A DNA stretch of 64,000 bases, taken from Nitrososphaerota archaeon (GTDB lineage: Archaea; Thermoproteota; Nitrososphaeria; Nitrososphaerales; CADDZS01). The stretch covers positions 68,533 to 132,532 of the forward strand of contig JAJPHP010000060.1 in assembly GCA_021325255.1 (NCBI GenBank), given 5' to 3'. A program made the translations under genes and the position numbers. The notes under the pieces are model-generated. The model worked only from the letters and a program-made list of their open reading frames with translations. It had not been told where the DNA came from and did no database searches. Shown one piece after another: positions 1 through 64,000 of the stretch (its first letter is position 1; each line of letters starts with the position of its first letter).

Positions 1-475
1 CTGCCTGGATTATAGGCAGGAGGGAAGACGGCACGTGCACGGCGCCAGATCTTCCCTTGAAGGTTGTACCATCGGCTATCCTGTACCGCTTCAATGTGGC
101 GTTGAAAGCTTTGCTGAGCATCCTCGCTGACCCAGAGACGAGTATGGTCCGTCTCGCCTGATTCACTTCTACGATGGCGAGATCATACTGCTTCACAAAC
201 TTGCTCACCTTTTCGAGGTCCGCCGAATCTGCGCCTCTGGAAGATGCATATTCTTCGCGGGTCAGGTATCTCCTTTTACCTGGAGGGGATCGCCTTAACT
301 TCTCCTCCGGGACTGCTCTGCCACTGGATCTTGGCCGAACTATTATCGTAACGTCTATCTTCTCTTCTGGATCCACAGGACCTATTTCCTGTGCGAGAGG
401 AGGAATGCTTCTCTCACTTCCGGGAAGCGCAACGTGCTTTCCGAAGAGTTGCTCGTCATCACTTTCGTCTTGCAA
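1..475 (-). CDS. Sedolisin (S53, kumamolisin-like) protease, N-terminal part; runs off the left edge
   Basis: Reading the minus strand from 475 gives an open frame to the window edge. It contains HVALPGSERS near the start, DVTIIVRPRSS, LTREEYASSRGA, and then a typical activation-domain ending (VSGSARMLSKAFN, HVPSSLLPIIQ). This is the Pro-kumamolisin activation propeptide of secreted acid serine-carboxyl proteases of family S53; the catalytic Ser-Glu-Asp domain would lie beyond base 1. No ATG or GTG occurs in frame; TTG at 473-475 is the first usable start, and the frame is open for about 55 nt more upstream to a TAG, so the true start is uncertain. No classic signal peptide is seen, which is common in this family because the prodomain comes first. 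The family call is firm; activity cannot be judged without the catalytic domain. Confidence 0.82.
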   Translation of the reverse strand, partial: MQDESDDEQLFGKHVALPGSERSIPPLAQEIGPVDPEEKIDVTIIVRPRSSGRAVPEEKLRRSPPGKRRYLTREEYASSRGADSADLEKVSKFVKQYDLAIVEVNQARRTILVSGSARMLSKAFNATLKRYRIADGTTFKGRSGAVHVPSSLLPIIQA

Positions 476-898
476 TTCTTCAATCGAAAGCGAAGAAGCA
501 GCCCGGTAATTTATCTGTATACTATGATCGGAAAGCTACAGGAAGCGCGCGCGACCAAGGGAGCTGTTACTCTATTTCGGAGTCTGAACATGTTGATTAC
601 GGGGCTCGCTCCAAGAGGGGAAGGCAAACCCTAGCCTTTGGTCTCCTGGATACAAATCGAAAAGGCCTGGAATCTGAAGTGAATCGAAAGGGAGCAAATT
701 CAATTAGACCACGGTCAACCGACGAGCAACCGTACAAAGCTCAGCTGAAGCACTTTTTTTCGAGCATCTCAACCAAAGGTCGCAGATGAAGACCGCTCTC
801 TCGACTATGTGCACCGCGACCCCCTACTATTCGCTTCCTGCTATAATAAAGTAATACAACCGCTCTGAAGAATACGGACGCGCATGCCCATGGTCGTG
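476..898. other. Intergenic region, no convincing gene
   Basis: The open frames on the plus strand are antisense to the sedolisin gene or low-complexity (Arg/Ser-rich) and lack homology that I recognise. A purine-rich stretch lies around 640-700. Nothing functional can be assigned. Confidence 0.4.
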
Positions 899-1072
899 CT
901 AACCATAGTCCGCGTACAGCATGTAAAGTCCCAGTCCGAGTAACACCACTCCAACTCCTATCAGTACGTCAACAATAGGGTTGTAAATCGAAAAGAAGGT
1001 TATCAACCTCGAAGAGGGGCCTACGCCATGAGAAATCGCATGGAAAATGGTGCTGAACAATTTCCGATCCAC
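899..1072 (-). CDS. Small membrane protein, 57 aa, unknown function
   Basis: A GTG-started frame on the minus strand encodes about 57 residues. The N-terminal half is polar with His and Arg (FHAISHGVG). The C-terminal half is one strong transmembrane helix (VDVLIGVGVVLLGLGLYMLY), ending ADYG. The frame is closed by a stop 27 nt upstream of the GTG-side extension, so the start is reasonably bounded. It lies between the sedolisin gene and a luciferase-like oxidoreductase, all on the minus strand. I do not recognise a family; it could be a tail-anchored small protein or the remnant of a longer membrane protein. Confidence 0.4.
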   Translation of the reverse strand: MDRKLFSTIFHAISHGVGPSSRLITFFSIYNPIVDVLIGVGVVLLGLGLYMLYADYG

Positions 1073-1303
1073 GCTGATGGTGTATACAGTGAAAAGTCAC
1101 CTGTTCATCAGTCTAATGGATGAAATGTAAAGTGAGAAAGGCAATTGGTGAAGAAAGGAAAAAAGAGCCTGCGTTTCGCTTCCTACAGTAGCGAGACATG
1201 CATGGGACTTTTGGCAATGCACGACGACAATTGCAAGCCGTCACGAAACTATGAAAGAGAGAAAGTAGAAACAAAGGGCTTCCTAATTGATACGGAAATT
1301 GTA

Positions 1304-2383
1304 CTAGGCACCGCTCTCCTTCAACTCTGGTAGTATTTCCCTGCTTATCAGTTCTATCGATTCCCCGTAATCAGGTCCCACTTTGAATGAAATGCGATCA
1401 AACCCAAGCTTCACCGTCTCGTCGAGTAACTCCAGAAGCTGCTCCCTGCACTCGCTTGGTGTGCCTGCGATGAAACACTTCTTGACGTCTTCATCCGAGA
1501 TGAGCGATGCTAGTTCTTCAAAGGAGGCGCCTTTCAAGAGCCGCTCCTTCATTCTTTCAACCTTTGACCTATCTATTCCCAGCGGCTCGATCAGTCCGAG
1601 CCTGTCATAGCTCCCCGGTATCACGTGAGCCAGGAAGCTCTTCGGATCCGAAAGCGCCCTATCTCGATCCTCGCTTATCGAGAGGTTGATCTCGCAACCG
1701 AAATGAAACTCCGAATTGGGCGATGACGACAAACATCTACCTTCTTTTGCGGCATCTATCACCCCTCTCGCTCTGCCTGTTCTAAGTAGAGCAACGTACA
1801 ACCCGGAGATCAGGATGCCGTCCATGAGGGTGCCCGCGAGCTTCGCGGCTCTTCGACCGCTGCAGCCGTGGTAGAGTCTGATGGGCGACCCCAGAGGGAA
1901 TGCAAGGTTGAATTTTGCCATTTCCTTGAATTCATAGTACTTCATGAGATGAGGAAAATCTGAGATGGCGATGGTGTCTCCGGCGAACAGCGCTTTGAGC
2001 AGCACTGCCGTCTCTCTCATGAATGAAATCGGTGCCTCTGCGTTGATCTGGTAAGGCACGATCCCCGTCGAGCCGCGGGCGATGCCAATGCACAGTTCTC
2101 TCCCTTCCGTCAGCTCAGATATGGTAGCTATCGCGTCAGCTGTATCGATTGGGTTACGAAAGTATGGAACAATGATTGCCGTCCCGAGGTTCGCTGGTAC
2201 GACAGAAGCGACTGCAGCCAGCAGGACGAACACGTTCCTGAAGCGAAGGTTGTCGTCAATCCAGATGCGGTCGATTCCCCGCTTGTGCGCAAGCTGAGCG
2301 AGTCTAACAAGTTCAGCTGTAGAATGCTGATTTGCAAGATGACTTGCGAGCTGGACGCCAACTTCTCCCTTGAACGTCTTCAT
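1304..2383 (-). CDS. Luciferase-like (LLM) flavin/F420-dependent oxidoreductase
   Basis: A 359-residue protein with the bacterial-luciferase TIM-barrel fold: N-terminal substrate-side strand (VGVQLASHL), RLAQLAHKRGIDRIWIDD, GTAIIVPYFRNPI, then ELTEGRELCIGIARG and a C-terminal KLGFDRISFKVGPDYG strand. In archaea this superfamily includes F420-dependent methylenetetrahydromethanopterin reductase and many oxidoreductases of unknown substrate. Full length for the family. Start ATG at 2383 lies about 40 nt below a TATA-like sequence embedded in an inverted repeat (2420-2435). It is divergent from the three other LLM-like genes discussed here in detail of sequence. The cofactor (F420 or FMN) and substrate cannot be read from sequence. 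Confidence 0.85.
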   Translation of the reverse strand: MKTFKGEVGVQLASHLANQHSTAELVRLAQLAHKRGIDRIWIDDNLRFRNVFVLLAAVASVVPANLGTAIIVPYFRNPIDTADAIATISELTEGRELCIGIARGSTGIVPYQINAEAPISFMRETAVLLKALFAGDTIAISDFPHLMKYYEFKEMAKFNLAFPLGSPIRLYHGCSGRRAAKLAGTLMDGILISGLYVALLRTGRARGVIDAAKEGRCLSSSPNSEFHFGCEINLSISEDRDRALSDPKSFLAHVIPGSYDRLGLIEPLGIDRSKVERMKERLLKGASFEELASLISDEDVKKCFIAGTPSECREQLLELLDETVKLGFDRISFKVGPDYGESIELISREILPELKESGA

Positions 2384-2419
2384 CTCTGCCTTTAGTCGAA
2401 GGTGATGTCGAGAAGCGTA

Positions 2420-2435
2420 TGATTAAAAGTAATCA
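2420..2435 (-). promoter_or_regulatory. TATA-overlapping inverted repeat upstream of the LLM gene
   Basis: TGATTA and TAATCA arms flank a 4-nt centre whose minus-strand reading (CTTTTAAT) is TATA-like and lies about 40-45 nt upstream of the ATG at 2383. An operator overlapping the TATA box would fit repression by a small dimeric regulator; that is inference. Confidence 0.4.
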
Positions 2436-2436
2436 C

Positions 2437-3249
2437 CTCCGTATACTGACTGACGTATATCCCTGCAGGACTCTGTCAATCTAACAATACAGAAGAACCA
2501 TAGATTGTGAAATCACCATGTGACAATTTCCCAATTCGATCTATGGCATCGCGATCGGCTCGACACACTAAAGCAGAAGAGGTTTTGCCAATTTTATCCT
2601 GTGGATCCACGTGATATTGATTAATTCATCGCCGATGATCTGAAGGCGAAATAGAACTAGGAACGTCGAAATGCCTAACCTAAAATCTATTCTCTCAAAC
2701 GCACCACTGAAAGTCCTCTTTATAAGAGAATATTATGTTCACAAATGCTTTAGGGCACGTACAATGGTCTGATACCTAGATACGTAGTGGCGAAACTTGT
2801 CCCCTCGCCAATACTCGATAATTGTCGAGTTTTCAAGCTCGTACCCCCCTAGAGGGGGTACGTAACAGAGCTAATTTGGTATTTAAAGCGGGAAACGGCG
2901 GTATTGACCAGACTTTGAAAGAGATCACAGGTTAGGGCAATGACTAATTCGCTTTCATCGCACAAGAAGTATACGAGCTCGGCCGGTGGCTTGCTCAAGC
3001 TGAGACAAGACGAGTACCAAGAATAGGGCACAACAACGGAACAAGACTTTACCTTATGGGGTTAATTGACCCGAAAATACAATGCTGTTGCGTTCGAGTT
3101 GAGAGATCGAAGGGTGAATGCTTTCCTAGCAAGCATTAAACTGAAAAGCAGTCCCGTCAACTATCCAGAATTTGATAGAGATGAGGCAGAGGAGATTTCA
3201 ATTCCGGCGTTCCTTCTCTTGCGCCCCCTATTGAGTAAAGTTTCTTGAC
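2437..3249. other. Long intergenic region around double-palindrome promoter copy 1
   Basis: More than 800 nt without a recognisable gene. It holds the promoter module at 2814-2897. Small unassigned frames on the plus strand are 2671-2772 (33 codons, MPNLKSILSN start), 2940-3026 (28 codons, MTNSLSSHKK start, about 50 nt below the module TATA box) and a 60-codon TTG frame at 3066-3248. None is recognisable; the 2940 frame is the best placed to be the product of the module, but a non-coding RNA is equally possible. Confidence 0.4.
2814..2897 (+). promoter_or_regulatory. Double-palindrome promoter module, copy 1
   Basis: From left to right: a 16-nt near-palindrome CTCGATAATTGTCGAG (2814-2829), an 11-nt spacer, a second palindrome at 2841-2861 with arms GTACCCCC and GGGGGTAC, 18 nt, a TATA box TATTTAAAG (2880-2888), and a conserved GCGGGAAACGG extending to 2897. 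An almost identical module with identical spacings lies in opposite orientation at 24903-24987. The TATA box orientation predicts transcription to the right, starting near 2905-2912. The conserved part stops about where the transcript should begin, so what is conserved is the control region, not a product. Confidence 0.75.
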
Positions 3250-4008
3250 ATGGCTAGAATCAACCTAAGCAATCTTTGCAAATTGATATCATGGCTTGAC
3301 GGCTACGTTGCCCTTTCCTGCGTGGACCCGGCTAGGATACAGCGACTCATCAAATCAGAAACAAAGTCAGGCGCGGAGGGCCGCTCAAGCAGGAGAGCGG
3401 GAAGAAAAGCAAGTGCAGAGGAGAATGCTGCGGCAGCGGCCGCGAGAGAAATTTCAAGAGTTTGGAATGATATAACACCTGATGTCATAGCTATCTCTAC
3501 CCTCCCCGCAGCTTCAGAGGAGATATCGAGTACAAGCAAAAGACTCGGAACAATCAAAAGAATCTTCACTGTCCTAGCAGTGGTAATAGTCGGGTTCTAC
3601 CTTGTCCTTGCAAACCTGAACGTCCTGCAAGCGGCGAATCTAGCAGTACGAATCGGTCTGATCTTCGGAGTGGTCGTCGCTTACTACATCGTCCTCTATG
3701 CGTACCTGAGGACCAACAGGAAGCTGGGGGAACTCATAGAAAGATATTATCAAAGCCACGCTGGCGAAGTCTCTGTGCAGCGGAAGCGAATCAAAGATGC
3801 AACCCAACGATTGATAGATGTGCTTGCTTCCCAGATCCGGGCAAGGGAGCAAGGAGATGGCGCTTCTGGCCCTGAGAAGTACGAGATGAGCCTTCTAAAC
3901 CGCGACTACACCAACATCAACGTCCTGCGCGTTGACGAGAAGGGCAGTAAGAAAAGTGCTATGAAGAGATACATAGTTGCGATAAAAGGAAAGAAAGTCT
4001 CTCAATAA
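3250..4008 (+). CDS. Membrane protein, 252 aa, two transmembrane helices, unknown function
   Basis: The N-terminal 100 residues are predicted cytoplasmic, with a basic, Ala-rich segment (RRAGRKASAEENAAAAAA, about 49-66). Two transmembrane helices follow (about 104-122 and 131-153), then a 100-residue hydrophilic helical C-terminus rich in Arg/Lys. Start ATG at 3250 is the first good methionine after a stop at 3246-3248. No strong TATA box lies immediately upstream; the nearest recognisable promoter is the double-palindrome module about 360 nt upstream. I do not recognise a family. Confidence 0.65.
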   Translation: MARINLSNLCKLISWLDGYVALSCVDPARIQRLIKSETKSGAEGRSSRRAGRKASAEENAAAAAAREISRVWNDITPDVIAISTLPAASEEISSTSKRLGTIKRIFTVLAVVIVGFYLVLANLNVLQAANLAVRIGLIFGVVVAYYIVLYAYLRTNRKLGELIERYYQSHAGEVSVQRKRIKDATQRLIDVLASQIRAREQGDGASGPEKYEMSLLNRDYTNINVLRVDEKGSKKSAMKRYIVAIKGKKVSQ

Positions 4009-4042
4009 AAAGAGTCAAGGAAAAAAGCGAGGGCAGCGCGCC

Positions 4043-5413
4043 CTAAGCGCGCCTTCCATCGTTTCGACTAGAGTTTCTCTTTATCGAGTAGAGTATCGCA
4101 GCGGTTACTGCAAAGATGATCGAGCACATTACAGCCCCTGCTGATAGCATGATGCCGGAGTAAGAGATGTCCCCCAGAGTTTTTGGCGATAGGAAGATCA
4201 AGAGTGTCTGTACTCCGAGGAATGCTCCCGCTGCAAGGAAGAGAATAGATCCGAGCCCGAACACAAGAAGCGGATGCCTTACCGTTGTTGCATCATAGAG
4301 TCTCGAGATTGCACCACCTTCGCTTGATTTCTTCGAGCGTTTTCCATGCGAGCTGTCGGCCTCTTCCTGTTGTGGATCCGTCGAGATCTCGACCTGGTAT
4401 ATTCTCATGTTCTGATCCATTGCGAAGTTCAGAATTTCATCGTAGACCACCGCATTGTTCGCGCCCGAAGGTGTGATCCTTGAGAGAGCTTCCTTTCCAT
4501 ATGCTCTAACAAAGGAAATTGTGTTACTGATTGGATTGCCAAGGGAATCAAGGATGGCAGACGCGTCGATCGACCTCTTCGGTTTCGGCTTTGCCTTCGA
4601 CTTTGACTTTTTCTTTGCATCCTCCTCCTCTTCGGATTCATCCTCTTTCGCCGATGCTCGAGTTGCCACCGCAATGTCGCATTCCTTCTTCAGGACTGAG
4701 CGGAGCAGCTTGGGCAGCTCCTCTTTGACATAACTCTCATCAGACCTATCGACTCCGATTGTAAGGAGTGCATCGGGGCTCTTCCGTCCCGCGGCTAGAA
4801 GTATCGATCTCAAAGAATCGCCCTCCCCTAGCTCTCTGGGGTGCACTATTACTTCACACCCGAGCGCCCTCGCAATCTCTCCCGTGCGATCGGTCGAACC
4901 GTCGTCGCAGATCAATATTTCACTTGCAATACTGCGAAGCTGAACTATAAGACCAGCAATCGAACTCTCCGCGTTGTGGCATGGAATCCCCACGAGGACT
5001 CTTTCGCTGCGCTGCTTCGTAGCAGGCGGCTGTGGTTGTTGTTGATGAACAGCGGCGACTGTCTTTGGTTGTTGTGTCCTTGCCGTACTAACGACTTTAT
5101 GCTGTCTCGGAACCTGTTGTGGTTGTGGTTGCGGTTGTGGCTGTAGTTGCGGTTGAATTTCTTCCTGTTGCTGTTGCATCATCTGTTGCGGCGGCTGCTG
5201 CTGCTGTTGCAATACCTGATCCGGGGCAGAAGTCCTGATTTGCTGAATCTCCTCTGCATCCCCGATTTGCACATCATTTTCATTTTCTTCCTCCACGCGC
5301 ACTTCACTGCCAGTGATTTTCTCTGGTGGCGGTGTGGTGGGAATACCTCCGTTCCAGCGCCACTCGAACTTCTTTCGAGGGGCCTGTTCCGTTCCCTCCT
5401 CGTTTTGGCTCAT
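4043..5413 (-). CDS. Membrane-anchored family 2 glycosyltransferase with Gln/Pro-rich linker
   Basis: The ATG at 5413 (MSQNEEG) is preferred over an in-frame extension that is low-complexity. The 456-aa product has an acidic N-terminus, a Gln/Pro-rich low-complexity linker (about 68-136), then a GT2 (GT-A fold) domain starting RVLVGIPCHN (about 138) with ILICDDGSTDRTG (167-179), the nucleotide-sugar binding signature. The usual acceptor-metal DxD region is weak (GVDRSD, 220-225). A highly charged Glu/Lys insert (255-280) interrupts the domain. Two C-terminal transmembrane helices (about 380-404, 417-443) anchor it. Dolichol-phosphate sugar synthases have this general layout. The long glutamine-rich linker is unusual. 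Likely role: membrane glycosylation or polyisoprenyl-phosphate glycosyl transfer, substrate unknown. Confidence 0.75.
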   Translation of the reverse strand: MSQNEEGTEQAPRKKFEWRWNGGIPTTPPPEKITGSEVRVEEENENDVQIGDAEEIQQIRTSAPDQVLQQQQQPPQQMMQQQQEEIQPQLQPQPQPQPQQVPRQHKVVSTARTQQPKTVAAVHQQQPQPPATKQRSERVLVGIPCHNAESSIAGLIVQLRSIASEILICDDGSTDRTGEIARALGCEVIVHPRELGEGDSLRSILLAAGRKSPDALLTIGVDRSDESYVKEELPKLLRSVLKKECDIAVATRASAKEDESEEEEDAKKKSKSKAKPKPKRSIDASAILDSLGNPISNTISFVRAYGKEALSRITPSGANNAVVYDEILNFAMDQNMRIYQVEISTDPQQEEADSSHGKRSKKSSEGGAISRLYDATTVRHPLLVFGLGSILFLAAGAFLGVQTLLIFLSPKTLGDISYSGIMLSAGAVMCSIIFAVTAAILYSIKRNSSRNDGRRA

Positions 5414-5552
5414 GTTCGGAAATATTGCGGTACTCTGAATATTGGCATTATGCCCTCTCCGTATGGATTCGGTGTACGGATTGTCAGGACCCGAACTACA
5501 CGAGGAGAAAGTATAGAAAATACAAGTGGTGCTTTGGCGCAAAGCGCGTCAA

Positions 5553-5870
5553 TCAGGGTACCGGAGGAAGGAGATACGACCAAGGAATTCCAAGTAGCGG
5601 GAACAGGATGAGAATTATTGGAAAGATGATCATTGGGAGAAAGATCAGGATCCAGAAGATCAGTGGGAGAATGTTCTCAATCGCGACCCTTACCGGGAGA
5701 ATGCTGCGTTGAACCTCATCCTTTGCGGGAGCAGGTGCGAATACAACGGACAGAATCTTGTCGAACTTGCCCGTCTTGATTACTTCGCGACCCACGACTA
5801 TCAACCAGGCTATAATTGCAAGCCCCACTATTCCGAACAATAGCCCGACAACGGCATTCAGCATGTCCAA
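5553..5870 (-). CDS. Small integral membrane protein, 105 aa
   Basis: ATG at 5870. One N-terminal transmembrane helix (VGLLFGIVGLAIIAWLIVVG), an amphipathic middle containing KTGKFDKILSVVFAPAPAKD, and a very hydrophobic C-terminal hairpin (LIFWILIFLPMIIFPIILIL) ending in prolines. It is followed in the same direction, after 139 nt, by the glycosyltransferase gene. No family is recognised; the architecture suggests a structural or accessory membrane protein. Confidence 0.65.
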   Translation of the reverse strand: MDMLNAVVGLLFGIVGLAIIAWLIVVGREVIKTGKFDKILSVVFAPAPAKDEVQRSILPVRVAIENILPLIFWILIFLPMIIFPIILILFPLLGIPWSYLLPPVP

Positions 5871-6521
5871 CTTTTCTTATTTGCACGCTCACTCGTTTCT
5901 TTCTTTCTTTGAAAGCTTGATTTGGTAGCTGTAGCTCACATCCCGTTTCTCTTCCCCTAGCATGACATCAAAAGTTCCAAGCAGTTAGAAAAGAAGAATG
6001 AAGCGAGGGAGATACATTTCAAAGCGGACGTTTTCTAACTCTTTAAGTTTTGCATAAAGTAGAGGACGAGCAACAAGGGGCTTCATGCGATTTTCCTTTC
6101 TTGGCGAAGCGAATTACTGCACAGACGTATACCCTGCGCGCCTTCTCAACTTCTCTTTCTTGTTAGTGGATCGGGTTTGCGTGCAGGAATGCTACAAAGA
6201 GGACTGTAAGAATCGAGATTATCGAGATGCTCAGCCAAAACCGATCAAGCAACGGTCCACCCTTCTCTCTCCGTGAACATCTTCTTCTATGGAATTCCTC
6301 GTAAATAAATCACTCTCATAGGAAGTATAGCCTGCGAGAGCGTTTGCTTTCGAATTTTCTCCCAAAAAGAGAGGACTTCCTGTTAGAATGGAAAAGGTAA
6401 GCCTGACACTCTTCCAAGAATTACTATTAAATATGAAAAAGGCGACGGCAGCTTGGCTGGAATCGCAAAAGACAGGGCGAAAGTGACAAGGGAAGAGCTA
6501 TAACCAAAAAAGCGCAGGGAT
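5871..6521. other. Intergenic region with a possible 29-aa membrane peptide
   Basis: About 650 nt between divergent genes. On the minus strand a TTG frame at 6163-6252, preceded by a GGGTGG sequence, would encode 29 residues consisting almost entirely of one transmembrane helix (LDRFWLSISIISILTVLFVA). A 63-codon plus-strand frame at 6085-6276 is antisense to it and looks like a shadow. TATA-like AT-rich sequences near 6420-6435 and 6497-6505 would serve the gene at 6522. Confidence 0.3.
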
Positions 6522-7055
6522 TTGACCAACCAATACTTGAGAACAAGAACATCTGCCATCTTATTTCTGGTAATTCTCTTTCTCGTCCCTCTCCTTTTCC
6601 CAATGCCGCTTCCCGCCCCTAGTCATTGGGCTGTTCGATCATACGGGGCAAGCGCCTCGGAATTCTCATCCACAAATTCCTCAATAAACAAAGCCTTCCT
6701 CGCAGTCCAATCCGCCGAAAAGAGTGGAGGGAACGTCACTGGCCTCGTTAAGAATCTCAACGTGGCCGTGGACTTGATTCAAAAGGCGCAGGCTGAAAAC
6801 GCCACTAACCCGTCTCAGGCAACTTCTGATCTTCAGGAGGCCAATGCACTCGCCTCCGAGGTACTTTCAAACTCCTCTTCAGTCGCCTCTGCTGGGATCT
6901 CGCACTCGCGAAACGTCTTTACTGAATCAGTCACGGCCGCTATTGGAATCCTGATCGTTTCTTCCCTAGTGTACATTTACGGAGACAGAGTGTACAGGCA
7001 ACTCTGGCTGCAAGTGTTCAGGAATCACCTTGTTAGGCGAGAGGAAGCACGATGA
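6522..7055 (+). CDS. Secreted/membrane-anchored helical protein, first gene of the DUF1616-MoxR cluster
   Basis: TTG start at 6522, about 20 nt below a TATA-like sequence, suggests a leaderless message. The 177-aa product has an N-terminal signal-anchor (ILFLVILFLVPLLFPMPLP), an external Ser/Asn/Ala-rich helical region with several N-glycosylation sequons (NSS, NVT, NAT), and a C-terminal transmembrane helix (AAIGILIVSSLVYIYG) followed by a short basic tail. Its stop overlaps the next ATG (ATGATG at 7052), so translation is coupled. Likely a surface component of the complex encoded by the downstream genes; no family recognised. Confidence 0.65.
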   Translation: MTNQYLRTRTSAILFLVILFLVPLLFPMPLPAPSHWAVRSYGASASEFSSTNSSINKAFLAVQSAEKSGGNVTGLVKNLNVAVDLIQKAQAENATNPSQATSDLQEANALASEVLSNSSSVASAGISHSRNVFTESVTAAIGILIVSSLVYIYGDRVYRQLWLQVFRNHLVRREEAR

Positions 7056-7531
7056 TGAATAAGGACACCTCTGCAATTGCCCTGGTCCTGGTCACACTAC
7101 TCCTGCTCTTCATCGCGCTCCAGCCCATTCTCCCAGCAAACAATGAAAAATTCTCAGAGCTTGGCATACTCGGACCCAACCAGACCATTTCCAACTATCC
7201 TACGACCGTAGTCAAGGGGCAGACTATTTCCCTTTATGGCTACGTCGGGAATCATGAGGGACAGGTCGAATTCTACAAAGTGGTAGTGAAGCTCGGAAAC
7301 AATGCAACGGTTGTATCAAATTCGACCGCTGCGAACGCGCCAGAAATGGCGTCCTACTCGCATATATTAGAGAACAACCAGTCTTGGACGTTTCCGGTTT
7401 CTCTGATGGTCGAAACACCCGGAACAAATCTAAGAATCATATTTGAACTGTGGGCACTGAACTCCACGACTTCTGATTACTCGTATCTGGGCCTGTGGAA
7501 CCAGTTGTGGCTCAATGTGACGGCAAAGTGA
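7052..7531 (+). CDS. DUF1616-associated surface protein
   Basis: 159 aa with an N-terminal membrane anchor (IALVLVTLLLLFIALQPILP) and an extracellular beta-rich domain beginning FSELGILGPNQTISNYPTTV, a pattern that resembles the external domain usually fused to DUF1616 proteins (KGQTISLYGYVGNHEG; VEFYKVVVKLGN). Sequons NQT, NAT, NST, NQS and NVT suggest N-glycosylation. The last four bases (GTGA) overlap the GTG of the next gene, which carries the DUF1616 membrane part, so the external and membrane parts here are separate but translationally coupled proteins. Confidence 0.7.
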   Translation: MMNKDTSAIALVLVTLLLLFIALQPILPANNEKFSELGILGPNQTISNYPTTVVKGQTISLYGYVGNHEGQVEFYKVVVKLGNNATVVSNSTAANAPEMASYSHILENNQSWTFPVSLMVETPGTNLRIIFELWALNSTTSDYSYLGLWNQLWLNVTAK

Positions 7532-8241
7532 GCAAAGGCATGGGTACCACGACTTCCAAAGCCAATTCAAAAGGCAACAATCGGATGTCGCGTGCACGCA
7601 AAGTCGTGGATAACAATGAAGCGGTCGCAAGGGCGGAGCAAACCCAGGTAGGCAAGGTTTCGCAGGGAATCGAGCAGATGATCCTCGAGAAAATCTCGCA
7701 GGAGGGCAAAGGCATCTCCGTTTCTCTCGTTGTCGATCAAGTTTCCGAGCAATCCGGATATTCCAGGGACAGGGTCCTGAGTCGGCTGCTCCGTCTCAAG
7801 GAAGAGAAGAAGATATTCCTCGCGGAACCAATCGAGTACACCTCCTTCCACAGTTTCGCAATGTCCCCCGACTCGCTTTGGTTCTGGGCGGCGTTGACGG
7901 CTACATTGCTCTCGTTAGCCCTCATTTCGGTGACCACCGGTTTTGGGCTGTATCTTCGTTACGCTTTCGGCGGATTGCTCATACTCTTCCTTCCAGGGTT
8001 CGCCCTGATCCAGATGCTGTACGCACGAAAGAAGGAACTCGACGACCTCACGAGAGTTGCCCTTTCCATAGGGCTGAGCCTTGCCCTCGTGCCTTTGGAC
8101 GGATTGGTTCTCAACTATACCCCCTTTGGCATTAGATTGATTCCGGTGGTACTTTCAATCGCAGGCATGACAATTGTTTTTCTTCTGCTGGCTCTCCGAA
8201 GAAAGCACGCCTACTACAAACTCGCTCATGGCATCGGCTAA
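7528..8241 (+). CDS. DUF1616 membrane protein with N-terminal winged-helix segment
   Basis: The GTG at 7528 overlaps the previous stop (GTGA) and is preferred. The N-terminal 100 residues contain a helix-turn-helix-like region (ILEKISQEGKGISVSLVV, SGYSRDRVLSRLLRLKEE). Four membrane helices follow; the stretch LFLPGFALIQMLYARKKELD, RVALSIGLSLALVPLDGLVL, LNYTPFGIRLIPV is the DUF1616 signature. The function of DUF1616 is not established. Fusion of a winged-helix-like cytoplasmic part to membrane helices would allow signalling from the surface to a cytoplasmic partner, but this is inference. It sits upstream of MoxR and DUF58 genes in one direction. Confidence 0.78.
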   Translation: MSKGMGTTTSKANSKGNNRMSRARKVVDNNEAVARAEQTQVGKVSQGIEQMILEKISQEGKGISVSLVVDQVSEQSGYSRDRVLSRLLRLKEEKKIFLAEPIEYTSFHSFAMSPDSLWFWAALTATLLSLALISVTTGFGLYLRYAFGGLLILFLPGFALIQMLYARKKELDDLTRVALSIGLSLALVPLDGLVLNYTPFGIRLIPVVLSIAGMTIVFLLLALRRKHAYYKLAHGIG

Positions 8242-8310
8242 CGAGAGATTTCAAAGAAGAGAACTGGGAAAAGATCTGATTTTGAGACGTGGGAATGGCG
8301 GGAACTGAGA

Positions 8311-9201
8311 ATGGTGGACAGAAACGCAATCATCGGCCTGGACTTTCTTGTTATAGGAGGTGTCGTCTCTGCGCTCGGGTATACTGTGGCCCAAAGCGTT
8401 CCAATTGCCTCCTTTGGTTTCGCGCTTGCTCTAATCGGAGCACTACTTTTTCTTATTGTGCCGGAGTCGGTTCCCCACGACGCTTACTCGTCCATGCTCA
8501 AAGATGCGATCTCCAACGTTGAGCTGATTCTTGAAGAATCTGGTCTTAGAAGTAAGGCGTGGTTCGTGCTTGTCGAAGCGGAGGGAAAGAGGAAGAACGG
8601 AAAGGAAACAGGGAGAAGAGCAGATGTTAGGGCATTCGTTCCCTTTGAAACAGCGACATCTGTGATCAGCAGTAAGAAAAAGGAAGAGGAAGAAAGCGGA
8701 ACAAAGTCCAGAGCTCTTACGATGCTACTCGATGAAGAGTCCGCCAGGATCCCTAGAAGATTCATTACAAGCTTTGGAACGACAAGCGGGCTACTTTTGA
8801 TTCCACCCGGTTCCGAGATTGCAAGAATTGCAGGCGTGATCCCGGGCGGAGACATCGAGGAGGCGCTGAGCTCGGTCCTGGTGGAATTTTCAGATCTGTG
8901 CACGTCGGTCTTGGCAATCGAGGATGTGGATAAGACTCGTACCATGCCGTCCGGCGATGCAAATGAAGTGAAGTCGATCGAAATCAAGATTTCAATCAAG
9001 GGGGCAAGGCTCCTGTCAGAATCGCCTTACTTCAACGCGTGCCTGGGCTCTCCACTCAGCTGCATTTCAGCGTGCGTGGTAGCGATCTTGAAGCAGGCTC
9101 AAGTAACCATAACGGACGAAAAGATTGATGGTTCCTTGATCAGGTTGACACTTGAAGCCATTTCTCCTAAGCAACGAAGTATGGAAGAGGAGGAGCTCTG
9201 A
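8311..9201 (+). CDS. Membrane protein with two N-terminal helices and large cytoplasmic domain, unknown function
   Basis: 296 aa. Two transmembrane helices near the N-terminus (LDFLVIGGVVSALGYTVA; FALALIGALLFLIVP) are followed by about 230 residues of soluble alpha/beta protein. A conserved-looking segment SMLKDAISNVELILEESGLR starts the soluble part, and a short charged linker (KKKEEEESG) divides it. The last part (SPYFNACLGSPLSCISACVV) is Cys-containing. ATG at 8311. The gene lies in the DUF1616-MoxR-DUF58 cluster; archaeal relatives of this cluster often contain such a protein, but I cannot name the family. Confidence 0.65.
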   Translation: MVDRNAIIGLDFLVIGGVVSALGYTVAQSVPIASFGFALALIGALLFLIVPESVPHDAYSSMLKDAISNVELILEESGLRSKAWFVLVEAEGKRKNGKETGRRADVRAFVPFETATSVISSKKKEEEESGTKSRALTMLLDEESARIPRRFITSFGTTSGLLLIPPGSEIARIAGVIPGGDIEEALSSVLVEFSDLCTSVLAIEDVDKTRTMPSGDANEVKSIEIKISIKGARLLSESPYFNACLGSPLSCISACVVAILKQAQVTITDEKIDGSLIRLTLEAISPKQRSMEEEEL

Positions 9202-9214
9202 TCGGTCCCAACGT

Positions 9215-9460
9215 ATGATGGATTCAAGACAGCGTTTTGTCATAATCTTCGCCTCCGTTGCGATGATTGCTTTTGTGACGCTTGCGTTTCTAAACAGCAA
9301 CCAGATGGGCCTTTTTGTAAGCTCGTACGCAATAATCTACTTCGCTCTGAGGTTGCTGTTCAACCCCAGGATGCGCCTCAGACTAGACGTCCTTGGAATC
9401 GTGCTTCTCGTATTGTTCGTGTACTACGTCGCGCAGCAGGTAGCTCTAATCCTAGCCTGA
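9215..9460 (+). CDS. Small membrane protein, 81 aa, in MoxR cluster
   Basis: ATG at 9215 is chosen over an upstream frame that overlaps the preceding gene. The product is about 80 residues with three hydrophobic segments (FVIIFASVAMIAFVTLAFL; GLFVSSYAIIYFALRLLF; LDVLGIVLLVLFVYYVAQQV). It lies between the 296-aa membrane protein and the MoxR ATPase on the same strand. No family recognised. Confidence 0.6.
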   Translation: MMDSRQRFVIIFASVAMIAFVTLAFLNSNQMGLFVSSYAIIYFALRLLFNPRMRLRLDVLGIVLLVLFVYYVAQQVALILA

Positions 9461-9612
9461 CAACGACCACATGAAGAAAAAGGCGATGGGCCCTCGTGTT
9501 TCTGCCTACAACTTTGTGAAATGTAACACATAACAATGCGACTCCAACAAGAAAAGCGATCGAAGGAAAAGAAGCCTGCAGAGGAATAATAGGAGAATGT
9601 GACGTACAGTTC

Positions 9613-10554
9613 TTGGAATATGCAAATCTTGGCGACAGGTTCGTCGATGAAATTTCAAAGTGCGTTGTAGGTCGGAAGGAAATCATCCGACTGATGCTCG
9701 TATCGCTGCTGAGTCAGGGGCACATCCTCCTCGAGGGCGACCCGGGACTAGGCAAGACAACCCTTGCGAGAGCATTTGCCCAGACAATTGGAGGCGATTT
9801 CAAAAGGATACAAATGACTCCAGACACGCTCCCTGCAGACATCTTGGGAACTTTTGTCTTCAATCAACAGTCAGGTGCTTTCGAGCTTCACGCTGGTCCG
9901 ATCTTCGGGAACATCATTCTTGTCGATGAATTGAACAGAGCCACTCCAAAGGCCCAGTCGGCGCTTCTTGAATCGATGCAGGAGCGACAGGTGAGTTTCG
10001 AGGGTAAAACGAGAGCCCTAAACGAACCATTCATGGTCATCGCGACTCAGGTGCGCTTTGGGTCCGCGGGCACGTATCCCCTTAGTGACGTGCAATCCGA
10101 TAGGTTTGCCTTCTCAATCTTACTGGACTTTCCACCCGCTCAGGAGGAGCTCGAGATTCTTTCGAGGATAGACGAAATCCAATCGCAGAGTTGCGCTGCT
10201 ATCACTTCGCTAAAGGAGATCTCTTCAATTTCAGAGACAATCAAAGAGGTCTTCGTCTCAAATTCAATCAAAGAATACATCGTAGCTTTGAGCAACTACC
10301 TCAGAACTTCTGACCTGCTTAAAATCCGTCCCAGCCCAAGAGCCTCCATATCCCTCCACAAGGGGGCCAGGTCGCTTGCCTTTCTCGACGGTCGAGATCA
10401 CGTGATACCGGACGATGTCAAGTTTCTTGCCCAATACGTCTTCGGGCACAGGGTTGTCCTAACCCCAGAAGCGATTGACCAAGAACTTTCCACTTCAAAG
10501 ATAGTATCGCAGATGCTTGATCAGGTTGCCGTCCCACGAGAGTACAATCGATAA
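9613..10554 (+). CDS. MoxR-family AAA+ ATPase
   Basis: 313 aa starting with TTG (MEYANLGDRF). Walker A GDPGLGKTT (42-50), Walker B IILVDELNRA (101-110), and the MoxR fingerprint LLESMQERQVSFEG (118-131) and GTYPL...SDRFAF. C-terminal lid domain contains SPRASISLHKGARSLAFLDG. In most MoxR proteins the sensor-1 strand reads ATQNP; here it is ATQVRFGSA (144-152), lacking the Asn. MoxR ATPases act as chaperones assembling or activating metalloenzymes or surface complexes, usually with a DUF58 or VWA partner, which is exactly the next gene. Likely role: ATP-driven maturation of the neighbouring surface proteins. Confidence 0.92.
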   Translation: MEYANLGDRFVDEISKCVVGRKEIIRLMLVSLLSQGHILLEGDPGLGKTTLARAFAQTIGGDFKRIQMTPDTLPADILGTFVFNQQSGAFELHAGPIFGNIILVDELNRATPKAQSALLESMQERQVSFEGKTRALNEPFMVIATQVRFGSAGTYPLSDVQSDRFAFSILLDFPPAQEELEILSRIDEIQSQSCAAITSLKEISSISETIKEVFVSNSIKEYIVALSNYLRTSDLLKIRPSPRASISLHKGARSLAFLDGRDHVIPDDVKFLAQYVFGHRVVLTPEAIDQELSTSKIVSQMLDQVAVPREYNR

Positions 10555-10641
10555 ACATGTGCACACCACGCTCCTCCTCCGTCTTCTTTTGACTTGGCTT
10601 AACAATGGGAACACGCCTGATATTTGTGGCGCAATGAGACG

Positions 10642-12117
10642 ATGAAGAAAAAGAGGGCCATTATTCCTACCCGCAATGGAAGAGCCTCCGTCGCAATATC
10701 CATTGCGCTGGCAATCGCGACCATTTTGTTTAGGGATCCGATAATTGCGACTGTGTTGATAGTCGCCCTGTCCCTCGTCCTGGCAGAGCTGATATGGGTC
10801 TTGCTGATCATGAACCACCCTTCTCGCTGGCTTTCAATTGAAAACGTAGAAGATCAACGAAAATCCACAAAAGTCTCAGCCGGAATCTCAAAATCGCTTT
10901 ATGCCGATAGGGCAATCACTGATCAATTGCTGCTCTCGTCTAATCGGGGAAGCATCACGAAGAGGGTCTTCTCTGTAACCACAGAAGTTGATTTCCTCAA
11001 ACTCGAAATCCAAAAAGGCGTCCAAGACGCCCAAAAGCTGAGACTTGACGCACGTTTCTTGTCTCCATTCGCCGGCCGTTATATTGCAAAGGAGGTCAAG
11101 GTGTGGACCCTCGGTCCGTTGAGTCTTTTCGAGTTTGCTGCGACTATCCCGGCATCATTCTCCTACAAGGTGTATCCTAGGATTTCTGAGGCAGCTCTTA
11201 CTAGCGCGAGAATTCTTTCAAAGGGAGGAAGAGGAGTCGGCGAAGCCGCGATCGATTTCCCAGGACCGGGGACGGAATTCCACGACCTGAGGAACTACCA
11301 GAGCGGAGACGATTTTCGCCAGATAAATTGGAAGGCGACAGCTAGGCGCGGGAAGCTGATGGTGGTCGAACGCGCGAGGGAAGTTGGAGCGTCATGCATG
11401 CTGGTACTTGAGGCGTCCGCCATGTACCATTCCGACAGAGATCGGCTCGCTTCGTCATTTCTTCAAATCGCAAACGTTCTCTCAAGGGAGGGGATAAGGT
11501 TCGGCGTCATGGTGCATCAGAAGGGGATGGTCAAGTCCTTGAAAGGGATCAATGACAAACCTAACGACGCACTCGAGTTTGCACTTCGCAACGCCATTGA
11601 GTTTGCGCATCTGAAGGAAGACGAAGTGCCAGGAGAGCTTCTTACGGCCGTCGCCAGTCCAACATTGAAAAAACTCAGGGACATGCTCCGCTCAAGAGAC
11701 CTAGATGTGCTCTCAAAGATCGAGGAAAGCGGCTACTTCAGTACCGTTAATGCTCCCAGAGAGCTCGAGGCATTCCAAATCCTCGAGGACCTGCTAAGGT
11801 ATGATAGAGACGAGAGCGGCAACCCCCGCCCGCCACCGACATCGATTCTGTACGTGAGTGGGATCTTGGGTTCGATCACTCCCCTCATTGAATTTGCATC
11901 CAAGGCTAGAAGAAACTATGCATGCGAGTTCGTCGTAATCAATCCAACCCGGCCGTGGGTCTCCGCAAGAGACGAGCAATCCGCAATCAGCGCATACAAA
12001 GCGTATTCCAAAAATCTTCATGCGTTACTTTCTGCGCAGATAGAATACCGCGTGGGGGATCCCTTCAATGTGTCGGAGAGCGTCCTATCGTCTTTTCCTA
12101 GTCAGCAACTCTCCTGA
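10642..12117 (+). CDS. DUF58 domain protein, MoxR partner
   Basis: ATG at 10642 is preferred to a TTG six codons upstream. The 491-aa protein has two N-terminal transmembrane helices (about 14-58), a beta-rich region, and the DUF58 core: GPGTEFHDLRNYQSGDD followed by FRQINWKATARRGKLMVVE (about 209-243), the most conserved motif of the family. Downstream residues form a von Willebrand-A-like domain (ASCMLVLEASAMYHSDRD) without an obvious complete MIDAS. DUF58 and MoxR occur together widely. It closes the cluster that begins at 6522. Role inferred: membrane adaptor for the MoxR ATPase. Confidence 0.88.
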   Translation: MKKKRAIIPTRNGRASVAISIALAIATILFRDPIIATVLIVALSLVLAELIWVLLIMNHPSRWLSIENVEDQRKSTKVSAGISKSLYADRAITDQLLLSSNRGSITKRVFSVTTEVDFLKLEIQKGVQDAQKLRLDARFLSPFAGRYIAKEVKVWTLGPLSLFEFAATIPASFSYKVYPRISEAALTSARILSKGGRGVGEAAIDFPGPGTEFHDLRNYQSGDDFRQINWKATARRGKLMVVERAREVGASCMLVLEASAMYHSDRDRLASSFLQIANVLSREGIRFGVMVHQKGMVKSLKGINDKPNDALEFALRNAIEFAHLKEDEVPGELLTAVASPTLKKLRDMLRSRDLDVLSKIEESGYFSTVNAPRELEAFQILEDLLRYDRDESGNPRPPPTSILYVSGILGSITPLIEFASKARRNYACEFVVINPTRPWVSARDEQSAISAYKAYSKNLHALLSAQIEYRVGDPFNVSESVLSSFPSQQLS

Positions 12118-12173
12118 CAATTTTATATGAGCCGCTGACTGGGACACCTCTCGCTGGGAATAGCCACCAGAGC

Positions 12174-12728
12174 ATGACCGACCAGGCCGGCGGAGAGCGA
12201 CCCATTCCATATTACTTCCTAGACCCTGAGGAAGTGAAATTTTTCAAAGCGCTGTGCGATCTGATTGTCCCTGACTCGAGGGACGGCAAAGAGTTCGAGC
12301 CCGGCGCAACCGCCGTGGGCGCAGTGAATTACATCGACTCTACACTCTGCGAGTTCCCCGCCCAGGTTCAAGGTTACTTCAGGTCGGCGGTAAAGCTGGT
12401 CGACGAGGAATCGAGGCGCAAGTTTTCGTCGCCCTTTTCAAATCTTGTCGATTCTGACAAGAGCATTATTCTGAGAGAGCTCTACCTTGACCCTAAGACC
12501 AGGGAGAGAATGCTGGATCTCAGGTCGCTCGTCCTGGAGGGGTTCTACTCCGATTACCACGACCCGTGGTACAAGGGAACGACGCCATGGGAGTTTGTTG
12601 GATTTCAGGGCAAGAGAATCTCTGATTTGAAGAAGGACTGGAGTTTTCTCAAGGTCTGGAGAGAGTGGAACGCTAAAGGAGAGCGAAGCTTCAAAAACCT
12701 CTCGGAGACAAATGAGAAAGAAAAATGA
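12174..12728 (+). CDS. Gluconate 2-dehydrogenase subunit 3 family protein (small subunit of GMC dehydrogenase)
   Basis: 184 aa with YFLDPEEVKFFKALCDLIVP near the N-terminus and AVGAVNYIDSTL, followed by a C-terminal region with GFYSDYHDPWYKGTTPWEFVG, all features of the gluconate 2-dehydrogenase subunit 3 family. In bacteria this subunit binds the FAD-containing GMC subunit and is often exported with it by Tat; no twin-arginine signal is seen here. A TATA-like TTTTATATG lies at about 12120, roughly 50 nt upstream. The stop overlaps an ATG (ATGA at 12725) that is out of frame with the GMC gene following it. Confidence 0.85.
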   Translation: MTDQAGGERPIPYYFLDPEEVKFFKALCDLIVPDSRDGKEFEPGATAVGAVNYIDSTLCEFPAQVQGYFRSAVKLVDEESRRKFSSPFSNLVDSDKSIILRELYLDPKTRERMLDLRSLVLEGFYSDYHDPWYKGTTPWEFVGFQGKRISDLKKDWSFLKVWREWNAKGERSFKNLSETNEKEK

Positions 12729-12777
12729 CCTTAGCCCACCGCTGATCTAGGCACACAAGGAGAAAGGAAAGGAGGTT

Positions 12778-14286
12778 TTCAATTTCAAGACGCCACAGGA
12801 CTATGATGCGATCATAATAGGTTCGGGAGCGGGCGGCGGACCGATTGCCTGGCAGCTCACCGAGGCGGGACGGAAGGTCGCGATTATAGAGGCCGGTGGT
12901 TTCTATACAACGAATGACTTTAACAGGTTCGAGCTCTTGGCGCTTAGGAGGCTATGGTGGAAGCCTCGATGGACTTCAAATTACGAGTTAGGGCGCGACA
13001 ACGATGAAGAGATAGGACTAGGCATGGGCCGCTGCGTCGGAGGCTCAACCACGATCTTCACAGCGGTTGCTCACCGAGCTCCATCCTGGAACTACCGAGA
13101 GTGGTTCGAGGCAACCGGAGTGAGAAGCAGCAGGAGCGGTGGTGAACCACTTTCCGAGGAGGATCTCGTCCCATATTATGAACAGGTTGAGAAGGACACG
13201 GGTGTGAGGAGATACACAGAGTGGGATGAGGGTCTCAAGAAGATAGATCAGGGATTTCGGAAGCTCGGTCACCCCTTCACGCCTGTCAACGCATACATCA
13301 GCAGACAGTGCGACCAGTCGGGCTGCCTCTTCGGATGTCCCACCGAGGCAAAGAAGGGGACTCTCGTCACGTACGTAATTCCCTCCATACTTAACGGAGC
13401 CGAGATTTTTTACAATTCCACAGTGACGAAGATTCTCTTCGAAAAACCCGCCTCAAACAATGAAAGACCTAGGGCATATGGCGTGGAACTCGTTTCCTCG
13501 GACACGGGCAGCGCAAAGCGGCTGACTTCAAAAGTGGTAATCGTGGCAGCGGGAGCCTTGAACACGCCTTTCCTCCTTCTCGACTCAGGGATCAAGGAGG
13601 TCGCCGATCACTCGAAATCGTCCGAGCAGGTTGGACGCAACTTTGGCGTAAACACCGCGGCGATGGTCTTCGGCAAGTTCGACGAGGTGCTCAACGATTG
13701 GATCCTCCACCCGCTCTCGGGGCACATGGACGAGTTCGCAAGGAAAGAGAAGGGAGGCTTCCTTCTCGAGGCCTCGGAAGTCATGGAGGGGCCGCTGAGT
13801 TTCTCCGAGCTGATTACCGACGAGGAGGGGATTCCTCTGTGGGGTGCAATGCAAAAGAGCGTCATGAAAGACTATGGAAAATTTGCAGGCATCTTCATCA
13901 ACATCCACGACGCAAACAACGGGAGGATCTTCAGGGACCCTGAGACCGGCCAGGAAAAGTTTCACAAGCCCGTGACAGGCGAGGATAAGGCAAAGTTTAG
14001 GGCAGCGAGGGCTCTCTGCAGGGAAGGGCTATACGCTGCGGGCGCGAGGGAGACCTTCGGTTCCCTCTACGTCAGTCACCATGTACAGGGCTCTTGCAGG
14101 ATGGGCGAGGACACGTCTAAATCCGTGGTTAACTCTTCGTGCGAGTCACATGACATCGACAATCTTTACATCGTCGACGGGAGCATAATCCCCTCGGTCG
14201 TCGATGCCAACCCCTCCCTGACCATTATGGCATTTTCCAAGAGGCTGGGGGCACACTTGCTCTCTAATTTATTTATCAAAAACTAG
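12778..14286 (+). CDS. GMC-family FAD dehydrogenase (gluconate/sorbitol dehydrogenase type); start codon unclear
   Basis: The FAD-binding Rossmann motif AIIIGSGAGGGPIA lies about residues 11-24 of an open frame that runs to 14286 (about 500 aa). It also contains AIIEAGGFY, GRCVGGSTTIF, a Cys-rich CDQSGCLFGCP segment, and the C-terminal GMC block HHVQGSCRMG and VVDANPSLTIMAFSKR. The Cys-rich segment is typical of the gluconate/2-keto-gluconate dehydrogenase branch. No ATG, GTG or TTG exists in frame between the upstream TAG (about 12748) and the Rossmann motif; the first TTG (12937) would remove FAD binding. A strong AAAGGAGG lies just upstream of 12778. Either a rare start codon is used or a base is wrong. 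Substrate is probably a sugar acid or polyol; no cytochrome subunit is nearby. Confidence 0.82.
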   Translation, partial: FNFKTPQDYDAIIIGSGAGGGPIAWQLTEAGRKVAIIEAGGFYTTNDFNRFELLALRRLWWKPRWTSNYELGRDNDEEIGLGMGRCVGGSTTIFTAVAHRAPSWNYREWFEATGVRSSRSGGEPLSEEDLVPYYEQVEKDTGVRRYTEWDEGLKKIDQGFRKLGHPFTPVNAYISRQCDQSGCLFGCPTEAKKGTLVTYVIPSILNGAEIFYNSTVTKILFEKPASNNERPRAYGVELVSSDTGSAKRLTSKVVIVAAGALNTPFLLLDSGIKEVADHSKSSEQVGRNFGVNTAAMVFGKFDEVLNDWILHPLSGHMDEFARKEKGGFLLEASEVMEGPLSFSELITDEEGIPLWGAMQKSVMKDYGKFAGIFINIHDANNGRIFRDPETGQEKFHKPVTGEDKAKFRAARALCREGLYAAGARETFGSLYVSHHVQGSCRMGEDTSKSVVNSSCESHDIDNLYIVDGSIIPSVVDANPSLTIMAFSKRLGAHLLSNLFIKN

Positions 14287-14729
14287 ATTGCAAATACTAC
14301 TCACCGCACTAGAATTGAGAATTGTTCGACATTTGCAGAATTGGACGCCGAGGTTTTACTTACGTTAAATAGCAGAGTTACTTCATGGTCGATTCTGACG
14401 ATCCAAGCCATGAGAAATATCGGTAACGAAATTCTGAAGATAAGGATTCGCCGGAGAAAACAACGTAAAGTCTACAATGGTTTTGATGCCGCCTTTTACG
14501 GCTTTCAAAGTTGAACATTCTCAACGCGCCCCGACATCAGAAGAGTAAATCTGCAGGCAATATTTGGCCGTGCGCTCTAGGGCAATTATACTCAACGCAA
14601 TCGTCTTGTCCCAAAATAGCGCACAAATCTCCTGCTTACAAATTAACTCCCAAGGTCGCAAGAATCCATCAGTGATCTTGAGAATTTAGCGAGAACGATC
14701 AAGCCAGCGGGCAGAAGCAGAAGAATAGG
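14287..14729. other. Intergenic region, nothing recognised
   Basis: About 440 nt, AT-richer than neighbours. Only very short frames (for example a 13-codon frame at about 14383) are present. A TATA-like CGTTAAATAG lies near 14363 but no gene follows it closely. Confidence 0.35.
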
Positions 14730-15293
14730 TGGAAGAATATCTTTGCCTACGCTAGTCTCCGCATTTCAATCGCTTTCACGATCATCGCCCTGATCGGCGT
14801 GCTCTCTTACCTACTTCGCACACCCTTCCTCTTCCCCTCAATAGGCCCCACGTTGATAGCTTTCATTCACAACCCCAAGAAGAGCCAGAACAACCCGCTC
14901 TCGATAGTTCTCGGGCACGCCTTCGGGGCGTCCGTGGCCGTAGCTATGCTCTTCCTCTTTGGGCTGTACGGGCTCCCATCAACTCTCCAAGCGGGATTCA
15001 CACCAACGAGGATAATCGCCGTGTCACTCGCCATGGGCATCACCTCGATATTCGAAGAGGGCACTCCATTCTTCCACCCTCCAGCTGGCGCAACGACCCT
15101 CGTAATCTCCCTAGGCCTGATGCAAACTCCGCCGCAGCTTGTGGGTATCGCTGGCGGCGTCGCTCTCATAGCACTTGCCGCCCTGCTCTATAGGCGATTT
15201 GTCAAACTCCACCCGAGAGTCTCTTTGTTCAAAGTTCAGCCCGCGGCGGAAAAGGGCATTGCGGCTCCGTTTTCAGCGAAAGAATGTCGGTAG
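14730..15293 (+). CDS. HPP-family integral membrane protein; start codon unclear
   Basis: The frame encodes an N-terminal helix (SLRISIAFTIIALIGVLSYL), then FLFPSIGPTLIAFIHNPKKS, LGHAFGASVAVAMLFLFGLY, and HPPAGATTLVISLGLM followed by VGIAGGVALIALAALLY. The HPP motif (HPPAG) and FPSIGPT are the family signature; bacterial and plastid members act in nitrite or anion transport. The first membrane helix precedes GTG 14799, the first canonical start; no ATG, GTG or TTG lies in the open frame between the upstream TGA and 14799. As in the GMC gene, the true start is unresolved. AGGTGG at 14726-14732 could be a ribosome binding site. Confidence 0.78.
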   Translation, partial: WKNIFAYASLRISIAFTIIALIGVLSYLLRTPFLFPSIGPTLIAFIHNPKKSQNNPLSIVLGHAFGASVAVAMLFLFGLYGLPSTLQAGFTPTRIIAVSLAMGITSIFEEGTPFFHPPAGATTLVISLGLMQTPPQLVGIAGGVALIALAALLYRRFVKLHPRVSLFKVQPAAEKGIAAPFSAKECR

Positions 15294-15435
15294 CGAGAAG
15301 TCAGTTTTCACGAGTTCGCATTGTTTCTCTTTGCTACAACCTGCAGAGCTAAGATCCTATTCTCGCAGACTCTTTAGGTCGGAAATAAACTCCAAAAAAA
15401 GAGATGGGGGTGTATTCTTACAAGCCCCAAAAAAT

Positions 15436-15720
15436 TCAACCAATAGAGTGAAAATGCCTTCGTCCTCCCGGCGGAATCAGCGGTTGAACAGGTATTTTTT
15501 GTTGTCTTGCCAAGAGCCCCTCCACTATTTCGTTGAGGCGCAGGTACATCCCCCACTTGTCTGCCGCGGTCTTTGGCGGGTCTACTTCCATGATCCCCAT
15601 CCAGTTGTCGAGTTCGTCGAAACTGTGGATCGTACTCAACCTTCTTGACTTCTTGTTGCCGCTACTCTTTGAGGGAACTTGAGGAATCACTAACAAGACA
15701 TCTCGGTTTATTCTAATCAA
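15436..15720 (-). CDS. Hypothetical protein, 94 aa
   Basis: TTG start at 15720. The middle reads as genuine protein: HSFDELDNWMGIMEVDPPKT then AADKWGMYLRLNEIVEGLLA, mostly helical and amphipathic, with a basic first third and a Pro/His C-terminal tail. Its composition contrasts with the low-complexity shadows around it. No family recognised. Confidence 0.5.
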   Translation of the reverse strand: MIRINRDVLLVIPQVPSKSSGNKKSRRLSTIHSFDELDNWMGIMEVDPPKTAADKWGMYLRLNEIVEGLLARQQKIPVQPLIPPGGRRHFHSIG

Positions 15721-16421
15721 AAAGTGCTATGACTTTCGGCTGTCCGCACAAGCGTCGTCATGTGCAATATTCAAACTACTTATTCAGAAAATGTTCACAA
15801 TTTCGTCGATCAAACTTTGCCGAAGAAAGACCCGCAAACCTGAGCATACGCTTGCATTCAAAAAAAAGCGCGTTACAAGCCAACATGAGATGATATCTTG
15901 ACTAGTGCGCCCTTTAACCTAATTCTCCATTTCTACCTTATTATCATTCGAGTTCACCTGTGACAGAGAGAGAAATGAGTCTCCGTGAGCGAGAAAAGGG
16001 AGAGGAGGGAAAGCGGGAGCGAATAATGAACAGGGCCATGTGAGAAAAGCCCAAGAAAAGCTGTTTGCCATGCCAGTCTTTTTACTTCCCCTAATGCGAC
16101 CTGTCTTACTCCCGCTATCTTTCTCTCGATGTCCCCCTCTCATGTATGCCCAATTCTCCTCTTCTCGAGTGCGGATTTCCGCCTCGGAGAGGATGCAGAT
16201 TACAAACTCTATTACTCTCGCTTAAAATGATAAGGAAGAAGGCATACCAAGCTAGAATTCATAGCCTAAGGGTAAGCGTGCCAAAAACAGAGTATTGACG
16301 TAATAGAACGCCCTATTTTTAGACTTTGAATCGGAATTTCTGATCTAAACTATTCTCTGATTGCTTTTGACATTAGTTTTCGTCGAGTTCACTTTGCGAA
16401 CTTTCGCTCGCAGCTTCCAAA
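15721..16421. other. Intergenic region with purine-rich strand, no clear gene
   Basis: About 700 nt. Overlapping frames at 15919-16143 (minus) and 16040-16225 (plus) are mutually antisense, low-complexity and unconvincing. AT-rich stretches at 16305-16380 may hold terminators for the gene at 16422. Confidence 0.3.
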
Positions 16422-17405
16422 TCAGCCGTGCGATACTCTGTTCGGATAGATTTCGTTGAGGAGGTCCTGGAGCAGCGTATAGGCGATGTTACCGCCGCTC
16501 AATATCAGAGCCACCCTCTCGCCAGGCTTTGGAACAAAGGCTCCCGAGAGGAGAGCAGCGACGGGCGCAGCCCCGGATGGCTCTATCAACAAGTGAGACT
16601 CGACGAGCAACGCCTTCACGGCCTCCCTCATCTCGGTGTCAGTGACTAGGACAACGTCCCTCACGTTCTGCTTGATTATCTCAAAGTCAAGTTTTCCTAT
16701 CGTCTGGCCGACGAGACCGTCCGCGATCGTCCTTGGTTCCTTGACCGTCACAAGCTCCCCCTTCTTCAAAGACTCGTAGAGAGACGGGACGCCGGTCGGC
16801 TCCACGCCGACAACCCTGCAGTTTGGGGCCATTGCCCTAACAGCCGTCGAAATACCCGATATGAGGCCGCCCCCTCCGACGGGGACGAGCACCGAGTCCA
16901 CTTTGAGAAGGTCTTCAACAATCTCAAGACCAATCGTGCCCTGCCCCGAGATCACCGACGGATCATCAAAAGGGTGTACGAAGAACAGCCCCTTCTCCTT
17001 TGAGAGCTCCCTAGCCTGGCTTATGATCGAGTCAGATGTCGGCCCACCCTCGACCACTTCGGCACCGTACAGCCGTATCATCTTCACCTTGTCGGGGTTT
17101 GCGTTCTTTGTCACAACGACTGTACACCTTACGTCGAGTCTTCTCGCGGCATAGGAGACGGAGAGCCCGTGGTTGCCCGAGGAGGCGGTGACCACTCCGG
17201 TCTGCCTGACTTGTTCAAGCTTTTCGAGAATGATGTTGAATGCGCCGCGTATCTTGAAGACGCCTGTAGGCTGGAAGGACTCGATCTTCAGAAAAATTTC
17301 TGCGCCGATCTTCTTGCTGAAGAACAGGCTGTGGTAGCACGGCGTCCTGAATACGTAACCACTTATCCTCTGCTTGGCGGAAAGTATGTCTGTGATGCTG
17401 ACCAT
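16422..17405 (-). CDS. PLP-dependent threonine/serine dehydratase (fold type II)
   Basis: 327 aa beginning at ATG 17405. The PLP lysine is in TGVFKIRGAFN (Lys51), the phosphate/substrate loop is TASSGNHGLS (about 77-86), and the phosphate-binding glycine loop is VPVGGGGLISG (about 173-183). VEPTG and LLIEPSGAAP complete the family pattern. It deaminates Thr or Ser to the 2-oxo acid plus ammonia; no C-terminal ACT regulatory domain is present, so it resembles catabolic dehydratase or serine racemase rather than the regulated biosynthetic enzyme. Length is normal. The upstream region contains an inverted repeat around a TATA-like sequence (17530-17553). Confidence 0.9.
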   Translation of the reverse strand: MVSITDILSAKQRISGYVFRTPCYHSLFFSKKIGAEIFLKIESFQPTGVFKIRGAFNIILEKLEQVRQTGVVTASSGNHGLSVSYAARRLDVRCTVVVTKNANPDKVKMIRLYGAEVVEGGPTSDSIISQARELSKEKGLFFVHPFDDPSVISGQGTIGLEIVEDLLKVDSVLVPVGGGGLISGISTAVRAMAPNCRVVGVEPTGVPSLYESLKKGELVTVKEPRTIADGLVGQTIGKLDFEIIKQNVRDVVLVTDTEMREAVKALLVESHLLIEPSGAAPVAALLSGAFVPKPGERVALILSGGNIAYTLLQDLLNEIYPNRVSHG

Positions 17406-17901
17406 GTCGACGCCTTTTTACTTCAATTGCAAAGCTTTTTCCTTGTTCTTCCGCTCTCTGCGCTAAAAAGTGCGGAGAGAAAGAAAGAAGACCACACTTC
17501 TTCTCCTCTTGCGAGCTGGAAGGAATTTGGCCAATCGGTATTTAATTATTGGCGGTCTTGGTCGAAAATGGAATTCGAGGAAAAGAGAACCTGTGAGAGA
17601 GAACGTGCTCCTTCTTTGCACATACTCAATTGGATCGAAAGCACGCATGCGTTCACATCATCTTCTTCTTGAGAATGTCGTTTTCTCCCACGAATTTTCA
17701 CTCTCTCTCAAAGGCTTTACCGATCTAAGCACCAGCTTTTCTACATCAAAAGGCAAAAACTCGCCAACGATTTTCCATCTCTCGGGCTGTAATCATCTCT
17801 TCTCATGCTCCTTGCCGATTCTTTCTCCAAAAAATACAAGTTGAAGTGGGAAAATTGTGAGATGTCGGAATTGAGAAAAGGAGTACCGTGATTTTCTAAA
17901 C
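17406..17901. other. Intergenic region, purine/pyrimidine-biased, contains one inverted repeat
   Basis: About 500 nt between divergent genes. The open frames here are Arg/Ser-rich and in opposing strands, typical shadows of biased composition. The inverted repeat at 17530-17553 is the only distinct signal. Confidence 0.35.
17530..17553. promoter_or_regulatory. GCCAAT-N12-ATTGGC inverted repeat around TATTTAAT
   Basis: Six-base perfect arms at 17530-17535 and 17548-17553 enclose a 12-nt AT-rich centre with TATTTAAT, which is TATA-like on either strand. It lies about 135 nt upstream of the dehydratase and 350 nt upstream of the PPOX gene. A dimeric regulator site overlapping a TATA box is the simplest reading. 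Confidence 0.35.
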
Positions 17902-18309
17902 TTGGCCTCGAAACAGACGGTGATTAAGGACGCTGAGTTGAAGTTTCTGCGTTCGCACGAGCTTGGGAGGCTTGCCACGGCGTCTTCCGACGCAACGCCG
18001 CATGTGATTCCGGTTGTCTACGCACTCGACGAGGACGCAGGTCCCGTGATAGCGACTGATTACAGGACAAAGAAGCTCGCAGACCTGAAGGAGAATCCCA
18101 AGGTCTCGTTCGTCGTCGACGAATACAATCCGAATCGAGCTGTCGTGATCCAGGGAACGTGCCAGATTCTCGAGCGAGGACAAGAGTATTTGAGACTGCT
18201 GGGGATACTCTTTGACAGGTTTGAATTTTACAGAAAGCATCCATGGGGCGAGGGCGAGTCTCCCATTTTGAAGATAAGCATCAAGAAGACCATCAGCTGG
18301 GGCCTGTGA
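17902..18309 (+). CDS. PPOX-class (pyridoxamine 5'-phosphate oxidase-like) flavin/F420 protein
   Basis: 135 aa with the split-barrel pattern: FLRSHELGRLATASSDATPH, VIPVVYALDEDAG, TKKLADLKENPKVSFVVDEY, AVVIQGTCQILERG, and a C-terminal PILKISIKKTISWGL. This is the small PPOX-class fold that binds FMN, F420 or haem-related ligands. TTG at 17902 is the first in-frame start after a stop. Substrate is unknown; archaeal members are often F420-dependent reductases. Confidence 0.85.
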   Translation: MASKQTVIKDAELKFLRSHELGRLATASSDATPHVIPVVYALDEDAGPVIATDYRTKKLADLKENPKVSFVVDEYNPNRAVVIQGTCQILERGQEYLRLLGILFDRFEFYRKHPWGEGESPILKISIKKTISWGL

Positions 18310-18417
18310 ATAATCCTCCATGTCGGTCCTTCCAAGGAACTCTGTACATAATTGTCCTCATCGCATTCGAATCAAACGTTAAAGGTAACCCTGAAGCATT
18401 GGTATCGAAAGAAGTAT

Positions 18418-18765
18418 ATGTCATCCCAAGGCAGCACCAAGAAACAGACCAGTCACAACAATAATCACCACTGGGTTGAATTCAAGACCCTCAAGGACCT
18501 GTTTTCTTTCATAATCACAAAGTCCATACCCGGGCAACAGTTTCTCTCCGTGATCAGATTCAGAGACTATACCTACTCGTTCACTCCAATCGACGACTCG
18601 GTCATGGTGTTCTTCACAAAGGAGACGCCGAAGAGCCCGATCTACGCGTGGGACCCCGACAGGGACGAGTTCGTTACTCTTCCCAAGCCCGACAGGACTA
18701 AGGTCAACATACTGATCCAGGAGGTTGCGCAGGACACTCTGATCAGCAAGCTCTTCTATTCGTGA
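18418..18765 (+). CDS. Conserved small soluble protein, 115 aa, unknown function
   Basis: ATG at 18418 (MSSQGSTKK) is preferred to an upstream in-frame ATG because the region before it reads as untranslated. After a polar His/Asn-rich N-terminus the fold looks alpha/beta: HHWVEFKTLKDLFSFIITKS, QQFLSVIRFRDYTYSFTPID, MVFFTKETPKSPIYAWDPDR. No metal motif apart from His residues. A hairpin-and-T-tract terminator follows at 18843-18887. I do not recognise a family. Confidence 0.65.
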   Translation: MSSQGSTKKQTSHNNNHHWVEFKTLKDLFSFIITKSIPGQQFLSVIRFRDYTYSFTPIDDSVMVFFTKETPKSPIYAWDPDRDEFVTLPKPDRTKVNILIQEVAQDTLISKLFYS

Positions 18766-18842
18766 ATCACCTAACATTGCCATTGGAAATCAAAAATCCT
18801 GAAGAACTCGCCTAACGAAAACTTCTCTGTCCTGGTTTTTAG

Positions 18843-18887
18843 GCGCCGAGGGGCCCTCTACGATCATAGAGAGGGCGCTCTGTTTTT
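18843..18887 (+). terminator. GC-rich hairpin followed by T-tract
   Basis: CCCTCT (about 18854-18859) pairs with AGAGGG (about 18869-18874); further outer GC pairs are possible; TGTTTTT follows. About 80 nt after the stop of the 115-aa gene. Confidence 0.55.
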
Positions 18888-18890
18888 CTC

Positions 18891-19157
18891 TTGTCTGACT
18901 ACTTGCAAAGGGACACAGATTCAACCAAGGCTAGGCTCGGAGAGGACGCCGAAAAGGCCGAGGAGAAAAGAGAAGACGAAAAACCGCGGACCGAAAATCC
19001 AAGGCTCAACGACGAGATTGAATCAGAGAAGGTTGGGATGGCGCCTTCGAAGCAGCGCGTCATAACTTACGAGCAGCTGCTCGAAAATAAGAAGAGGACA
19101 AAGCCTTTCAGGTCAAACACGGAGACCGGCGAGTTCCAGCAGGAGATATCCTGCTAG
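18891..19157 (+). CDS. Charged small protein, 88 aa, unknown function
   Basis: A TTG-started frame of 88 residues, extremely charged in the first half (AEKAEEKREDEKPRTENPRL) and more ordered afterwards (KQRVITYEQLLENKKRTKPF). An internal ATG (MAPSKQRV) could be the real start, giving about 39 residues. It begins directly after the terminator hairpin at 18843-18887, which makes the upstream start doubtful. No family recognised. Confidence 0.5.
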   Translation: MSDYLQRDTDSTKARLGEDAEKAEEKREDEKPRTENPRLNDEIESEKVGMAPSKQRVITYEQLLENKKRTKPFRSNTETGEFQQEISC

Positions 19158-19199
19158 GCAAGTACGCTCTCTCGTGATGCGGCTATAGTGTTTTCTTTC

Positions 19200-19439
19200 T
19201 TATGGGCTGATTTCCGAAGTCCCTGTACCCTCTTCCTTTGAAAAGTCAATCGTAGCTTTGAACGCAATGTCCACGATTATCCCGTTTTGAATCTTCTCCA
19301 CCGAGAACTTGGACTGCTCGACGTTTGCCTTCACGTTTGAGAGCAGCTCGCGAATCTGGCTCCCATAGGTTGCTATCTGCGACTGGATCTCTCTACTACT
19401 CTGCGTACTTCCACCTTCGCCTGTTGAAGTGGTTGACAT
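19200..19439 (-). CDS. Small conserved protein, 79 aa, coiled-coil then beta strand
   Basis: ATG at 19439 (MSTTSTGEGG) is chosen over an upstream low-complexity extension. The product has a Ser/Thr-rich N-terminus, an amphipathic helix (SREIQSQIATYGSQIRELLS) and a C-terminal strand region (GIIVDIAFKATIDFSKEEG). It is followed on the same strand by nothing until the window's left-hand PPOX region, and is preceded by the ABC exporter genes. No family recognised. Confidence 0.6.
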   Translation of the reverse strand: MSTTSTGEGGSTQSSREIQSQIATYGSQIRELLSNVKANVEQSKFSVEKIQNGIIVDIAFKATIDFSKEEGTGTSEISP

Positions 19440-19616
19440 TTTGTTTTTTTGCTTCCTCTCTCTACACACAATTTGTGTACTTTGGAACTTTTTCCAAGGC
19501 GCGACAGAAAAGCATGGCGGCACAATAGCTTACGAGGAGATCTCTAGACGACCTGTTTTCTCTGTTCTACTTTTTCACCTCCCGGCTGTGAATATCATTT
19601 CCGCTTTTTTTTTCTC

Positions 19617-20411
19617 TCAGACCTCGATCCTGTTTATTGAGCGCGTGGCGAAGAATACCATCGCGGCGCTCTCGACTATCAGAAGTATAACCTCGAGGGG
19701 CAGGCTGAAGCCCTGGAGGCCGAGAAGGCCGTTCCTAATCAGGTCCGCTACATACGTTAGCGGGTTGATCTCAAAGATTACCCTGAGGAATAGGAAACTG
19801 CTTCGGCTCGGGTAGAATACCGAGCTCAAGAATGTGAAGATGAAGAAGGTGAGGTTCATCGTCGCTGCGAGCGCCTCGCTTGACTTTACCCTGAGCGAGA
19901 TGAAGATCCCGAACCCTCCGAAGAAAAGAGATCCCAGGATCAATGCTGCGAGGAGCTGGAGTATGCTCGCCGCCGAGATTATCACGCCTGCTGAGACTAT
20001 GAGTGATACGATGAAGACAATTAGGGCGCTTGCTAGTCCGGTTAGGACGACGGAGAGGGCGACGCTCAGGACGTACTGCAGCCTCGTGAAGGGGCCCATG
20101 AGGATCTGCTCGAACATGCCAAAGTTGCGGTCAAACCAGATCATCGTTCCGGAGAGCATGCTCGAGGACATCACCGTCATCGCGACGGCGCCGGTGGCTA
20201 GGAAGGTCTCGTATGAGACGCCCTCGACTCCCGGAACAATCAGAGTGTAGCCAAAGCCAGCGACGAAGATGAAGAAGAGAGGTAAGACTAGCTGTATGAC
20301 TAGGAACTCCCTGTCGAGAGAAGCGACAAAGTTCCTCCTGACCAGGACGAAGAGGTTTCGGGCAAAGTTTGGCGATGCGCTTTTCTTGCTCGCTGTTTCC
20401 GTGGTAGTCAT
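19617..20411 (-). CDS. ABC-2 type transporter permease
   Basis: 264 aa with six predicted transmembrane helices: LFVLVRRNFVASLDREFLVI leads into the first helix (VLPLFFIFVAGFGYTLIVPG), then MTVMSSSMLSGTMIWFDRNF, FEQILMGPFTRLQYVLSVAL, and a C-terminal AALILGSLFFGGFGIFISLR. INPLTYVADLIRNGLLG is the conserved ABC-2 membrane signature. The ATG overlaps the stop of the upstream ATPase gene (20408-20411), so the two are translationally coupled and form an exporter. Substrate unknown; drug or polysaccharide export are both possible for ABC-2 systems. Confidence 0.88.
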   Translation of the reverse strand: MTTTETASKKSASPNFARNLFVLVRRNFVASLDREFLVIQLVLPLFFIFVAGFGYTLIVPGVEGVSYETFLATGAVAMTVMSSSMLSGTMIWFDRNFGMFEQILMGPFTRLQYVLSVALSVVLTGLASALIVFIVSLIVSAGVIISAASILQLLAALILGSLFFGGFGIFISLRVKSSEALAATMNLTFFIFTFLSSVFYPSRSSFLFLRVIFEINPLTYVADLIRNGLLGLQGFSLPLEVILLIVESAAMVFFATRSINRIEV

Positions 20412-21424
20412 TGCACAGCTCTTTTTCCTCCCGCTGCATCTTCGCCGAGGAGCCTGACCATCACCTGCTCGAGTGAGGGCTCCCTGACCGAGGTTGATTC
20501 CACCTCGACCTGCTCTTGTGATAAAAGCGAGGAGAGGTCGTATGCGAGCTTGTACGGATTCTGTGATACAAGGCGGAGCTCGTTTGATTCCTCGACTATT
20601 TCTGTGCGCTGCACGAGGCTGCCCATGCTCTGAGCTAGAGCATTTACTCTAACGAGATCGCCCTTGCTTCTTAGGACCACTGAGACAGACTTTACATCCG
20701 CATACCTCTGCTTCAGTTCCTTCGGCGTGTCGAGCGCGATTATCTTTCCCTTGTGGATCAGTGCGACGCGGTCGCAGAGGTACTCCGCCTCCGAGATGAT
20801 GTGGGTCGTGTAGAAGATCGTGATCCTGTCTCTTTTGGCGCACTCCTTGCAGTAGTCCAGGAAGGCGCGCCTTGCCAGGATATCCATGCCCACGGTGGGT
20901 TCGTCGAGAATTAGCAGCGAAGCGTCGTGCATGAACTCCCTCGCAACCTGGAGCCTCCGCCTCTGCCCGAAGGAGAGCCAGCGGATCTTCTTATTTCGCA
21001 TCTCCTGGAGCTGGAACCTCTGGAGCAGAGAGTCGATCCTCTTCTCTGCTTCGTCTCTTGGAATTCCCCAGAGCGCGGCGTACAGTCTCAATGAGGAGAT
21101 CATGGTCAGGTTGCGGTCGTAGCTCTCCTGCTGCTGGACGACGCCTAACTTTCTCCTGATTTCGAGGCCGTGCTTTGACACGTCGAGGCCGAATATCTTT
21201 GCGCCGCCCGACGTCGGAGCAATCAGGGAGGCGAGCATCTTGATCGTTGTCGTCTTTCCTGCGCCGTTGAGGCCGAGAAACCCAAAGATCTCACCCTCAC
21301 TCACCGTGAAGGAGGCCTTGTCGACGGCAAGGAACTCTCCGTATGCCTTTGTGAGGCTCTCGGCCCTTATCACTTCCGAAGTGCTCAATGAGTGTTCTCC
21401 GGCATTTTCTTCGAGTATGGTCAT
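20408..21424 (-). CDS. ABC-2 exporter ATPase
   Basis: 338 aa. Walker A GLNGAGKTTT (51-60), Q-loop VVQQQESYDR, a degenerate signature LSFGQRRRLQVARE in place of LSGGQ, Walker B LLILDEPTVGMD and the switch His in FYTTHIISEAE. A C-terminal extension of about 100 residues (RSKGDLVRVNALAQSMGSLV) is characteristic of DrrA/Nod-type exporter ATPases. It precedes and overlaps its permease. The second ATPase/permease pair upstream is in the same direction, so all four may be one transcription unit. Confidence 0.9.
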   Translation of the reverse strand: MTILEENAGEHSLSTSEVIRAESLTKAYGEFLAVDKASFTVSEGEIFGFLGLNGAGKTTTIKMLASLIAPTSGGAKIFGLDVSKHGLEIRRKLGVVQQQESYDRNLTMISSLRLYAALWGIPRDEAEKRIDSLLQRFQLQEMRNKKIRWLSFGQRRRLQVAREFMHDASLLILDEPTVGMDILARRAFLDYCKECAKRDRITIFYTTHIISEAEYLCDRVALIHKGKIIALDTPKELKQRYADVKSVSVVLRSKGDLVRVNALAQSMGSLVQRTEIVEESNELRLVSQNPYKLAYDLSSLLSQEQVEVESTSVREPSLEQVMVRLLGEDAAGGKRAVQ

Positions 21425-21565
21425 TTTTGGTGCGAGGGTGAGCCTCCACGGTTTCCTTTTTCACTGTGTGTAAACGGGACTATGCTAATCGCTTGCTCTG
21501 GTGGAGTCAGCGATTCTGTGTTCTTTCCCCCTTTTCCCTATCTCTTTTGTACTCTTCGCTTGCTT

Positions 21566-22444
21566 TCAGCTTACTCTTCTCGAGATGTCGGCGAACTGGA
21601 AGTATAGGGCCGCGATGACTATGCCCGAAATTGTGTATGCGGCGAGTATCGCAAGCGAGAGGGAGATTGTCGGGACTATTGCGGTGCCACCGCCTGCGAA
21701 CCTTAGGACAGTTCCGATGATGGAAGGAAGCTGTGGAAGCGCGTACAGGATCGGGAGAGAGTTCGCGGGAGAGGTCGGTAGGAGGATCTGGATTGACTTG
21801 TAGATCGTCGTCCCGGTCAGCGTGTCGATCAGGTCGATGTACGTGCTTATGATGAAACTTGCAAAGAAGGCGGCGGAGGCGAATATGTAGGCGAGCGATG
21901 ATCTCCTTATGAGTTCGCCGAGCATGAAAGCGAGCGAGTAGAATAGGAGCGAGGCGAGCGCCTGTATTGCAAACAACCCTGGGAGTATCGAGAGCCCTAA
22001 CTGCGAGCCGAAGAATGTGTAGGCTGAGCCTAGGCTCAGGATAGTGTTGAGGGCGAGTATCATGAGGAAGAGGAGGTATCCCCCGATGAACTTGCCCGCA
22101 AAGTAGGCCTGCCTCTTCACAGGCTTTGAGAGGAGGAGCTCGACGGTGCCCTGCTCGTACTCTTCGGACATTGCACCGGCCGCGATCAGGATTGCCGTAA
22201 AGTTGAGGAAGAAAGGCTGTAGACCAAAGATCCCGACGACCCAGATGTAGGGGTCTGCCGGCGATGGAATCCTGCTGCTTCCGACGCTCGAGAGGGCGTA
22301 GTAGGGCAGTATGTCAAGTAATACTGTGAATGCGACTAGGACGAGGACCTTGCGCCTCGCGATTGCCCTCTTTATCTCGTACCTTGCGAAGGTGAGGATT
22401 ACCTCAGCCGTGCTGCCGGCGCCCGATGTTGAAACTTTTTGCAA
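21566..22444 (-). CDS. ABC-2 type transporter permease (second system)
   Basis: 292 aa, about six helices. IKRAIARRKVLVLVAFTVLL begins the first; SEEYEQGTVELLLSKPVKRQ is the conserved cytoplasmic motif of the ABC-2 family of Nos/bacitracin type; AGKFIGGYLLFLMILALNTI and ELIRRSSLAYIFASAAFFAS follow. It lies 17 nt downstream of its ATPase (22462-23523). The protein differs from the first permease, so the region encodes two distinct exporters rather than a tandem duplication. Confidence 0.87.
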   Translation of the reverse strand: MQKVSTSGAGSTAEVILTFARYEIKRAIARRKVLVLVAFTVLLDILPYYALSSVGSSRIPSPADPYIWVVGIFGLQPFFLNFTAILIAAGAMSEEYEQGTVELLLSKPVKRQAYFAGKFIGGYLLFLMILALNTILSLGSAYTFFGSQLGLSILPGLFAIQALASLLFYSLAFMLGELIRRSSLAYIFASAAFFASFIISTYIDLIDTLTGTTIYKSIQILLPTSPANSLPILYALPQLPSIIGTVLRFAGGGTAIVPTISLSLAILAAYTISGIVIAALYFQFADISRRVS

Positions 22445-22461
22445 ATTGTTTGTACCGCTTC

Positions 22462-23523
22462 CTACCTGACCATGCCGTTGTCCTTCTTCAGCGCCTCGAT
22501 GTACGCGCGCTCGAGCATGTTCTCCGTGCTCTTTATCGTGTAGAGTTTTGCGCCTGACCTGACGATTAGTTCTGAGAGGTCGGGCCTAATGTCCGAGTTG
22601 CCCCTGACAAGGATGTCGATCTCGCCGTCAGCGTTAGGTCGTACCTCATCTACGCCCGGTATCTGGCGAATTCTTTCGATGATTTGCGGAGAGAGTTCCC
22701 GAACCTCCAATGTAATCATGGTATAGTCGAGGACGTTGCGTATCACGTCGTCGACAGGACCCTGGTAGAGGATCCTTCCGCCGTGAATTATCGCAACGGA
22801 GGTGCAGAGCGATTCTACCTCGCTCATGATGTGCGAGGACATGAAGACGGTGCCCCTCGTATCGTCCCCGCCTTCGGAGGCGAATTCCTGAAAGACGCTG
22901 CGAAAGTGCGCGGCGCCGGCGGGGTCGAGTCCTATCATTGGCTCGTCGAGAATCAGAGTCTTTGGAGATCCTATTAGCGCCTGCGCGATGCTGAGCCTCT
23001 GAACCATGCCCTTGCTCAGCTTGCCTATCTTCGTATCGGCGTATTCGAGGAGTCCCACTAGTTCGAGGACTCGCTTAACTTCGTCGGGCCTGCTCCTTAT
23101 TGTCTCTTTAGGGCGATCAGCGCCGTATCCGATTTCGTGCGAAACGAGCGAGAGGAGCTCCTGCGGGGTGAGGAAGGCCTGGATGTTTGGCAGCTCCGGA
23201 GAGTACGCGACGTGCCTCAAAGCATCTACGTGATTTGAGATCGGGTCAAATCCGTTGATAAGCACCCTGCCCGAGGTTGGTCGGATCAGCCCGAGCATCA
23301 TTCTGATGCATGTGGTCTTTCCGCTTCCGTTTGGTCCGAGAAAGCCCAAAACTTCGCCGCGCTTGACCTCGAGTTTGATCGGCCCGATCTTCTTCTTCTT
23401 TCTTCCACTTGAGAGACTTCCGTAGCTCTTCGTTGCGCCGTCGAAGGAAATCGCCACGTCAGTGGTTTGAGAGCGGCGTTCAGACTCGTATTGTGTTTGA
23501 CCGCTGTCTGTGATCAAGCCCAT
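22462..23523 (-). CDS. ABC-2 exporter ATPase (second system)
   Basis: ATG at 23523 (MGLITDSG) is favoured over a GTG six codons upstream. Walker A FLGPNGSGKTTCIRMMLGL, Q-loop AYSPELPN, signature LSKGMVQRLSIAQALIG, Walker B TLILDEPMIGLDP and the switch His region MSSHIMSEVE are all intact. A C-terminal domain (RQIPGVDEVRPNADGEIDIL) fits ABC-2 ATPases. The upstream gene on the same strand is a surface protein (23735-24559) with a 211-nt gap. Confidence 0.9.
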   Translation of the reverse strand: MGLITDSGQTQYESERRSQTTDVAISFDGATKSYGSLSSGRKKKKIGPIKLEVKRGEVLGFLGPNGSGKTTCIRMMLGLIRPTSGRVLINGFDPISNHVDALRHVAYSPELPNIQAFLTPQELLSLVSHEIGYGADRPKETIRSRPDEVKRVLELVGLLEYADTKIGKLSKGMVQRLSIAQALIGSPKTLILDEPMIGLDPAGAAHFRSVFQEFASEGGDDTRGTVFMSSHIMSEVESLCTSVAIIHGGRILYQGPVDDVIRNVLDYTMITLEVRELSPQIIERIRQIPGVDEVRPNADGEIDILVRGNSDIRPDLSELIVRSGAKLYTIKSTENMLERAYIEALKKDNGMVR

Positions 23524-23734
23524 GTTTGGAAATAGGAACACCGTCCTGCACTTTGTCTGGAATTACGCATCGAGAAGCATTCGACGAGAAGAACGGAGTA
23601 GAAAGTGTAATTCCGACGGAAGTGGAGGCTTTTACTTTCTTCCTTTTTACTCTGCGTTCCCTTGCCTACTGCTTGCTCTAATAATTCTGTCACAAACGCA
23701 ATGCGAAATATGTTTCGCTGTATAGGGTCCTTCT

Positions 23735-24559
23735 TCAATCTACCCAGTAAGAAGGCTTATTCTTTTCCGCCTCTGCGCCCGAGCTCTGCTGAGGGTCAGG
23801 AGAGGCAATCTTATCCGCTGTCTCGTTACCGCTCTTCTTTGCCAACAACTCGCCGCTCTTGCGGTGTGATCTTCGCACCTTGTAGAAGGATGGGACTGCG
23901 AGAGCTACGGAGCCTAGGACTCCGGCGCCGACCATTGCGATTCCTACACTGGTCGAGGCTCCGCTTGAGGAGTTTGTAAGCGGCAGGTTGGTTGCGAGGA
24001 GTTGTGCCTGAAGAGTGTGTGTAGAGTTGAACTGCATGTTAAGAGAGTAGAGCAATCCCGACGGCGCGATCTGGAAGTTGCCGTTTGTGGAGATTGACTT
24101 GCCGCTGGAAGAGTTTGTGGCGGTTAGTGAAACTGCATAGTTCGATGCCTGGTAGCTGTTGCCATTGAAGGTGATCTGCGACTGGCCGGCGCTCTTTATG
24201 TGTGCGGTGAGCGAGACGTCGTTTTTAGTGTAAGAGAACGTCTGGTTGTTCAACATGGCCGCAGGGATGTAAGGGAACACCTCGGGGAGCTTGCTCGCGT
24301 TGACGACCTTTGAGTAGGTCAGGCTCGAGTCGCTCGACACGAGCTTCAAAGTCATAGTGAGAAAGCCGCTCTGGCTAGCCGGCGTAGAGGACTCGTTGAG
24401 TGTGACGCTGTGAGTCACCGTGCCATTGTTGGACAGGGTGATCTTGTAGACGACGTAGCCCTGGTCAGGCTGGGCCGCAGAAGCAATTGCCAAAGTCGTG
24501 CTTGCCATTAGCAATAGTGAAAGCGTAAGAGCGAGGACTACCGGAAATTTTGATTTCAT
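23735..24559 (-). CDS. Secreted/surface-anchored protein with N-glycosylation sites
   Basis: 274 aa. N-terminal signal peptide (FPVVLALTLSLLLMASTTLA), a beta-rich extracellular region with more than eight Asn-X-Ser/Thr sequons (NGT, NES, NAS, NQT, NSS, NST), a C-terminal transmembrane helix (SVGIAMVGAGVLGSVALAVP) and a basic, then polar cytoplasmic tail. It is the first gene of the minus-strand run that continues into the two ABC-2 exporters. A proximal promoter is visible at 24626-24662. Function unknown; a surface sensor or substrate-capture protein for the exporters is possible but speculative. Confidence 0.7.
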   Translation of the reverse strand: MKSKFPVVLALTLSLLLMASTTLAIASAAQPDQGYVVYKITLSNNGTVTHSVTLNESSTPASQSGFLTMTLKLVSSDSSLTYSKVVNASKLPEVFPYIPAAMLNNQTFSYTKNDVSLTAHIKSAGQSQITFNGNSYQASNYAVSLTATNSSSGKSISTNGNFQIAPSGLLYSLNMQFNSTHTLQAQLLATNLPLTNSSSGASTSVGIAMVGAGVLGSVALAVPSFYKVRRSHRKSGELLAKKSGNETADKIASPDPQQSSGAEAEKNKPSYWVD

Positions 24560-24625
24560 TTTGAGATGATTGACGCCTTACATTCCTAAAGCTTTGAAGT
24601 TCAGAGATCTTTCTCCGTCAATGTC

Positions 24626-24662
24626 GGATATAAGGATAGTGTGATGCAATCACGATAGTGTG
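24626..24662 (-). promoter_or_regulatory. Promoter with paired direct repeats upstream of the surface-protein gene
   Basis: TATA-like CCTTATATCC on the minus strand (24635-24626), about 70 nt upstream of the ATG. Just upstream, GATAGTGTG occurs twice (24635-24643 and 24654-24662 on the plus strand), 19 nt apart, close to two helical turns. Such spacing suggests two regulator monomers on one face of the DNA. Confidence 0.5.
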
Positions 24663-24902
24663 GACGTAAATCAGGGAAGGCACTTCACTTCATTTTTTCC
24701 TTGAATATTCGTGCGTTAGTCCCGAGAGGACAGTTGCTGCTGCATTGACCGATTTTCTTCGTATGCCCTAACTACGTTGTGTCTTTCGGATACTGTTACT
24801 CCTGCTTTACGTTAGCTAATTCATGACGCGATAGGTACTATCTGTTCCTCTCTTTCCATAGTTGCCAAGAATGCTTCCGACTTGATTTAATTCTCCTCGA
24901 AC

Positions 24903-24987
24903 CGTTTCCCGCTTTATATAGCAAAATAGCACCGTTACGTACCCCCCTCTAGGGGGGTACCCCCTCGCTTTCTCGACAATTGTCGAG
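24903..24987 (-). promoter_or_regulatory. Double-palindrome promoter module, copy 2
   Basis: Minus-strand reading: a perfect palindrome TTCTCGACAATTGTCGAGAA (24970-24989 including flanks), 11 nt, a palindrome at 24939-24960 with arms GTACCCCCC and GGGGGGTAC, 18 nt, TATA box TATATAAAG (24920-24912), then GCGGGAAACGG to 24903. Order, spacings and sequence match copy 1 at 2814-2897. It points left toward the surface-protein gene, but about 340 nt upstream of its ATG and upstream of that gene's own promoter, so it may drive a separate short transcript. Confidence 0.75.
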
Positions 24988-25009
24988 AAGCTGTATGACG
25001 TGGTTTAAG

Positions 25010-25147
25010 CTACTCGATGGTTTTATCATACTCAATAATATCTGGCGCCCTAATCTCTCGGGTGTCGATATAGATATGATTCCGATCGTTCCACGATTTA
25101 ACAATACTTGCTTTTAATCCACAATTGATGAATTCTATCTGACTCAT
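25010..25147 (-). CDS. Small protein, 45 aa, unknown function
   Basis: ATG at 25147 on the minus strand (MSQIEFINCGLKAS) to a TAG at 25010. The composition is balanced and protein-like (SWNDRNHIYIDTREIRAPDI). A TATA-like TTAAATATC lies about 70 nt upstream (near 25225). It ends 23 nt before the double-palindrome module. No family recognised; a chance frame is possible. Confidence 0.35.
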   Translation of the reverse strand: MSQIEFINCGLKASIVKSWNDRNHIYIDTREIRAPDIIEYDKTIE

Positions 25148-25273
25148 CACTTGCCTCAGGTTGATTATTGCTGGCTAGCAAAGATGAGGCTCGCTGACTG
25201 AATATCAGTGTTGATAGGTGATATTTAACTCAACAGGGGAATAAAATTGGCCGTAAAATAAGCGCCAACTATC

Positions 25274-27133
25274 CTATGCTTTCGGTAGCCATATCTCGAC
25301 AACCGTGCCCGACGAGTGATCGCCTGCGACTCTGTCCCTTATCCTCACCCTGCCATGATAGCGCTCCACGACTAGCGCGTGCACAATGGACATGCCCAGA
25401 CCGCTTCCCTTCGCGTTTTGGAGGTAGCGCTTGAACATGACTTCCTTCAGTTCGTCGGGTATCCCTCTCCCATGATCGCTGATTGAGATCTTCCAGTAAC
25501 CTGGACTGCACGCTGCTGATTGTGCCGTTTCACCATCGTCTGCAACATGGACTTCCTCCTCTACCGACGTGTCGATCACTACATCCCTGCCATCACTGTA
25601 CCTCACGGAGTTTGAGTAGAGGTTGACAAAGGCCTGGAGGAGGAATTCGTCCGCGACCGCCCTCGGCGTCCTTGGAGGAAGGCGGTTTGTCTCGATGATG
25701 ACCTTATCCGGGTTTGTGCTCTTTACAAGATCTAGGGCATTCTTGAGCAAGTCGCTGACGCTTACAGGATACAATCTCGGACTTACCTCCGAGAGCATCT
25801 TTCCAAAGTCCCTTGCCCTGGATACGAGCCGCGTGGATTCGTCGACTGCCCTGATCAGGCTATCGGTAATAGGATGAATTCTTTTTCGATCTTGTAATTC
25901 GTCCTTGAGCAACTCGGCGCTGAGCCTTATCACCTGGTTGTAGTTTCTGATGTCGTGGGTAAGTATGTCCTGGAGGAGCTCGGCTCTCTTCCTGCTCCTC
26001 TCCTCCCTCTCCCTGAGTTCGCTCTCGTGCCAGAGAGAATCAAAGATTGACGCCATTCCTTCGACAGTTTCCCTGTTTGTCGTGATCGTGGCGACGTAGT
26101 GCATCCCCTGTCCTTGCTCTACGGGTTGCGATGAGAGAGATGGCAGAGGCTCTATGTTGTGAACCGCAATCATCCTCTCCATGTCGTAGATTCCAAATGC
26201 AAAGTTCGAGGAGATACGCTCGGCGAAGCGGAACTGGATCCCGTCGAGGCCGTACTTTTCTATCGCGTCATCAAGGCTTGGGTTCTTCCACTCGGAAAGA
26301 GAGGCTGCGATAAGGACCTTAACTCGCACTCCGTTCTCTCTTGCTTTTCTAGCAAGTGTGCGAAACTGCTCAGGGTTCGTGTCAAACGAAGCGACACCGG
26401 GAAGTATGATAAGCGCGTCGTGCCTTGTTTCTTCCACAAAGTCGCGAAACCTGCGTAGTATCTCATTTACCTCATAGGTCAGCTGCACGTATCCGAGGTC
26501 TAACTTGTTCTCGAGTTCCTGTATTCTCAGGTCTCCGGGTATCGCTTTCTCCCAGAGGACGTCAAAGACGTACCTGTTCTGCTCGACAATCTCATCGTCG
26601 TTGCTATAGATGACTTCCGCGGTCGGTCCTGTCTCTTTTATCACAGGGGTGGCGAGGTATTCCTTCTCTGTTACGGCAAAGTTACCTCTGGCATTCTCGA
26701 GGTGGCGCAGTTCGGTCACTATCCCCAGATTGAGAAGTTGCTTGCACTGCTCTAAATTCTCCTTTCTTATCTCAGTAATTGCATAGACCTTGACGCCCCT
26801 CCTTTTCATGTCGAGGTAGGCGTCCTTGTAGAGTTCAACTTCTGTTGCGAGCGAAGTGGCTTTCCAGTCGCCGATTGCGTGGAAGAAACTCTTTGCGTTT
26901 TGAAAAACCTGCAGCGCTACTCTTGCCGCGTTCTCTACCCCGTGGACAACTTCGGTCCTTCTTTCCTTCGGAGGTCTTTCCTCGAGGTTGTTTTGAAAGA
27001 TTGAAGTGGAGAAAGAAGAAGTGGGTGGAGCAACTATTGGCTCAGTTTGACCGGATGTTGCATCCAAAGTACATACTGATGTGCGAAAATTTTGCTTACT
27101 GTATAAAACAAGGGTAGAAGATTCTTCTATCAA
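25274..27133 (-). CDS. Sensor histidine kinase with two phospholipase-D-like/TrmB-type sensory domains
   Basis: 619 aa, no transmembrane helix. The N-terminal half contains two repeated alpha/beta modules (about 100-160 and 240-340) resembling the PLD-like effector domain of TrmB regulators: DMKRRGVKVYAITEIRKENL and RKARENGVRVKVLIAASLSE. Then a HisKA-like helix with ILTHDIRNYNQVIRLSAELL (His in THDIRN), and an HATPase_c domain with N box NLYSNSVRYSDG, G1 DHGRGIPDEL and G2 KGSGLGMSIVHAL. This cytosolic layout is frequent in soil Thaumarchaeota. No response regulator is adjacent, so it is an orphan kinase. The TTG start at 27133 lies close below a TATA-like ATAAATAAAA, so a slightly downstream start is possible. 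Confidence 0.85.
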   Translation of the reverse strand: MIEESSTLVLYSKQNFRTSVCTLDATSGQTEPIVAPPTSSFSTSIFQNNLEERPPKERRTEVVHGVENAARVALQVFQNAKSFFHAIGDWKATSLATEVELYKDAYLDMKRRGVKVYAITEIRKENLEQCKQLLNLGIVTELRHLENARGNFAVTEKEYLATPVIKETGPTAEVIYSNDDEIVEQNRYVFDVLWEKAIPGDLRIQELENKLDLGYVQLTYEVNEILRRFRDFVEETRHDALIILPGVASFDTNPEQFRTLARKARENGVRVKVLIAASLSEWKNPSLDDAIEKYGLDGIQFRFAERISSNFAFGIYDMERMIAVHNIEPLPSLSSQPVEQGQGMHYVATITTNRETVEGMASIFDSLWHESELREREERSRKRAELLQDILTHDIRNYNQVIRLSAELLKDELQDRKRIHPITDSLIRAVDESTRLVSRARDFGKMLSEVSPRLYPVSVSDLLKNALDLVKSTNPDKVIIETNRLPPRTPRAVADEFLLQAFVNLYSNSVRYSDGRDVVIDTSVEEEVHVADDGETAQSAACSPGYWKISISDHGRGIPDELKEVMFKRYLQNAKGSGLGMSIVHALVVERYHGRVRIRDRVAGDHSSGTVVEIWLPKA

Positions 27134-27627
27134 CTCGTGATTCTTTTTATTTATCCTATGTCAGCCGTGAAAAATAGATCGTAGAATTCAGTCAAAAAAA
27201 TAAAGCACCGATACAAGCACTGAAAATGCGAATATCGTAACGGTGAAGAAGGCCATCCCCGCGAATCTCTTTCCTGATTGTTACCTGCAACCGCATTGCG
27301 CAGTTGAGATTGAGGGTGATTCGCGGGCTACAGCTTGTTCTTCAGTTCGCTCATCGTAATGGGGGAGGTGGGATTTCCTGAAAGTGTTTAGAATCATGAG
27401 GTCTCTCTTTCAATATATAATTGTTGGAAAAATGATCACCAATCGTGATCCCACTTTCGCATTTGTGAGATTACGCCTTGAGAGCCCTGCAAAGCTTCTG
27501 TAAAGCGCTCTATATCCTACTGACCAAAGAGGCGGGCCAAGATTTTAAAGCGATTTTGAGGAATCGAGTGAAACATTCCGGGAATGTGACAATCTAGGAG
27601 ACGGCCCCCCTATTCTTCCTGATCTTC
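27134..27627. other. Intergenic region between divergent genes
   Basis: About 490 nt. Holds the histidine kinase promoter (27143-27155 on the minus strand), a TATA-like TTATATATTG near 27410, and GATTTTAAAGCG at 27541-27552, which is probably the promoter of the plus-strand TauE gene. A 22-codon minus-strand frame (27188-27256) would be a single membrane helix (FFTVTIFAFSVLVSVLYFF); real or chance cannot be told. Confidence 0.35.
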
Positions 27628-28446
27628 ATGTTCCTGACCGCGATCGCGGCTGGCATTATCGGCGCAATCGTCGGCATTGGAGGCGGGTTGCTCGTAACCC
27701 CCGTGCTGACCTTGATCTTTGGCGTTGATATACGCCTCGCGATTGGCGCGAGCGTCGTGTCAATCATCGCAACGTCTAGCGGAGGCGCAGCGGCCTATGT
27801 CAGGGACAGGGTGACGAACATTAGAGTGGGTATGTTCCTAGAGATAACGACGACTGTCGGCGCGATCACTGGCGCTGCTATCGCTGCGTACATCAACTCG
27901 CAGGTACTCTTTGCTCTTTTTGGCGTCGTCCTGTTACTTTCAATAGTTCCTTCTTTTCGAAAGAGGAAGGAGGAGTTCCCAAAGGGCGTGGAGAACGACG
28001 CGTGGTCCAAGAAGCTGAAACTCTCCACTTCGTATCCGGACATGAGGCTCAAGAAGGAGGTCCCGTACAACGTGACTCACACTCCCGCCGGTCTCTCGAT
28101 AATGTACGCCGCAGGCGTCATCTCTGGTCTTTTAGGAATAGGGAGCGGAGCTTTCAAAGTCCTCGGCATGGAAGGAGCGATGCGCCTGCCGATGAAGGTC
28201 TCGACGACGACGAGCAACTTTATGATTGGCGTAACAGCGGCCGCGAGTGCCGGGATTTACTTTGTTCGAGGTGACGTGAATCCGTTCATCGTCGCTCCAG
28301 TTGTCTTGGGTATTTTAGGCGGTGCTAACATTGGGACACGCCTGCTTTTGAAGATGAAGAACACGACGATAAGGTACATCTTCATCATAGTGCTCTTTGC
28401 AATCGCAGTCGAGATGATCGCAAAGTCGCTTGGAGTGCCTATTTGA
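27628..28446 (+). CDS. TauE/SafE family anion/sulfonate permease
   Basis: 272 aa with eight hydrophobic segments in two halves. Each half starts with the glycine-rich family motif: IIGAIVGIGGGLLVTPVLTL and AAGVISGLLGIGSGAFKVLG. SGGAAAYVRDRV lies between. The family exports or imports sulfite, sulfoacetate, or other organic anions. ATG 27628 is the only start in frame after a stop; a few hydrophobic residues precede it in the frame. Promoter GATTTTAAAGCG lies about 80 nt upstream. It overlaps the DUF1634 gene by four bases, a frequent pairing for this family. Confidence 0.88.
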   Translation: MFLTAIAAGIIGAIVGIGGGLLVTPVLTLIFGVDIRLAIGASVVSIIATSSGGAAAYVRDRVTNIRVGMFLEITTTVGAITGAAIAAYINSQVLFALFGVVLLLSIVPSFRKRKEEFPKGVENDAWSKKLKLSTSYPDMRLKKEVPYNVTHTPAGLSIMYAAGVISGLLGIGSGAFKVLGMEGAMRLPMKVSTTTSNFMIGVTAAASAGIYFVRGDVNPFIVAPVVLGILGGANIGTRLLLKMKNTTIRYIFIIVLFAIAVEMIAKSLGVPI

Positions 28447-28925
28447 AAAATTCGAAAGGGTGTTTCTCATTCTTGGATAATCAGAGCCCTCCGGAGACAA
28501 AGCGGCAGAGTGAGATGCAGCTCCTCGTGAGCCATACACTTCTGTACGGCCTTCTCGCTAGCACTGTGATAATCGTTATTGGCCTTGTTCTTATGGCAGT
28601 AACGAACTCTACTGGTTATGCCTGCGACTCTTCAGGAGATGCGTTGAATTGCATCCTGAGTTTCAATCCATTATCTTCTTCGGCGAGCATCTACCCTACT
28701 ACGCTTGCCTCTGTGATCTCGGGCGTCCTTCAAACAAAGCCGTTTGCGATAATCGAGCTGGGAGTCATCGTCCTTCTTGCTACGCCTGTTTTGAGAGTGT
28801 TCAACTCACTGATCCTGTTTGGCTTGGAGAGGGACAGGTCATTTGTGCTGATTACTTTGTTTGTCCTCGGAGTTTTGCTCTTCAGTTTCTTCATCGTGCC
28901 GAGCATACCGATTTTCAAGGCGTGA
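28443..28925 (+). CDS. DUF1634 membrane protein, partner of TauE/SafE
   Basis: TTG at 28443 overlaps the previous stop. 160 aa with three membrane helices: VSHTLLYGLLASTVIIVIGL, PFAIIELGVIVLLATPVLRV and FVLITLFVLGVLLFSFFIVP. The pattern (three helices, PVLRV after the second) is that of DUF1634, whose members are commonly encoded next to TauE/SafE permeases and are presumed accessory subunits. Confidence 0.8.
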   Translation: MKNSKGCFSFLDNQSPPETKRQSEMQLLVSHTLLYGLLASTVIIVIGLVLMAVTNSTGYACDSSGDALNCILSFNPLSSSASIYPTTLASVISGVLQTKPFAIIELGVIVLLATPVLRVFNSLILFGLERDRSFVLITLFVLGVLLFSFFIVPSIPIFKA

Positions 28926-28959
28926 AGGAAATAAAGAACGTCTCCGTGAAAAGTTAGAG

Positions 28960-29520
28960 TTGCCGAGCAGAATTTCAAGACGTTTGGTCGCAGTAATCGT
29001 CATAGTTGTGCTTATCGTGGCTGGACTGGCCGTGTGGACAATCAGGGCTCCGACTACACTTACCGTTCAATCTGAAGACCAGCTGAAGAACTCCGTGATG
29101 GCATTCTCCCGCTCCTTTTCAAATCTCAGTATTTCTGATTCTGCTGGTAGCTACACATTCAGGTTCGGGTTCGACTATCCCAACAATTCGATATCCAGGG
29201 GGTCGGCTACAGTCTTCAAGGTCTATGCCGCTCTCACTTCTCAGCAACTGTCCTCTTCCTTTGCAAGAGGTATTTCTCTTGATGTTCAGAGCGCGACACT
29301 GCTCGTGGACGGGAAGGAGGATGCAAGTGTCAAGGTTGTGACTACTGCTCAGCCGACCCTTGAGGTGATCCAGTTTGAGTTTGTCAACACCTCACTGCCA
29401 GCTGGAACCTACAACACGACGGCGAGGCTCGTCCTCTCCACGATGGACGTGTACTATGTAGGTTACTTTACAGGGACCACTTCAATTGTTACGATGGACG
29501 GTTCTTTCACCATAAGCTAA
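28960..29520 (+). CDS. Membrane-anchored extracellular protein, 186 aa
   Basis: TTG at 28960 begins a signal-anchor (RRLVAVIVIVVLIVAGLAVW) immediately preceded by Arg-Arg; upstream frame overlaps the DUF1634 gene and is discarded. The rest is a beta-rich extracellular domain with NLS, NNS, NTS and NTT sequons (SAGSYTFRFGFDYPNNS; LPAGTYNTTARLVLS). It follows the TauE-DUF1634 pair by 34 nt and may be co-transcribed. No family recognised. Confidence 0.6.
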   Translation: MPSRISRRLVAVIVIVVLIVAGLAVWTIRAPTTLTVQSEDQLKNSVMAFSRSFSNLSISDSAGSYTFRFGFDYPNNSISRGSATVFKVYAALTSQQLSSSFARGISLDVQSATLLVDGKEDASVKVVTTAQPTLEVIQFEFVNTSLPAGTYNTTARLVLSTMDVYYVGYFTGTTSIVTMDGSFTIS

Positions 29521-29577
29521 AGGTACCCTTATCCTTTTAATTCGGAGAGGAATGGAGTGGTCGTTGTTAGGATATGT

Positions 29578-29740
29578 GCCGGGGTTGAGCAATCTGGTCG
29601 CTCACCGCGCTCGAGATCTTGCTCTCGAAGGAATCTTTGAGAGCAGTAGAGTTTGAATTGGGCTAAGAATTGGACTAGATCCGTGTACAAGATACGCGGC
29701 GCCCCTCTGGGGTATGTGGGTTCAAATCCCACCTCCGGCG
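29578..29740 (+). tRNA. tRNA-Ser (anticodon CGA) with 78-nt intron
   Basis: Acceptor stem GCCGGGG (29578-29584) pairs with CTCCGGC (29733-29739). D-stem GAGC/GCTC. Anticodon stem CCGCG (29605-29609) pairs with CGCGG (29695-29699). The loop reads C-T-CGA-G before the intron and A after it, giving anticodon CGA at 29612-29614 (serine, codon UCG). The long variable arm (GCCCC...GGGGT) and discriminator G at 29740 fit tRNA-Ser. The intron is 29616-29693, at the canonical 37/38 site; ATCTTG at its start pairs with CAAGAT at its end, the expected bulge-helix-bulge helix, and it contains an internal GCTCTC/GAGAGC hairpin. CCA is not encoded in full. Confidence 0.88.
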
Positions 29741-29779
29741 CCTTATCCCATGGATTCAAATCCTCACCTTTTACATAGC

Positions 29780-30197
29780 ATGGACAAGGGGAATGATAGC
29801 ACTAAAACAGACATACACGTCTACGCAAGGAAACTCCAAAGAGAGATAGTGTTGTTGGCAAAGCAGTCGTTTTCAATGAAGGAACGCCAACAAGAGATAC
29901 GTCCACTTTCTGGAGGCGCAAGGCCTCAACAAAGGGAAAATCGCGAAGGCAATCTATCAATTTCGGACAGTTCGCAATCATATGCACTGCGACCTCTCCA
30001 AGTCTAAGAAGAGCTCCATGGAGAATCTAGTAATCTGGATAAGCAACGAGAATTATACAGCATGGACAAAGTCCAACGCCAAGTGGTGGCTCAAGAGTTT
30101 CTAGCGTTGGCTCCAGTTCAAGAAGTACACCTGCCCGTTTCCCGAGGAGGTCGTTTGGATTTCGACGCGAATCAAGAGGAACGAGCAGACCGAACCA
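29780..30197 (+). pseudogene. Decayed, truncated tyrosine recombinase (integrase), N-terminal domain only
   Basis: Two reading frames, joined by a frameshift near 29900-29907, encode one continuous core-binding domain of the XerC/D-type archaeal integrases: MDKGNDSTKTDIHVYARKLQ, then FLEAQGLNKGKIAKAIYQFR, ENLVIWISNENYTAWTKSNA, KWWLKSF, a TAG stop at 30102-30104 where an aromatic codon is expected, and RWLQFKKY, CPFPEEVVWISTRIKRNEQ. The match ends there; the catalytic domain (Arg-His-Arg-Tyr) is absent, replaced by the promoter region of the next gene. It begins 40 nt after a tRNA-Ser, the usual target of such enzymes. Clear relic of an integrated element. Confidence 0.8.
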
Positions 30198-30283
30198 AGC
30201 AGAGAAAGCAACAATCATGCAAACCCACTTCGATCTCAAATGATTTGGCGAATTGCATTTACCTTAATAGCGGCCCTTTACTT

Positions 30284-31327
30284 ATGGGTGTGCGGGCTCG
30301 CCAAAAGGGTTTGAAGGAATCGGGGAAATTCGTAAGCGACAGGGCAAAATTACTTCTGAAGCTTGCCGTTCCATTTCTGGGAGACAATCTTCCCAAAATG
30401 GAATATGGGGCATACACTTTGTTGAAAATACTTTGCGTGAACTACTATGCAGGAATTTTCACACGAATTGCAAAGGGACCTAATGCAAACATAGCGGGCT
30501 ATGATGGCGCTGTGTATATTGACCTCTTTGCTGGCCCTGGCTTAGTGAAGATTGAAGAGACTGGAGATGTTATCGTCGGTTCACCAATCGCAGTTGCCAC
30601 TTCGAGTACCCCCTTCGATTATTCCTTCTTTGTTGAAATCGATTCCGAGAGAGGAAAAGCACTTGGAGAAAGAATGAGCAAGGTACTTACCAAGGATAAG
30701 TATGAGATAATTCCAGAGGATTGCAATCTAGCTATCGACTACATTGTCCAGGAGATAAAGAAACGTTTCAGAAAGCCAGTGGTATTCGCTTTCATCGATC
30801 CGGAAGGAATGGAGATAAAATGGAGGACAGTCTGTGCGATAAGCTCAGCTTTTCGAAGCTCCGACTTTATGATCAATGTCAGCAGCGGTGCAGCGCGAGT
30901 AGCTGGCAGAATGAAAAGTAAGAATAGCTCAAAGTTTCATGATCGACCTATCTTCGAAGACTTCTTTCAAAACGAGAAAGCTGAGGACATTCTTCTGAGA
31001 TTAAACGCAGGACAGAAGGTCAATGACATATACGAACAGGCAGTTCGTGGGACATTGGGTCGTCCAAGAGGAAAGACTATTCCAATAAGAGACAGAGGGG
31101 GCTCTGTAATGTATAACATTCTCGCGTACACTAGGGAGAGTGCGAGAGGTAGCCGGTGGGCAAATACGTTCTTCACGTTGGAACAGGAATTAAAGGGCAT
31201 GGACAGTGATGAGGTGAGACACATCTTGGATGTTCTACAGAAGAGAGCAGGGACACTTGATTTTTCTTTAGCGAGTCCCCAAGAGAGCGCGCAACCAGCT
31301 ACATCGCCAGCGAGAGGATTACTGTAA
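30284..31327 (+). CDS. tcmP: Three-Cys-motif partner protein TcmP
   Basis: 347 aa from ATG 30284, which sits about 20-25 nt below a TATA-like TTTACCTTAATAG (leaderless). YIDLFAGPGLVKI (78-90) resembles the SAM-binding start of a methyltransferase-like fold; FFVEIDSERGKAL and VVFAFIDPEGMEIKW follow. These blocks and the neighbour identify TcmP, a family named for recurrent pairing with a three-cysteine-motif partner. No biochemical activity is established for the family. The partner here is the radical SAM gene 88 nt downstream. AT content is higher than in the flanking core genes, in keeping with the mobile-element setting beside the integrase relic. Confidence 0.85.
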   Translation: MGVRARQKGLKESGKFVSDRAKLLLKLAVPFLGDNLPKMEYGAYTLLKILCVNYYAGIFTRIAKGPNANIAGYDGAVYIDLFAGPGLVKIEETGDVIVGSPIAVATSSTPFDYSFFVEIDSERGKALGERMSKVLTKDKYEIIPEDCNLAIDYIVQEIKKRFRKPVVFAFIDPEGMEIKWRTVCAISSAFRSSDFMINVSSGAARVAGRMKSKNSSKFHDRPIFEDFFQNEKAEDILLRLNAGQKVNDIYEQAVRGTLGRPRGKTIPIRDRGGSVMYNILAYTRESARGSRWANTFFTLEQELKGMDSDEVRHILDVLQKRAGTLDFSLASPQESAQPATSPARGLL

Positions 31328-31337
31328 TATTACAGTA
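31320..31337. promoter_or_regulatory. Perfect 18-nt palindrome TACTGTAATATTACAGTA
   Basis: Overlaps the TcmP stop codon and lies 4-5 nt upstream of a TATA-like CTTATATTA (31342-31350) that would serve the radical SAM gene (ATG 31415). Position and perfect symmetry suggest an operator for a dimeric regulator. Confidence 0.55.
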
Positions 31338-31414
31338 TAGGCTTATATTATTGATTACTACAATTAGACTTTCGTCATGATTGGGTAGTAATAGCGCGGA
31401 AGTAAGAAATCACA

Positions 31415-32461
31415 ATGGAATCGCTCATCCATGATGACAGAAAAATACGAAGTCTTACCGCGCGTGCTTCACAGTTGAAAGACCCCGACAAACAAAGACA
31501 GGCTGCCTTTAAGGCGTGGCATACCATACGGCAAAAACAGCGCGAACGCGCAGCCCAAGGAAGCAAGTCAATGCTTGACTTCATGGGCGAACTCAGGTTG
31601 CTTCCACCCGGAGTCTCGGGCGGCACCTACAAGCTTGCAGCACCATTAGTCAAGCAATCCAAACTTACAAACTTCTCAAAAGGTGGTGTCGGGAAAGAGC
31701 TATCAGACGGCTGGGTCGTGAATTTCTCTATTGGCTGCACTTTCGGATGTAGATTCTGCTACGTTGACGCGATTCATAAGAAGTTCAGTTTCTTGCGAGC
31801 AGGAAGCATTGTGTACAACGATTGGGGCGACTACTTTGCAGTTCCTGAAAATCTCTCGGAACTTATCGAGAAGACACCATGGGAAAAATGGAAAGGCCAG
31901 GAGATCATGCTCTCTTCAACTCACGATCCATATCTTCCGCATCTGAACGGATGGGCCAGAAAGATTCTGGAGGCTTCCCTACCTCATGGTGTCAAATTCT
32001 GCATACAAACACGCTCTCCATTAGTTGAGAGAGATTTTGATATCATTGAACAATACAGAAAGCAGGTCCGTCTCCAAGTTTCAATTGCGACCATGAACGA
32101 GGTGTTGAGCCGATTAGTAGAACCTCGCGTAGTCACTCCCAAGAGAAGGATGCAGGTGCTCAAGAGAGCCAAGGAACTTGGATTAAGGACAGGCATAATT
32201 GTGGCACCAGTCTTCCCTCCGACTGAGCAGCGGCCTGATGTCAAGAAGGATCTTGAGATGATTGCCGATTGCCTATCAGACTTCAAACCTGATTACATCT
32301 ATGGTGAATCTCTGCATGTCCGAGGGATTAACATTGCATACATCGAGAAGGCCGTAGGAGAGAAGCTTGTTCTCGATGGTTTCGACGAGAAGGCCGAAGC
32401 GATGTTCCATGATTCTTTGAAGAGAAAAGGTCTGAAAGGTCGCTGGTGGCGAGAGTATTAG
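31415..32461 (+). CDS. Radical SAM protein (three-Cys-motif partner of TcmP)
   Basis: 348 aa. CTFGCRFCYVD carries Cys108, Cys112 and Cys115, the CxxxCxxC that binds the 4Fe-4S cluster and SAM. Downstream motifs IMLSSTHDPYLPHL and KFCIQTRSPLVERDFDII, VSIATMN, and RMQVLKRAKELGLRTGIIVA fit the SplB-like/DUF5131 branch, whose members include phage-borne proteins paired with TcmP. The N-terminal 50 residues are basic and could contact nucleic acid. ATG 31415 follows a TATA-like box and palindrome. The substrate is unknown; a nucleic acid or base modification is the usual suggestion for this branch. Confidence 0.85.
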   Translation: MESLIHDDRKIRSLTARASQLKDPDKQRQAAFKAWHTIRQKQRERAAQGSKSMLDFMGELRLLPPGVSGGTYKLAAPLVKQSKLTNFSKGGVGKELSDGWVVNFSIGCTFGCRFCYVDAIHKKFSFLRAGSIVYNDWGDYFAVPENLSELIEKTPWEKWKGQEIMLSSTHDPYLPHLNGWARKILEASLPHGVKFCIQTRSPLVERDFDIIEQYRKQVRLQVSIATMNEVLSRLVEPRVVTPKRRMQVLKRAKELGLRTGIIVAPVFPPTEQRPDVKKDLEMIADCLSDFKPDYIYGESLHVRGINIAYIEKAVGEKLVLDGFDEKAEAMFHDSLKRKGLKGRWWREY

Positions 32462-32518
32462 TTTCTATTAGGTAAACATCCCCTTAGAGCCGAAGTAGTT
32501 AGGCGTGTAGAGCAACCA

Positions 32519-32917
32519 ATGACTGTTAAAACGAAGTCTATCTACGATACGAAGCGACGAATCGACGGCTTGAGAGTACTTGTCAGCAGGTTCTATCCTC
32601 GGGGCGTAATGCGTGACCATTTCGATTTGTGGGTCCGGGAAGCTTCGCCCAAACCAGATCTATTGAGAGCGTACAAACATGGCTCAATAAACTGGCCCGA
32701 GTTTGAGAGACGCTTCAGACTACAGCTCAGGACTGCAACAGCCAGTATTTCTGCGCTGAACCAGCTATCGGAGCTATCCACGAAAAGGATCATTACGCTT
32801 CTGTGCTATGAGAAAGAATGGCAAAAATGTCATCGCCAAATTTTGAAGAGGAGGCTAGATGCACTTTCAAAACGTAACAAAAGGCTTGCTGGACAAGACA
32901 CGACAAAGTCACCATAG
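32519..32917 (+). CDS. DUF488 family protein
   Basis: 132 aa: KSIYDTKRRIDGLRVLVSRF, YPRGVMRDHFDLWVREASPK, then a short helical middle and LLCYEKEWQKCHRQILKRRL. The YPRG and LLCYE...CHR motifs with two cysteines are the DUF488 hallmark; the family has a rhodanese-like/nucleotide-related fold with unproven function. It is the third plus-strand gene of the TcmP-radical SAM group, 57 nt after the radical SAM stop. A Lys/Arg-rich C-terminal tail may contact nucleic acid. Confidence 0.85.
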   Translation: MTVKTKSIYDTKRRIDGLRVLVSRFYPRGVMRDHFDLWVREASPKPDLLRAYKHGSINWPEFERRFRLQLRTATASISALNQLSELSTKRIITLLCYEKEWQKCHRQILKRRLDALSKRNKRLAGQDTTKSP

Positions 32918-33041
32918 CTCCCGATCCGCTATGATCATGCGCGCAACGTTCTAAGATTAATTCGTACGCGTGAATTCTGTGCTGAACGAGGACGTTGCAA
33001 GTCTTCTCGACCATCAAGCAGTCAAAAAGACTGACGGCAAG

Positions 33042-33179
33042 TCATTTGCCGACACCTTCCTCCCGTTGGAGATTGATGATCTTGTCCCTCCACGTTTTCA
33101 GATACTCGCTCTTTTCCTTTGTCTCGTATTTTCTGGACCGCATGCAATCAGGAGCAGCTGCACACTCTTCTAAGCCCAT
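33042..33179 (-). CDS. Small protein, 45 aa, possible remnant
   Basis: ATG 33179 to TGA 33042. MGLEECAAAPDCMRSRKYET followed by a helical Lys/Glu-rich part (SEYLKTWRDKIINLQREEGV). Composition is more protein-like than the antisense frames. It may be a genuine small protein of the integrated element or a fragment of a lost gene. Confidence 0.3.
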   Translation of the reverse strand: MGLEECAAAPDCMRSRKYETKEKSEYLKTWRDKIINLQREEGVGK

Positions 33180-33822
33180 TCTTTCCTACTCTGGCGATAC
33201 TGGTACACTCATTCTATCTCGACACCTTTTTTCCCTCTTCAAAGAAGGGATTTGTTTTGCCGATCGAACGATACATCGCTTCACGAAGGACGTTTTGGCT
33301 TGGATCCACCAGTAGAAATCAGTCCGACTGGGTCATGTTCGAACCCATCTGGCAGCTGTGTTTCAGTTTCAGGCCAGTGCGAGAAACAATCCGCTCGCTC
33401 AACTTCTGCACCTTCTCGTACACCTCAAACTCATCTTTCCGTTTGCGATTAATAGCCTACACTTTTTGGCAAGGAATGACTAAAAGGAAAACAGGACGGC
33501 ATTTGCCCTAACTAGTAAACGCTCACTCGGCTATTCTCAAACTTGAGAAACGTGGCCCACTCACGAGGGAGATGGCCCGAAGGACTTGCTATTATCATTT
33601 CGCTCTTTAAGGCGGCAGCTTTCTCTTATCTGCGCTCATTAACACTCAATGTGCGGGCGTGACTTAGACGCAGTGGAATGAATTCTTAAAACTCCGTCCC
33701 GCGCGGGACCGCCGCGGCCATGCCTGTCTCAGTAGCCGACTCCGATGTGGCACCGAGGGCTGCTGGATGCCTTTTGATAGACGTATCAGCCGCTTGAAGA
33801 ATTATTTCAAGGATTCACACTG

Positions 33823-33870
33823 GAGGGTCTTAATTCCGTCCCCTAAAACACAAGACTTAGGACGGCCCTC
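33823..33870. ncRNA. Nested stem-loop, candidate structured RNA or terminator
   Basis: Outer stem GAGGG (33823-33827)/CCCTC (33866-33870) and inner stem CCGTCC (33836-33841)/GGACGG (33860-33865), with further TAA/TTA pairing inside. No T-tract follows, so a simple terminator is not the best reading. No known RNA family recognised. Confidence 0.35.
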
Positions 33871-34005
33871 GATATTCCTACATATTCTCTGGATATCCGG
33901 GAATATCCGAAGATTCTCTTTGCTGAATCGTAAAGGAGCTTAGAAATTGATGAGCAAGCCCTGAACCAGAATGGATTTTAAAGCGAGTATTGGAACCACG
34001 GCCTC

Positions 34006-34872
34006 ATGTTCGAAGCTATGCTTCTGGGAACAGGGATGGGGCGACCTGATCCAAAAAGATTTGCTCCAAGTAATCTTCTCTGGTTCAGAGATAGACCGGT
34101 GCTGGTGGATTGCGGGCCTGGTGTTACCTTTCGATTGGGAAGTGCTGGCGTCCGGCCCAGTCAGATTGGGAATGTGTTCGTGACTCATTTTCATGCCGAT
34201 CATTTTTTTGAATTTCCTTGGCTTAACAAGTACACAATCATCATGGGCAATGTCGATGAAGCTATCAAGGAAAGGGGGAACATGCGGTTCCATGGGCCGC
34301 CCGGCTCACATAGAATCCTGAAGCAGCTAGATGAATCAGGGGACCAAATGGATGACATCGCAGCACTAGGAGGCTATGATAAGGTTAGAGAATTCATGAC
34401 GCCAGAAATTGAAGAGATTTACAACGGATGGACGCTCGACTACGGTTCCTGGAAGGTTAGGGCGTCGCTAGTCGATCATGGTGATTGCAAGCTACCATGC
34501 TTTGCGTTCAGATTCGAATCTGGAAGCAAATCTGTCGTCTTCACCGGCGATACCGTGGGATGCGAAAATCTTACTCAACTCGCAAAGGGCGCGGATGTCA
34601 TGGTTCACGAGTGCAACTTTCCAGAAGAGGAAGTAGAGGCGAGGAAGCGACTGGGGCTTGCCTGGTGGATACACTCCACGCCGACCATGGCGGGCGAGCA
34701 CGCGCAAGCTGCCCGAGTCAAGAAGCTTGTCCTGAATCACTTTGTCGGCTGGGATGATTTCTCCCCAAACAAAGATCCCTACGATTGGGAGAAGATCGCC
34801 CCGCCGAGGGTGAAGGAGCACTTCGATGGAGAAGTCATCCTGGGGGAGGACTTGATGAAGATTGAAATCTGA
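34006..34872 (+). CDS. Metallo-beta-lactamase fold hydrolase, paralogue 1
   Basis: 288 aa. THFHADH (HxHxDH zinc motif) lies around residue 60-66, VDHGDCKLPCF around 155, FTGDTVGCENL supplies the bridging Asp, and LNHFVGW the final His. Architecture is like the RNase Z/arylsulfatase branch of the superfamily, but no exosite of tRNase Z is seen, so a small-molecule hydrolase is more likely. ATG 34006 is about 25 nt below GATTTTAAAGCG (leaderless). A paralogue with roughly two thirds identity, and nearly identical last 50 residues, lies at 50518-51375. The Cys in CKLPCF is shared by both. Confidence 0.88.
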   Translation: MFEAMLLGTGMGRPDPKRFAPSNLLWFRDRPVLVDCGPGVTFRLGSAGVRPSQIGNVFVTHFHADHFFEFPWLNKYTIIMGNVDEAIKERGNMRFHGPPGSHRILKQLDESGDQMDDIAALGGYDKVREFMTPEIEEIYNGWTLDYGSWKVRASLVDHGDCKLPCFAFRFESGSKSVVFTGDTVGCENLTQLAKGADVMVHECNFPEEEVEARKRLGLAWWIHSTPTMAGEHAQAARVKKLVLNHFVGWDDFSPNKDPYDWEKIAPPRVKEHFDGEVILGEDLMKIEI

Positions 34873-34981
34873 ATGATAGACTTTGAGAGCAAGGCTTATG
34901 TCTTCCCTCCCTTCGCATATCCTGCAGCAGTCAATGTCCTAGACAAAAACATGAATAGTCAGCATCTTCACTGGCAAACAC

Positions 34982-35671
34982 ATGCCATCGATGGCAAAGA
35001 CCAAGATTTTTGTACTTGTGCTCTTGATACTCATTGGCAGTCTCCTTTTTTCTACGGTCTACTACTATCTACAGTCAACAAGTTTCCAGAATCAGCTCGG
35101 ACTTGACGAGTCACTCTTGAAGAACAGTACCTGCTCACCTACAACATTCGCTCATTGTGAGCATGCCTCACTTCTCGAATCGAATTTCACTGCAGCCCAG
35201 TTGATGTTTTCCGACTTTTCGAGATCGAATCTGACCGGATCCAATTTTGAGGCGGCGAATCTTTTCGGATCAGATCTCATCGGAGCTGATCTTACCGATT
35301 CGAATTTCATGTTCGCAAATCTATCTTTCGCGGACTTCATTGGGGCGCATCTAATAAGATCTCAGCTCCAAGACGCAGATCTCTACTATGCTCATCTAAC
35401 CGGGGCAAATTTGTCTTCAAGCAACTTGGCGTCGGCCTACCTCTTCAGTAGCGACCTTGCCTTTTCAGATCTTTTGGGCAGCAACCTAACCCATTCGGAT
35501 CTAACCTCTGCGGACCTCCGGAATTCGATTCTGACAAATGCCACACTCCAGAACGCGGTTCTTATCAATGCTAATTTGCAGGGAGCTGAAATCGTCGGAG
35601 CGAGCTTTCTTCGCTCATTGCTTTGTCATACCGTAATGCCCAATGGATCTATGGTCAACACTAACTGTTGA
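34982..35671 (+). CDS. Membrane-anchored pentapeptide-repeat protein
   Basis: 229 aa. Signal-anchor at the N-terminus (KIFVLVLLILIGSLLFSTVY), then about 30 tandem A(D/N)LXX pentapeptides (SNLTGSNFEAANLFGSDLIG and so on), which fold into a right-handed quadrilateral beta-helix, then a short C-terminal tail with two Cys. Many NLT/NLS/NFT sequons overlap the repeats, and the protein is predicted to lie outside the cell. Pentapeptide proteins can mimic DNA or act as structural scaffolds; being extracellular, a surface or adhesion role is more likely here. Confidence 0.85.
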   Translation: MPSMAKTKIFVLVLLILIGSLLFSTVYYYLQSTSFQNQLGLDESLLKNSTCSPTTFAHCEHASLLESNFTAAQLMFSDFSRSNLTGSNFEAANLFGSDLIGADLTDSNFMFANLSFADFIGAHLIRSQLQDADLYYAHLTGANLSSSNLASAYLFSSDLAFSDLLGSNLTHSDLTSADLRNSILTNATLQNAVLINANLQGAEIVGASFLRSLLCHTVMPNGSMVNTNC

Positions 35672-35757
35672 AACCTAAACGCTACATTATTGTCAGAAGG
35701 TAAAGTCTAGTAGCTTACCAGAAATGCCTATACTGTACAGTCTCCTCCTAGTAGTCC

Positions 35758-36153
35758 ATGCCAAATGGGAGAAGATGCGTGCCGGCAGGGTCCCCTTGGG
35801 GGAAGAAATTCGGATACGTGCGCGCGGTCAGGATAGGAGATTGCATAGTTGTCTCCGGGACAACTGCGATAGACGTGAGGGGGAATATCAAGTGCAAGGG
35901 CGACATTCACGGTCAGGCTATTGTTGTGCTAAGGAAAATCAAGAAGATCCTGGGCGAGCTGGATTCGTCGATTGATCAAGTATTCAGAACCAGAGTCTAC
36001 ACAACAGACATCAGTAAGCTAAATGAAATTGCCAGGGCGCACCAAGCTTTCTTCAAGGGGAAGAAAGTTACAAACACGACCGTTCAAATTTCAGCACTTG
36101 CTCATCCAGAGCTGCTTGTAGAAATCGAGGTGGAGGCAATGGTTCCGAAATAA
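35758..36153 (+). CDS. RidA (YjgF/YER057c/UK114) family protein
   Basis: 131 aa: GYVRAVRIGDCIVVSGTTAI, QAIVVLRKIKKILGELDSSI, then VFRTRVYTTDISKLNEIARA and TVQISALAHPELLVEIEVEA. The Arg in FRTRVY and the C-terminal Glu are the imine-deaminase residues. RidA proteins hydrolyse reactive enamines/imines from dehydratases; RutC in pyrimidine catabolism belongs to the same family. ATG 35758 lies about 25 nt below CTATACTG, suggesting a leaderless message. A threonine dehydratase is encoded at 16422-17405, and an RutB-like hydrolase at 57892. Confidence 0.88.
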   Translation: MPNGRRCVPAGSPWGKKFGYVRAVRIGDCIVVSGTTAIDVRGNIKCKGDIHGQAIVVLRKIKKILGELDSSIDQVFRTRVYTTDISKLNEIARAHQAFFKGKKVTNTTVQISALAHPELLVEIEVEAMVPK

Positions 36154-36179
36154 CGAGCCACCGCCCATGTATATTGCTC

Positions 36180-36602
36180 TCACTTCTTTTTGGAAAGTTC
36201 TATTGGAATGATATATGCGCGCATGTGATCAATCTGTCCATTAGACATGTGCTCTATGGATGAGACGTAGAACTCGACTTGAGTTCCTGGTTTGCCTCCG
36301 TCCAAGGCATTCGGACCACGAGTAGCCCGTGCCTTGATCTCTATTAGAACCTGGTCGCCGTGTGCGAAGCAGTTCGTAATTTCCCAGTGCAGGTCCGGAA
36401 ATGATTTGAGATAGCCCCTGATCTCGTCCTCTATCTCCTTCTTTCCGTGTTTTGGCTCCTCGCCCAAGTCCTCGTCTATTACATCGTCAGTCAGCACAGA
36501 GAGCGCCTGCTCAACGTTATGATTTGCAAAGCCTTCGATGTGTCTACGTGCCAGTGCGATGTTCTGCAGTTCTTGCTCAGTGTAGCTCTCTTTCAATTCC
36601 AT
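36180..36602 (-). CDS. SnoaL-like / NTF2-fold protein
   Basis: 140 aa: ARRHIEGFANHNVEQALSVL, TDDVIDEDLGEEPKHGKKEI, a middle strand (LHWEITNCFAHGDQVLIEIK) and IDHMRAYIIPIEL at the end. This is the ester-cyclase/SnoaL pattern of the NTF2 superfamily. Function within the island is unknown; such folds can be hydratases, isomerases or ligand-binding proteins. Its ATG overlaps the stop of the ABC binding-protein gene (TGATG), so the two are translationally coupled. Confidence 0.75.
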   Translation of the reverse strand: MELKESYTEQELQNIALARRHIEGFANHNVEQALSVLTDDVIDEDLGEEPKHGKKEIEDEIRGYLKSFPDLHWEITNCFAHGDQVLIEIKARATRGPNALDGGKPGTQVEFYVSSIEHMSNGQIDHMRAYIIPIELSKKK

Positions 36603-38560
36603 CAGGCCCTCGGGTAAGATACTACCATTCTTCTAGACGCAACGATGTACGCTACTACTACCAGGGCGACCCACGCGAGAGAAGAAAGGCCGATCGTCTG
36701 CATGGCAAACAAGAGTGGGACTATCGAAGGCGAAGATGAGTGAGAGGAAGCAACGAGTGAAACGGAGATGTTCAATGCTGGGCGATACAATATGAATCCG
36801 CCATCCCCCTCGTACTCGAGCGTTCCAGTGTTCATGATCTGATAACCAATGACGTTCTTCGAGTATCCGTTGATCAATGGCACGTAGTAGAGGTAGACCA
36901 CGTAACTCTGGTTGTTGAGATATTGTTGCGCCTCGTGGGATAGCTGAATGGCCAGACTGGTGCTTCCGTTGGAGACTGCCTGATTCATCTGGTTTGTGAG
37001 GTAGTTGACTGTTGAATCGTTAGCGTTCGGGATATCTCCGAAACAGGCCGGTAGGCTGCACTCAGAGTTGTAGCCCTTGAATAGGGATTCCAGAGGGCTG
37101 CCTCCACCGTTGTCGTGGATCATCGCCTCATAATTCCCGCTGAACAGGTCAGTAATTAGGACTCCGAATTCGTCGTCGTGGATCTGCATTGTGATTCCGG
37201 CTTTTGCCAGTTGCTGTTGCATCAGAGTTGCGATTTGGAGGCTGTTAACGAACTGTCCTGAAGTCCATACTGTAAAGGTGAAGCCGTTGGGATAACCTGC
37301 CTCAGCGAGCAACTGCTTTGCCTTTGTTACATTGGCAGTTGGTCCAAACGAAAGAATAGACTGGTTGTAGTAGGGCGTCTGCTGCGGCAGAACTATAGAG
37401 GAGGCTGGTGTAGCGTATCCATCCATTATTGCCTGAACCAGTGATTGTCTATCCACGGCGTATGAGATTGCTTCCCTAAGCAGGTACGCTTTTGTGTTGT
37501 TTTGAAGTAGAAGAGGATTGCCATTTCTGACGTTGATTGACATCACAATGTCCTTCTCAGGCGCGCTTATTTTCACGAGCGCTGTACCTGAACTGTTGAT
37601 GACTGAGATGTACTGGGGAAGAATATCGGAGAGCTGGATTTGCCCGGATTCTAATTCGAGCGCTCTAACCGATGGGTCCGGAATTACTTTGATTATCACA
37701 TTTTCGATTGGTGGAACACCTCCCCAATAGTGAGGGTTTGCCTTGAGCGTGAGGTGATCTTGATCTACCCAATCAACAACTTGGTACGGCCCGGTTCCGA
37801 CTGGGTTCCTGCCAAAGGTCTGGTTTCCCTCCTTCAGGATAGCGGTCATGGAAACAGAACCCATGTAGCCCAACGGGACCTTTGCCATGTCAAACATGAA
37901 ATTCGCGAAATCTCCATTCGGATTGAGATGGAACCTGACTTTGTATTGTGATAACACTTCTACGCTACTGATGAAGAATGCGTCAGACTTCACGATTCCC
38001 GGAGACAGTGCTCTGTCAAACCCAAACTTAACAGTCGTGGCGTTGAATTGCGTCCCATCCTGATACGTCACGCCCTGCCTCAGGTTGAAATCATAGGTCA
38101 AAGAGTCTACCTCGGTCCAATTCACCGCGAGGTTCGGGTGGAGCGTGTAACTGTTATCCGCGTAGACTAGAGGTTCGTAAATTGCAGACCAGGCTGTGTT
38201 CATCATCTCTCCTTGAGCTGACATTGTGGGGTCAAGCGTGCTTCCATCTTGTTTCACTACCCCTATCGTGATAGTCTGATTCAAGGCCGCGACCGTGCTC
38301 GAAGTGAGGGACTGAGATGTAGTTGATGAAGTTGAAACTGGTAAAGATGATGAAGATGTGGACTGACTCGATGGGATTGAGGAAGTGTAAGGAGAAGAAG
38401 AAGTAACATGAGACGAGGTTGAACTCTGCGAAGTTGGTGGTGTTGTCGTCGAGGACGTACCAAGCAATGCGAACGCGCCAGCAGCGGCAGCGATTATTAT
38501 TACGACCACTATGATTACAACAACGGCTGTCCTTGAGATTGCGAGCTTACTGTTTTGCAC
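36602..38560 (-). CDS. ABC transporter substrate-binding protein, SBP_bac_5 (oligopeptide/nickel type)
   Basis: About 652 aa. GTG 38560 is preferred because a TATA-like CTTAAATAG lies near 38585-38593, placing transcription start close to it; an upstream TTG at 38578 is the alternative. N-terminal membrane anchor (TAVVVIIVVVIIIAAAAGAF), a Ser/Thr-rich linker, the SBP_bac_5 domain (GVVKQDGSTLDPTMSAQGEM, NLAVNWTEVDSLTYDFNLRQ, LREAISYAVDRQSLVQAIMD) and a C-terminal helix (TIGLSSLAWVALVVVAYIVA). Two membrane anchors are typical of archaeal binding proteins. It presumably serves the permeases and ATPases at 41492-45332. Substrate not readable. Confidence 0.88.
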   Translation of the reverse strand: MQNSKLAISRTAVVVIIVVVIIIAAAAGAFALLGTSSTTTPPTSQSSTSSHVTSSSPYTSSIPSSQSTSSSSLPVSTSSTTSQSLTSSTVAALNQTITIGVVKQDGSTLDPTMSAQGEMMNTAWSAIYEPLVYADNSYTLHPNLAVNWTEVDSLTYDFNLRQGVTYQDGTQFNATTVKFGFDRALSPGIVKSDAFFISSVEVLSQYKVRFHLNPNGDFANFMFDMAKVPLGYMGSVSMTAILKEGNQTFGRNPVGTGPYQVVDWVDQDHLTLKANPHYWGGVPPIENVIIKVIPDPSVRALELESGQIQLSDILPQYISVINSSGTALVKISAPEKDIVMSINVRNGNPLLLQNNTKAYLLREAISYAVDRQSLVQAIMDGYATPASSIVLPQQTPYYNQSILSFGPTANVTKAKQLLAEAGYPNGFTFTVWTSGQFVNSLQIATLMQQQLAKAGITMQIHDDEFGVLITDLFSGNYEAMIHDNGGGSPLESLFKGYNSECSLPACFGDIPNANDSTVNYLTNQMNQAVSNGSTSLAIQLSHEAQQYLNNQSYVVYLYYVPLINGYSKNVIGYQIMNTGTLEYEGDGGFILYRPALNISVSLVASSHSSSPSIVPLLFAMQTIGLSSLAWVALVVVAYIVASRRMVVSYPRA

Positions 38561-38671
38561 GCTCAATGGGGCAAACAAGGCAACTATTTAAGTTAGGTGG
38601 GAGCGGCCGAGGCTACTCTCGCTACCGCACGCGACACCTAAATAGAACCAACTCCACCTCTATGCTCGAAA

Positions 38672-39928
38672 ATGAACCAGAAGCTGTTCGATTTCTCAGA
38701 AATACCAGTTGTTGACACGCACGTGCATGGGCCCTTGTTGGGGGAGGAACCACGATCATCTTACGAATACGACTTCGGGTGGTACGACGTTTTTGTTTCC
38801 GGCCTGATGCCCAAGAATTACAAAGACTCGAAGTTGGAAGATTCGATTAGGGAAGCTGTGATTTCAGATATGGAATCGCGGCCGCGCATGACCAGCATCC
38901 GGCATTACATTTCCGAATCGATGAGGTTTGAGACGACCGATCCAACTATCATTCAGAGAAAGATCTGGAATAAAATAAAGACCATTGGATTAAAGCAGTA
39001 TGCCAACACGGTATTCGAGCGCGAGAGAATCAAGTGGGTTCTGGTCGATCACTCGTCGTTAGGCACTTCTTCGTCTGAAGAGATCATGGCGGATTATCCT
39101 GATGGTAAGAAGAGATGGACTTACCCTGTCGTTCGAATGATCCAACCCGATTGGGCGAGAGAGAAGAAACTCGAATCGGCTGACGATATTGCAAGAGCGA
39201 TATGTTCGCAGCTTGACGATGCAAAGACGAATGGCTGCTCGGGCTTCAAGTCGACCCAAGCATATTTCCGCGATTATGATCTTGAAGACGTATCTTCCAA
39301 TGTTGCCAACGACTCTTACAGGAAGCTTGCGGTGGCGAAGCCCGAATATTACGAAGAATGGAACGCTAGAATTCCGGTTTACAGGGATCCCGAGACAAGT
39401 AGAGCTCTGAAACTGTATCAAGATTTCTGCTTGAAGACAATCTTCCAGCACGTGGGCGAAATAGGATTGACTATGGTGATCCATGTGGCGGTAGCGGTGG
39501 CGCCACAACTAAAGCCCTGGCTAAACGATCCCTCAAGGCTATACTCGGTCTTTGACAACGCCGACATCAGACGAGCCGGGACCAAATTCCTCTTGATTCA
39601 TACGGGGTTTCCTGACTACCACAAGATAACATCCCTGATTACACAATATCCCAATGTCTTTGTTGATCTCTCTTTCTTCACACAGGCATCCCTTCTCACA
39701 CATCAGATTCTAAGCGAGTTCGTTTCAATTTCTTCTGCCAAGAAGATTATGCATGGGAGCGATGGGTTCCAGCCAGATCCAATTGGGTACGCCGCACATA
39801 ACACTCGAAGTGCTTTGTCTCGGATAGCATCTTGGCTCTACGAGGTCGAGCACTGGAGCGAGAGTGAGTGCTTGGATCTCGCCGAGCAAATTCTGCACAA
39901 AAATGCGGAGCGTCTCTTCGGAGTCTGA
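38672..39928 (+). CDS. Amidohydrolase family 2 (TIM-barrel) metal-dependent hydrolase
   Basis: 418 aa. N-terminal VVDTHVHGPLLGEE gives the first two metal His, HVAVAVAPQLK another His, FLLIHTGFPDYHK the next, and KIMHGSDGFQPDPIG the conserved Asp. The spacing matches amidohydrolase_2 (ACMSD-like, uronate isomerase-like). Possible reactions include C-C or C-N bond hydrolysis or decarboxylation. ATG 38672 is about 35 nt below a TATA-like ACCTAAATAG (about 38637-38646). It is divergently transcribed from the binding protein and convergent with the aminotransferase. Confidence 0.85.
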   Translation: MNQKLFDFSEIPVVDTHVHGPLLGEEPRSSYEYDFGWYDVFVSGLMPKNYKDSKLEDSIREAVISDMESRPRMTSIRHYISESMRFETTDPTIIQRKIWNKIKTIGLKQYANTVFERERIKWVLVDHSSLGTSSSEEIMADYPDGKKRWTYPVVRMIQPDWAREKKLESADDIARAICSQLDDAKTNGCSGFKSTQAYFRDYDLEDVSSNVANDSYRKLAVAKPEYYEEWNARIPVYRDPETSRALKLYQDFCLKTIFQHVGEIGLTMVIHVAVAVAPQLKPWLNDPSRLYSVFDNADIRRAGTKFLLIHTGFPDYHKITSLITQYPNVFVDLSFFTQASLLTHQILSEFVSISSAKKIMHGSDGFQPDPIGYAAHNTRSALSRIASWLYEVEHWSESECLDLAEQILHKNAERLFGV

Positions 39929-39935
39929 TTCAACA

Positions 39936-41327
39936 TCATCCTGCCGCGTCGTTGTATTTCTTCATGACTCGCCTCATGATTTGAACCGAGGCATCAATTT
40001 GCTCTTTTGTGATAACTAGGGGCGGAAGAATGCGAAGTACGTTTCTGTACGGACCGCCAATCAAGAGTAACAGCCCGTTGGCAGCCAGATCTGATAGCAA
40101 CGGACCCGTCAGCTTTTCCCACGCGGGCGGCTCCTTGGTCTTCTTATCCTTGACAAGCTCCATTCCTATCATCAAACCTAATCCCCTGACATCCCCAATG
40201 TAATTGATTTCATTCTGCAACTCTTTCAGGGCGCCAATGAAGTATTCGCCTAATTCTTGAGAGCGCTTGCACAGATCATACTTATCAATGAAATCAATGG
40301 TGGCGAGTGCAGCCGCGCACCCGAGAGCATTGCCCCCAAAAGTGCTCGTATGCTGACCCGGGTGCAATTTCTCAAACACATCCCTTTTGCCCAACACGAC
40401 TGCGATGGGGAACCCGTCGGCAATTCCCTTTCCAAGAACGACAAAATCGGGCGTCACATTCTCCGAGTGCTCTATAGCAAACATCTTTCCAGTTCTCCCG
40501 AACCCGGTTTGTATCTCATCGTCGATCAGCAGGAGACCGTACTTGTCGCAGATTTTTCGGATCTTTGAAAGGTACTCCTTTGGTGGAACGACTTTGGCAG
40601 ATCCTTGGACTGGCTCGACGATGATCGCTGCGGGCTCGGCTAGGCCGCCCTCAGGATTACTGATTGCGTGCTCAACATAGTCCGCACACCTGACATCGCA
40701 TTCGGGATAGGTGAGCCCGAACGGACATCTGTAACAATACGCGAAGGGCATCCTGTAAACAGACGGCATTAGAGGCGACATCCCCTCCTGTGTTGAGGTT
40801 CGACCGGTCAGGGCAAGGGCACCCGCGGTTCTTCCATGGAAGGCGCCTTCGAATGCGATTATGCCGTGTTTCTTCGTGCACCACTTTGAGAACTTTACCG
40901 CGTCTTCCACCGCCTCTGCGCCCATGCTCGCGAATAGGACCCGGGAATTATCCTTCATCGCCCTAGGGGCAATTGAGATCAGCCTCTGCATCAGCTCAAC
41001 CCGTTTGGGGCTTGGCATATCTACCGTGTGGAGCAAGGTGCCCGCCTGATCACGTATTGCCTCCGTGACCATCGGATTACAGTGTCCAACGCTTACAACT
41101 CCCGTTCCCGCCATCAAATCCAAGTATGTGTTACCATCAGCATCCTTGACCGTAGCTCCTCTTCCCTCGGCAATGCCCACGGGCAAAATGTAGGGCGTGT
41201 TTATCGAAGGAGACTCGGAGTCCTTTGCTTTCTTCAAAAGTTCAGAAGTTTTGATTCCAGGAAATTTTTCTGAGATCATCCGAGGAGAATTTGAATAAGA
41301 CAGAGAGGCGAAGTACTGCTCGCTCAA
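39936..41327 (-). CDS. Class III aminotransferase (4-aminobutyrate/beta-amino acid type)
   Basis: 463 aa. DGNTYLDLMAGTGVVSVGHC, FEGAFHGRTAGALALTG, LLIDDEIQTGFGRTG (with the PLP Asp), and the Schiff-base lysine in VLGKGIADGFPIA; HTSTFGGNALGCAAALAT follows. Fold type I, class III: donors such as 4-aminobutyrate, beta-alanine or 2-aminoisobutyrate. A Cys-rich segment (YCYRCPFGLTYPECDVRCAD), four Cys, may bind a metal and is unusual for the family but known in some archaeal relatives. Beta-alanine or beta-aminoisobutyrate would be the end products of pyrimidine breakdown, which fits the island. Confidence 0.9.
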   Translation of the reverse strand: MSEQYFASLSYSNSPRMISEKFPGIKTSELLKKAKDSESPSINTPYILPVGIAEGRGATVKDADGNTYLDLMAGTGVVSVGHCNPMVTEAIRDQAGTLLHTVDMPSPKRVELMQRLISIAPRAMKDNSRVLFASMGAEAVEDAVKFSKWCTKKHGIIAFEGAFHGRTAGALALTGRTSTQEGMSPLMPSVYRMPFAYCYRCPFGLTYPECDVRCADYVEHAISNPEGGLAEPAAIIVEPVQGSAKVVPPKEYLSKIRKICDKYGLLLIDDEIQTGFGRTGKMFAIEHSENVTPDFVVLGKGIADGFPIAVVLGKRDVFEKLHPGQHTSTFGGNALGCAAALATIDFIDKYDLCKRSQELGEYFIGALKELQNEINYIGDVRGLGLMIGMELVKDKKTKEPPAWEKLTGPLLSDLAANGLLLLIGGPYRNVLRILPPLVITKEQIDASVQIMRRVMKKYNDAAG

Positions 41328-41491
41328 GGTGAGTTCGGTGGTGACACGAATGGAGGAGATTTAAGCATAGAGCTAAGCTAGACGTGTTGCCGAACGTTCT
41401 GGCAGCCCTTCACGCAAAAATCAATTCCGTTACTCGCCATAATTGGCATATTTCATAAATACGTCATATCGCGTGGGAACTGTCCGGCCTC

Positions 41492-42439
41492 ATGCTACGT
41501 TACATCGCAAAGAGACTGCTCATTTCCATCCCCGTGTTGATTGGGCTCACAGCGATGATTTTCGCGGTAATGCATTCTATACCTGGAGATCCTGTTCAGA
41601 TTTGGTTAGGTCTAAGCCTCAGAGATCCAAGGGCAATACAAGTCATACGAGCTAGACTAGGTTTAGACCAGCCCGTTTATGTCCAATATTTTCTGTACTT
41701 GACTAGGCTTCTCCAGGGAAACTTCGGGACTGACATCAGAACCGGCCAACCCGTTCTCCAAGAGGTCCTTCCCGCCTTCATGCTCACGCTGGAATTGGCC
41801 GCCACGGCCTGGCTTATCGCAATTCTCCTGGGAATACCCTTTGGAATTATTTCTGCAAGAAGGCAAAACTCCATAATTGACCGTTCTATAATGATCACGT
41901 CCGTCGGTTTGTCCTCGCTCCCCAACTTCTGGCTTGGGGTAATATTGATTCTTATTTTCTCGGTCACACTTCATCTTACACCGGTTGCGGGATACGCATC
42001 TTCCCCGCAATACATTATCCTCCCCGCCCTGGCGCTAGGTTTAGGGCAGTTAGGTGTAACAGCGCGGTTTACCAGATCCAGCCTTTTGGAGGTGCTGCGA
42101 CAAGATTATATTCGTTCAGCCAAGGCGAGGGGGCTAAGCGAGTTCAAAATCACTGTTTCCCACGCCCTGAAAAATGCTCTCGTCCCGATAATCACTCTCA
42201 GCGGATTACAGCTAGGTTATCTTCTTGGCGGTGCCTTCTTCGTGGAAGTGATATTCGCTTGGCCTGGGATAGGCCGTCTAGCTTACAGGGCAATTACTGA
42301 ACGGAACTATCCGTTGCTTCAGGCTTCGGTTTTCTTTGTTGCTGTCGCTTTCGTTGTAATCAACATCGTCGTAGATGTCTTGTACGCCAGAATCGATCCA
42401 AGGATTCAGGTTGAGAACAAGGAAGAGGAGGGAGTCTGA
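41492..42439 (+). CDS. ABC transporter permease, oligopeptide type (DppB-like)
   Basis: 315 aa, six helices. KRLLISIPVLIGLTAMIFAV begins the first, then PGDPVQIWLGLSLRD, RARLGLDQPVYVQYFLYLTR and the conserved cytoplasmic loop KARGLSEFKITVSHALKNAL. AFFVEVIFAWPGIGRLAY is the family hallmark. First gene of a four-gene plus-strand operon (DppB-C-D-F-like). A TATA-like TTTCATAAATAC at about 41452-41463 lies roughly 35 nt upstream of ATG 41492. Confidence 0.93.
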   Translation: MLRYIAKRLLISIPVLIGLTAMIFAVMHSIPGDPVQIWLGLSLRDPRAIQVIRARLGLDQPVYVQYFLYLTRLLQGNFGTDIRTGQPVLQEVLPAFMLTLELAATAWLIAILLGIPFGIISARRQNSIIDRSIMITSVGLSSLPNFWLGVILILIFSVTLHLTPVAGYASSPQYIILPALALGLGQLGVTARFTRSSLLEVLRQDYIRSAKARGLSEFKITVSHALKNALVPIITLSGLQLGYLLGGAFFVEVIFAWPGIGRLAYRAITERNYPLLQASVFFVAVAFVVINIVVDVLYARIDPRIQVENKEEEGV

Positions 42440-42496
42440 AAGCTGGTCCAGGAATCAATCTCTTATGATTCGGAATTTCGTGAGATTTTCAAAGTA

Positions 42497-43306
42497 TTGA
42501 GGCGGAGCCCCTCAGCGATGTTTGGTCTTGTGTGGATCATCATGGCCGTCATCCTTGCGATAGTACCCCAGTATATTGCGCCGTATGACCCTCTTGCAAC
42601 GAATACCGCGATTCGATTACAGGCTCCGAGTCTGGCTCATCTTTTCGGAACGGACGAATTTGGTCGTGACATACTATCCCGGGTAATCTTTGGCACGAGA
42701 ATTTCAATGGAGGTCGGGATTTCGGTCGTGTTAATTGACATGATTCTTGGATTGTTTCTTGGCGCCTTCGCTGGATATTACAGCAAGATAACCGACACCG
42801 TGATAATGCGTTTTGCGGATATTATGCTCGCGTTTCCAGGACTAGTTCTCGCAATACTCCTTATGGCGGCTTTTGGCCCGGGCGTGCCCAACATCATACT
42901 CTCTGTGTCACTTGTCACGTGGCCGGTGTACGCACGAGTAATCAGAGGAGAAACGCTGCGTCTGAAGAGAACTGTCTTTGTCAGGGCATCAAGGGCGATA
43001 GGCATGAATGGCAGGACAGTAATCATGAAACACATTATACCAAATTCCATTGCGCCCGCGGTCGTCGTTGCCACTCTAGGAATCGGCTATGCGGTTTTGG
43101 CTGAAGCGGGAATAAGTTTCCTGGGTCTGGGGGTCATTCCGCCGACGCCGAGCTGGGGCCTGATGATAACTGAAGGACTACAGTACATCCTTTTTGACCC
43201 GTACATCATATTCTTTCCGGGATTGATTTTGTCTATAACGGTGATTGCTTTCAATCTTTTCGGGGATGGCTTGAGGGATGCCCTAGATCCGAGTATGCGA
43301 ATCTAG
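42497..43306 (+). CDS. ABC transporter permease, oligopeptide type (DppC-like)
   Basis: 269 aa from TTG 42497 (MRRSPSAMFGLV). FGTDEFGRDILSRVIFGTRI, FAGYYSKITDTVIMRFADIM, FVRASRAIGMNGRTVIMKHI and EAGISFLGLGVIPPTPSWGL are signatures of the DppC/OppC family. About 19 residues in the same open frame precede the TTG but lack a canonical start. Forms the membrane heterodimer with the preceding permease. Confidence 0.92.
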   Translation: MRRSPSAMFGLVWIIMAVILAIVPQYIAPYDPLATNTAIRLQAPSLAHLFGTDEFGRDILSRVIFGTRISMEVGISVVLIDMILGLFLGAFAGYYSKITDTVIMRFADIMLAFPGLVLAILLMAAFGPGVPNIILSVSLVTWPVYARVIRGETLRLKRTVFVRASRAIGMNGRTVIMKHIIPNSIAPAVVVATLGIGYAVLAEAGISFLGLGVIPPTPSWGLMITEGLQYILFDPYIIFFPGLILSITVIAFNLFGDGLRDALDPSMRI

Positions 43307-43340
43307 TCCAGACTAAATTGGAGAAAGAGAGAGAGAAAAA

Positions 43341-44318
43341 TTGAGTCTGTTACTTGAAGTTTCGGATCTTTCCACCCATTTTGAAACATCCCGTGGGAAT
43401 ATCAAAGCTGTCGACAGAATCTCATTTTCGGTGAGAAAGGGGGAGATTCACGGATTGGTTGGAGAATCGGGATCCGGAAAGTCTGCCACCGCGCTTTCAA
43501 TAATGAGGCTTGTACCCAGTCCTCCTGGCAGAATTGTTTCTGGGCGCGTTGTTTACCAGGGGACTGATCTCCTTAGCTTACCTGAGAAAGAGATGAAGAA
43601 CTACAGGGGAGGAGAGATTGCCATGATATTTCAGGATCCTCTCAGTTCTCTAAATCCCCTGATACGGATTGGAGATCAGATTGCCGAGGTTGCTGTAGCT
43701 CACAAGAATTTGGACAAGAAACAGGCGAGGATGAGTGCCATGAAATTGTTGGAACTGGTTGGAATATCGGACGCTGAGACTAGGGCAAGACAGTATCCCT
43801 TTGAGCTCAGCGGAGGCATGAGGCAGCGCGTGATGATTGCGATCGCCCTTGCAGGCGAACCCAGCCTGCTTATTGCTGATGAACCAACAACCAATTTGGA
43901 CGTAACTATCCAAGCACAGATTTTTGAACTAATGGGAAAGATTAGAAACGAACTGGGCACGTCCATACTACTCATAACCCACAACCTGGGATTGATTGCA
44001 TGGCTTTGCGAAAGAGTGGAAATTATGTACTCGGGGGAGCTTGTCGAGTCTGCCGAAACGGTTGATTTGTTCTCGCACCACTTTCACCCCTACACAGAAG
44101 CGCTGCTCCACGCAGTTCCAGATATTCAAGTCGACTCGGACCGCCTTCTCGCCATTCAAGGAAGCGTTCCAAACCCACTGAACTTACCTTCGGGATGCAG
44201 GTTCCATCCACGTTGTGTCTACGCAAAGGAGATCTGCAAATCTGAGTATCCTGAGCTGCAACATGTCGATCCTGAACATTCTGTTCGCTGTCTCAAGTAC
44301 AAGTACCCAAACTGGTAG
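43341..44318 (+). CDS. ABC transporter ATPase, oligopeptide type (DppD-like)
   Basis: 325 aa from TTG 43341. Walker A GLVGESGSGKSATALSIMRL, Q-loop MIFQDPLSSLNP, signature ELSGGMRQRVMIAIALAG, Walker B LLIADEPTTNLDV, switch His LLITHNLGL. The C-terminal oligo_HPY block carries Cys residues (GCRFHPRCVYAKEIC...CL) that coordinate a 4Fe-4S cluster in this subfamily. Pairs with the DppF-like ATPase. Confidence 0.93.
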   Translation: MSLLLEVSDLSTHFETSRGNIKAVDRISFSVRKGEIHGLVGESGSGKSATALSIMRLVPSPPGRIVSGRVVYQGTDLLSLPEKEMKNYRGGEIAMIFQDPLSSLNPLIRIGDQIAEVAVAHKNLDKKQARMSAMKLLELVGISDAETRARQYPFELSGGMRQRVMIAIALAGEPSLLIADEPTTNLDVTIQAQIFELMGKIRNELGTSILLITHNLGLIAWLCERVEIMYSGELVESAETVDLFSHHFHPYTEALLHAVPDIQVDSDRLLAIQGSVPNPLNLPSGCRFHPRCVYAKEICKSEYPELQHVDPEHSVRCLKYKYPNW

Positions 44319-44330
44319 AGAATTGAACAG

Positions 44331-45332
44331 TTGTATCCTTCGACTTCCAACGCCGAGACTTTGATAGAAGTCAGCGGACTCAAGAAATACTTTCCAGTCA
44401 CCAAGGGATTCATATTTAGAAAGACTATTGGCAACGTCAAGGCGGTGGACGATGTCTCTTTTCGCATCCCCAAGGGACATGCATTCGGTCTAGTCGGCGA
44501 AAGCGGATCTGGAAAGACTACAACGGGCAATCTAGTTGCGGGACTCCTAGATTCTACTTCTGGAACGATAAAGTACAGAGAGGAAATCATAACCAAGGAA
44601 GCTGCAAGAAGAAAGGGCTACAGGAAACGATTCGGCATAGTTTTTCAGGACCCTTATTCTTCGCTAGATCCCAGAATGAAAGTAGTCCAATCAATCGTGG
44701 AACCGTTGAATGTCTACAATCTAGGAAGCAAGAAGGAGCGGCTTGAAAAGGGTCTGAAACTTCTTGAAGTAGTCGGTCTTCCTGCCATGGCAGCCAATAG
44801 GTATCCCCATCAATTTAGCGGTGGGCAAAGACAACGCATCGCAATCGCAAGGGCAATTGCATTATCGCCTGAACTCATCATTGCTGATGAGCCGGTCTCG
44901 GCTCTAGATGTTTCGGAGCAGGCTAGAATTGTAAACCTGTTCAAAGATTTAATCAACGAGTTCGAGCTTTCATACCTTTTCATTTCCCATGACCTGAGCA
45001 TTGTCAAGACCATCTGTCAAGATGTTGCAGTCATGTACCTAGGAAAGATAGTCGAGATAGGAACAGTAAAAGACATCTTTGAAAAGGCTGCGCACCCGTA
45101 CACGATCGGATTATTACGTTCCATTCCGGTGCCCAACCCGGCGACGATGAGGAGTCGAAAATCGGGCGCGGTATTTGGTGAAATCCCCTCCCCACTAAAC
45201 CCGCCAAAGGGATGCAGATTTAACACTCGCTGCCCCTATGCCAAGGATAAGTGCAGGACTGAGGAACCACAAATTGACATGATTACGAATACTCATGGTG
45301 TCGCTTGCCATTTTTGGAATAAATTGAGTTAG
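44331..45332 (+). CDS. ABC transporter ATPase, oligopeptide type (DppF-like)
   Basis: 333 aa from TTG 44331. Walker A GLVGESGSGKTTTGNLVAGL, FGIVFQDPYSSLDPRM, QFSGGQRQRIAIARAIAL, LIIADEPVSALDVSEQA and LFISHDLSIVK, with C-terminal GCRFNTRCPYAKDKC. Closes the importer operon; 12 nt separates it from the previous gene. The gene after it is convergent. Confidence 0.93.
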   Translation: MYPSTSNAETLIEVSGLKKYFPVTKGFIFRKTIGNVKAVDDVSFRIPKGHAFGLVGESGSGKTTTGNLVAGLLDSTSGTIKYREEIITKEAARRKGYRKRFGIVFQDPYSSLDPRMKVVQSIVEPLNVYNLGSKKERLEKGLKLLEVVGLPAMAANRYPHQFSGGQRQRIAIARAIALSPELIIADEPVSALDVSEQARIVNLFKDLINEFELSYLFISHDLSIVKTICQDVAVMYLGKIVEIGTVKDIFEKAAHPYTIGLLRSIPVPNPATMRSRKSGAVFGEIPSPLNPPKGCRFNTRCPYAKDKCRTEEPQIDMITNTHGVACHFWNKLS

Positions 45333-45336
45333 AGAC

Positions 45337-46281
45337 TCACCGAACAGGAGTGATCGCTGGGATGATTTCGTCGACTAGTATCCTGGTCGCTTCAAACTTG
45401 TCCGGACCCAAGGGTGAACTTATCTTTACTCGCTCGAATCCTTCTTTCTCTAACTTCTCAATCGTTTTGATGCAGCCTTCCACGCCAACTGCGCCCAAGG
45501 TGAAGAACTCATCAGGCACGCTCTCCCAACCTTTTTCCGAATAGAGGCATTTCATCTCAGCAATTTTCCCCTCGGTGAATCCATAGGCTTCAAGCTGTAC
45601 CTTCGACAGATGGTCTATGACTGCAGCGATGAAATTTGCAAAATACTTCCTAGCTGCTCCTTCATCTTTGGCCAAACTTGTCAAAATCGTAGCTACAATT
45701 TTATCCTTCTTTAGCGCGTTCCCAGAATCTCTGAATCCTTTGTCTATGTGGCTCAAAGCCATCGTTGCGAATGCTGGCGGCGTCAAGAGGGGCAGGCCAC
45801 CAATGTTCCATTTTCCTATGGCCTGGAGGAGTGCCGGGGACTGACAACCTAAGTAGATCGGGATTTTCTTACTTGGCTTCATCTGAAGCAATTCCGTGTC
45901 CGGTCTAAGAGCGGCACGTAGATAACTGATGGCATCATCAAGTCTCTTGAAGGTACTCGTTTGCGATATTCCTGCCATTTGGAGCATCTTCTTGGCTCCA
46001 GGTCCTATACCTAGGGCTGCTCGGCCTCCCGATAGTGTGTCCAAGGTAACTGAAGCCATCGCAATTTCTTGGACGCTGCTGCTGAATGGATTAACGATCG
46101 ATGGCCCCAGCATCAATCGCGAGGAGAGGATCGAGAGTGCTCCGCAGATGACCCATGAATTATAGTTTAAGATGTCGTGAGTGAACCAGACTGAATTAAG
46201 GCCGCCTTTCTCTGCGTACGAAACCAAAGCCTGCAACTGGCGGAGATCAGCGCCGCTGTCGAAGGATATATCAAAAATCAA
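45337..46281 (-). CDS. Luciferase-like (LLM) F420/flavin-dependent oxidoreductase
   Basis: 314 aa: VSYAEKGGLNSVWFTHDILN, SILSSRLMLGPSIVNPFSSS, ASVTLDTLSGGRAALGIGPG, and a C-terminal EKLEKEGFERVKISSPLG, with the Asp/Glu and Gly-rich pattern of methylenetetrahydromethanopterin reductase relatives. It lies convergent with the importer operon and 52 nt downstream of HyuA on the same strand, so it may be part of the hyuBA transcription unit. Substrate is unknown, but co-location with hydantoinase genes suggests a nitrogen heterocycle. Confidence 0.87.
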   Translation of the reverse strand: MIFDISFDSGADLRQLQALVSYAEKGGLNSVWFTHDILNYNSWVICGALSILSSRLMLGPSIVNPFSSSVQEIAMASVTLDTLSGGRAALGIGPGAKKMLQMAGISQTSTFKRLDDAISYLRAALRPDTELLQMKPSKKIPIYLGCQSPALLQAIGKWNIGGLPLLTPPAFATMALSHIDKGFRDSGNALKKDKIVATILTSLAKDEGAARKYFANFIAAVIDHLSKVQLEAYGFTEGKIAEMKCLYSEKGWESVPDEFFTLGAVGVEGCIKTIEKLEKEGFERVKISSPLGPDKFEATRILVDEIIPAITPVR

Positions 46282-46333
46282 ATCGAATGATGATCTTTCT
46301 TCTCAGGTCTCATTCCTGAAGCGCGACATTTTC

Positions 46334-48403
46334 CTACAACGATCGATTCCTTGAAGCAATGGGAATTACAATGTTCCCATATTTGTCGACTATTCCTTTA
46401 GCTCCTGGTGGAATGTAGAGGGTGTGTGCAGTTTCTTCGACAATTGCTGGACCACCCAACGTGTTATTGGCCAGCAAGAAATTCCGGTCATAAATTGCCG
46501 CTTTTTTCTCAACCCCTCCCACAATTATGTTTCGTTCCTCGAGGACGGCCGAATCTGGTGGTCTCGTGCTGCCTTGCTCAATGGTCTTGATGCCGAGCTT
46601 GTCCTTTCTTCTACCTACAGCGGTGACGTGGTAATTCACTATTTCAACCAGTTCTTCCACGGATCTAGAGGTCGAATAGAGCTTTCTCTTGGTCTCAACA
46701 AAACTATCAATCAGGCTCTTTGTGTCTTTTATCCTTGACGGAACGGGCGTCGGCACCTCCCACTCTTCCAAGTAGTATCTCATGTCCGCAGTGCGAATAA
46801 AGGAAGTGTCTTGTTCCACGAATCCCACATCCTGCAGTACACCAAGGCACTTTCGTTCTTGCTCATTGAATGCAGCTTCTATTTCTTCGGGCGGAGTATT
46901 TTGGACAACTCCTCTTTTCGTAGCCGAACTAATGTATCTATAATCCGAAAGGTTCAACCCGAGGGCACAGAAGAGCGACGGATTCCTAGGTACAATTACT
47001 GACTTTACCTCGAGTTCCATTCCTATTTCGACTGTATGCAGTCCTCCCGCGCCTCCGAAGGATATTATCGAAAAGTCTGAGGGATCAATGCCTCTCTCTA
47101 CGGTCATGGTCATTATCGCATGCATCATATTTGTGTTGACAACTTTCACCGCGTCTTCTGCTATCTTGACCTCTGACTCTCCAAATTTTGCGGCAATCTC
47201 GGAGAGAGCAGTCTTGGAGCGATCTGGATATAACTTCATCTTGCCGCCGAGGAATCGGGATGGATTTAGTCTGTTGAGCACCACATTGCAATCGGTAATC
47301 GTCGGTCTGTTTCCGAATCCGTAGCAAGCCGGCCCCGGATTCGCACCCGCGCTATCAGGTCCTACTTGCAGCGATCCAGTCGGATCAATCCAGATAATTG
47401 ACCCCCCTCCAGCGCCAATTGAATGCACATTTACAAATGGAATTCTGATTGGGTAATGAAGAATCTCTTTCTCCAAGACCGTTTCAATCTCTCCATCTAT
47501 AATCGTCGAGACATCGAAACTTGTTCCGCCCATATCAACGCCAATGAGATTTGGCTCGGACAGCAATTTTGAGTAGTACAAGCTAGCGTTAACGCCCCCA
47601 ACCGGTCCGGACATTATGGTATAGATAGGAAACTTCTTTGCAGAATCAGAACTCATCATCCCACCACTGCATTGCATTATGCTCAAAAGTCCTCGGAAAC
47701 CTCTCGCAGAGAGTCTCGTGGCAAGCGAGGACAGGTATTTGTCCATGATTTCCATGAATGACGTGTTTAGGGCAGTGGTGACCATGCGCTCGAATTCGTG
47801 ATAGATGGGTGCAACTTCGTATGAGAGTGATACATTTCCTCCGAAACCCGCCTCCTTAATGAGCTCCCTTGTTCGAATCTCGTGGTCCGGGTGCATGAAA
47901 GACCACAGATACGTCACTGCAATGCCGGTAAGTTCAGGAACCTTCATCAGGTCCTTGACGTTCGAGATAACGTCCTCATCTTCCAGTTTGCGGTAGACAA
48001 GCCCTGGATAGGCTACCCGTTCGTTGACCTCCCTACGCAAAAACCGTGGAACAATCGGATCAGGCTTATCACCTTGTAGGTCATAGGGAGAGGACCAGTA
48101 AGTCTTTCCCCAATGCTTGTAGGTGCGCTGGATGTCGAGCTGGTCTCCGAATCCCTTTGTCACTAGCAGACCGATCTTCGGCAACTTGCCCTGGAGCATC
48201 GCGTTAATGCCAACTGTGGTGCCGTGCAGAATCATGTCAATTTCTGAAAAGTTGCTAACTATTTGGACCATTGCTTGCTCAAAGCCGAGTGAGAAATCTT
48301 GCGTTGTCGTGGGGACTTTGCTGATTTTCATTTCTCCAGAGCTGGAGTCCCAAAGTACAGCGTCTGTGAAGGTTCCACCAATATCTATTCCAACTACTAT
48401 CAT
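46334..48403 (-). CDS. hyuA: HyuA: hydantoinase/oxoprolinase A subunit
   Basis: 689 aa. VVGIDIGGTFTDAVLWDSSS is the N-terminal ATP-site motif; LIGVDMGGTSFDVSTIIDGE and SFGGAGGLHTVEIGMEL follow; PIYTIMSGPVGGVNASLYYS is conserved. The family performs ATP-dependent hydrolysis or carboxylation (N-methylhydantoinase, 5-oxoprolinase, acetone carboxylase). ATG 48403 lies 10 nt after the HyuB stop on the same strand, so the two form the expected two-subunit enzyme. Which ring is opened cannot be told from sequence; N-methylhydantoin or a related ring would fit the isochorismatase-type amidase nearby. Confidence 0.93.
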   Translation of the reverse strand: MIVVGIDIGGTFTDAVLWDSSSGEMKISKVPTTTQDFSLGFEQAMVQIVSNFSEIDMILHGTTVGINAMLQGKLPKIGLLVTKGFGDQLDIQRTYKHWGKTYWSSPYDLQGDKPDPIVPRFLRREVNERVAYPGLVYRKLEDEDVISNVKDLMKVPELTGIAVTYLWSFMHPDHEIRTRELIKEAGFGGNVSLSYEVAPIYHEFERMVTTALNTSFMEIMDKYLSSLATRLSARGFRGLLSIMQCSGGMMSSDSAKKFPIYTIMSGPVGGVNASLYYSKLLSEPNLIGVDMGGTSFDVSTIIDGEIETVLEKEILHYPIRIPFVNVHSIGAGGGSIIWIDPTGSLQVGPDSAGANPGPACYGFGNRPTITDCNVVLNRLNPSRFLGGKMKLYPDRSKTALSEIAAKFGESEVKIAEDAVKVVNTNMMHAIMTMTVERGIDPSDFSIISFGGAGGLHTVEIGMELEVKSVIVPRNPSLFCALGLNLSDYRYISSATKRGVVQNTPPEEIEAAFNEQERKCLGVLQDVGFVEQDTSFIRTADMRYYLEEWEVPTPVPSRIKDTKSLIDSFVETKRKLYSTSRSVEELVEIVNYHVTAVGRRKDKLGIKTIEQGSTRPPDSAVLEERNIIVGGVEKKAAIYDRNFLLANNTLGGPAIVEETAHTLYIPPGAKGIVDKYGNIVIPIASRNRSL

Positions 48404-48412
48404 AGGAGCTGT

Positions 48413-50314
48413 CTACACCGCAACGGGCAAGGTCTCCCTCGAGATGAGGGGAGCTTCGTGACGATTCTGATCGAAGGAACTACGCATTCTTCTTCTCAAT
48501 TCAGTGGTCGCCGCTTCGTCAATCATGTTCGTTGAATGATTTAGGACAACACCATAGATCTCCTTGACTTGATCGGCTGTAATCAATCCGTTCCTGAAAT
48601 CGTCCTCAACTAGATTAGGATCCCTTTCGAAGGGATTGCCGTATCCCGCGCCGCCCGGGGTGACTAGTTCCACCACATCTCCCTCTTCGACTTCTATACC
48701 CGAGACCTTGCAAGTTTTTGGGGCGAAATGCAGCACTTCGCCGTTCTTCTTGTACACTTTAAGTGAATTGTTACCGGCGGGCCAACCCCCGAAAAGACCC
48801 CATGGTTTCGATAGCCCTCGATCACCATGCAATCCTACGATTGCGTTTCCATGTAATGCTCTAAGACGGAAGCGAACCCCACAGCCCCCGCGGTGTTTTC
48901 CGTGCCCGAAAGAACCGGGCATGAGATTGTATTCCTCGATTACCCAAGGATATTTGTATTCAAACACTTCTGCCGGCACATCCATATCGTTGCCAGTCTC
49001 AGCTATTGTAGCGTGCCAACCATCTTTGTTTTTTCTCGAACCATACCCACCTACTGGAAAATAGTTCCAAACGTAGTATTCTCCATTTAGGGTGTTTACT
49101 CCTCCGCCGTGCATATTGTTACCGCATCCTCCACTTGAGGCGATAATTCTGTCAGGGACAGCCTGGGAAAGAGCTGCCCAAATTGATTGGAGGATCCTTA
49201 TCGCGGTGTCGATATTCCCATCGACGACTGGAGCGGGATACTGGGCGTTCACTATGGTCCCTTCGGGTGCCTTGAGGTGTATCGGCCGATAGAATCCATG
49301 ATTTGGCATCAACTCTGGGTTGGTCGTATGGAGAAAGGCGTTGATTGTTGATGAAGCAGTTACTCCAAAAACAGCGTTGATTGGCCCCTTTGCTTGGGGA
49401 TCGGTTCCGCTGAAATCGCAATAGACGTTGGAATCCTTGATCTTCACTTTGACCATGATTCTGAATTTCCTGTCAGTGAAGCCGTCGCCATCGATGTAAT
49501 CTTCTCCTAGGTATTCCCCCTCGGGGAACTTCTTCAGCTCATGACGAAGGCCGGCCTCTGTATGGTCCATGTAGTCGAGCATCGCAGTTATTACAGAATC
49601 CCGTCCGTACTTATCGGCTAGCTCGACCACGCGTCTTTCGGCGACTCGCATTGCAGCGAAGCCGGCCTCGCAATCGCCCCAGTATTCTCTGGGTGTTCTG
49701 ACATTTGCGAGCAGGAGATTTTTCACGTCGGTATTATCCTTGTCCCCCACTTGATACTTGACAGGCGGGACACGAATTCCTTCAGAGAAAATGGAATCCG
49801 AAACCGGGAAACTTCCTGGGGTCGATCCGCCCACATCTACGAAGTGAGACCTCGTAGCTGCGAACATCAGTATTTCGCCTTTGTAGTACAGTGGTCTCGC
49901 CAGAGTCAGATCCGGAAGGTGATTTCCTCCTCTGAATGGGTCGTTTACTCCCACTGTATCACCGAGTTTGATATTTTCAATCCCAAAATCTCGGATGCAA
50001 GATTCCACGGCAAAGTGCATGGAGGCGAGGTGAACCGGGCAATTAGCCGCCTGAGCTACGAGTCTGGCGTCTGCAGAGAATATCCCGCAGGAGTAGTCCT
50101 TGCCCTCTGTAATAATAGGAGAATAGCCGTTCTTTCTGACTGTCACATCCATCTGTTCGCAAATTGAAAAGATGGCCCTGTAAATCTTGTAAGCGGTTAT
50201 TCTGTCAAGGTTTATCTCAGGTCTTTCGATTTGCGGAATGTGGGTAGATACCCTTCCTAGTGAAACTGGTTCCTCCTGAGTGAATTCCTTCCAGCTCAGA
50301 GACAAGTCTGACAC
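48413..50314 (-). CDS. hyuB: HyuB: hydantoinase/oxoprolinase B subunit
   Basis: 633 aa from GTG 50314. NGYSPIITEGKDYSCGIFSA, HLASMHFAVESCIRDFG, VNDPFRGGNHLPDLTLARPL (with His of the metal site), NVYCDFSGTDPQAKGPINAV and EYNLMPGSFGHGKHRGGCGV are family signatures. Promoter: CTTTATATG near 50362 on the minus strand gives a leader of about 20-30 nt. Partner of HyuA. Confidence 0.93.
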   Translation of the reverse strand: MSDLSLSWKEFTQEEPVSLGRVSTHIPQIERPEINLDRITAYKIYRAIFSICEQMDVTVRKNGYSPIITEGKDYSCGIFSADARLVAQAANCPVHLASMHFAVESCIRDFGIENIKLGDTVGVNDPFRGGNHLPDLTLARPLYYKGEILMFAATRSHFVDVGGSTPGSFPVSDSIFSEGIRVPPVKYQVGDKDNTDVKNLLLANVRTPREYWGDCEAGFAAMRVAERRVVELADKYGRDSVITAMLDYMDHTEAGLRHELKKFPEGEYLGEDYIDGDGFTDRKFRIMVKVKIKDSNVYCDFSGTDPQAKGPINAVFGVTASSTINAFLHTTNPELMPNHGFYRPIHLKAPEGTIVNAQYPAPVVDGNIDTAIRILQSIWAALSQAVPDRIIASSGGCGNNMHGGGVNTLNGEYYVWNYFPVGGYGSRKNKDGWHATIAETGNDMDVPAEVFEYKYPWVIEEYNLMPGSFGHGKHRGGCGVRFRLRALHGNAIVGLHGDRGLSKPWGLFGGWPAGNNSLKVYKKNGEVLHFAPKTCKVSGIEVEEGDVVELVTPGGAGYGNPFERDPNLVEDDFRNGLITADQVKEIYGVVLNHSTNMIDEAATTELRRRMRSSFDQNRHEAPLISRETLPVAV

Positions 50315-50517
50315 ACTTCTTCCTGAATTTTGATCGTATTGCGATTATTGTCTTTCATATAAAGACTACCCGCGAGTTTCATTTCTCAGACAGCTAATTC
50401 TATCTGGCAACTTGTCTCGATCCCTAAAATCAGCTATACAAGACATTTTATTGGAAGAGCGGAGCATCTGAAAATTTCTAAATGATTAAATAAGAATGAT
50501 TGTAGCCGCCCTTATCC

Positions 50518-51375
50518 ATGTTCGAAGCTATTCTTCTCGGAACTGGAGACGGAAAGGCGGATCCCAAACGATTTGCTCCAAGCAATGTGGTCTTCGTGAA
50601 CGACAATCCCGTGCTGGTTGATGCTGGACCCGGTGTCAATTATCAGCTTAGAAAAGCTGGGTTACGTCCAGGAGAGATCAAACAATTGTTCCTGACGCAT
50701 TTTCACGCAGATCATTTCTATGGCTACCCTTGGCTACTGTACGAGCCCATTGTTGCGGAGACAGATTTTGAACGTGGTGTGCTAAAGTTCTACGGGCCGC
50801 CAGGGGCGAGAAGAAAGCTTAGAGCACTCAACGATGCATTTGAGCCGGGAATAGATATCGCGGCAATCGCTGGTTATGGAACCATAGAGAAATACTTTGA
50901 ACCAGAAGTGACTGAAATCTATAATGGTTGGACTCTCGATCTGGAGGCAGGTTGCAAGGTAAGAGCTTGTCTCGGCGATCACGGAGAGTGCAAGCTTCCA
51001 TGTTTTTGTTTTCGATTTGAAACCGGCTCAAAATCTATAGTCTTCACCGGTGATACTGTGGGTTGTGAAAACTTGATAGAACTAGCCCGGGGTGCCGATG
51101 TCTTGGTTCATGAATGCAATTTTCCTGAGGAAGAGGTTGCAACCCGGCGTAAGCTCGGATTCGCCTGGTGGATTCATTCAACACCGACAATGGCTGGAAA
51201 ACTTGCGAAAGCAGCTGGAGTCAAGAAGCTTGTCCTGAATCACTTTGTCGGATGGAACGATTTCACTCCAAACAAAGATCCTTATGATTGGGAGAAGATC
51301 GCCCCGCCGAGGGTAAAGGAGAACTTCGATGGTGAACTGATTCTGGGAGAGGATCTGATGAAAATTGAAATTTGA
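50518..51375 (+). CDS. Metallo-beta-lactamase fold hydrolase, paralogue 2
   Basis: 285 aa, the close paralogue of the gene at 34006-34872. All zinc ligands are present: THFHADH, DHGECKLPCF, FTGDTVGCENL, LNHFVGW. The two differ mainly in the substrate-lid region (about residues 70-130). ATG 50518 lies about 30 nt below GATTAAATAAG (leaderless). It is tail to tail with a third MBL gene, separated by two bases. Confidence 0.88.
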   Translation: MFEAILLGTGDGKADPKRFAPSNVVFVNDNPVLVDAGPGVNYQLRKAGLRPGEIKQLFLTHFHADHFYGYPWLLYEPIVAETDFERGVLKFYGPPGARRKLRALNDAFEPGIDIAAIAGYGTIEKYFEPEVTEIYNGWTLDLEAGCKVRACLGDHGECKLPCFCFRFETGSKSIVFTGDTVGCENLIELARGADVLVHECNFPEEEVATRRKLGFAWWIHSTPTMAGKLAKAAGVKKLVLNHFVGWNDFTPNKDPYDWEKIAPPRVKENFDGELILGEDLMKIEI

Positions 51376-51377
51376 GG

Positions 51378-52259
51378 TCAAATCTCCACTTGGTCAAGGT
51401 CCTTCGCCAAGAAAAACTCGCCATCGTAATTCATCTTGACTACTTTGCGAAACTCATCTAGGACGTTTGGGTCTTCTGCCTCGGGGCCAAAATGCAGCAG
51501 AACGAGTTTCTTTACGTTTGCATCCGTCGCTGTCTTGGCGACTGTCGTTGGGCTCGAATGAATATTCTGCATGTGCATCCCGCTTCTCTTAATGTCTAGT
51601 TTGGTGCATTCGTGTACCAACAGGTCAGCCCCTCGGCTTAGATCAATTAGTTCCTTTGATGGTGCAGCATCACCAGAGATAACTATGATTCTGCGATCTG
51701 ATTCGATGCGATACGCCAGAGATTCGAGGTAAGGCTGTACGTGCTGAGTTCTTGCAGCGGTAATTTTGAAAGATTGTCCCATGTCGATCGTATCACCATA
51801 GGCGATCTCCCTCACAGTTGGCTTCGGGCTAGGAAGAGACTCTATTCCAAGGGCTCTGTAGAATCTTCTGCCCGCCCCTCTGATTCGAGACCTGATATCT
51901 CCTGCGTACACGCCATCATCTCCGAAGAGGAGATCTGAAATACGACGTGTTCCTTTCGGACCATAGACTCTAAGCTTGCGTGGTAGCGGATGACTGGTGG
52001 AGAGGTTGAACATCCCCCACTCCCATCTGCACATGACAAACAAGGGCAGATCCGAGATATGATCGTAGTGATGGTGAGTAATGAAAAGTGATGAAATTGT
52101 TCCCAGGTCGATGCCCAAAGATACTAGTCTCTTTGTCACCCCTGGTCCGCAATCGAATAGGAAACTGCCGGAAGGCCCTGATACTAGTATTCCGGTACCA
52201 TCACGACCAGATCTTCTAGGCACAGGAGCCGATGCAGTACCAAGGATGATCACTTTCAA
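51378..52259 (-). CDS. Metallo-beta-lactamase fold hydrolase (third, divergent)
   Basis: About 293 aa from TTG 52259 (LKVIILGTASAPVPRRSGRD); the upstream frame to 52433 is rejected as low-complexity. ITHHHYDHISDLPLF supplies HxHxDH; IVISGDAAPSKELIDLSRGA, LLVHECTKLD and LVLLHFGPEA complete the zinc site. It resembles the RNase Z/phosphodiesterase-like branch. LVHEC and the position of the Asp are shared with the two paralogues, but overall identity is low. Confidence 0.85.
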   Translation of the reverse strand: MKVIILGTASAPVPRRSGRDGTGILVSGPSGSFLFDCGPGVTKRLVSLGIDLGTISSLFITHHHYDHISDLPLFVMCRWEWGMFNLSTSHPLPRKLRVYGPKGTRRISDLLFGDDGVYAGDIRSRIRGAGRRFYRALGIESLPSPKPTVREIAYGDTIDMGQSFKITAARTQHVQPYLESLAYRIESDRRIIVISGDAAPSKELIDLSRGADLLVHECTKLDIKRSGMHMQNIHSSPTTVAKTATDANVKKLVLLHFGPEAEDPNVLDEFRKVVKMNYDGEFFLAKDLDQVEI

Positions 52260-52394
52260 TTTATGCTTACATTTCCTAGTGTGCGATCTCAAACTGTGTA
52301 AATGCCCATAACGGACTGGTTTGTCCACAGTGATGTCGCTTGCGCTTGTGTTCCCGTTTCTGACTACTTTTAAACAGAATTGGGCATATTGTGA

Positions 52395-52751
52395 ATGGCA
52401 CTCAAATTTCGACTGTTCGTGGTTAGAGGGCACTCAGAGTATCCTAGAAAGTTTATCAGACTCACGACGAGCCCCTCTAACTATGAAGAACTGGAGGAGA
52501 ATGCGCAACGTTCCTCGGGAGAGAGCCACCCGCTCCGCACAAGGAAATTTCGTCGGCCCGGCTTGAAGGATTCTGGCTCCGTTCTGCGGGTGGCTCGTGC
52601 GTCTCAGCTTAAAGTCGAGGAGCCGAGGGTCGCTTCACTTCCACAGCCAGTATCACTTACTTTGATCTACGGCAATTGGCCCCACGAAGACATGTCGAAA
52701 CGAGAAGCAGGCAATTGGGTGACTTGGATTACAACTCACTATCAATCCTAG
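52395..52751 (+). CDS. Unrecognised 118-aa frame with a well-placed promoter
   Basis: ATG 52395 lies 25 nt below CTTTTAAAC (52366-52374), ideal for a leaderless archaeal gene. The product begins MALKFRLFVVRGHSEYPRKF, which is protein-like, then becomes Arg/Ser-rich, suggesting that the real reading frame is lost after about 40 residues. It may therefore be the start of a decayed gene upstream of the broken amidase, whose start it overlaps by 28 nt. Confidence 0.4.
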   Translation: MALKFRLFVVRGHSEYPRKFIRLTTSPSNYEELEENAQRSSGESHPLRTRKFRRPGLKDSGSVLRVARASQLKVEEPRVASLPQPVSLTLIYGNWPHEDMSKREAGNWVTWITTHYQS

Positions 52752-54075
52752 GAGCTTCTGTGTTGATGGACGGCGGGAAGCTGTCGCCCGTCGAACTGAT
52801 CGAATCTGCGCTAGTTAGGATTGATAAGCTTGACCCAATTTTGAAGGCGTGGGTTACTATAGATCAAGTAAAAGCAAGGCGCATGGCGTAATCCATCTCG
52901 AAGCGGCGCAGCAAGTCTCGTCGATTGCTTGAGGGAATACCGATCGGAATCAAGGACATATTCTGTACGACCGATTTCAGAACAACTGCGGGCTCCAAGA
53001 TCTTAGCTGAATTTGCACCAGATTTTGATTCAACCGTCGTTGCAAAGTTGAAGCGGTCAGGAGCTATAATCCTCGGGAAGACGGAAACCACGGAGTTTGC
53101 AAGCTTTGATCCATCAAGAACCCGCAACCCTTGGAACCTTCATCACACTCCTGGCGGATCTAGCAGTGGTTCAGCTGTAGCTGTGGCCACTGGTATGTGC
53201 CTCGCCGCGATTGGTTCGCAAACTGCTGGATCTACGATTCGTCCTGCTGCTTACTGCGGTGTAGTAGGATTCAAGCCTACATACGGGCGCATAAGTAGAT
53301 ACGGGATAATTCCAGGCAGCTGGTCTCTTGATCATGTAGGAATCTTCACAAAAACCGCCCGCGATGCTTGCACAATGCTCGAAGTCCTTGCCGGGTTCGA
53401 TCCTCTTGATATTACTTCCCTCAAAGACAAGGTTCCACCGTACTCAAAACTTATCGGGCGAGCAAGCCATCGAAAACCGCGACTTGGTCTCTTGCGAGAT
53501 TTCTTCTACGATAACTCGAACCAAGACGTCAAGAGAAACATTGACGAGACCGTCAGAACACTAAGGTCAAAGGGAGCAAATATTTCAGTCAAGAATCTTC
53601 CCCCGATATTTGACTTGGTCGCTTCTGCGAACAGGGCGATAATGACGAGCGAAATTGCTGCGGTACATGAAGAAATCTATAGGCTCAGAAAGAAGGACTA
53701 CGGTCCCAAGATCCGTGGGAGATAGCAGCTGGACAGGAGGTATCAGCGTGGGCCTACCTCATAGCCCAACGAATTAGAACCAAATTTATCATGCAGCTTT
53801 CATCATTGTTCTCGGGATGTGGTTGTCTGATAATGCCCTCGACCCCCACTCCGGCACCACGGGGACTGGGTAGCACGGGGGACAGCTCTTTCAACGTTCC
53901 TTGGAGCTTTGCTGGGTGTCCGGCGTTAACAATCCCTTCAGGCTTATCCGAGAAGAGAGGTCTACCGATAGGAATTCAACTAGTCGGCAGACATTTGGAC
54001 GAAATTACTGTCTTGAGAGTAGGACATTGGTGCGAGAGGGCGCTAGGTTTTCACGCAAGACCTATCCTTCAGTAG
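52724..54075 (+). pseudogene. Broken amidase (amidase-signature family)
   Basis: From TTG 52724 (LDYNSLSILGASVLMDGGKL) the frame reaches a TAA at 52889-52891, then continues in the same frame as a normal amidase: LLEGIPIGIKDIFCTTDFRT (catalytic Lys), TPGGSSSGSAVAVATG (cis-Ser), GSQTAGSTIRPAAYCGVVGF (nucleophile region). A one-base shift around 53717-53725 moves the rest into another frame: GQEVSAWAYLIAQRIRTKF, then CGCLIMPSTPTPAPRG and AGCPALTIPSGLSEKRGLPI. Two separate lesions mean the gene is inactive unless the assembly is wrong. The intact form would hydrolyse amides or carbamoyl compounds, consistent with the island. Confidence 0.85.
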
Positions 54076-54099
54076 ACCTCTTGCGTGATAAGAAGTTGA

Positions 54100-55130
54100 A
54101 TTAAACAGCCTCATGGCCTGTTTCTCTTCTTTTTTGCCCTAGAGTAACAGTGTCCCCTACCGGTACCCAGTATCCTCAGGTTGACGAGACCTAATGCGAT
54201 GTCGGTCATCGCGTCGTAGTGTTTCAATTTGTTCCCGAATTCCTGACCGAAGATGTTGAATTTCTTCAGCCTTGATATGGTGTGCTCGACCACTACCCTC
54301 GCTTTCGATAGTCTCTTGTTGAATCGCTTCTGGGACGGCGTGAGCTCTTGGGCTTTCTCTCCCCCGTGACCCTTTCCTCCAGCTCTCTTCTTGAATGGAA
54401 TCATCGGCTTCATCTCCGGAAAGTCACTTTTGATTCCATCGTAGCCCAGGTCAACAAGTGGTACGACACCTCGCGGTAGATCTAGATGGGTGTGCTTGAA
54501 GATGTCGTAGTCGTGCCTCCTGCCTCTCGCGTGATTTGTCCTGTGGATGATCAGACCGTTCGAGTTGACCGTCAGTTGTGTCTTGACGGTGTGTCTCCTC
54601 TTCTTTCCCGAATAGTGGGTTCTTCGCTTCTCCTTGTTCTCGGGGCGGGGAATCTCCTGTTCGGTCGCGTCTATGAATGCCCTGAGTTCGGGATAGTATT
54701 GCTTGACCTCTTCCAGCGTTCGCAGTCTCCGTGTCAGATTGTGTATCTTCTTCGGTATCGGAACGCACTTCCTCACGAGCGGCTCTATGTAGTGTATATC
54801 CCTACAAACGTTGCTCTGGTCAAGGTCGAAAAGATAACCCGGCAAGAGCATACGTCACGTACAAGCGGTAATAGACGAGGAGCATGAGAAGCCTGTCTTC
54901 GAGAGAAAGAGCGAACTTGCCCCCTCTCCACCAATGTCACGTTTCCTACCGGGTCTTGACAACCTAGCCCTCTCTGACTGCTCGTACTCGGGCTCAATCC
55001 TTTCGTAGAAGGCATCAAATTCAGAAACATCCAATCCCGTGAACGACCTGAAATCCGAAGGTCTCTATGCAAGCTTTGCGTAGCCTAACACAATCACATC
55101 GTCGCTGAATGCTGGAAAATGATGGAGGCT
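54100..55130. mobile_element. Degenerate IS5-like insertion sequence
   Basis: Boundaries are approximate. Left edge near 54104 (AACAGCCTCATGGCC); right edge near 55124, where the reverse strand reads GGCCAGCCTCCATCAT: CAGCCTC is shared, a weak terminal inverted repeat. The transposase inside is damaged. Insertion lies directly after the broken amidase. Confidence 0.45.
54111..55064 (-). pseudogene. IS5-family transposase with frameshifts
   Basis: Minus-strand reading: RPSDFRSFTGLDVSEFDAFY, YEQSERARLSRPGRKRDIGG, frameshift near 54925, KFALSLEDRLLMLLVYYRLY, frameshift near 54845, then GYLFDLDQSNVCRDIHYIEP, YYPELRAFIDATEQEIPRP (DDE Asp), HTVKTQLTVNSNGLIIHR, PLVDLGYDGIKSDFPEMKPM (second Asp) and SKARVVVEHTISRLKKFN (Glu). 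A TAG immediately precedes RPSDF. All DDE residues survive in the pieces, but the protein cannot be made intact without two programmed shifts. The family often uses none, so these are decay. Confidence 0.8.
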
Positions 55131-55474
55131 GGCCAAAATTTAGCATGTACAAGAAAGATTGACAAAAGATAAGCCCTTATGACGCAAGAGGACTACTGAA
55201 TGATCGCATCCTATCTTTCGTTCACTACCTTTAGACCCATGTAGATGGGTAGTTTATTCGCTGGTGAGATGGAAACCAACTTTTGTAACAACTGTTTCCA
55301 AAACCAGATGAATCAGAAGAGCAACATATTTCGGACACCAGTTCGCTGCTATTCAGGCTAGCATGATCACCATCTCACCTCCTCGCGAATCTGCGAATTT
55401 TGCCAAGATTTTCAATCTGGAATTGAGGAGAAAGTACCGCTCGAATCTGTCTTGTTCACAGCAAATTTGAAGAC
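55080..55474. other. Intergenic region, nothing recognised
   Basis: About 390 nt right of the IS. Short frames only; one (about 55270-55330) is Cys-rich by chance. No promoter signal clear enough to name. Confidence 0.35.
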
Positions 55475-56854
55475 TCAAAAGACCGGCCACCGGGAATCGA
55501 AGTGAATCCCGGTTCTTTGTAGAATGTCTTCTCCCACTGCCTGAAGTTTATCATAGAGCTCTTCATCGTTGAATGAAATTATTCTTCCACTACGGACGAT
55601 GACATTCCCGTCAACAATCACGTCGCGTACCCCGCGGCCATCTGCGGAATAGACTAGGTTATTCAACGGGTTGAACAGTGAGCGCCACTCCGGCCTCCTG
55701 GTGTCATGCAGGACAATGTCTGCCTTTTTGCCTGGTTCTAGGGAGCCAATGTCGTCATCTTGGAGCAGACATTTTGCTCCATTAATCGTGGCCATTTCAA
55801 CCGCACTCTCCGGCGGTATCATGCGCCTGTCTTGGCGTGCTTCCTTGAACAAGACACTAGCAAGGTACATTGCCCTGATAGGGTCAAGATAATACGAGGA
55901 ATTTGCAGCATCGTTTCCAATTCCTACGGGGATCCCTCTTGCGATCATCTCCGGGAACTTTCCGGTCTTTGTAATGCCCGTGCCTCTGACCGCAACAGGC
56001 GGACAGAAAACCACCTTCGATCTATTCGTTTTCAGCGCATCGAGTTCTGAATCGTTCACTGACACACAATGGGCAAGCAGCGTGTTTTCCGACAACAACC
56101 GTTGCCTTGCGAGGAATTCTATGGGTCTGAGGCCGGTAGCTTTACGAAAAGTTTCGCAGGCTTGCTCCGAGTTTGCAACGTGCATCGTCGTTCCAACCTT
56201 GCGGGCCGAAGCAATCTCCTCGACTTTTCGTATCGCTTCGTCGGTACAATATTCAGGGGAAAAGGGCATGGCCCACGCAGTGACTCTTCCGTTCAGCGCG
56301 CCGTTGAATTCCTCGATTACCCGCTCGGTTTCTCTAGCCGCGGTCGAGGCGTCTGTTACAGCCATTGAAAGCGGATTCTCCTTGTTCGCGAAGGATTTTC
56401 CGACAATGGCCCTGATTCCCGATTTCTCGATTGCACTGAGCATCTTGGGAAGGCTCTTCGCTGTGCCGGGATCAAGTATCGTAGTGCAGCCATTCCTCAA
56501 AAGTTCAGCCATTGCGAGCAGAGAAGTGTAGTATTCTTCGTCCGGGGTCATTGCTTTTTGCAACTGAAAGACAAGCTGCAGGTAGGCTTGCTGCGGCATA
56601 TCGTCTGGAAATATTCCCCGAATTGGGTGGGAGTAGCTGATGTGCATGTGACAATTTATGAAGCCCGGCGTGACTACCGTGTCCTTTGCATCGATGATAA
56701 ATTCGGCGGGTTCTCCTCGCAGGTCTTTGGCCTTGCCTACCTGTGCGATCCTCCCCTTGTCGTCTATTACGATTGAAGCGTCTTTGAGTAACCGCCTGTT
56801 CTTGTCCACTGTGACTATCCAAGAAGCATTCTCGATTTTTATCGAAGCAGCCAT
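55475..56854 (-). CDS. Amidohydrolase, chlorohydrolase/cytosine-deaminase-like (subtype III)
   Basis: 459 aa from ATG 56854 (MAASIKIENASWIVTVD). TPGFINCHMHISYSHPIRG gives the HxH pair, TTMHVANSEQACETF the third His, LLAHCVSVNDSELDALK the fourth and VGIGNDAANSSYYLDPIR the metal Asp. PGKKADIVLHDTRRPEW is the family C-terminal. Relatives deaminate or dehalogenate heterocycles (S-adenosylhomocysteine, guanine, cytosine, triazines). Neighbours suggest a nucleobase or hydantoin substrate. Intact and full length. Confidence 0.88.
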   Translation of the reverse strand: MAASIKIENASWIVTVDKNRRLLKDASIVIDDKGRIAQVGKAKDLRGEPAEFIIDAKDTVVTPGFINCHMHISYSHPIRGIFPDDMPQQAYLQLVFQLQKAMTPDEEYYTSLLAMAELLRNGCTTILDPGTAKSLPKMLSAIEKSGIRAIVGKSFANKENPLSMAVTDASTAARETERVIEEFNGALNGRVTAWAMPFSPEYCTDEAIRKVEEIASARKVGTTMHVANSEQACETFRKATGLRPIEFLARQRLLSENTLLAHCVSVNDSELDALKTNRSKVVFCPPVAVRGTGITKTGKFPEMIARGIPVGIGNDAANSSYYLDPIRAMYLASVLFKEARQDRRMIPPESAVEMATINGAKCLLQDDDIGSLEPGKKADIVLHDTRRPEWRSLFNPLNNLVYSADGRGVRDVIVDGNVIVRSGRIISFNDEELYDKLQAVGEDILQRTGIHFDSRWPVF

Positions 56855-56923
56855 GAGTACTAAATTTCTCCCCAACCAAGAGACTTTGATAAGATAAAGA
56901 GGGTGTTGAAGTAGTATGCATCA

Positions 56924-57880
56924 TTAGTTAAAGGACGGGAGCACATCTCTCGTAAAGATTGCCAGTTTTCCAACCGGGTCTAGTGATGCGAAGTGAACAA
57001 TTGCCGATCTTACGCCAGCCTTCTGCACTTCTTCGAGTCTCTTCACAATATCCCCGGAGTTCCCGAAACTACCCCATCTCTCCAAGATTTCGGGCGTGAA
57101 GGTCGTGTTGTAGTACTTTGTAAGGAAGGCCTTTGCCTCTTCATAGCTCTTATCCCTGTTCGAGTCGACGTTCATGTAGAGATAGTTGCATGGCTCGATT
57201 TGCGCCCCGTCCCTGCCGTACTCCCTAGCGAATTCTAACACTTTCCTATGGCTCTGGGCGAGTTCACCGGCATTTACTATGTTGACGATCCATCCGTCTG
57301 CTAGCCGTGCCACTCTTCTGAGGCCGGACTCTGCGACGGAGCACGCTATCCAGATTGGGACTGAAGGCTTCTGCGCGGGCTTGAGCGGCATCCCCACCTT
57401 GTCAAGTTTGTAGTATCTTCCATTGTAAGAGACAGAGTCATCCGTTTCAAGTTTCCTTACAATTTCAATAATTTCTTCCATCCTGCGAACTCTAGAGTTG
57501 AATGAAACTCCGACCGAGTTGAATTCCTTTTCAAAGAGTTCACGAGTGTATCTGCCCCCTCCGATTCCCACTCCCCATAAGGTTCGTCCGCGGTCAAGAA
57601 GATCGAGCGTCGCAAGCGCATGAGCAATGGTGATGGGATTCCGGAGGGACGGAAGGTAAACTGCAGTCCCAAGTTTTACCCGCTTGGTTCTCATTGCTAT
57701 CGCAGCCAACGTTGAGAGCGGCTCCAGTCTCGGCTTCGTAAGCACACTATCGCCAACCCAAACAGAATCATATCCGGCCGCTTCAATGCTCTCGGCCATC
57801 TCGATCACCCTCGATGTCTCAAACCCGTGGATGACCACTTCTCTGGTCGGAAGGAGTATACCTATCTTGAATCTCGGCAT
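56924..57880 (-). CDS. LLM-class F420-dependent oxidoreductase
   Basis: 318 aa: PRFKIGILLPTREVVIHGFE, ESIEAAGYDSVWVGDSVLTK, RVKLGTAVYLPSLRNPITIA, TLDLLDRGRTLWGVGIGGG, VPIWIACSVAESGLRRVARL. This is close to the methylenetetrahydromethanopterin-reductase-like LLM class. It lies between an amidohydrolase and an RutB-like isochorismatase gene on the same strand with 11-nt spacing to the latter. RutA, the pyrimidine monooxygenase, belongs to the same superfamily and is followed by RutB, so an oxidative ring-opening role can be proposed but not shown. Confidence 0.88.
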   Translation of the reverse strand: MPRFKIGILLPTREVVIHGFETSRVIEMAESIEAAGYDSVWVGDSVLTKPRLEPLSTLAAIAMRTKRVKLGTAVYLPSLRNPITIAHALATLDLLDRGRTLWGVGIGGGRYTRELFEKEFNSVGVSFNSRVRRMEEIIEIVRKLETDDSVSYNGRYYKLDKVGMPLKPAQKPSVPIWIACSVAESGLRRVARLADGWIVNIVNAGELAQSHRKVLEFAREYGRDGAQIEPCNYLYMNVDSNRDKSYEEAKAFLTKYYNTTFTPEILERWGSFGNSGDIVKRLEEVQKAGVRSAIVHFASLDPVGKLAIFTRDVLPSFN

Positions 57881-57891
57881 GTGGATTTTCG

Positions 57892-58602
57892 TCAGACCTT
57901 TTGCCCTAACTTTGAATCAGTTTTCTGCTCGATTTGGCTCAACTCATTTCGCGGTGTGGTTTTAGCATTCCAAGCTCTTGAAATCTTCTCGCTCGATGAA
58001 ACAATTCCAAAATGATTTGCAACATTCCTCTCTGTTGCTTCCTGCAGTTTCGGATCGTATGTCGAAGTGCAGTCACCAACCAAGACTACATTAAAGTCAC
58101 GCATGGCGCCCTCTCTTGCCGTCGATTCCACGCAAACATTTGTGGCTGTACCAGTAAGCAGAATCGTCTCTATTTTTTTTGCCTTTAATACTATCTCGAG
58201 ATCTGTTCCAAGAAAGGCGTTGTAGCGGTGCTTGAAGATGACATAGTCCTCTTTTGCCGGAGTGAACTCCTCGTAATCCTCAAACCAATTTTCCCCTTCG
58301 GAGTTTTTCCTCGCGAGGCCGAGTTTTCCCGCACCAAATCGCTTCCATGAAGTGGTGTCTGTAAAGGTCGAATGCTGGTTACGTGTGTAAATAATCAAGA
58401 CACCACTTTCCCTACTTGCTCTAATGAATTTGGCTAGCCTAGGTGCCATCGCTTGCACTGCATCTACGCTGAAACCAAGCTTGCAGAAGCCGTAATCTTT
58501 GCTACAGTAGTCCTTTTGCATATCAACGACGATGAGAGCAGTGTGGTCAGGATTCACCAGCTCCTCGAAGGACCACCCACCTCCTGATTCGAGCGAGGTC
58601 AT
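57892..58602 (-). CDS. Isochorismatase-fold cysteine hydrolase, RutB/N-carbamoylsarcosine-amidase-like
   Basis: 236 aa. Catalytic residues visible: Asp27 in ALIVVDMQKDY, Lys124 in VIFKHRYNAFLGTDLE, Cys157 in GTATNVCVESTAREG with the cis-peptide preceding it. The block TGTATNVCVESTAREGAM is very like RutB. Members hydrolyse ureido/carbamoyl amides: ureidoacrylate (RutB), N-carbamoylsarcosine, or nicotinamide. Full length. Located directly upstream of the LLM oxidoreductase on the minus strand. Confidence 0.9.
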   Translation of the reverse strand: MTSLESGGGWSFEELVNPDHTALIVVDMQKDYCSKDYGFCKLGFSVDAVQAMAPRLAKFIRASRESGVLIIYTRNQHSTFTDTTSWKRFGAGKLGLARKNSEGENWFEDYEEFTPAKEDYVIFKHRYNAFLGTDLEIVLKAKKIETILLTGTATNVCVESTAREGAMRDFNVVLVGDCTSTYDPKLQEATERNVANHFGIVSSSEKISRAWNAKTTPRNELSQIEQKTDSKLGQKV

Positions 58603-58672
58603 AATTGCGACGACTCTCCGGCCACACCTCTATCTTTAAAATCTTCCAGCTTAGTGCGCAATCAGTGTGGAG

Positions 58673-59929
58673 TCAAACCTGACGTGCGACTTGGAGCTGC
58701 CCGTCCTTTATGACATGAGTTATGTGATCGACAGTTTCAAAATCGAGGGCAGGGAATCCCTTTGCAATCACGATGTCTGCTCTTTTGCCGACAGCGATAG
58801 TGCCTGCTTCCTTTTCGATGCCCATAATCTTTGCAGGATTGGAAGTGATCAATTTTAGCATGCTACCGAGTTTCACGCCACCTCGTTGCAATCTCTTGAA
58901 TGCAGGAGAAATCACCTTGAGGAACTGTTCGGGCTGGATCCAAGATCCTGGCGGAAGGTCGACCCATGAAGCACCCGGGTGGAGAGGAATACAGCAGTCC
59001 GTCGCAAGAGAGACTTCTACACCGTGGCTGTATGCACTCCAGACTTCTTCAGGCGAACTGGGAGCTATCCCCGTGCCTGCAGCCGGCGTCATGACAAGGT
59101 TCGTCTTTCTAGATGAAATACGGTCGATTGCCTTCTCGTCTAAGCCATGGGCGTGATGGATTACATCACCACCGGCGTCGGCAAACAACTGCATGGATTC
59201 CGATCCCTCAATGTGGGCTCCAACGCGCGAGGCTGCTGCATGGAACAGATGGATGGCCTGCGCTAATCTCTCTCCCTCTAGTATCACTTTGCCCGATAGC
59301 GGGGCTTTATCCGCGGGAAGGTTTGCAACCGTTGCTGTCAGAAAGAGATTTTCACCAGGAAACTCGCTCAGTCTCGCAATTGCTGTTATCATTTCGTCGT
59401 TAATATCTTCGAGAGTGAGCGTTCTTCCCGGATAGATTGGCGAGACGACGGCCATCGGATCCGTTCCTATGACGGCCAGACCCCTTGCAATTTTGACATT
59501 CAGTGGAAGCTGCTTCGCGACCATGTCGTAGAAGGAAGGATACTCACGAATCACCGGGTGTCCTAGATTATGTTCTCCGATAGAGGTAACACCGGTAGAC
59601 ATAGCCTGAAGTGCGAAGGCACTTATTGCGAGTTCCTGACTTTTCCCAAAAGCATGGTAGATCGCCTCCGGAGCAAATTCAAGTAAGTGAGTGTGACAGT
59701 CGACAAAGCCTGGGAACAGGTTTGAACAATCGGCATCGATTACGCGTCTCGCTCGAGTAGGTCCGCCGCCTTTCCCTATAGAGTCTATACGGCCGTTACT
59801 TACAGAAAGGTAACCTCCCTCGATTATGCCTCCTTGTTCGTCGTCTTCGTTGGCAGTAAATATTCTCGCATTCCTTATGACGAGCTCCGGAACGTCCTGA
59901 TTCAAGCGCTCCCTTTCACGAATCTGCAT
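58673..59929 (-). CDS. Amidohydrolase (imidazolonepropionase/cytosine deaminase-like)
   Basis: 418 aa from ATG 59929. FVDCHTHLLEFAPEAIYHAF (HxH), VGAHIEGSESMQLF, VIHHAHGLDEKAIDRI (His) and SLATDCCIPLHPGASW (metal Asp), with C-terminal VGKRADIVIAKGFPALDFET. Different from the 55475 enzyme. Divergent from the BMP importer genes, sharing an approximately 125-nt promoter region that contains a duplicated TATA segment. Confidence 0.87.
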   Translation of the reverse strand: MQIRERERLNQDVPELVIRNARIFTANEDDEQGGIIEGGYLSVSNGRIDSIGKGGGPTRARRVIDADCSNLFPGFVDCHTHLLEFAPEAIYHAFGKSQELAISAFALQAMSTGVTSIGEHNLGHPVIREYPSFYDMVAKQLPLNVKIARGLAVIGTDPMAVVSPIYPGRTLTLEDINDEMITAIARLSEFPGENLFLTATVANLPADKAPLSGKVILEGERLAQAIHLFHAAASRVGAHIEGSESMQLFADAGGDVIHHAHGLDEKAIDRISSRKTNLVMTPAAGTGIAPSSPEEVWSAYSHGVEVSLATDCCIPLHPGASWVDLPPGSWIQPEQFLKVISPAFKRLQRGGVKLGSMLKLITSNPAKIMGIEKEAGTIAVGKRADIVIAKGFPALDFETVDHITHVIKDGQLQVARQV

Positions 59930-59969
59930 AATTCGTGCAAGTTGTAGTCATGTGTTATTATTAGTTCTT

Positions 59970-60024
59970 TAATGGGCTGGAAATGTTAAATGTGCCAAAG
60001 CCTAATGGGCTGGAAATGTTAAAT
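59970..60024. repeat. Tandem duplicated promoter segment (period 33 nt)
   Basis: The 22-nt sequence at 59970-59991 (beginning TAATGGGCTGG and ending GTTAAAT) is repeated exactly at 60003-60024. Each copy contains the TATA-like GTTAAAT; the second lies about 30-35 nt upstream of the TTG at 60056. It is a duplicated core promoter for the BMP importer. Confidence 0.7.
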
Positions 60025-60055
60025 AACTGAACGGAGTGGCGATGCAGCGGATAAA

Positions 60056-61195
60056 TTGTTCGCAGACAGATGCAAGACGAAACAAGGAATATCTAGTGTT
60101 GCGGTAATCGCGATCATAGTCGTTATAATTGTAATTGTTGCAGGTGCATCTGCATACATGCTGTTGCAGGCGCCAAAGTCTAGCTCTAGCAGCTCGAGTA
60201 GCTCTACCACAACAACAAGCACATTCACGACCAGCAGTGGAAGCTCCACAACGATTACCACCATAGCCAGTTCTAATTCATCCTCATCCCTGAAAATAGC
60301 GTATATTGCGAGCGGTCCATGCAATGACTTGGGATACTACCAAGGTGGCTGCGTAGCTGTGAAAAACATGAGCAGTTTTGCCACGATAGGAATTGCAGAT
60401 TCGGTGGCTGATGCAGATTATACCTCGGTTGCTCAACAATTTGTAAACCAAGGCTACAACATAATCTTCGGTCAGGGATTTGAAGCGATCGGTCCGTTCA
60501 GCCAACTTGCGCCTAAATATCCTAACACATTGTTTGCCTGCGCGTGCCTTCCACCATTGAACAGCAACAGCTCGAACTTCATCTACTATTATGCCGACAA
60601 CAGCGGTGCCGCCTATCTAGGAGGGGTGCTGGCCGCTTACCTCACCAAGACAAACCACTTGGGATTCATATCCGGGCTCGGCATTCCCGCGGTTTGGGCC
60701 TATGAGAACGGATTCAGATTGGGTGCTTGGTCGGTAAACAAGTCTATCCAGATCAGCTCCGTTTTTACTCAGGACTTTAACGATCCCAGCAAGGCCTTCC
60801 AGGCAGCTTCTGGCCTAGTCCAACAAGGAGTGGACTTCATCTACGTCGGAGAAAGTCCCGGCGGGACAGGAGCATATCAGGAAGCTTCCCAAGCCCACAT
60901 CTACGCAATGGGCAATGAGTTCGATCAAAACTCTCTGGCGAATCAGACAATCGTCACAAGCGCTGTTGCCATTTGGTATCCCGTCATGCACCAGATAGTG
61001 GTCGACTATCAGAATCACTCTTGGAAAAGTGGTTACGTGTGTGGCATAAGGCAGGGGTGTGCTGATATTGCTAGTTTCCATGGGCTCGTTCCTTCCTCGC
61101 TTGTAACAAAAGTGATGGGCGTCCGGCAAGGTATCCTCAATGGCACGATTACCGTGCCCTTGATAGACGACCACGAAGTCACTTCTCCGCCCTAG
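60056..61195 (+). CDS. BMP (PnrA-like) family ABC substrate-binding lipoprotein-like protein
   Basis: 379 aa from TTG 60056. Membrane anchor (AVIAIIVVIIVIVAGASAYM), a Ser/Thr-rich linker, then the BMP domain: KIAYIASGPCNDLGYYQGGC, SVAQQFVNQGYNIIFGQGFE, LGVLAAYLTKTNHLGFISG, VQQGVDFIYVGESPGGTGAY. BMP/PnrA proteins bind purine nucleosides or simple ligands. An extended DDHEV C-terminus ends the domain. First gene of an importer (binding protein, ATPase, two permeases). Confidence 0.87.
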   Translation: MFADRCKTKQGISSVAVIAIIVVIIVIVAGASAYMLLQAPKSSSSSSSSSTTTTSTFTTSSGSSTTITTIASSNSSSSLKIAYIASGPCNDLGYYQGGCVAVKNMSSFATIGIADSVADADYTSVAQQFVNQGYNIIFGQGFEAIGPFSQLAPKYPNTLFACACLPPLNSNSSNFIYYYADNSGAAYLGGVLAAYLTKTNHLGFISGLGIPAVWAYENGFRLGAWSVNKSIQISSVFTQDFNDPSKAFQAASGLVQQGVDFIYVGESPGGTGAYQEASQAHIYAMGNEFDQNSLANQTIVTSAVAIWYPVMHQIVVDYQNHSWKSGYVCGIRQGCADIASFHGLVPSSLVTKVMGVRQGILNGTITVPLIDDHEVTSPP

Positions 61196-62749
61196 ATGGA
61201 TTCCCAACATGCCTTGACAAGCCACGAAGAGCGCCCAAATTATGCCGTTAGGATGCTCGGCATATCCAAACAGTTCGGACAGGTATTGGCTAATGATTGT
61301 GTCAACCTCGAAATCGAGCGAGGGACCATCCATGGTCTGCTCGGAGAAAATGGCGCCGGGAAAACGACACTCGCAAGCATTCTAGCGGGGCTTATTTCGC
61401 CCGACGCGGGCACGATTGAAATAAACGGAAAGGACGTCGTACTTAGTTCTCCCTCAGATGCTATCAAGAACGGTATCGGTATGGTCCATCAGCATTTCAT
61501 GCTCGTAGAAACGATGAGTGTTGTTCAGAATATTGCCCTTGGGCTCAAACGTGAGAAATGGCCACTCCTTGATCTAAGCAAACTCTCTTCCGAAATCAAA
61601 GCTTTCGGCGAGAGAATTGGGTTGCCGGTTAATCCACGCGAGAGAGTCTCCAGCCTTTCCGTCGGATTGAAGCAACGCGCTGAGATCTTAAATGCCCTCT
61701 TCCGCGGTGCAGAGATTCTGATCTTGGACGAGCCGACCGCCGTCCTAACTTCAATAGAAGTTGAGCATCTCTTCTCCGCACTCAGACTGCTACGGGCTCA
61801 GAAGAAGTCAATCGTCTTGATTTCGCACAAGATGAGTGAGATACTTGCTATCACCGACGAAGTGACTGTGCTGAGGCGTGGTAAGACTGTTGGTTCCAAG
61901 ATCACGAAGGAAACTTCTGGGACCGAGTTGACTGAAATGATGATTGGCGGCGGATCTCTGATAGAAGGGAGCAGAACTACAATCCCTTCATCGAAAGGCC
62001 TGATAGAGGTCGACCACCTCCACGTCAAGGATGATCGAGGAGTCCTGAAGATAGTCGACCTTAGCTTTCATATCGGCGGTGGTGAGATTTTAGGCATTGC
62101 CGGAGTTGACGGAAACGGGCAAAGGGAACTTGCCGATTGTCTGGCTGGCCTGAGAAAGGCAGCGAGCGGCACCATCAAACTCGAAAACCTCGACATAACA
62201 AACAGGGATGCATCAGCTATGCATAGAAAGGGAATCTCGTATATTCCTGATGATAGACTCGAAGCTGTGGTCCGCGATATGACCATCGCTGAGAATTTCA
62301 TAATAAAGGACGTGGGGCGCGCGCCCTACTCCGACGGGAGGCTTCTGAGGCCGGGATCTATTAATAGACATGCAGGGGAGGTTGTTCAGGAATATTCCAT
62401 CAGCGCGCTTCACACAAGACTGCCTGCATGGACCCTATCCGGGGGCAACATACAGAGGCTGCTGGTTGCTAGAGAGCTCAGAATGCATCCTAAATTCTTG
62501 ATTGCCTGTCAGCCGACGAGAGGGCTTGATCTGTCGGCAACCAGATTTGTTCACCAGAACCTAAGGAATCTAGCAGACTCCGGTTCATCGCTGCTTCTAA
62601 TATCCTCGGATCTCGATGAGTTGATGGAACTTTGCGACCGTATTATAGTAATTTTGAGTGGAAGGAAGACAGGCGAGTATAGTCGCCGCGAGTTCTCGCT
62701 GCGTGAGATTGGGCTCAAAATGACCGGCGCGGAGTCGCTCCTCGCTTGA
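61196..62749 (+). CDS. ABC transporter ATPase, simple-sugar/nucleoside type (two fused domains)
   Basis: 517 aa with two ATPase domains: Walker A GLLGENGAGKTTLASILAGL (first), HQHFMLVETMSVVQNIALGL, LSVGLKQRAEILNALFRGAE and LILDEPTAVLTSIEVE; second domain GIAGVDGNGQRELADCLAGL, WTLSGGNIQRLLVARELRMH and LIACQPTRGLDLS. The missing Lys in the second Walker A is normal for this family. Start ATG 61196 follows the BMP stop directly. Matches YufO/RbsA-type nucleoside importers. Confidence 0.92.
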   Translation: MDSQHALTSHEERPNYAVRMLGISKQFGQVLANDCVNLEIERGTIHGLLGENGAGKTTLASILAGLISPDAGTIEINGKDVVLSSPSDAIKNGIGMVHQHFMLVETMSVVQNIALGLKREKWPLLDLSKLSSEIKAFGERIGLPVNPRERVSSLSVGLKQRAEILNALFRGAEILILDEPTAVLTSIEVEHLFSALRLLRAQKKSIVLISHKMSEILAITDEVTVLRRGKTVGSKITKETSGTELTEMMIGGGSLIEGSRTTIPSSKGLIEVDHLHVKDDRGVLKIVDLSFHIGGGEILGIAGVDGNGQRELADCLAGLRKAASGTIKLENLDITNRDASAMHRKGISYIPDDRLEAVVRDMTIAENFIIKDVGRAPYSDGRLLRPGSINRHAGEVVQEYSISALHTRLPAWTLSGGNIQRLLVARELRMHPKFLIACQPTRGLDLSATRFVHQNLRNLADSGSSLLLISSDLDELMELCDRIIVILSGRKTGEYSRREFSLREIGLKMTGAESLLA

Positions 62750-63831
62750 ACCTCCTCAACACAAATCTTCCTAGGGTTATCGGGGAAGCATTTTTCGCTC
62801 TCGGCTCGTTACTTTTCGCGTTTGCCGCCGGTGCCTTAATTCTTTATGCGGTTAGGATTGACCCTGCAAAAGCCTATTCGGTCTTCTTTTCGTCCTCGCT
62901 AGCCTCGTCGGCGGGAATAGTCGCAATTTTTGTGGCGGCTACGCCGCTGATAATCAATGGCCTGGGTATCTCGATCGCTTTCAAGGCGGGGATTTGGAAT
63001 ATCGGGGCGGAAGGTCAGATGCTAGCGGGAGCCGTTCTCGCTGCTGTCGGTGGCATCTACATCTCTCTGCCCTTTCCGTTACACGTCCTGCTTCTCATGA
63101 TACTTGGATTGATTGGCGGCGCGGCTTGGGCTGCAATTCCGGCGATCCTGAAGGCGTTCTTAGGCGCAAACGAGATCGTCGTCACCCTGATGTTCAACTA
63201 TATTATGATCCTGCTTACCCAGTACCTGCTCAGCGGTGTCCTGAATAGTGGGGGGATAGCCTACGCAGGTCAAAGGACAGTTCCGATTCAGGTGACAGCG
63301 CAATACCCTCCTCTCATCCCCGGAACCGCGCTCCACTTTGGAGTTCTCGTTGCGATTTTGCTTGTACCCGCTGTCTATTTTCTAATGTACAGAACCGTCT
63401 TCGGGTTTAGGCTGCGAGTCGTCGGCTCGAGTGAAAAGACCGCCAAGTACGCGGGGATCCGGATTCCGGTTCTGATAATAATGGCAATGCTCCTTAGCGG
63501 GGCATTTGCGGGCCTGGCAGGTATGGGCGAGGTATCAGGCGTACATTATGCCCTGCTTGTAGGTATCACTTCTGGATTAGGATACACTGCGGTCCTTGTC
63601 GCCGTACTCGGGCGCCTGCATCCGGTTGGCGTTTTCCTCGCAGCGATACTTTTTGGATGCCTCATAGTGGGCGGGCAAGGAATGCAGAACTTTGCAAATG
63701 TGCCGAGCTCGCTTGTGGTTTTCCTACAGGGGCTTATTGTTCTCATCGTACTTGCCACCGAAATAATCAGAGTATACGGCGCCAAGAGGATAGTGGCTAG
63801 CAGGGGGAAGGTATTCATTGCCAGAGCTTAG
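62746..63831 (+). CDS. ABC transporter permease (YufP-like)
   Basis: 361 aa, TTG 62746, overlapping the ATPase stop. About nine helices; GIWNIGAEGQMLAGAVLAAV and SGAFAGLAGMGEVSGVHYAL are the family signatures. AFLGANEIVVTLMFNYIMIL lies between. Belongs to the branched-chain/ribose/nucleoside permease superfamily. Confidence 0.9.
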   Translation: MNLLNTNLPRVIGEAFFALGSLLFAFAAGALILYAVRIDPAKAYSVFFSSSLASSAGIVAIFVAATPLIINGLGISIAFKAGIWNIGAEGQMLAGAVLAAVGGIYISLPFPLHVLLLMILGLIGGAAWAAIPAILKAFLGANEIVVTLMFNYIMILLTQYLLSGVLNSGGIAYAGQRTVPIQVTAQYPPLIPGTALHFGVLVAILLVPAVYFLMYRTVFGFRLRVVGSSEKTAKYAGIRIPVLIIMAMLLSGAFAGLAGMGEVSGVHYALLVGITSGLGYTAVLVAVLGRLHPVGVFLAAILFGCLIVGGQGMQNFANVPSSLVVFLQGLIVLIVLATEIIRVYGAKRIVASRGKVFIARA

Positions 63832-64000
63832 CTCCGCGATAGCATCCATCAATGCATTGGTATCAATCGTAGCCACGGCTGTAGTAGCATCGATGCCATT
63901 TCTTTTCCCATCAATAGGGGAATTATTTGCTGAGCTCTCTGGCGTAATCAACATCGGAATTGAGGGCATGATGGTGTTGTCGGCATTTACGGCCTACGCA
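63818..64000 (+). CDS. ABC transporter permease (YufQ-like), N-terminal part; cut by right edge
   Basis: TTG 63818 starts a frame that overlaps the previous gene by 14 nt and is open to the edge. SIVATAVVASMPFLFPSIGE then LFAELSGVINIGIEGMMVLS matches the start of the second permease of BMP-type importers (GELFAE and NIGIEG motifs). Confidence 0.85.
   Translation, partial: MPELSSAIASINALVSIVATAVVASMPFLFPSIGELFAELSGVINIGIEGMMVLSAFTAYA

Follow-up and report, generated by a model that had tools for sequence, protein, structure and literature searches.

Related systems

The closest described relatives of the present locus are two-gene arrangements in which a TcmP-family protein is encoded beside a three-Cys partner of the Gp37/Gp68 type, and a Deinococcus plasmid carries one such annotated pair. 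For the named family TcmP, no tested function was found in the literature searched. In the expression table of one paper, TcmP (SMa2243) is listed directly after the Hna defence gene, and a second paper lists TcmP in prophages. Radical SAM mobile pair protein B (TIGR04470) is named on many plasmids; the phrase "radical SAM mobile pair" and related ones returned nothing from the literature searched. According to PMC6563490, thaumarchaeal integrated elements occupy the 3' portion of tRNA genes, with or without an intron, and have restriction genes among their cargo. The terms "Radical SAM" and "three-Cys" are absent from the main text of that paper.

The window analysed here, a stretch of 64,000 nucleotides from a Nitrososphaerota archaeon, has the same TcmP family and the same two-gene layout as the known pair, whereas the partner is a radical SAM protein of the spore photoproduct lyase (SPL) type (Table 1). 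An SPL-type gene and a Gp37/Gp68-like gene lie side by side in one genome (G002). The window protein is related to TIGR04470 (E 1e-20) but scores 74.4 bits against a family cut-off of 410. There is also no second radical SAM gene in the window, in contrast to several haloarchaeal loci which combine two radical SAM genes with TcmP. The radical SAM protein of the window is 13% identical to SPL, from which it differs by its TcmP partner, by a cysteine of its own that is invariant across the family (C196) and, apparently, by lacking a Cys at the position where interpolation places the H-atom donor of the solved enzyme (C140). The models of the PADLOC candidate PDC-M41A match the window TcmP (E 7e-20); no PADLOC model matched the radical SAM protein at E 0.01. 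Integration at a tRNA 3' end is shared with the thaumarchaeal elements described in PMC6563490, but the integrase core has been lost in the window.

Table 1. Features of the locus, in window positions.
Feature	Position	Strand	Basis
tRNA-Ser(CGA), inferred integration target	29578..29742	+	intron-aware ARAGORN
tRNA-Ser(CGA), exon 1	29578-29615	+	
tRNA-Ser(CGA), 78-nt intron	29616-29693	+	
tRNA-Ser(CGA), exon 2	29694-29742	+	
Likely relic of an archaeal tyrosine recombinase (integrase), N-terminal part	29714..30260 (outer limits approximate)	+	tblastn against L019
TcmP, 347 aa	30284..31327	+	TIGR04474; AF2 model, pLDDT 82
Perfect 18-bp palindrome TACTGTAATATTACAGTA, operator-like	31320..31337	.	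sequence read
SPL-type radical SAM protein, 348 aa	31415..32461	+	PF04055, E 1e-19
DUF488-N3a protein, 132 aa	32519..32917	+	PF22751 and PF04343

The TcmP and radical SAM genes

The TcmP, radical SAM and DUF488 ORFs are all open and co-directional, with gaps of 87 and 57 bp, so that TcmP has its three-Cys-motif partner 87 bp downstream. TcmP scored 87.9 bits against TIGR04474, above the curated cut-off of 53, and shows the fold of a class I methyltransferase, its motif columns reading DLFAGPG and DPEGM. The nearest folds to its AF2 model were those of Trm1 and RlmJ. A sequence search of solved structures gave weak matches only (best E 0.014); those in a viral structure library were also weak, the best three being RNA or capping methyltransferases. 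From the model, TcmP looks like a methyltransferase with a fold resembling that of nucleic-acid methyltransferases.

The radical SAM protein combines an SPL-like fold with the cluster motif CxxxCxxC (C108-x3-C112-x2-C115). Its profile retrieved no solved structure at E 0.01, SPL appearing at E about 1. In the segment equivalent to that of the SPL catalytic Cys (about 163-175, placed by interpolation and not by coordinate mapping), only one sequence of 27 has a Cys within columns 163-172, and position 168 is Ser in 27 of 27. Against its counterpart in locus L001, the radical SAM gene reaches 75% identity in protein and 71% in DNA, and this excess of protein over DNA identity is a sign of purifying selection. 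The corresponding TcmP values are 61% and 67%.

A TATA-like stretch (31343-31352) lies just downstream of the palindrome. As the window contains eight perfect palindromes of at least 14 bp, one of them of 20 bp, the 18-bp palindrome is unremarkable by itself. In L001 and L094, however, a copy of the 14-bp core with a single mismatch also precedes the radical SAM gene, and this conserved position in two relatives makes it credible. It belongs with the radical SAM promoter, because it is kept where the TcmP of one relative is only 27% identical; for the same reason a role as regulator of the whole cassette is disfavoured, although the element is present in only three loci. A sigma-70 promoter scan, with a model not meant for archaea, gave results near expectation.

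The tRNA-Ser gene and the likely integrase relic

With introns allowed, ARAGORN predicted one tRNA-Ser(CGA) with its intron; with introns disallowed it found none, and Rfam at gathering thresholds was likewise empty. An open frame starts within the tRNA 3' end, and the fragment contains both an in-frame stop and a change of frame. The intact tyrosine recombinase of L019 aligned to this fragment at 24% identity in a search against 95 loci (E 3.6e-6), and at E 2e-7 against the window alone (aligned part 29880-30197). Only its N-terminal part aligned, and the catalytic C-terminal domain of an active tyrosine recombinase is not visible in the fragment. No integrase domain was found in the fragment by Pfam, and PHROGs gave weak, unrelated matches only. 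Because of this one alignment and its position, the fragment is likely an integrase relic.

The arrangement was also compared with an SSV-type split: the frame opens in the tRNA 3' end, and no second att copy stood above shuffled background within the window. Repeats of the tRNA end of at least 15 bases were absent within L004, L007, L011 and L018. Of the 201 genomes sampled from the order, only one had a match to the downstream metallo-beta-lactamase gene (E 1e-40, 38% identity), and therefore an empty site could not be read.

Distribution of the pair

The radical-SAM set comprised 78 loci (L001-L078), namely 77 genome loci and one virus locus. Some genomes contributed two loci (for instance L004 and L009), and later duplicates (L083-L095) were kept outside the 78. 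TcmP lay within 1.5 kb in 49 of these loci, archaeal and bacterial; many loci end at contig ends, so that the misses are upper bounds, and the TcmP, DUF488 and integrase models were iterated on the same loci that were counted. Anchoring on TcmP gave 30 loci from 35 matches in Verrucomicrobia and 19 loci in Thermoplasmata, two in each set being under the family cut-off. A three-Cys-type partner stood beside TcmP in 24 of the 30 and in 15 of the 19, respectively. Four of the 49 TcmP-anchored loci (L132, L144, L176 and L179) coincide with radical-SAM loci.

The pair is sporadic: among 201 genomes sampled from the order, 5 have it. Eight of the 21 close archaeal loci include an integrase, and some archaeal copies of the pair have an integrase at a tRNA gene or are on a plasmid. 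One virus has the radical SAM gene alone, without TcmP. In the Marsarchaeota copy (L003), the radical SAM frame is broken and TcmP has a stop. Taken as a whole, the TcmP-radical SAM pair looks real and mobile. The initial annotation had described a recurrent TcmP/three-Cys pair in an integrative setting, beside a tRNA-Ser with an adjoining decayed integrase and with an operator-like palindrome. These points are borne out by the counts, the intron-aware prediction, the recombinase alignment and the conserved palindrome position, the relic as likely and the palindrome as credible.

In several loci the pair adjoins restriction or other defence-type genes. The defence scan covered 121 of 247 neighbouring ORFs plus 4 of L161 (125 in all), drawn from loci other than L003, L012, L013, L016, L020, L021, L078 and six haloarchaeal loci (L052, L063, L064, L069, L070 and L075), integrases and a few other ORFs being set aside. 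At E 1e-8, 217 PADLOC families were matched, a figure inflated because large methylases match many models. The control of 99 ORFs matched 10 families; it is not neutral, because its ORFs flank DUF488 genes in genomes from the DUF488 search and PDC-M45 and PDC-M19 account for most of the families matched, and its proteins are shorter than those scanned beside the pair. The window's DUF488 itself gives weak matches to the models of these two candidate systems. The proposal of a self-contained, defence-like module is partly supported: defence neighbours occur in several loci, judged against an imperfect control, but "self-contained" found no support.

The DUF488 gene and its linkage

The DUF488 protein scored 95.2 bits against PF22751 ("active DUF488-N3"; cut-off 27). 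It carries the motifs LLCYE and CHR, of which LLC and CHR are invariant in 15 aligned sequences. It is predicted to be a Cys-dependent enzyme of the rhodanese/phosphatase superfamily. A search of solved structures gave three weak matches, the best being a chimeric construct (E 0.003). Among the titles and abstract openings retrieved for DUF488, none dealt with its function. A 2023 paper on the rhodanese superfamily reportedly covers DUF488 and may already describe such neighbourhoods.

Of the 78 radical-SAM loci, two (L016 and L073, one from an archaeon and one from a bacterium) had DUF488 adjoining the radical SAM gene; in both, the order is reversed relative to the window and TcmP is missing. 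Within about 1.5 kb of TcmP it was found in 0 of 49 TcmP-anchored loci. In the genome search (50 of the 77 genome loci, hand-chosen), the two adjacencies compare with 0.02 expected within 500 bp, and the DUF488-radical SAM linkage exceeds chance. A close DUF488 homologue lies 6.6 kb from TcmP in G058, where it is frameshifted and CHR reads CDR, and one contig of 33,943 bases, recorded for both a radical SAM and a DUF488 homologue, may hold the two together. L001 has TcmP then radical SAM in the window's order with no DUF488 in 5.5 kb downstream, and DUF488 is on another contig of that genome.

The three genes were together in none of the 78 other radical-SAM loci and none of the 49 TcmP loci. 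The initial annotation had proposed DUF488 as a fixed third part and called for the order TcmP-radical SAM-DUF488 to be sought in other genomes; neither a fixed third part nor this order was recovered in the loci read, and on the linkage counts we reject DUF488 as an obligate third gene. It had also named a lack of conserved linkage between DUF488 and the TcmP pair as evidence against itself: for the three-gene module that lack is largely what was observed, although the linkage to the radical SAM gene alone is above chance. DUF488 is probably accessory cargo and an occasional companion of the pair.

Discussion

Our best explanation, to which we give about an even chance, is that the region is what is left of an integrative element inserted at a tRNA-Ser gene, that its surviving cargo is the TcmP-SPL-type radical SAM pair with DUF488, and that this cargo modifies nucleic acid in conflicts. 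The radical SAM protein, from its SPL-like fold and invariant extra Cys, would make a 5'-deoxyadenosyl radical at a nucleic-acid substrate, and TcmP, with its Trm1-like motif IV, may methylate the same substrate or a nearby base. The resulting modification would serve conflicts between mobile elements and hosts, by marking self or by altering a target and thereby defeating invaders. DUF488 would not be an essential subunit but a helper that the pair can do without, or a gene that merely shares its island.

A three-part module, with DUF488 as a functional subunit (for example in sulfur or phosphate chemistry on a modified base) that is often lost or relocated, seems unlikely. The excess of adjacencies in an archaeon and a bacterium, the homologue in G058 and the shared contig are in its favour, but both adjacent cases are without TcmP, none of the 49 TcmP-anchored loci has DUF488 nearby, the G058 copy is frameshifted with an altered motif, and L001, with its closely similar radical SAM protein, keeps the ordered pair without it. 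It is quite unlikely that the SPL-like protein is a repair enzyme for DNA or RNA lesions, only aided or regulated by TcmP and carried by mobile elements for that function: the segment placed by interpolation has a constant Ser at 168 and rarely a Cys, the pair has restriction systems as neighbours, and SPL repair is not known to involve a methyltransferase partner.

The genes could also be neutral passengers of a decaying island at a tRNA hotspot, as the reduced integrase, the broken Marsarchaeota pair and the lower protein than DNA identity of TcmP suggest. The three open ORFs, the conserved promoter palindrome and the sign of purifying selection on the radical SAM gene argue against such inert cargo, which we hold to be improbable. 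Biosynthesis of a peptide or small molecule is very improbable, since the top-ranked folds are those of nucleic-acid enzymes and the pair neighbours restriction systems.

The preferred reading, modification of nucleic acid by mobile cargo, would place the window pair among known systems: it is probably of the TcmP/three-Cys kind in an SPL-type form, mobile, nucleic-acid-modifying and defence-type. More tentatively, and with rather more doubt than confidence, it may represent a mobile system, as yet uncharacterised, by which archaea and bacteria modify nucleic acid. Such a system would travel on integrative elements, on plasmids and, as the radical SAM gene alone, on a virus, would work beside restriction systems, and would exchange TcmP, keep the radical SAM gene with its promoter and sometimes recruit DUF488. 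The SPL-type partner ties TcmP to a structurally understood radical enzyme whose substrate is nucleic acid; the restriction-system and virus contexts offer a testable setting for the TcmP pair. If a new base modification is indeed made, radical chemistry would join the arms race in which archaea face their mobile elements.

A recurrent and mobile TcmP-radical SAM pair

Among 78 loci collected by the radical SAM profile, TcmP lay within 1.5 kb of the radical SAM gene in 49, and the initial annotation was right to regard these genes as a recurrent pair. The association was seen in 16 of 21 close archaeal loci and in 33 of the 57 others, which are mostly from Verrucomicrobia and haloarchaea but include two other bacteria and one virus. 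When loci were anchored on TcmP, a radical-SAM-like partner was found in 24/30 from Verrucomicrobia and 15/19 from Thermoplasmata, and in three further loci of the 30 a neighbouring protein is rich in Cys and bears a CxKVSPxCxxCYAE-like motif. These partners formed two score groups, a strong one of spore photoproduct lyase (SPL) type (6/24 in Verrucomicrobia, 8/15 in Thermoplasmata) and a weak one (18/24 and 7/15). Because the annotated Gp37/Gp68 partner of a Deinococcus plasmid TcmP scores in the weak group, the latter proteins are read as putative Gp37/Gp68-type partners. The window pair is the SPL-type version.

In G002 (locus L162), the gene order is TcmP, SPL-type radical SAM, TcmP, and a weak-group, Gp37/Gp68-like protein (ATGCTKVS motif) is encoded convergently to the second TcmP, so that both partner types occur together. 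Two radical SAM genes in varied orientations neighbour TcmP at haloarchaeal loci L029, L042, L050, L052, L056, L057, L059, L065, L069 and L070. In the Marsarchaeota pair at L003, the radical SAM frame is in three pieces and TcmP contains a stop, which may reflect decay or recoding.

Table. Coordinates of the features discussed (window positions unless a locus is named)
Feature	Position	Remark
tRNA-Ser(CGA)	29578-29742	78-nt intron; intron-aware ARAGORN
Palindrome ahead of radical SAM gene	31320-31337	
Longest palindrome of the window	24970-24989	perfect, 20 bp, TTCTCGACAATTGTCGAGAA
Stretch without recognised gene	32918-34005	~1.1 kb, from DUF488 to the next gene (metallo-beta-lactamase family)
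ORF301, Acidianus two-tailed virus	L157:4950-5855	adjoins transposase gene
G002 gene cluster	L162:1329-5648	
Marsarchaeota pair	L003:9872-11889	

Integrative setting

The tRNA-Ser was missed by an intron-less scan and by Rfam at gathering thresholds. Inside its 3' end starts a reading frame that runs into a stretch alignable, at 24% identity (E 3.6e-6 in a search of 95 loci), with the N-terminal domain of a tyrosine recombinase that is intact in L019, an archaeal locus with its own TcmP-radical SAM pair. Pfam integrase models did not match this stretch, and no catalytic recombinase domain was seen; from one modest alignment and its position, it is likely an integrase relic. Three open genes follow, namely TcmP, the SPL-type radical SAM gene and DUF488. 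The stretch beyond them, which holds no recognised gene and matched no ORF of seven relatives, is perhaps the decayed right part of the island.

The integrative setting proposed initially was borne out at other loci, with integrases present in 8 of 21 close archaeal loci and 11 of 57 others. An integrase overlaps the 3' end of tRNA-Ser in L004 and of tRNA-Pro in L007, and in L018 one ends ~30 bp from tRNA-Ser. For thaumarchaea, PMC6563490 places 39 of 68 mapped integrated elements in tRNA genes, which contain an intron in 10 of the 39 cases. The radical SAM protein was matched at E 1e-20 in only 5 of 201 sampled genomes of the order, one match being distant (30% identity) and another a partial sequence at the edge of a contig. 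On haloarchaeal plasmids, TcmP is accompanied by one or two radical SAM genes. The viral ORF301 is 54.6% identical to the window radical SAM protein; TcmP was not found beside it and none is annotated nearby.

The palindrome preceding the window radical SAM gene has a 14-bp core that is also present, one mismatch apart, upstream of this gene in L001 and L094, and each core is followed by an A+T-rich TATA-like stretch. Since the L094 radical SAM fragment is 79% identical to that of the window whereas TcmP is only 27% identical, the promoter element travels with the radical SAM gene, TcmP having been exchanged. Allowing up to two mismatches, the virus and the 20 close archaeal loci L002-L021 yielded no copy near the gene (L004 has one two-mismatch match, 5 kb away), and the element is therefore confined to near relatives.

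DUF488 and defence-type neighbours

The window DUF488 belongs to the N3a group, has the Cys motifs of that group and weakly matches the PADLOC candidates PDC-M45 and PDC-M19. DUF488 genes (57 matches) occur in 33 of 50 radical-SAM genomes searched. In two loci, L016 and L073, one adjoins the radical SAM gene, upstream on the same strand at 15 and 4 bp; two cases within 500 bp compare with 0.019 expected from the sizes of the genomes searched (P of two or more ~2e-4). TcmP was not found at either locus. Radical SAM P0004 and DUF488 P0163, each listed under Nitrososphaerales with a contig of 33,943 bases, very likely share that contig. G058 also encodes a close DUF488 homologue, on the far side of its restriction genes and 6.6 kb away from TcmP; it carries a frameshift, matches in two pieces (54% and 66% identity) and reads CDR in place of CHR. 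Against a fixed link, DUF488 was near TcmP in none of 49 TcmP loci, and L001 carries the pair without it. The proposal that DUF488 belongs to a self-contained cassette was thus overstated. A 109-aa version, P0143 (contig of 132,558 bases), is identical to the start of the window DUF488 and lacks the tail. Genes beside DUF488 in other genomes (L096-L125) match PDC-M45 and PDC-M19, a hint that DUF488 has its own candidate defence contexts.

TcmP itself resembles another PADLOC candidate, PDC-M41A. In G058, genes for a restriction endonuclease of the BPTD_3080 family, scoring over its cut-off, and for a type III-like methylase lie beside TcmP and a fragment of a radical SAM gene (79% identity to that of the window). 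Large type IIG-like enzymes occur at L007, L008 and L050, an HKD+Snf2 protein at L065 and a PDC-S28 match at L056; of the ten proteins scanned, those from L001, L059 and L018 gave no match. No defence gene was identified beside the window pair. The 125 pair-neighbour proteins matched 217 PADLOC families, whereas a control set of 99 proteins encoded next to DUF488 genes matched 10; this excess is only suggestive of a defence setting, because families rather than proteins are counted, the two sets differ in the taxa they come from and the size of their proteins, and the controls flank DUF488 genes, most of their matches being PDC-M45 and PDC-M19. What the window carries is a genuine, mobile pair of the kind formed by TcmP and a three-Cys partner, and it represents the SPL-type form.
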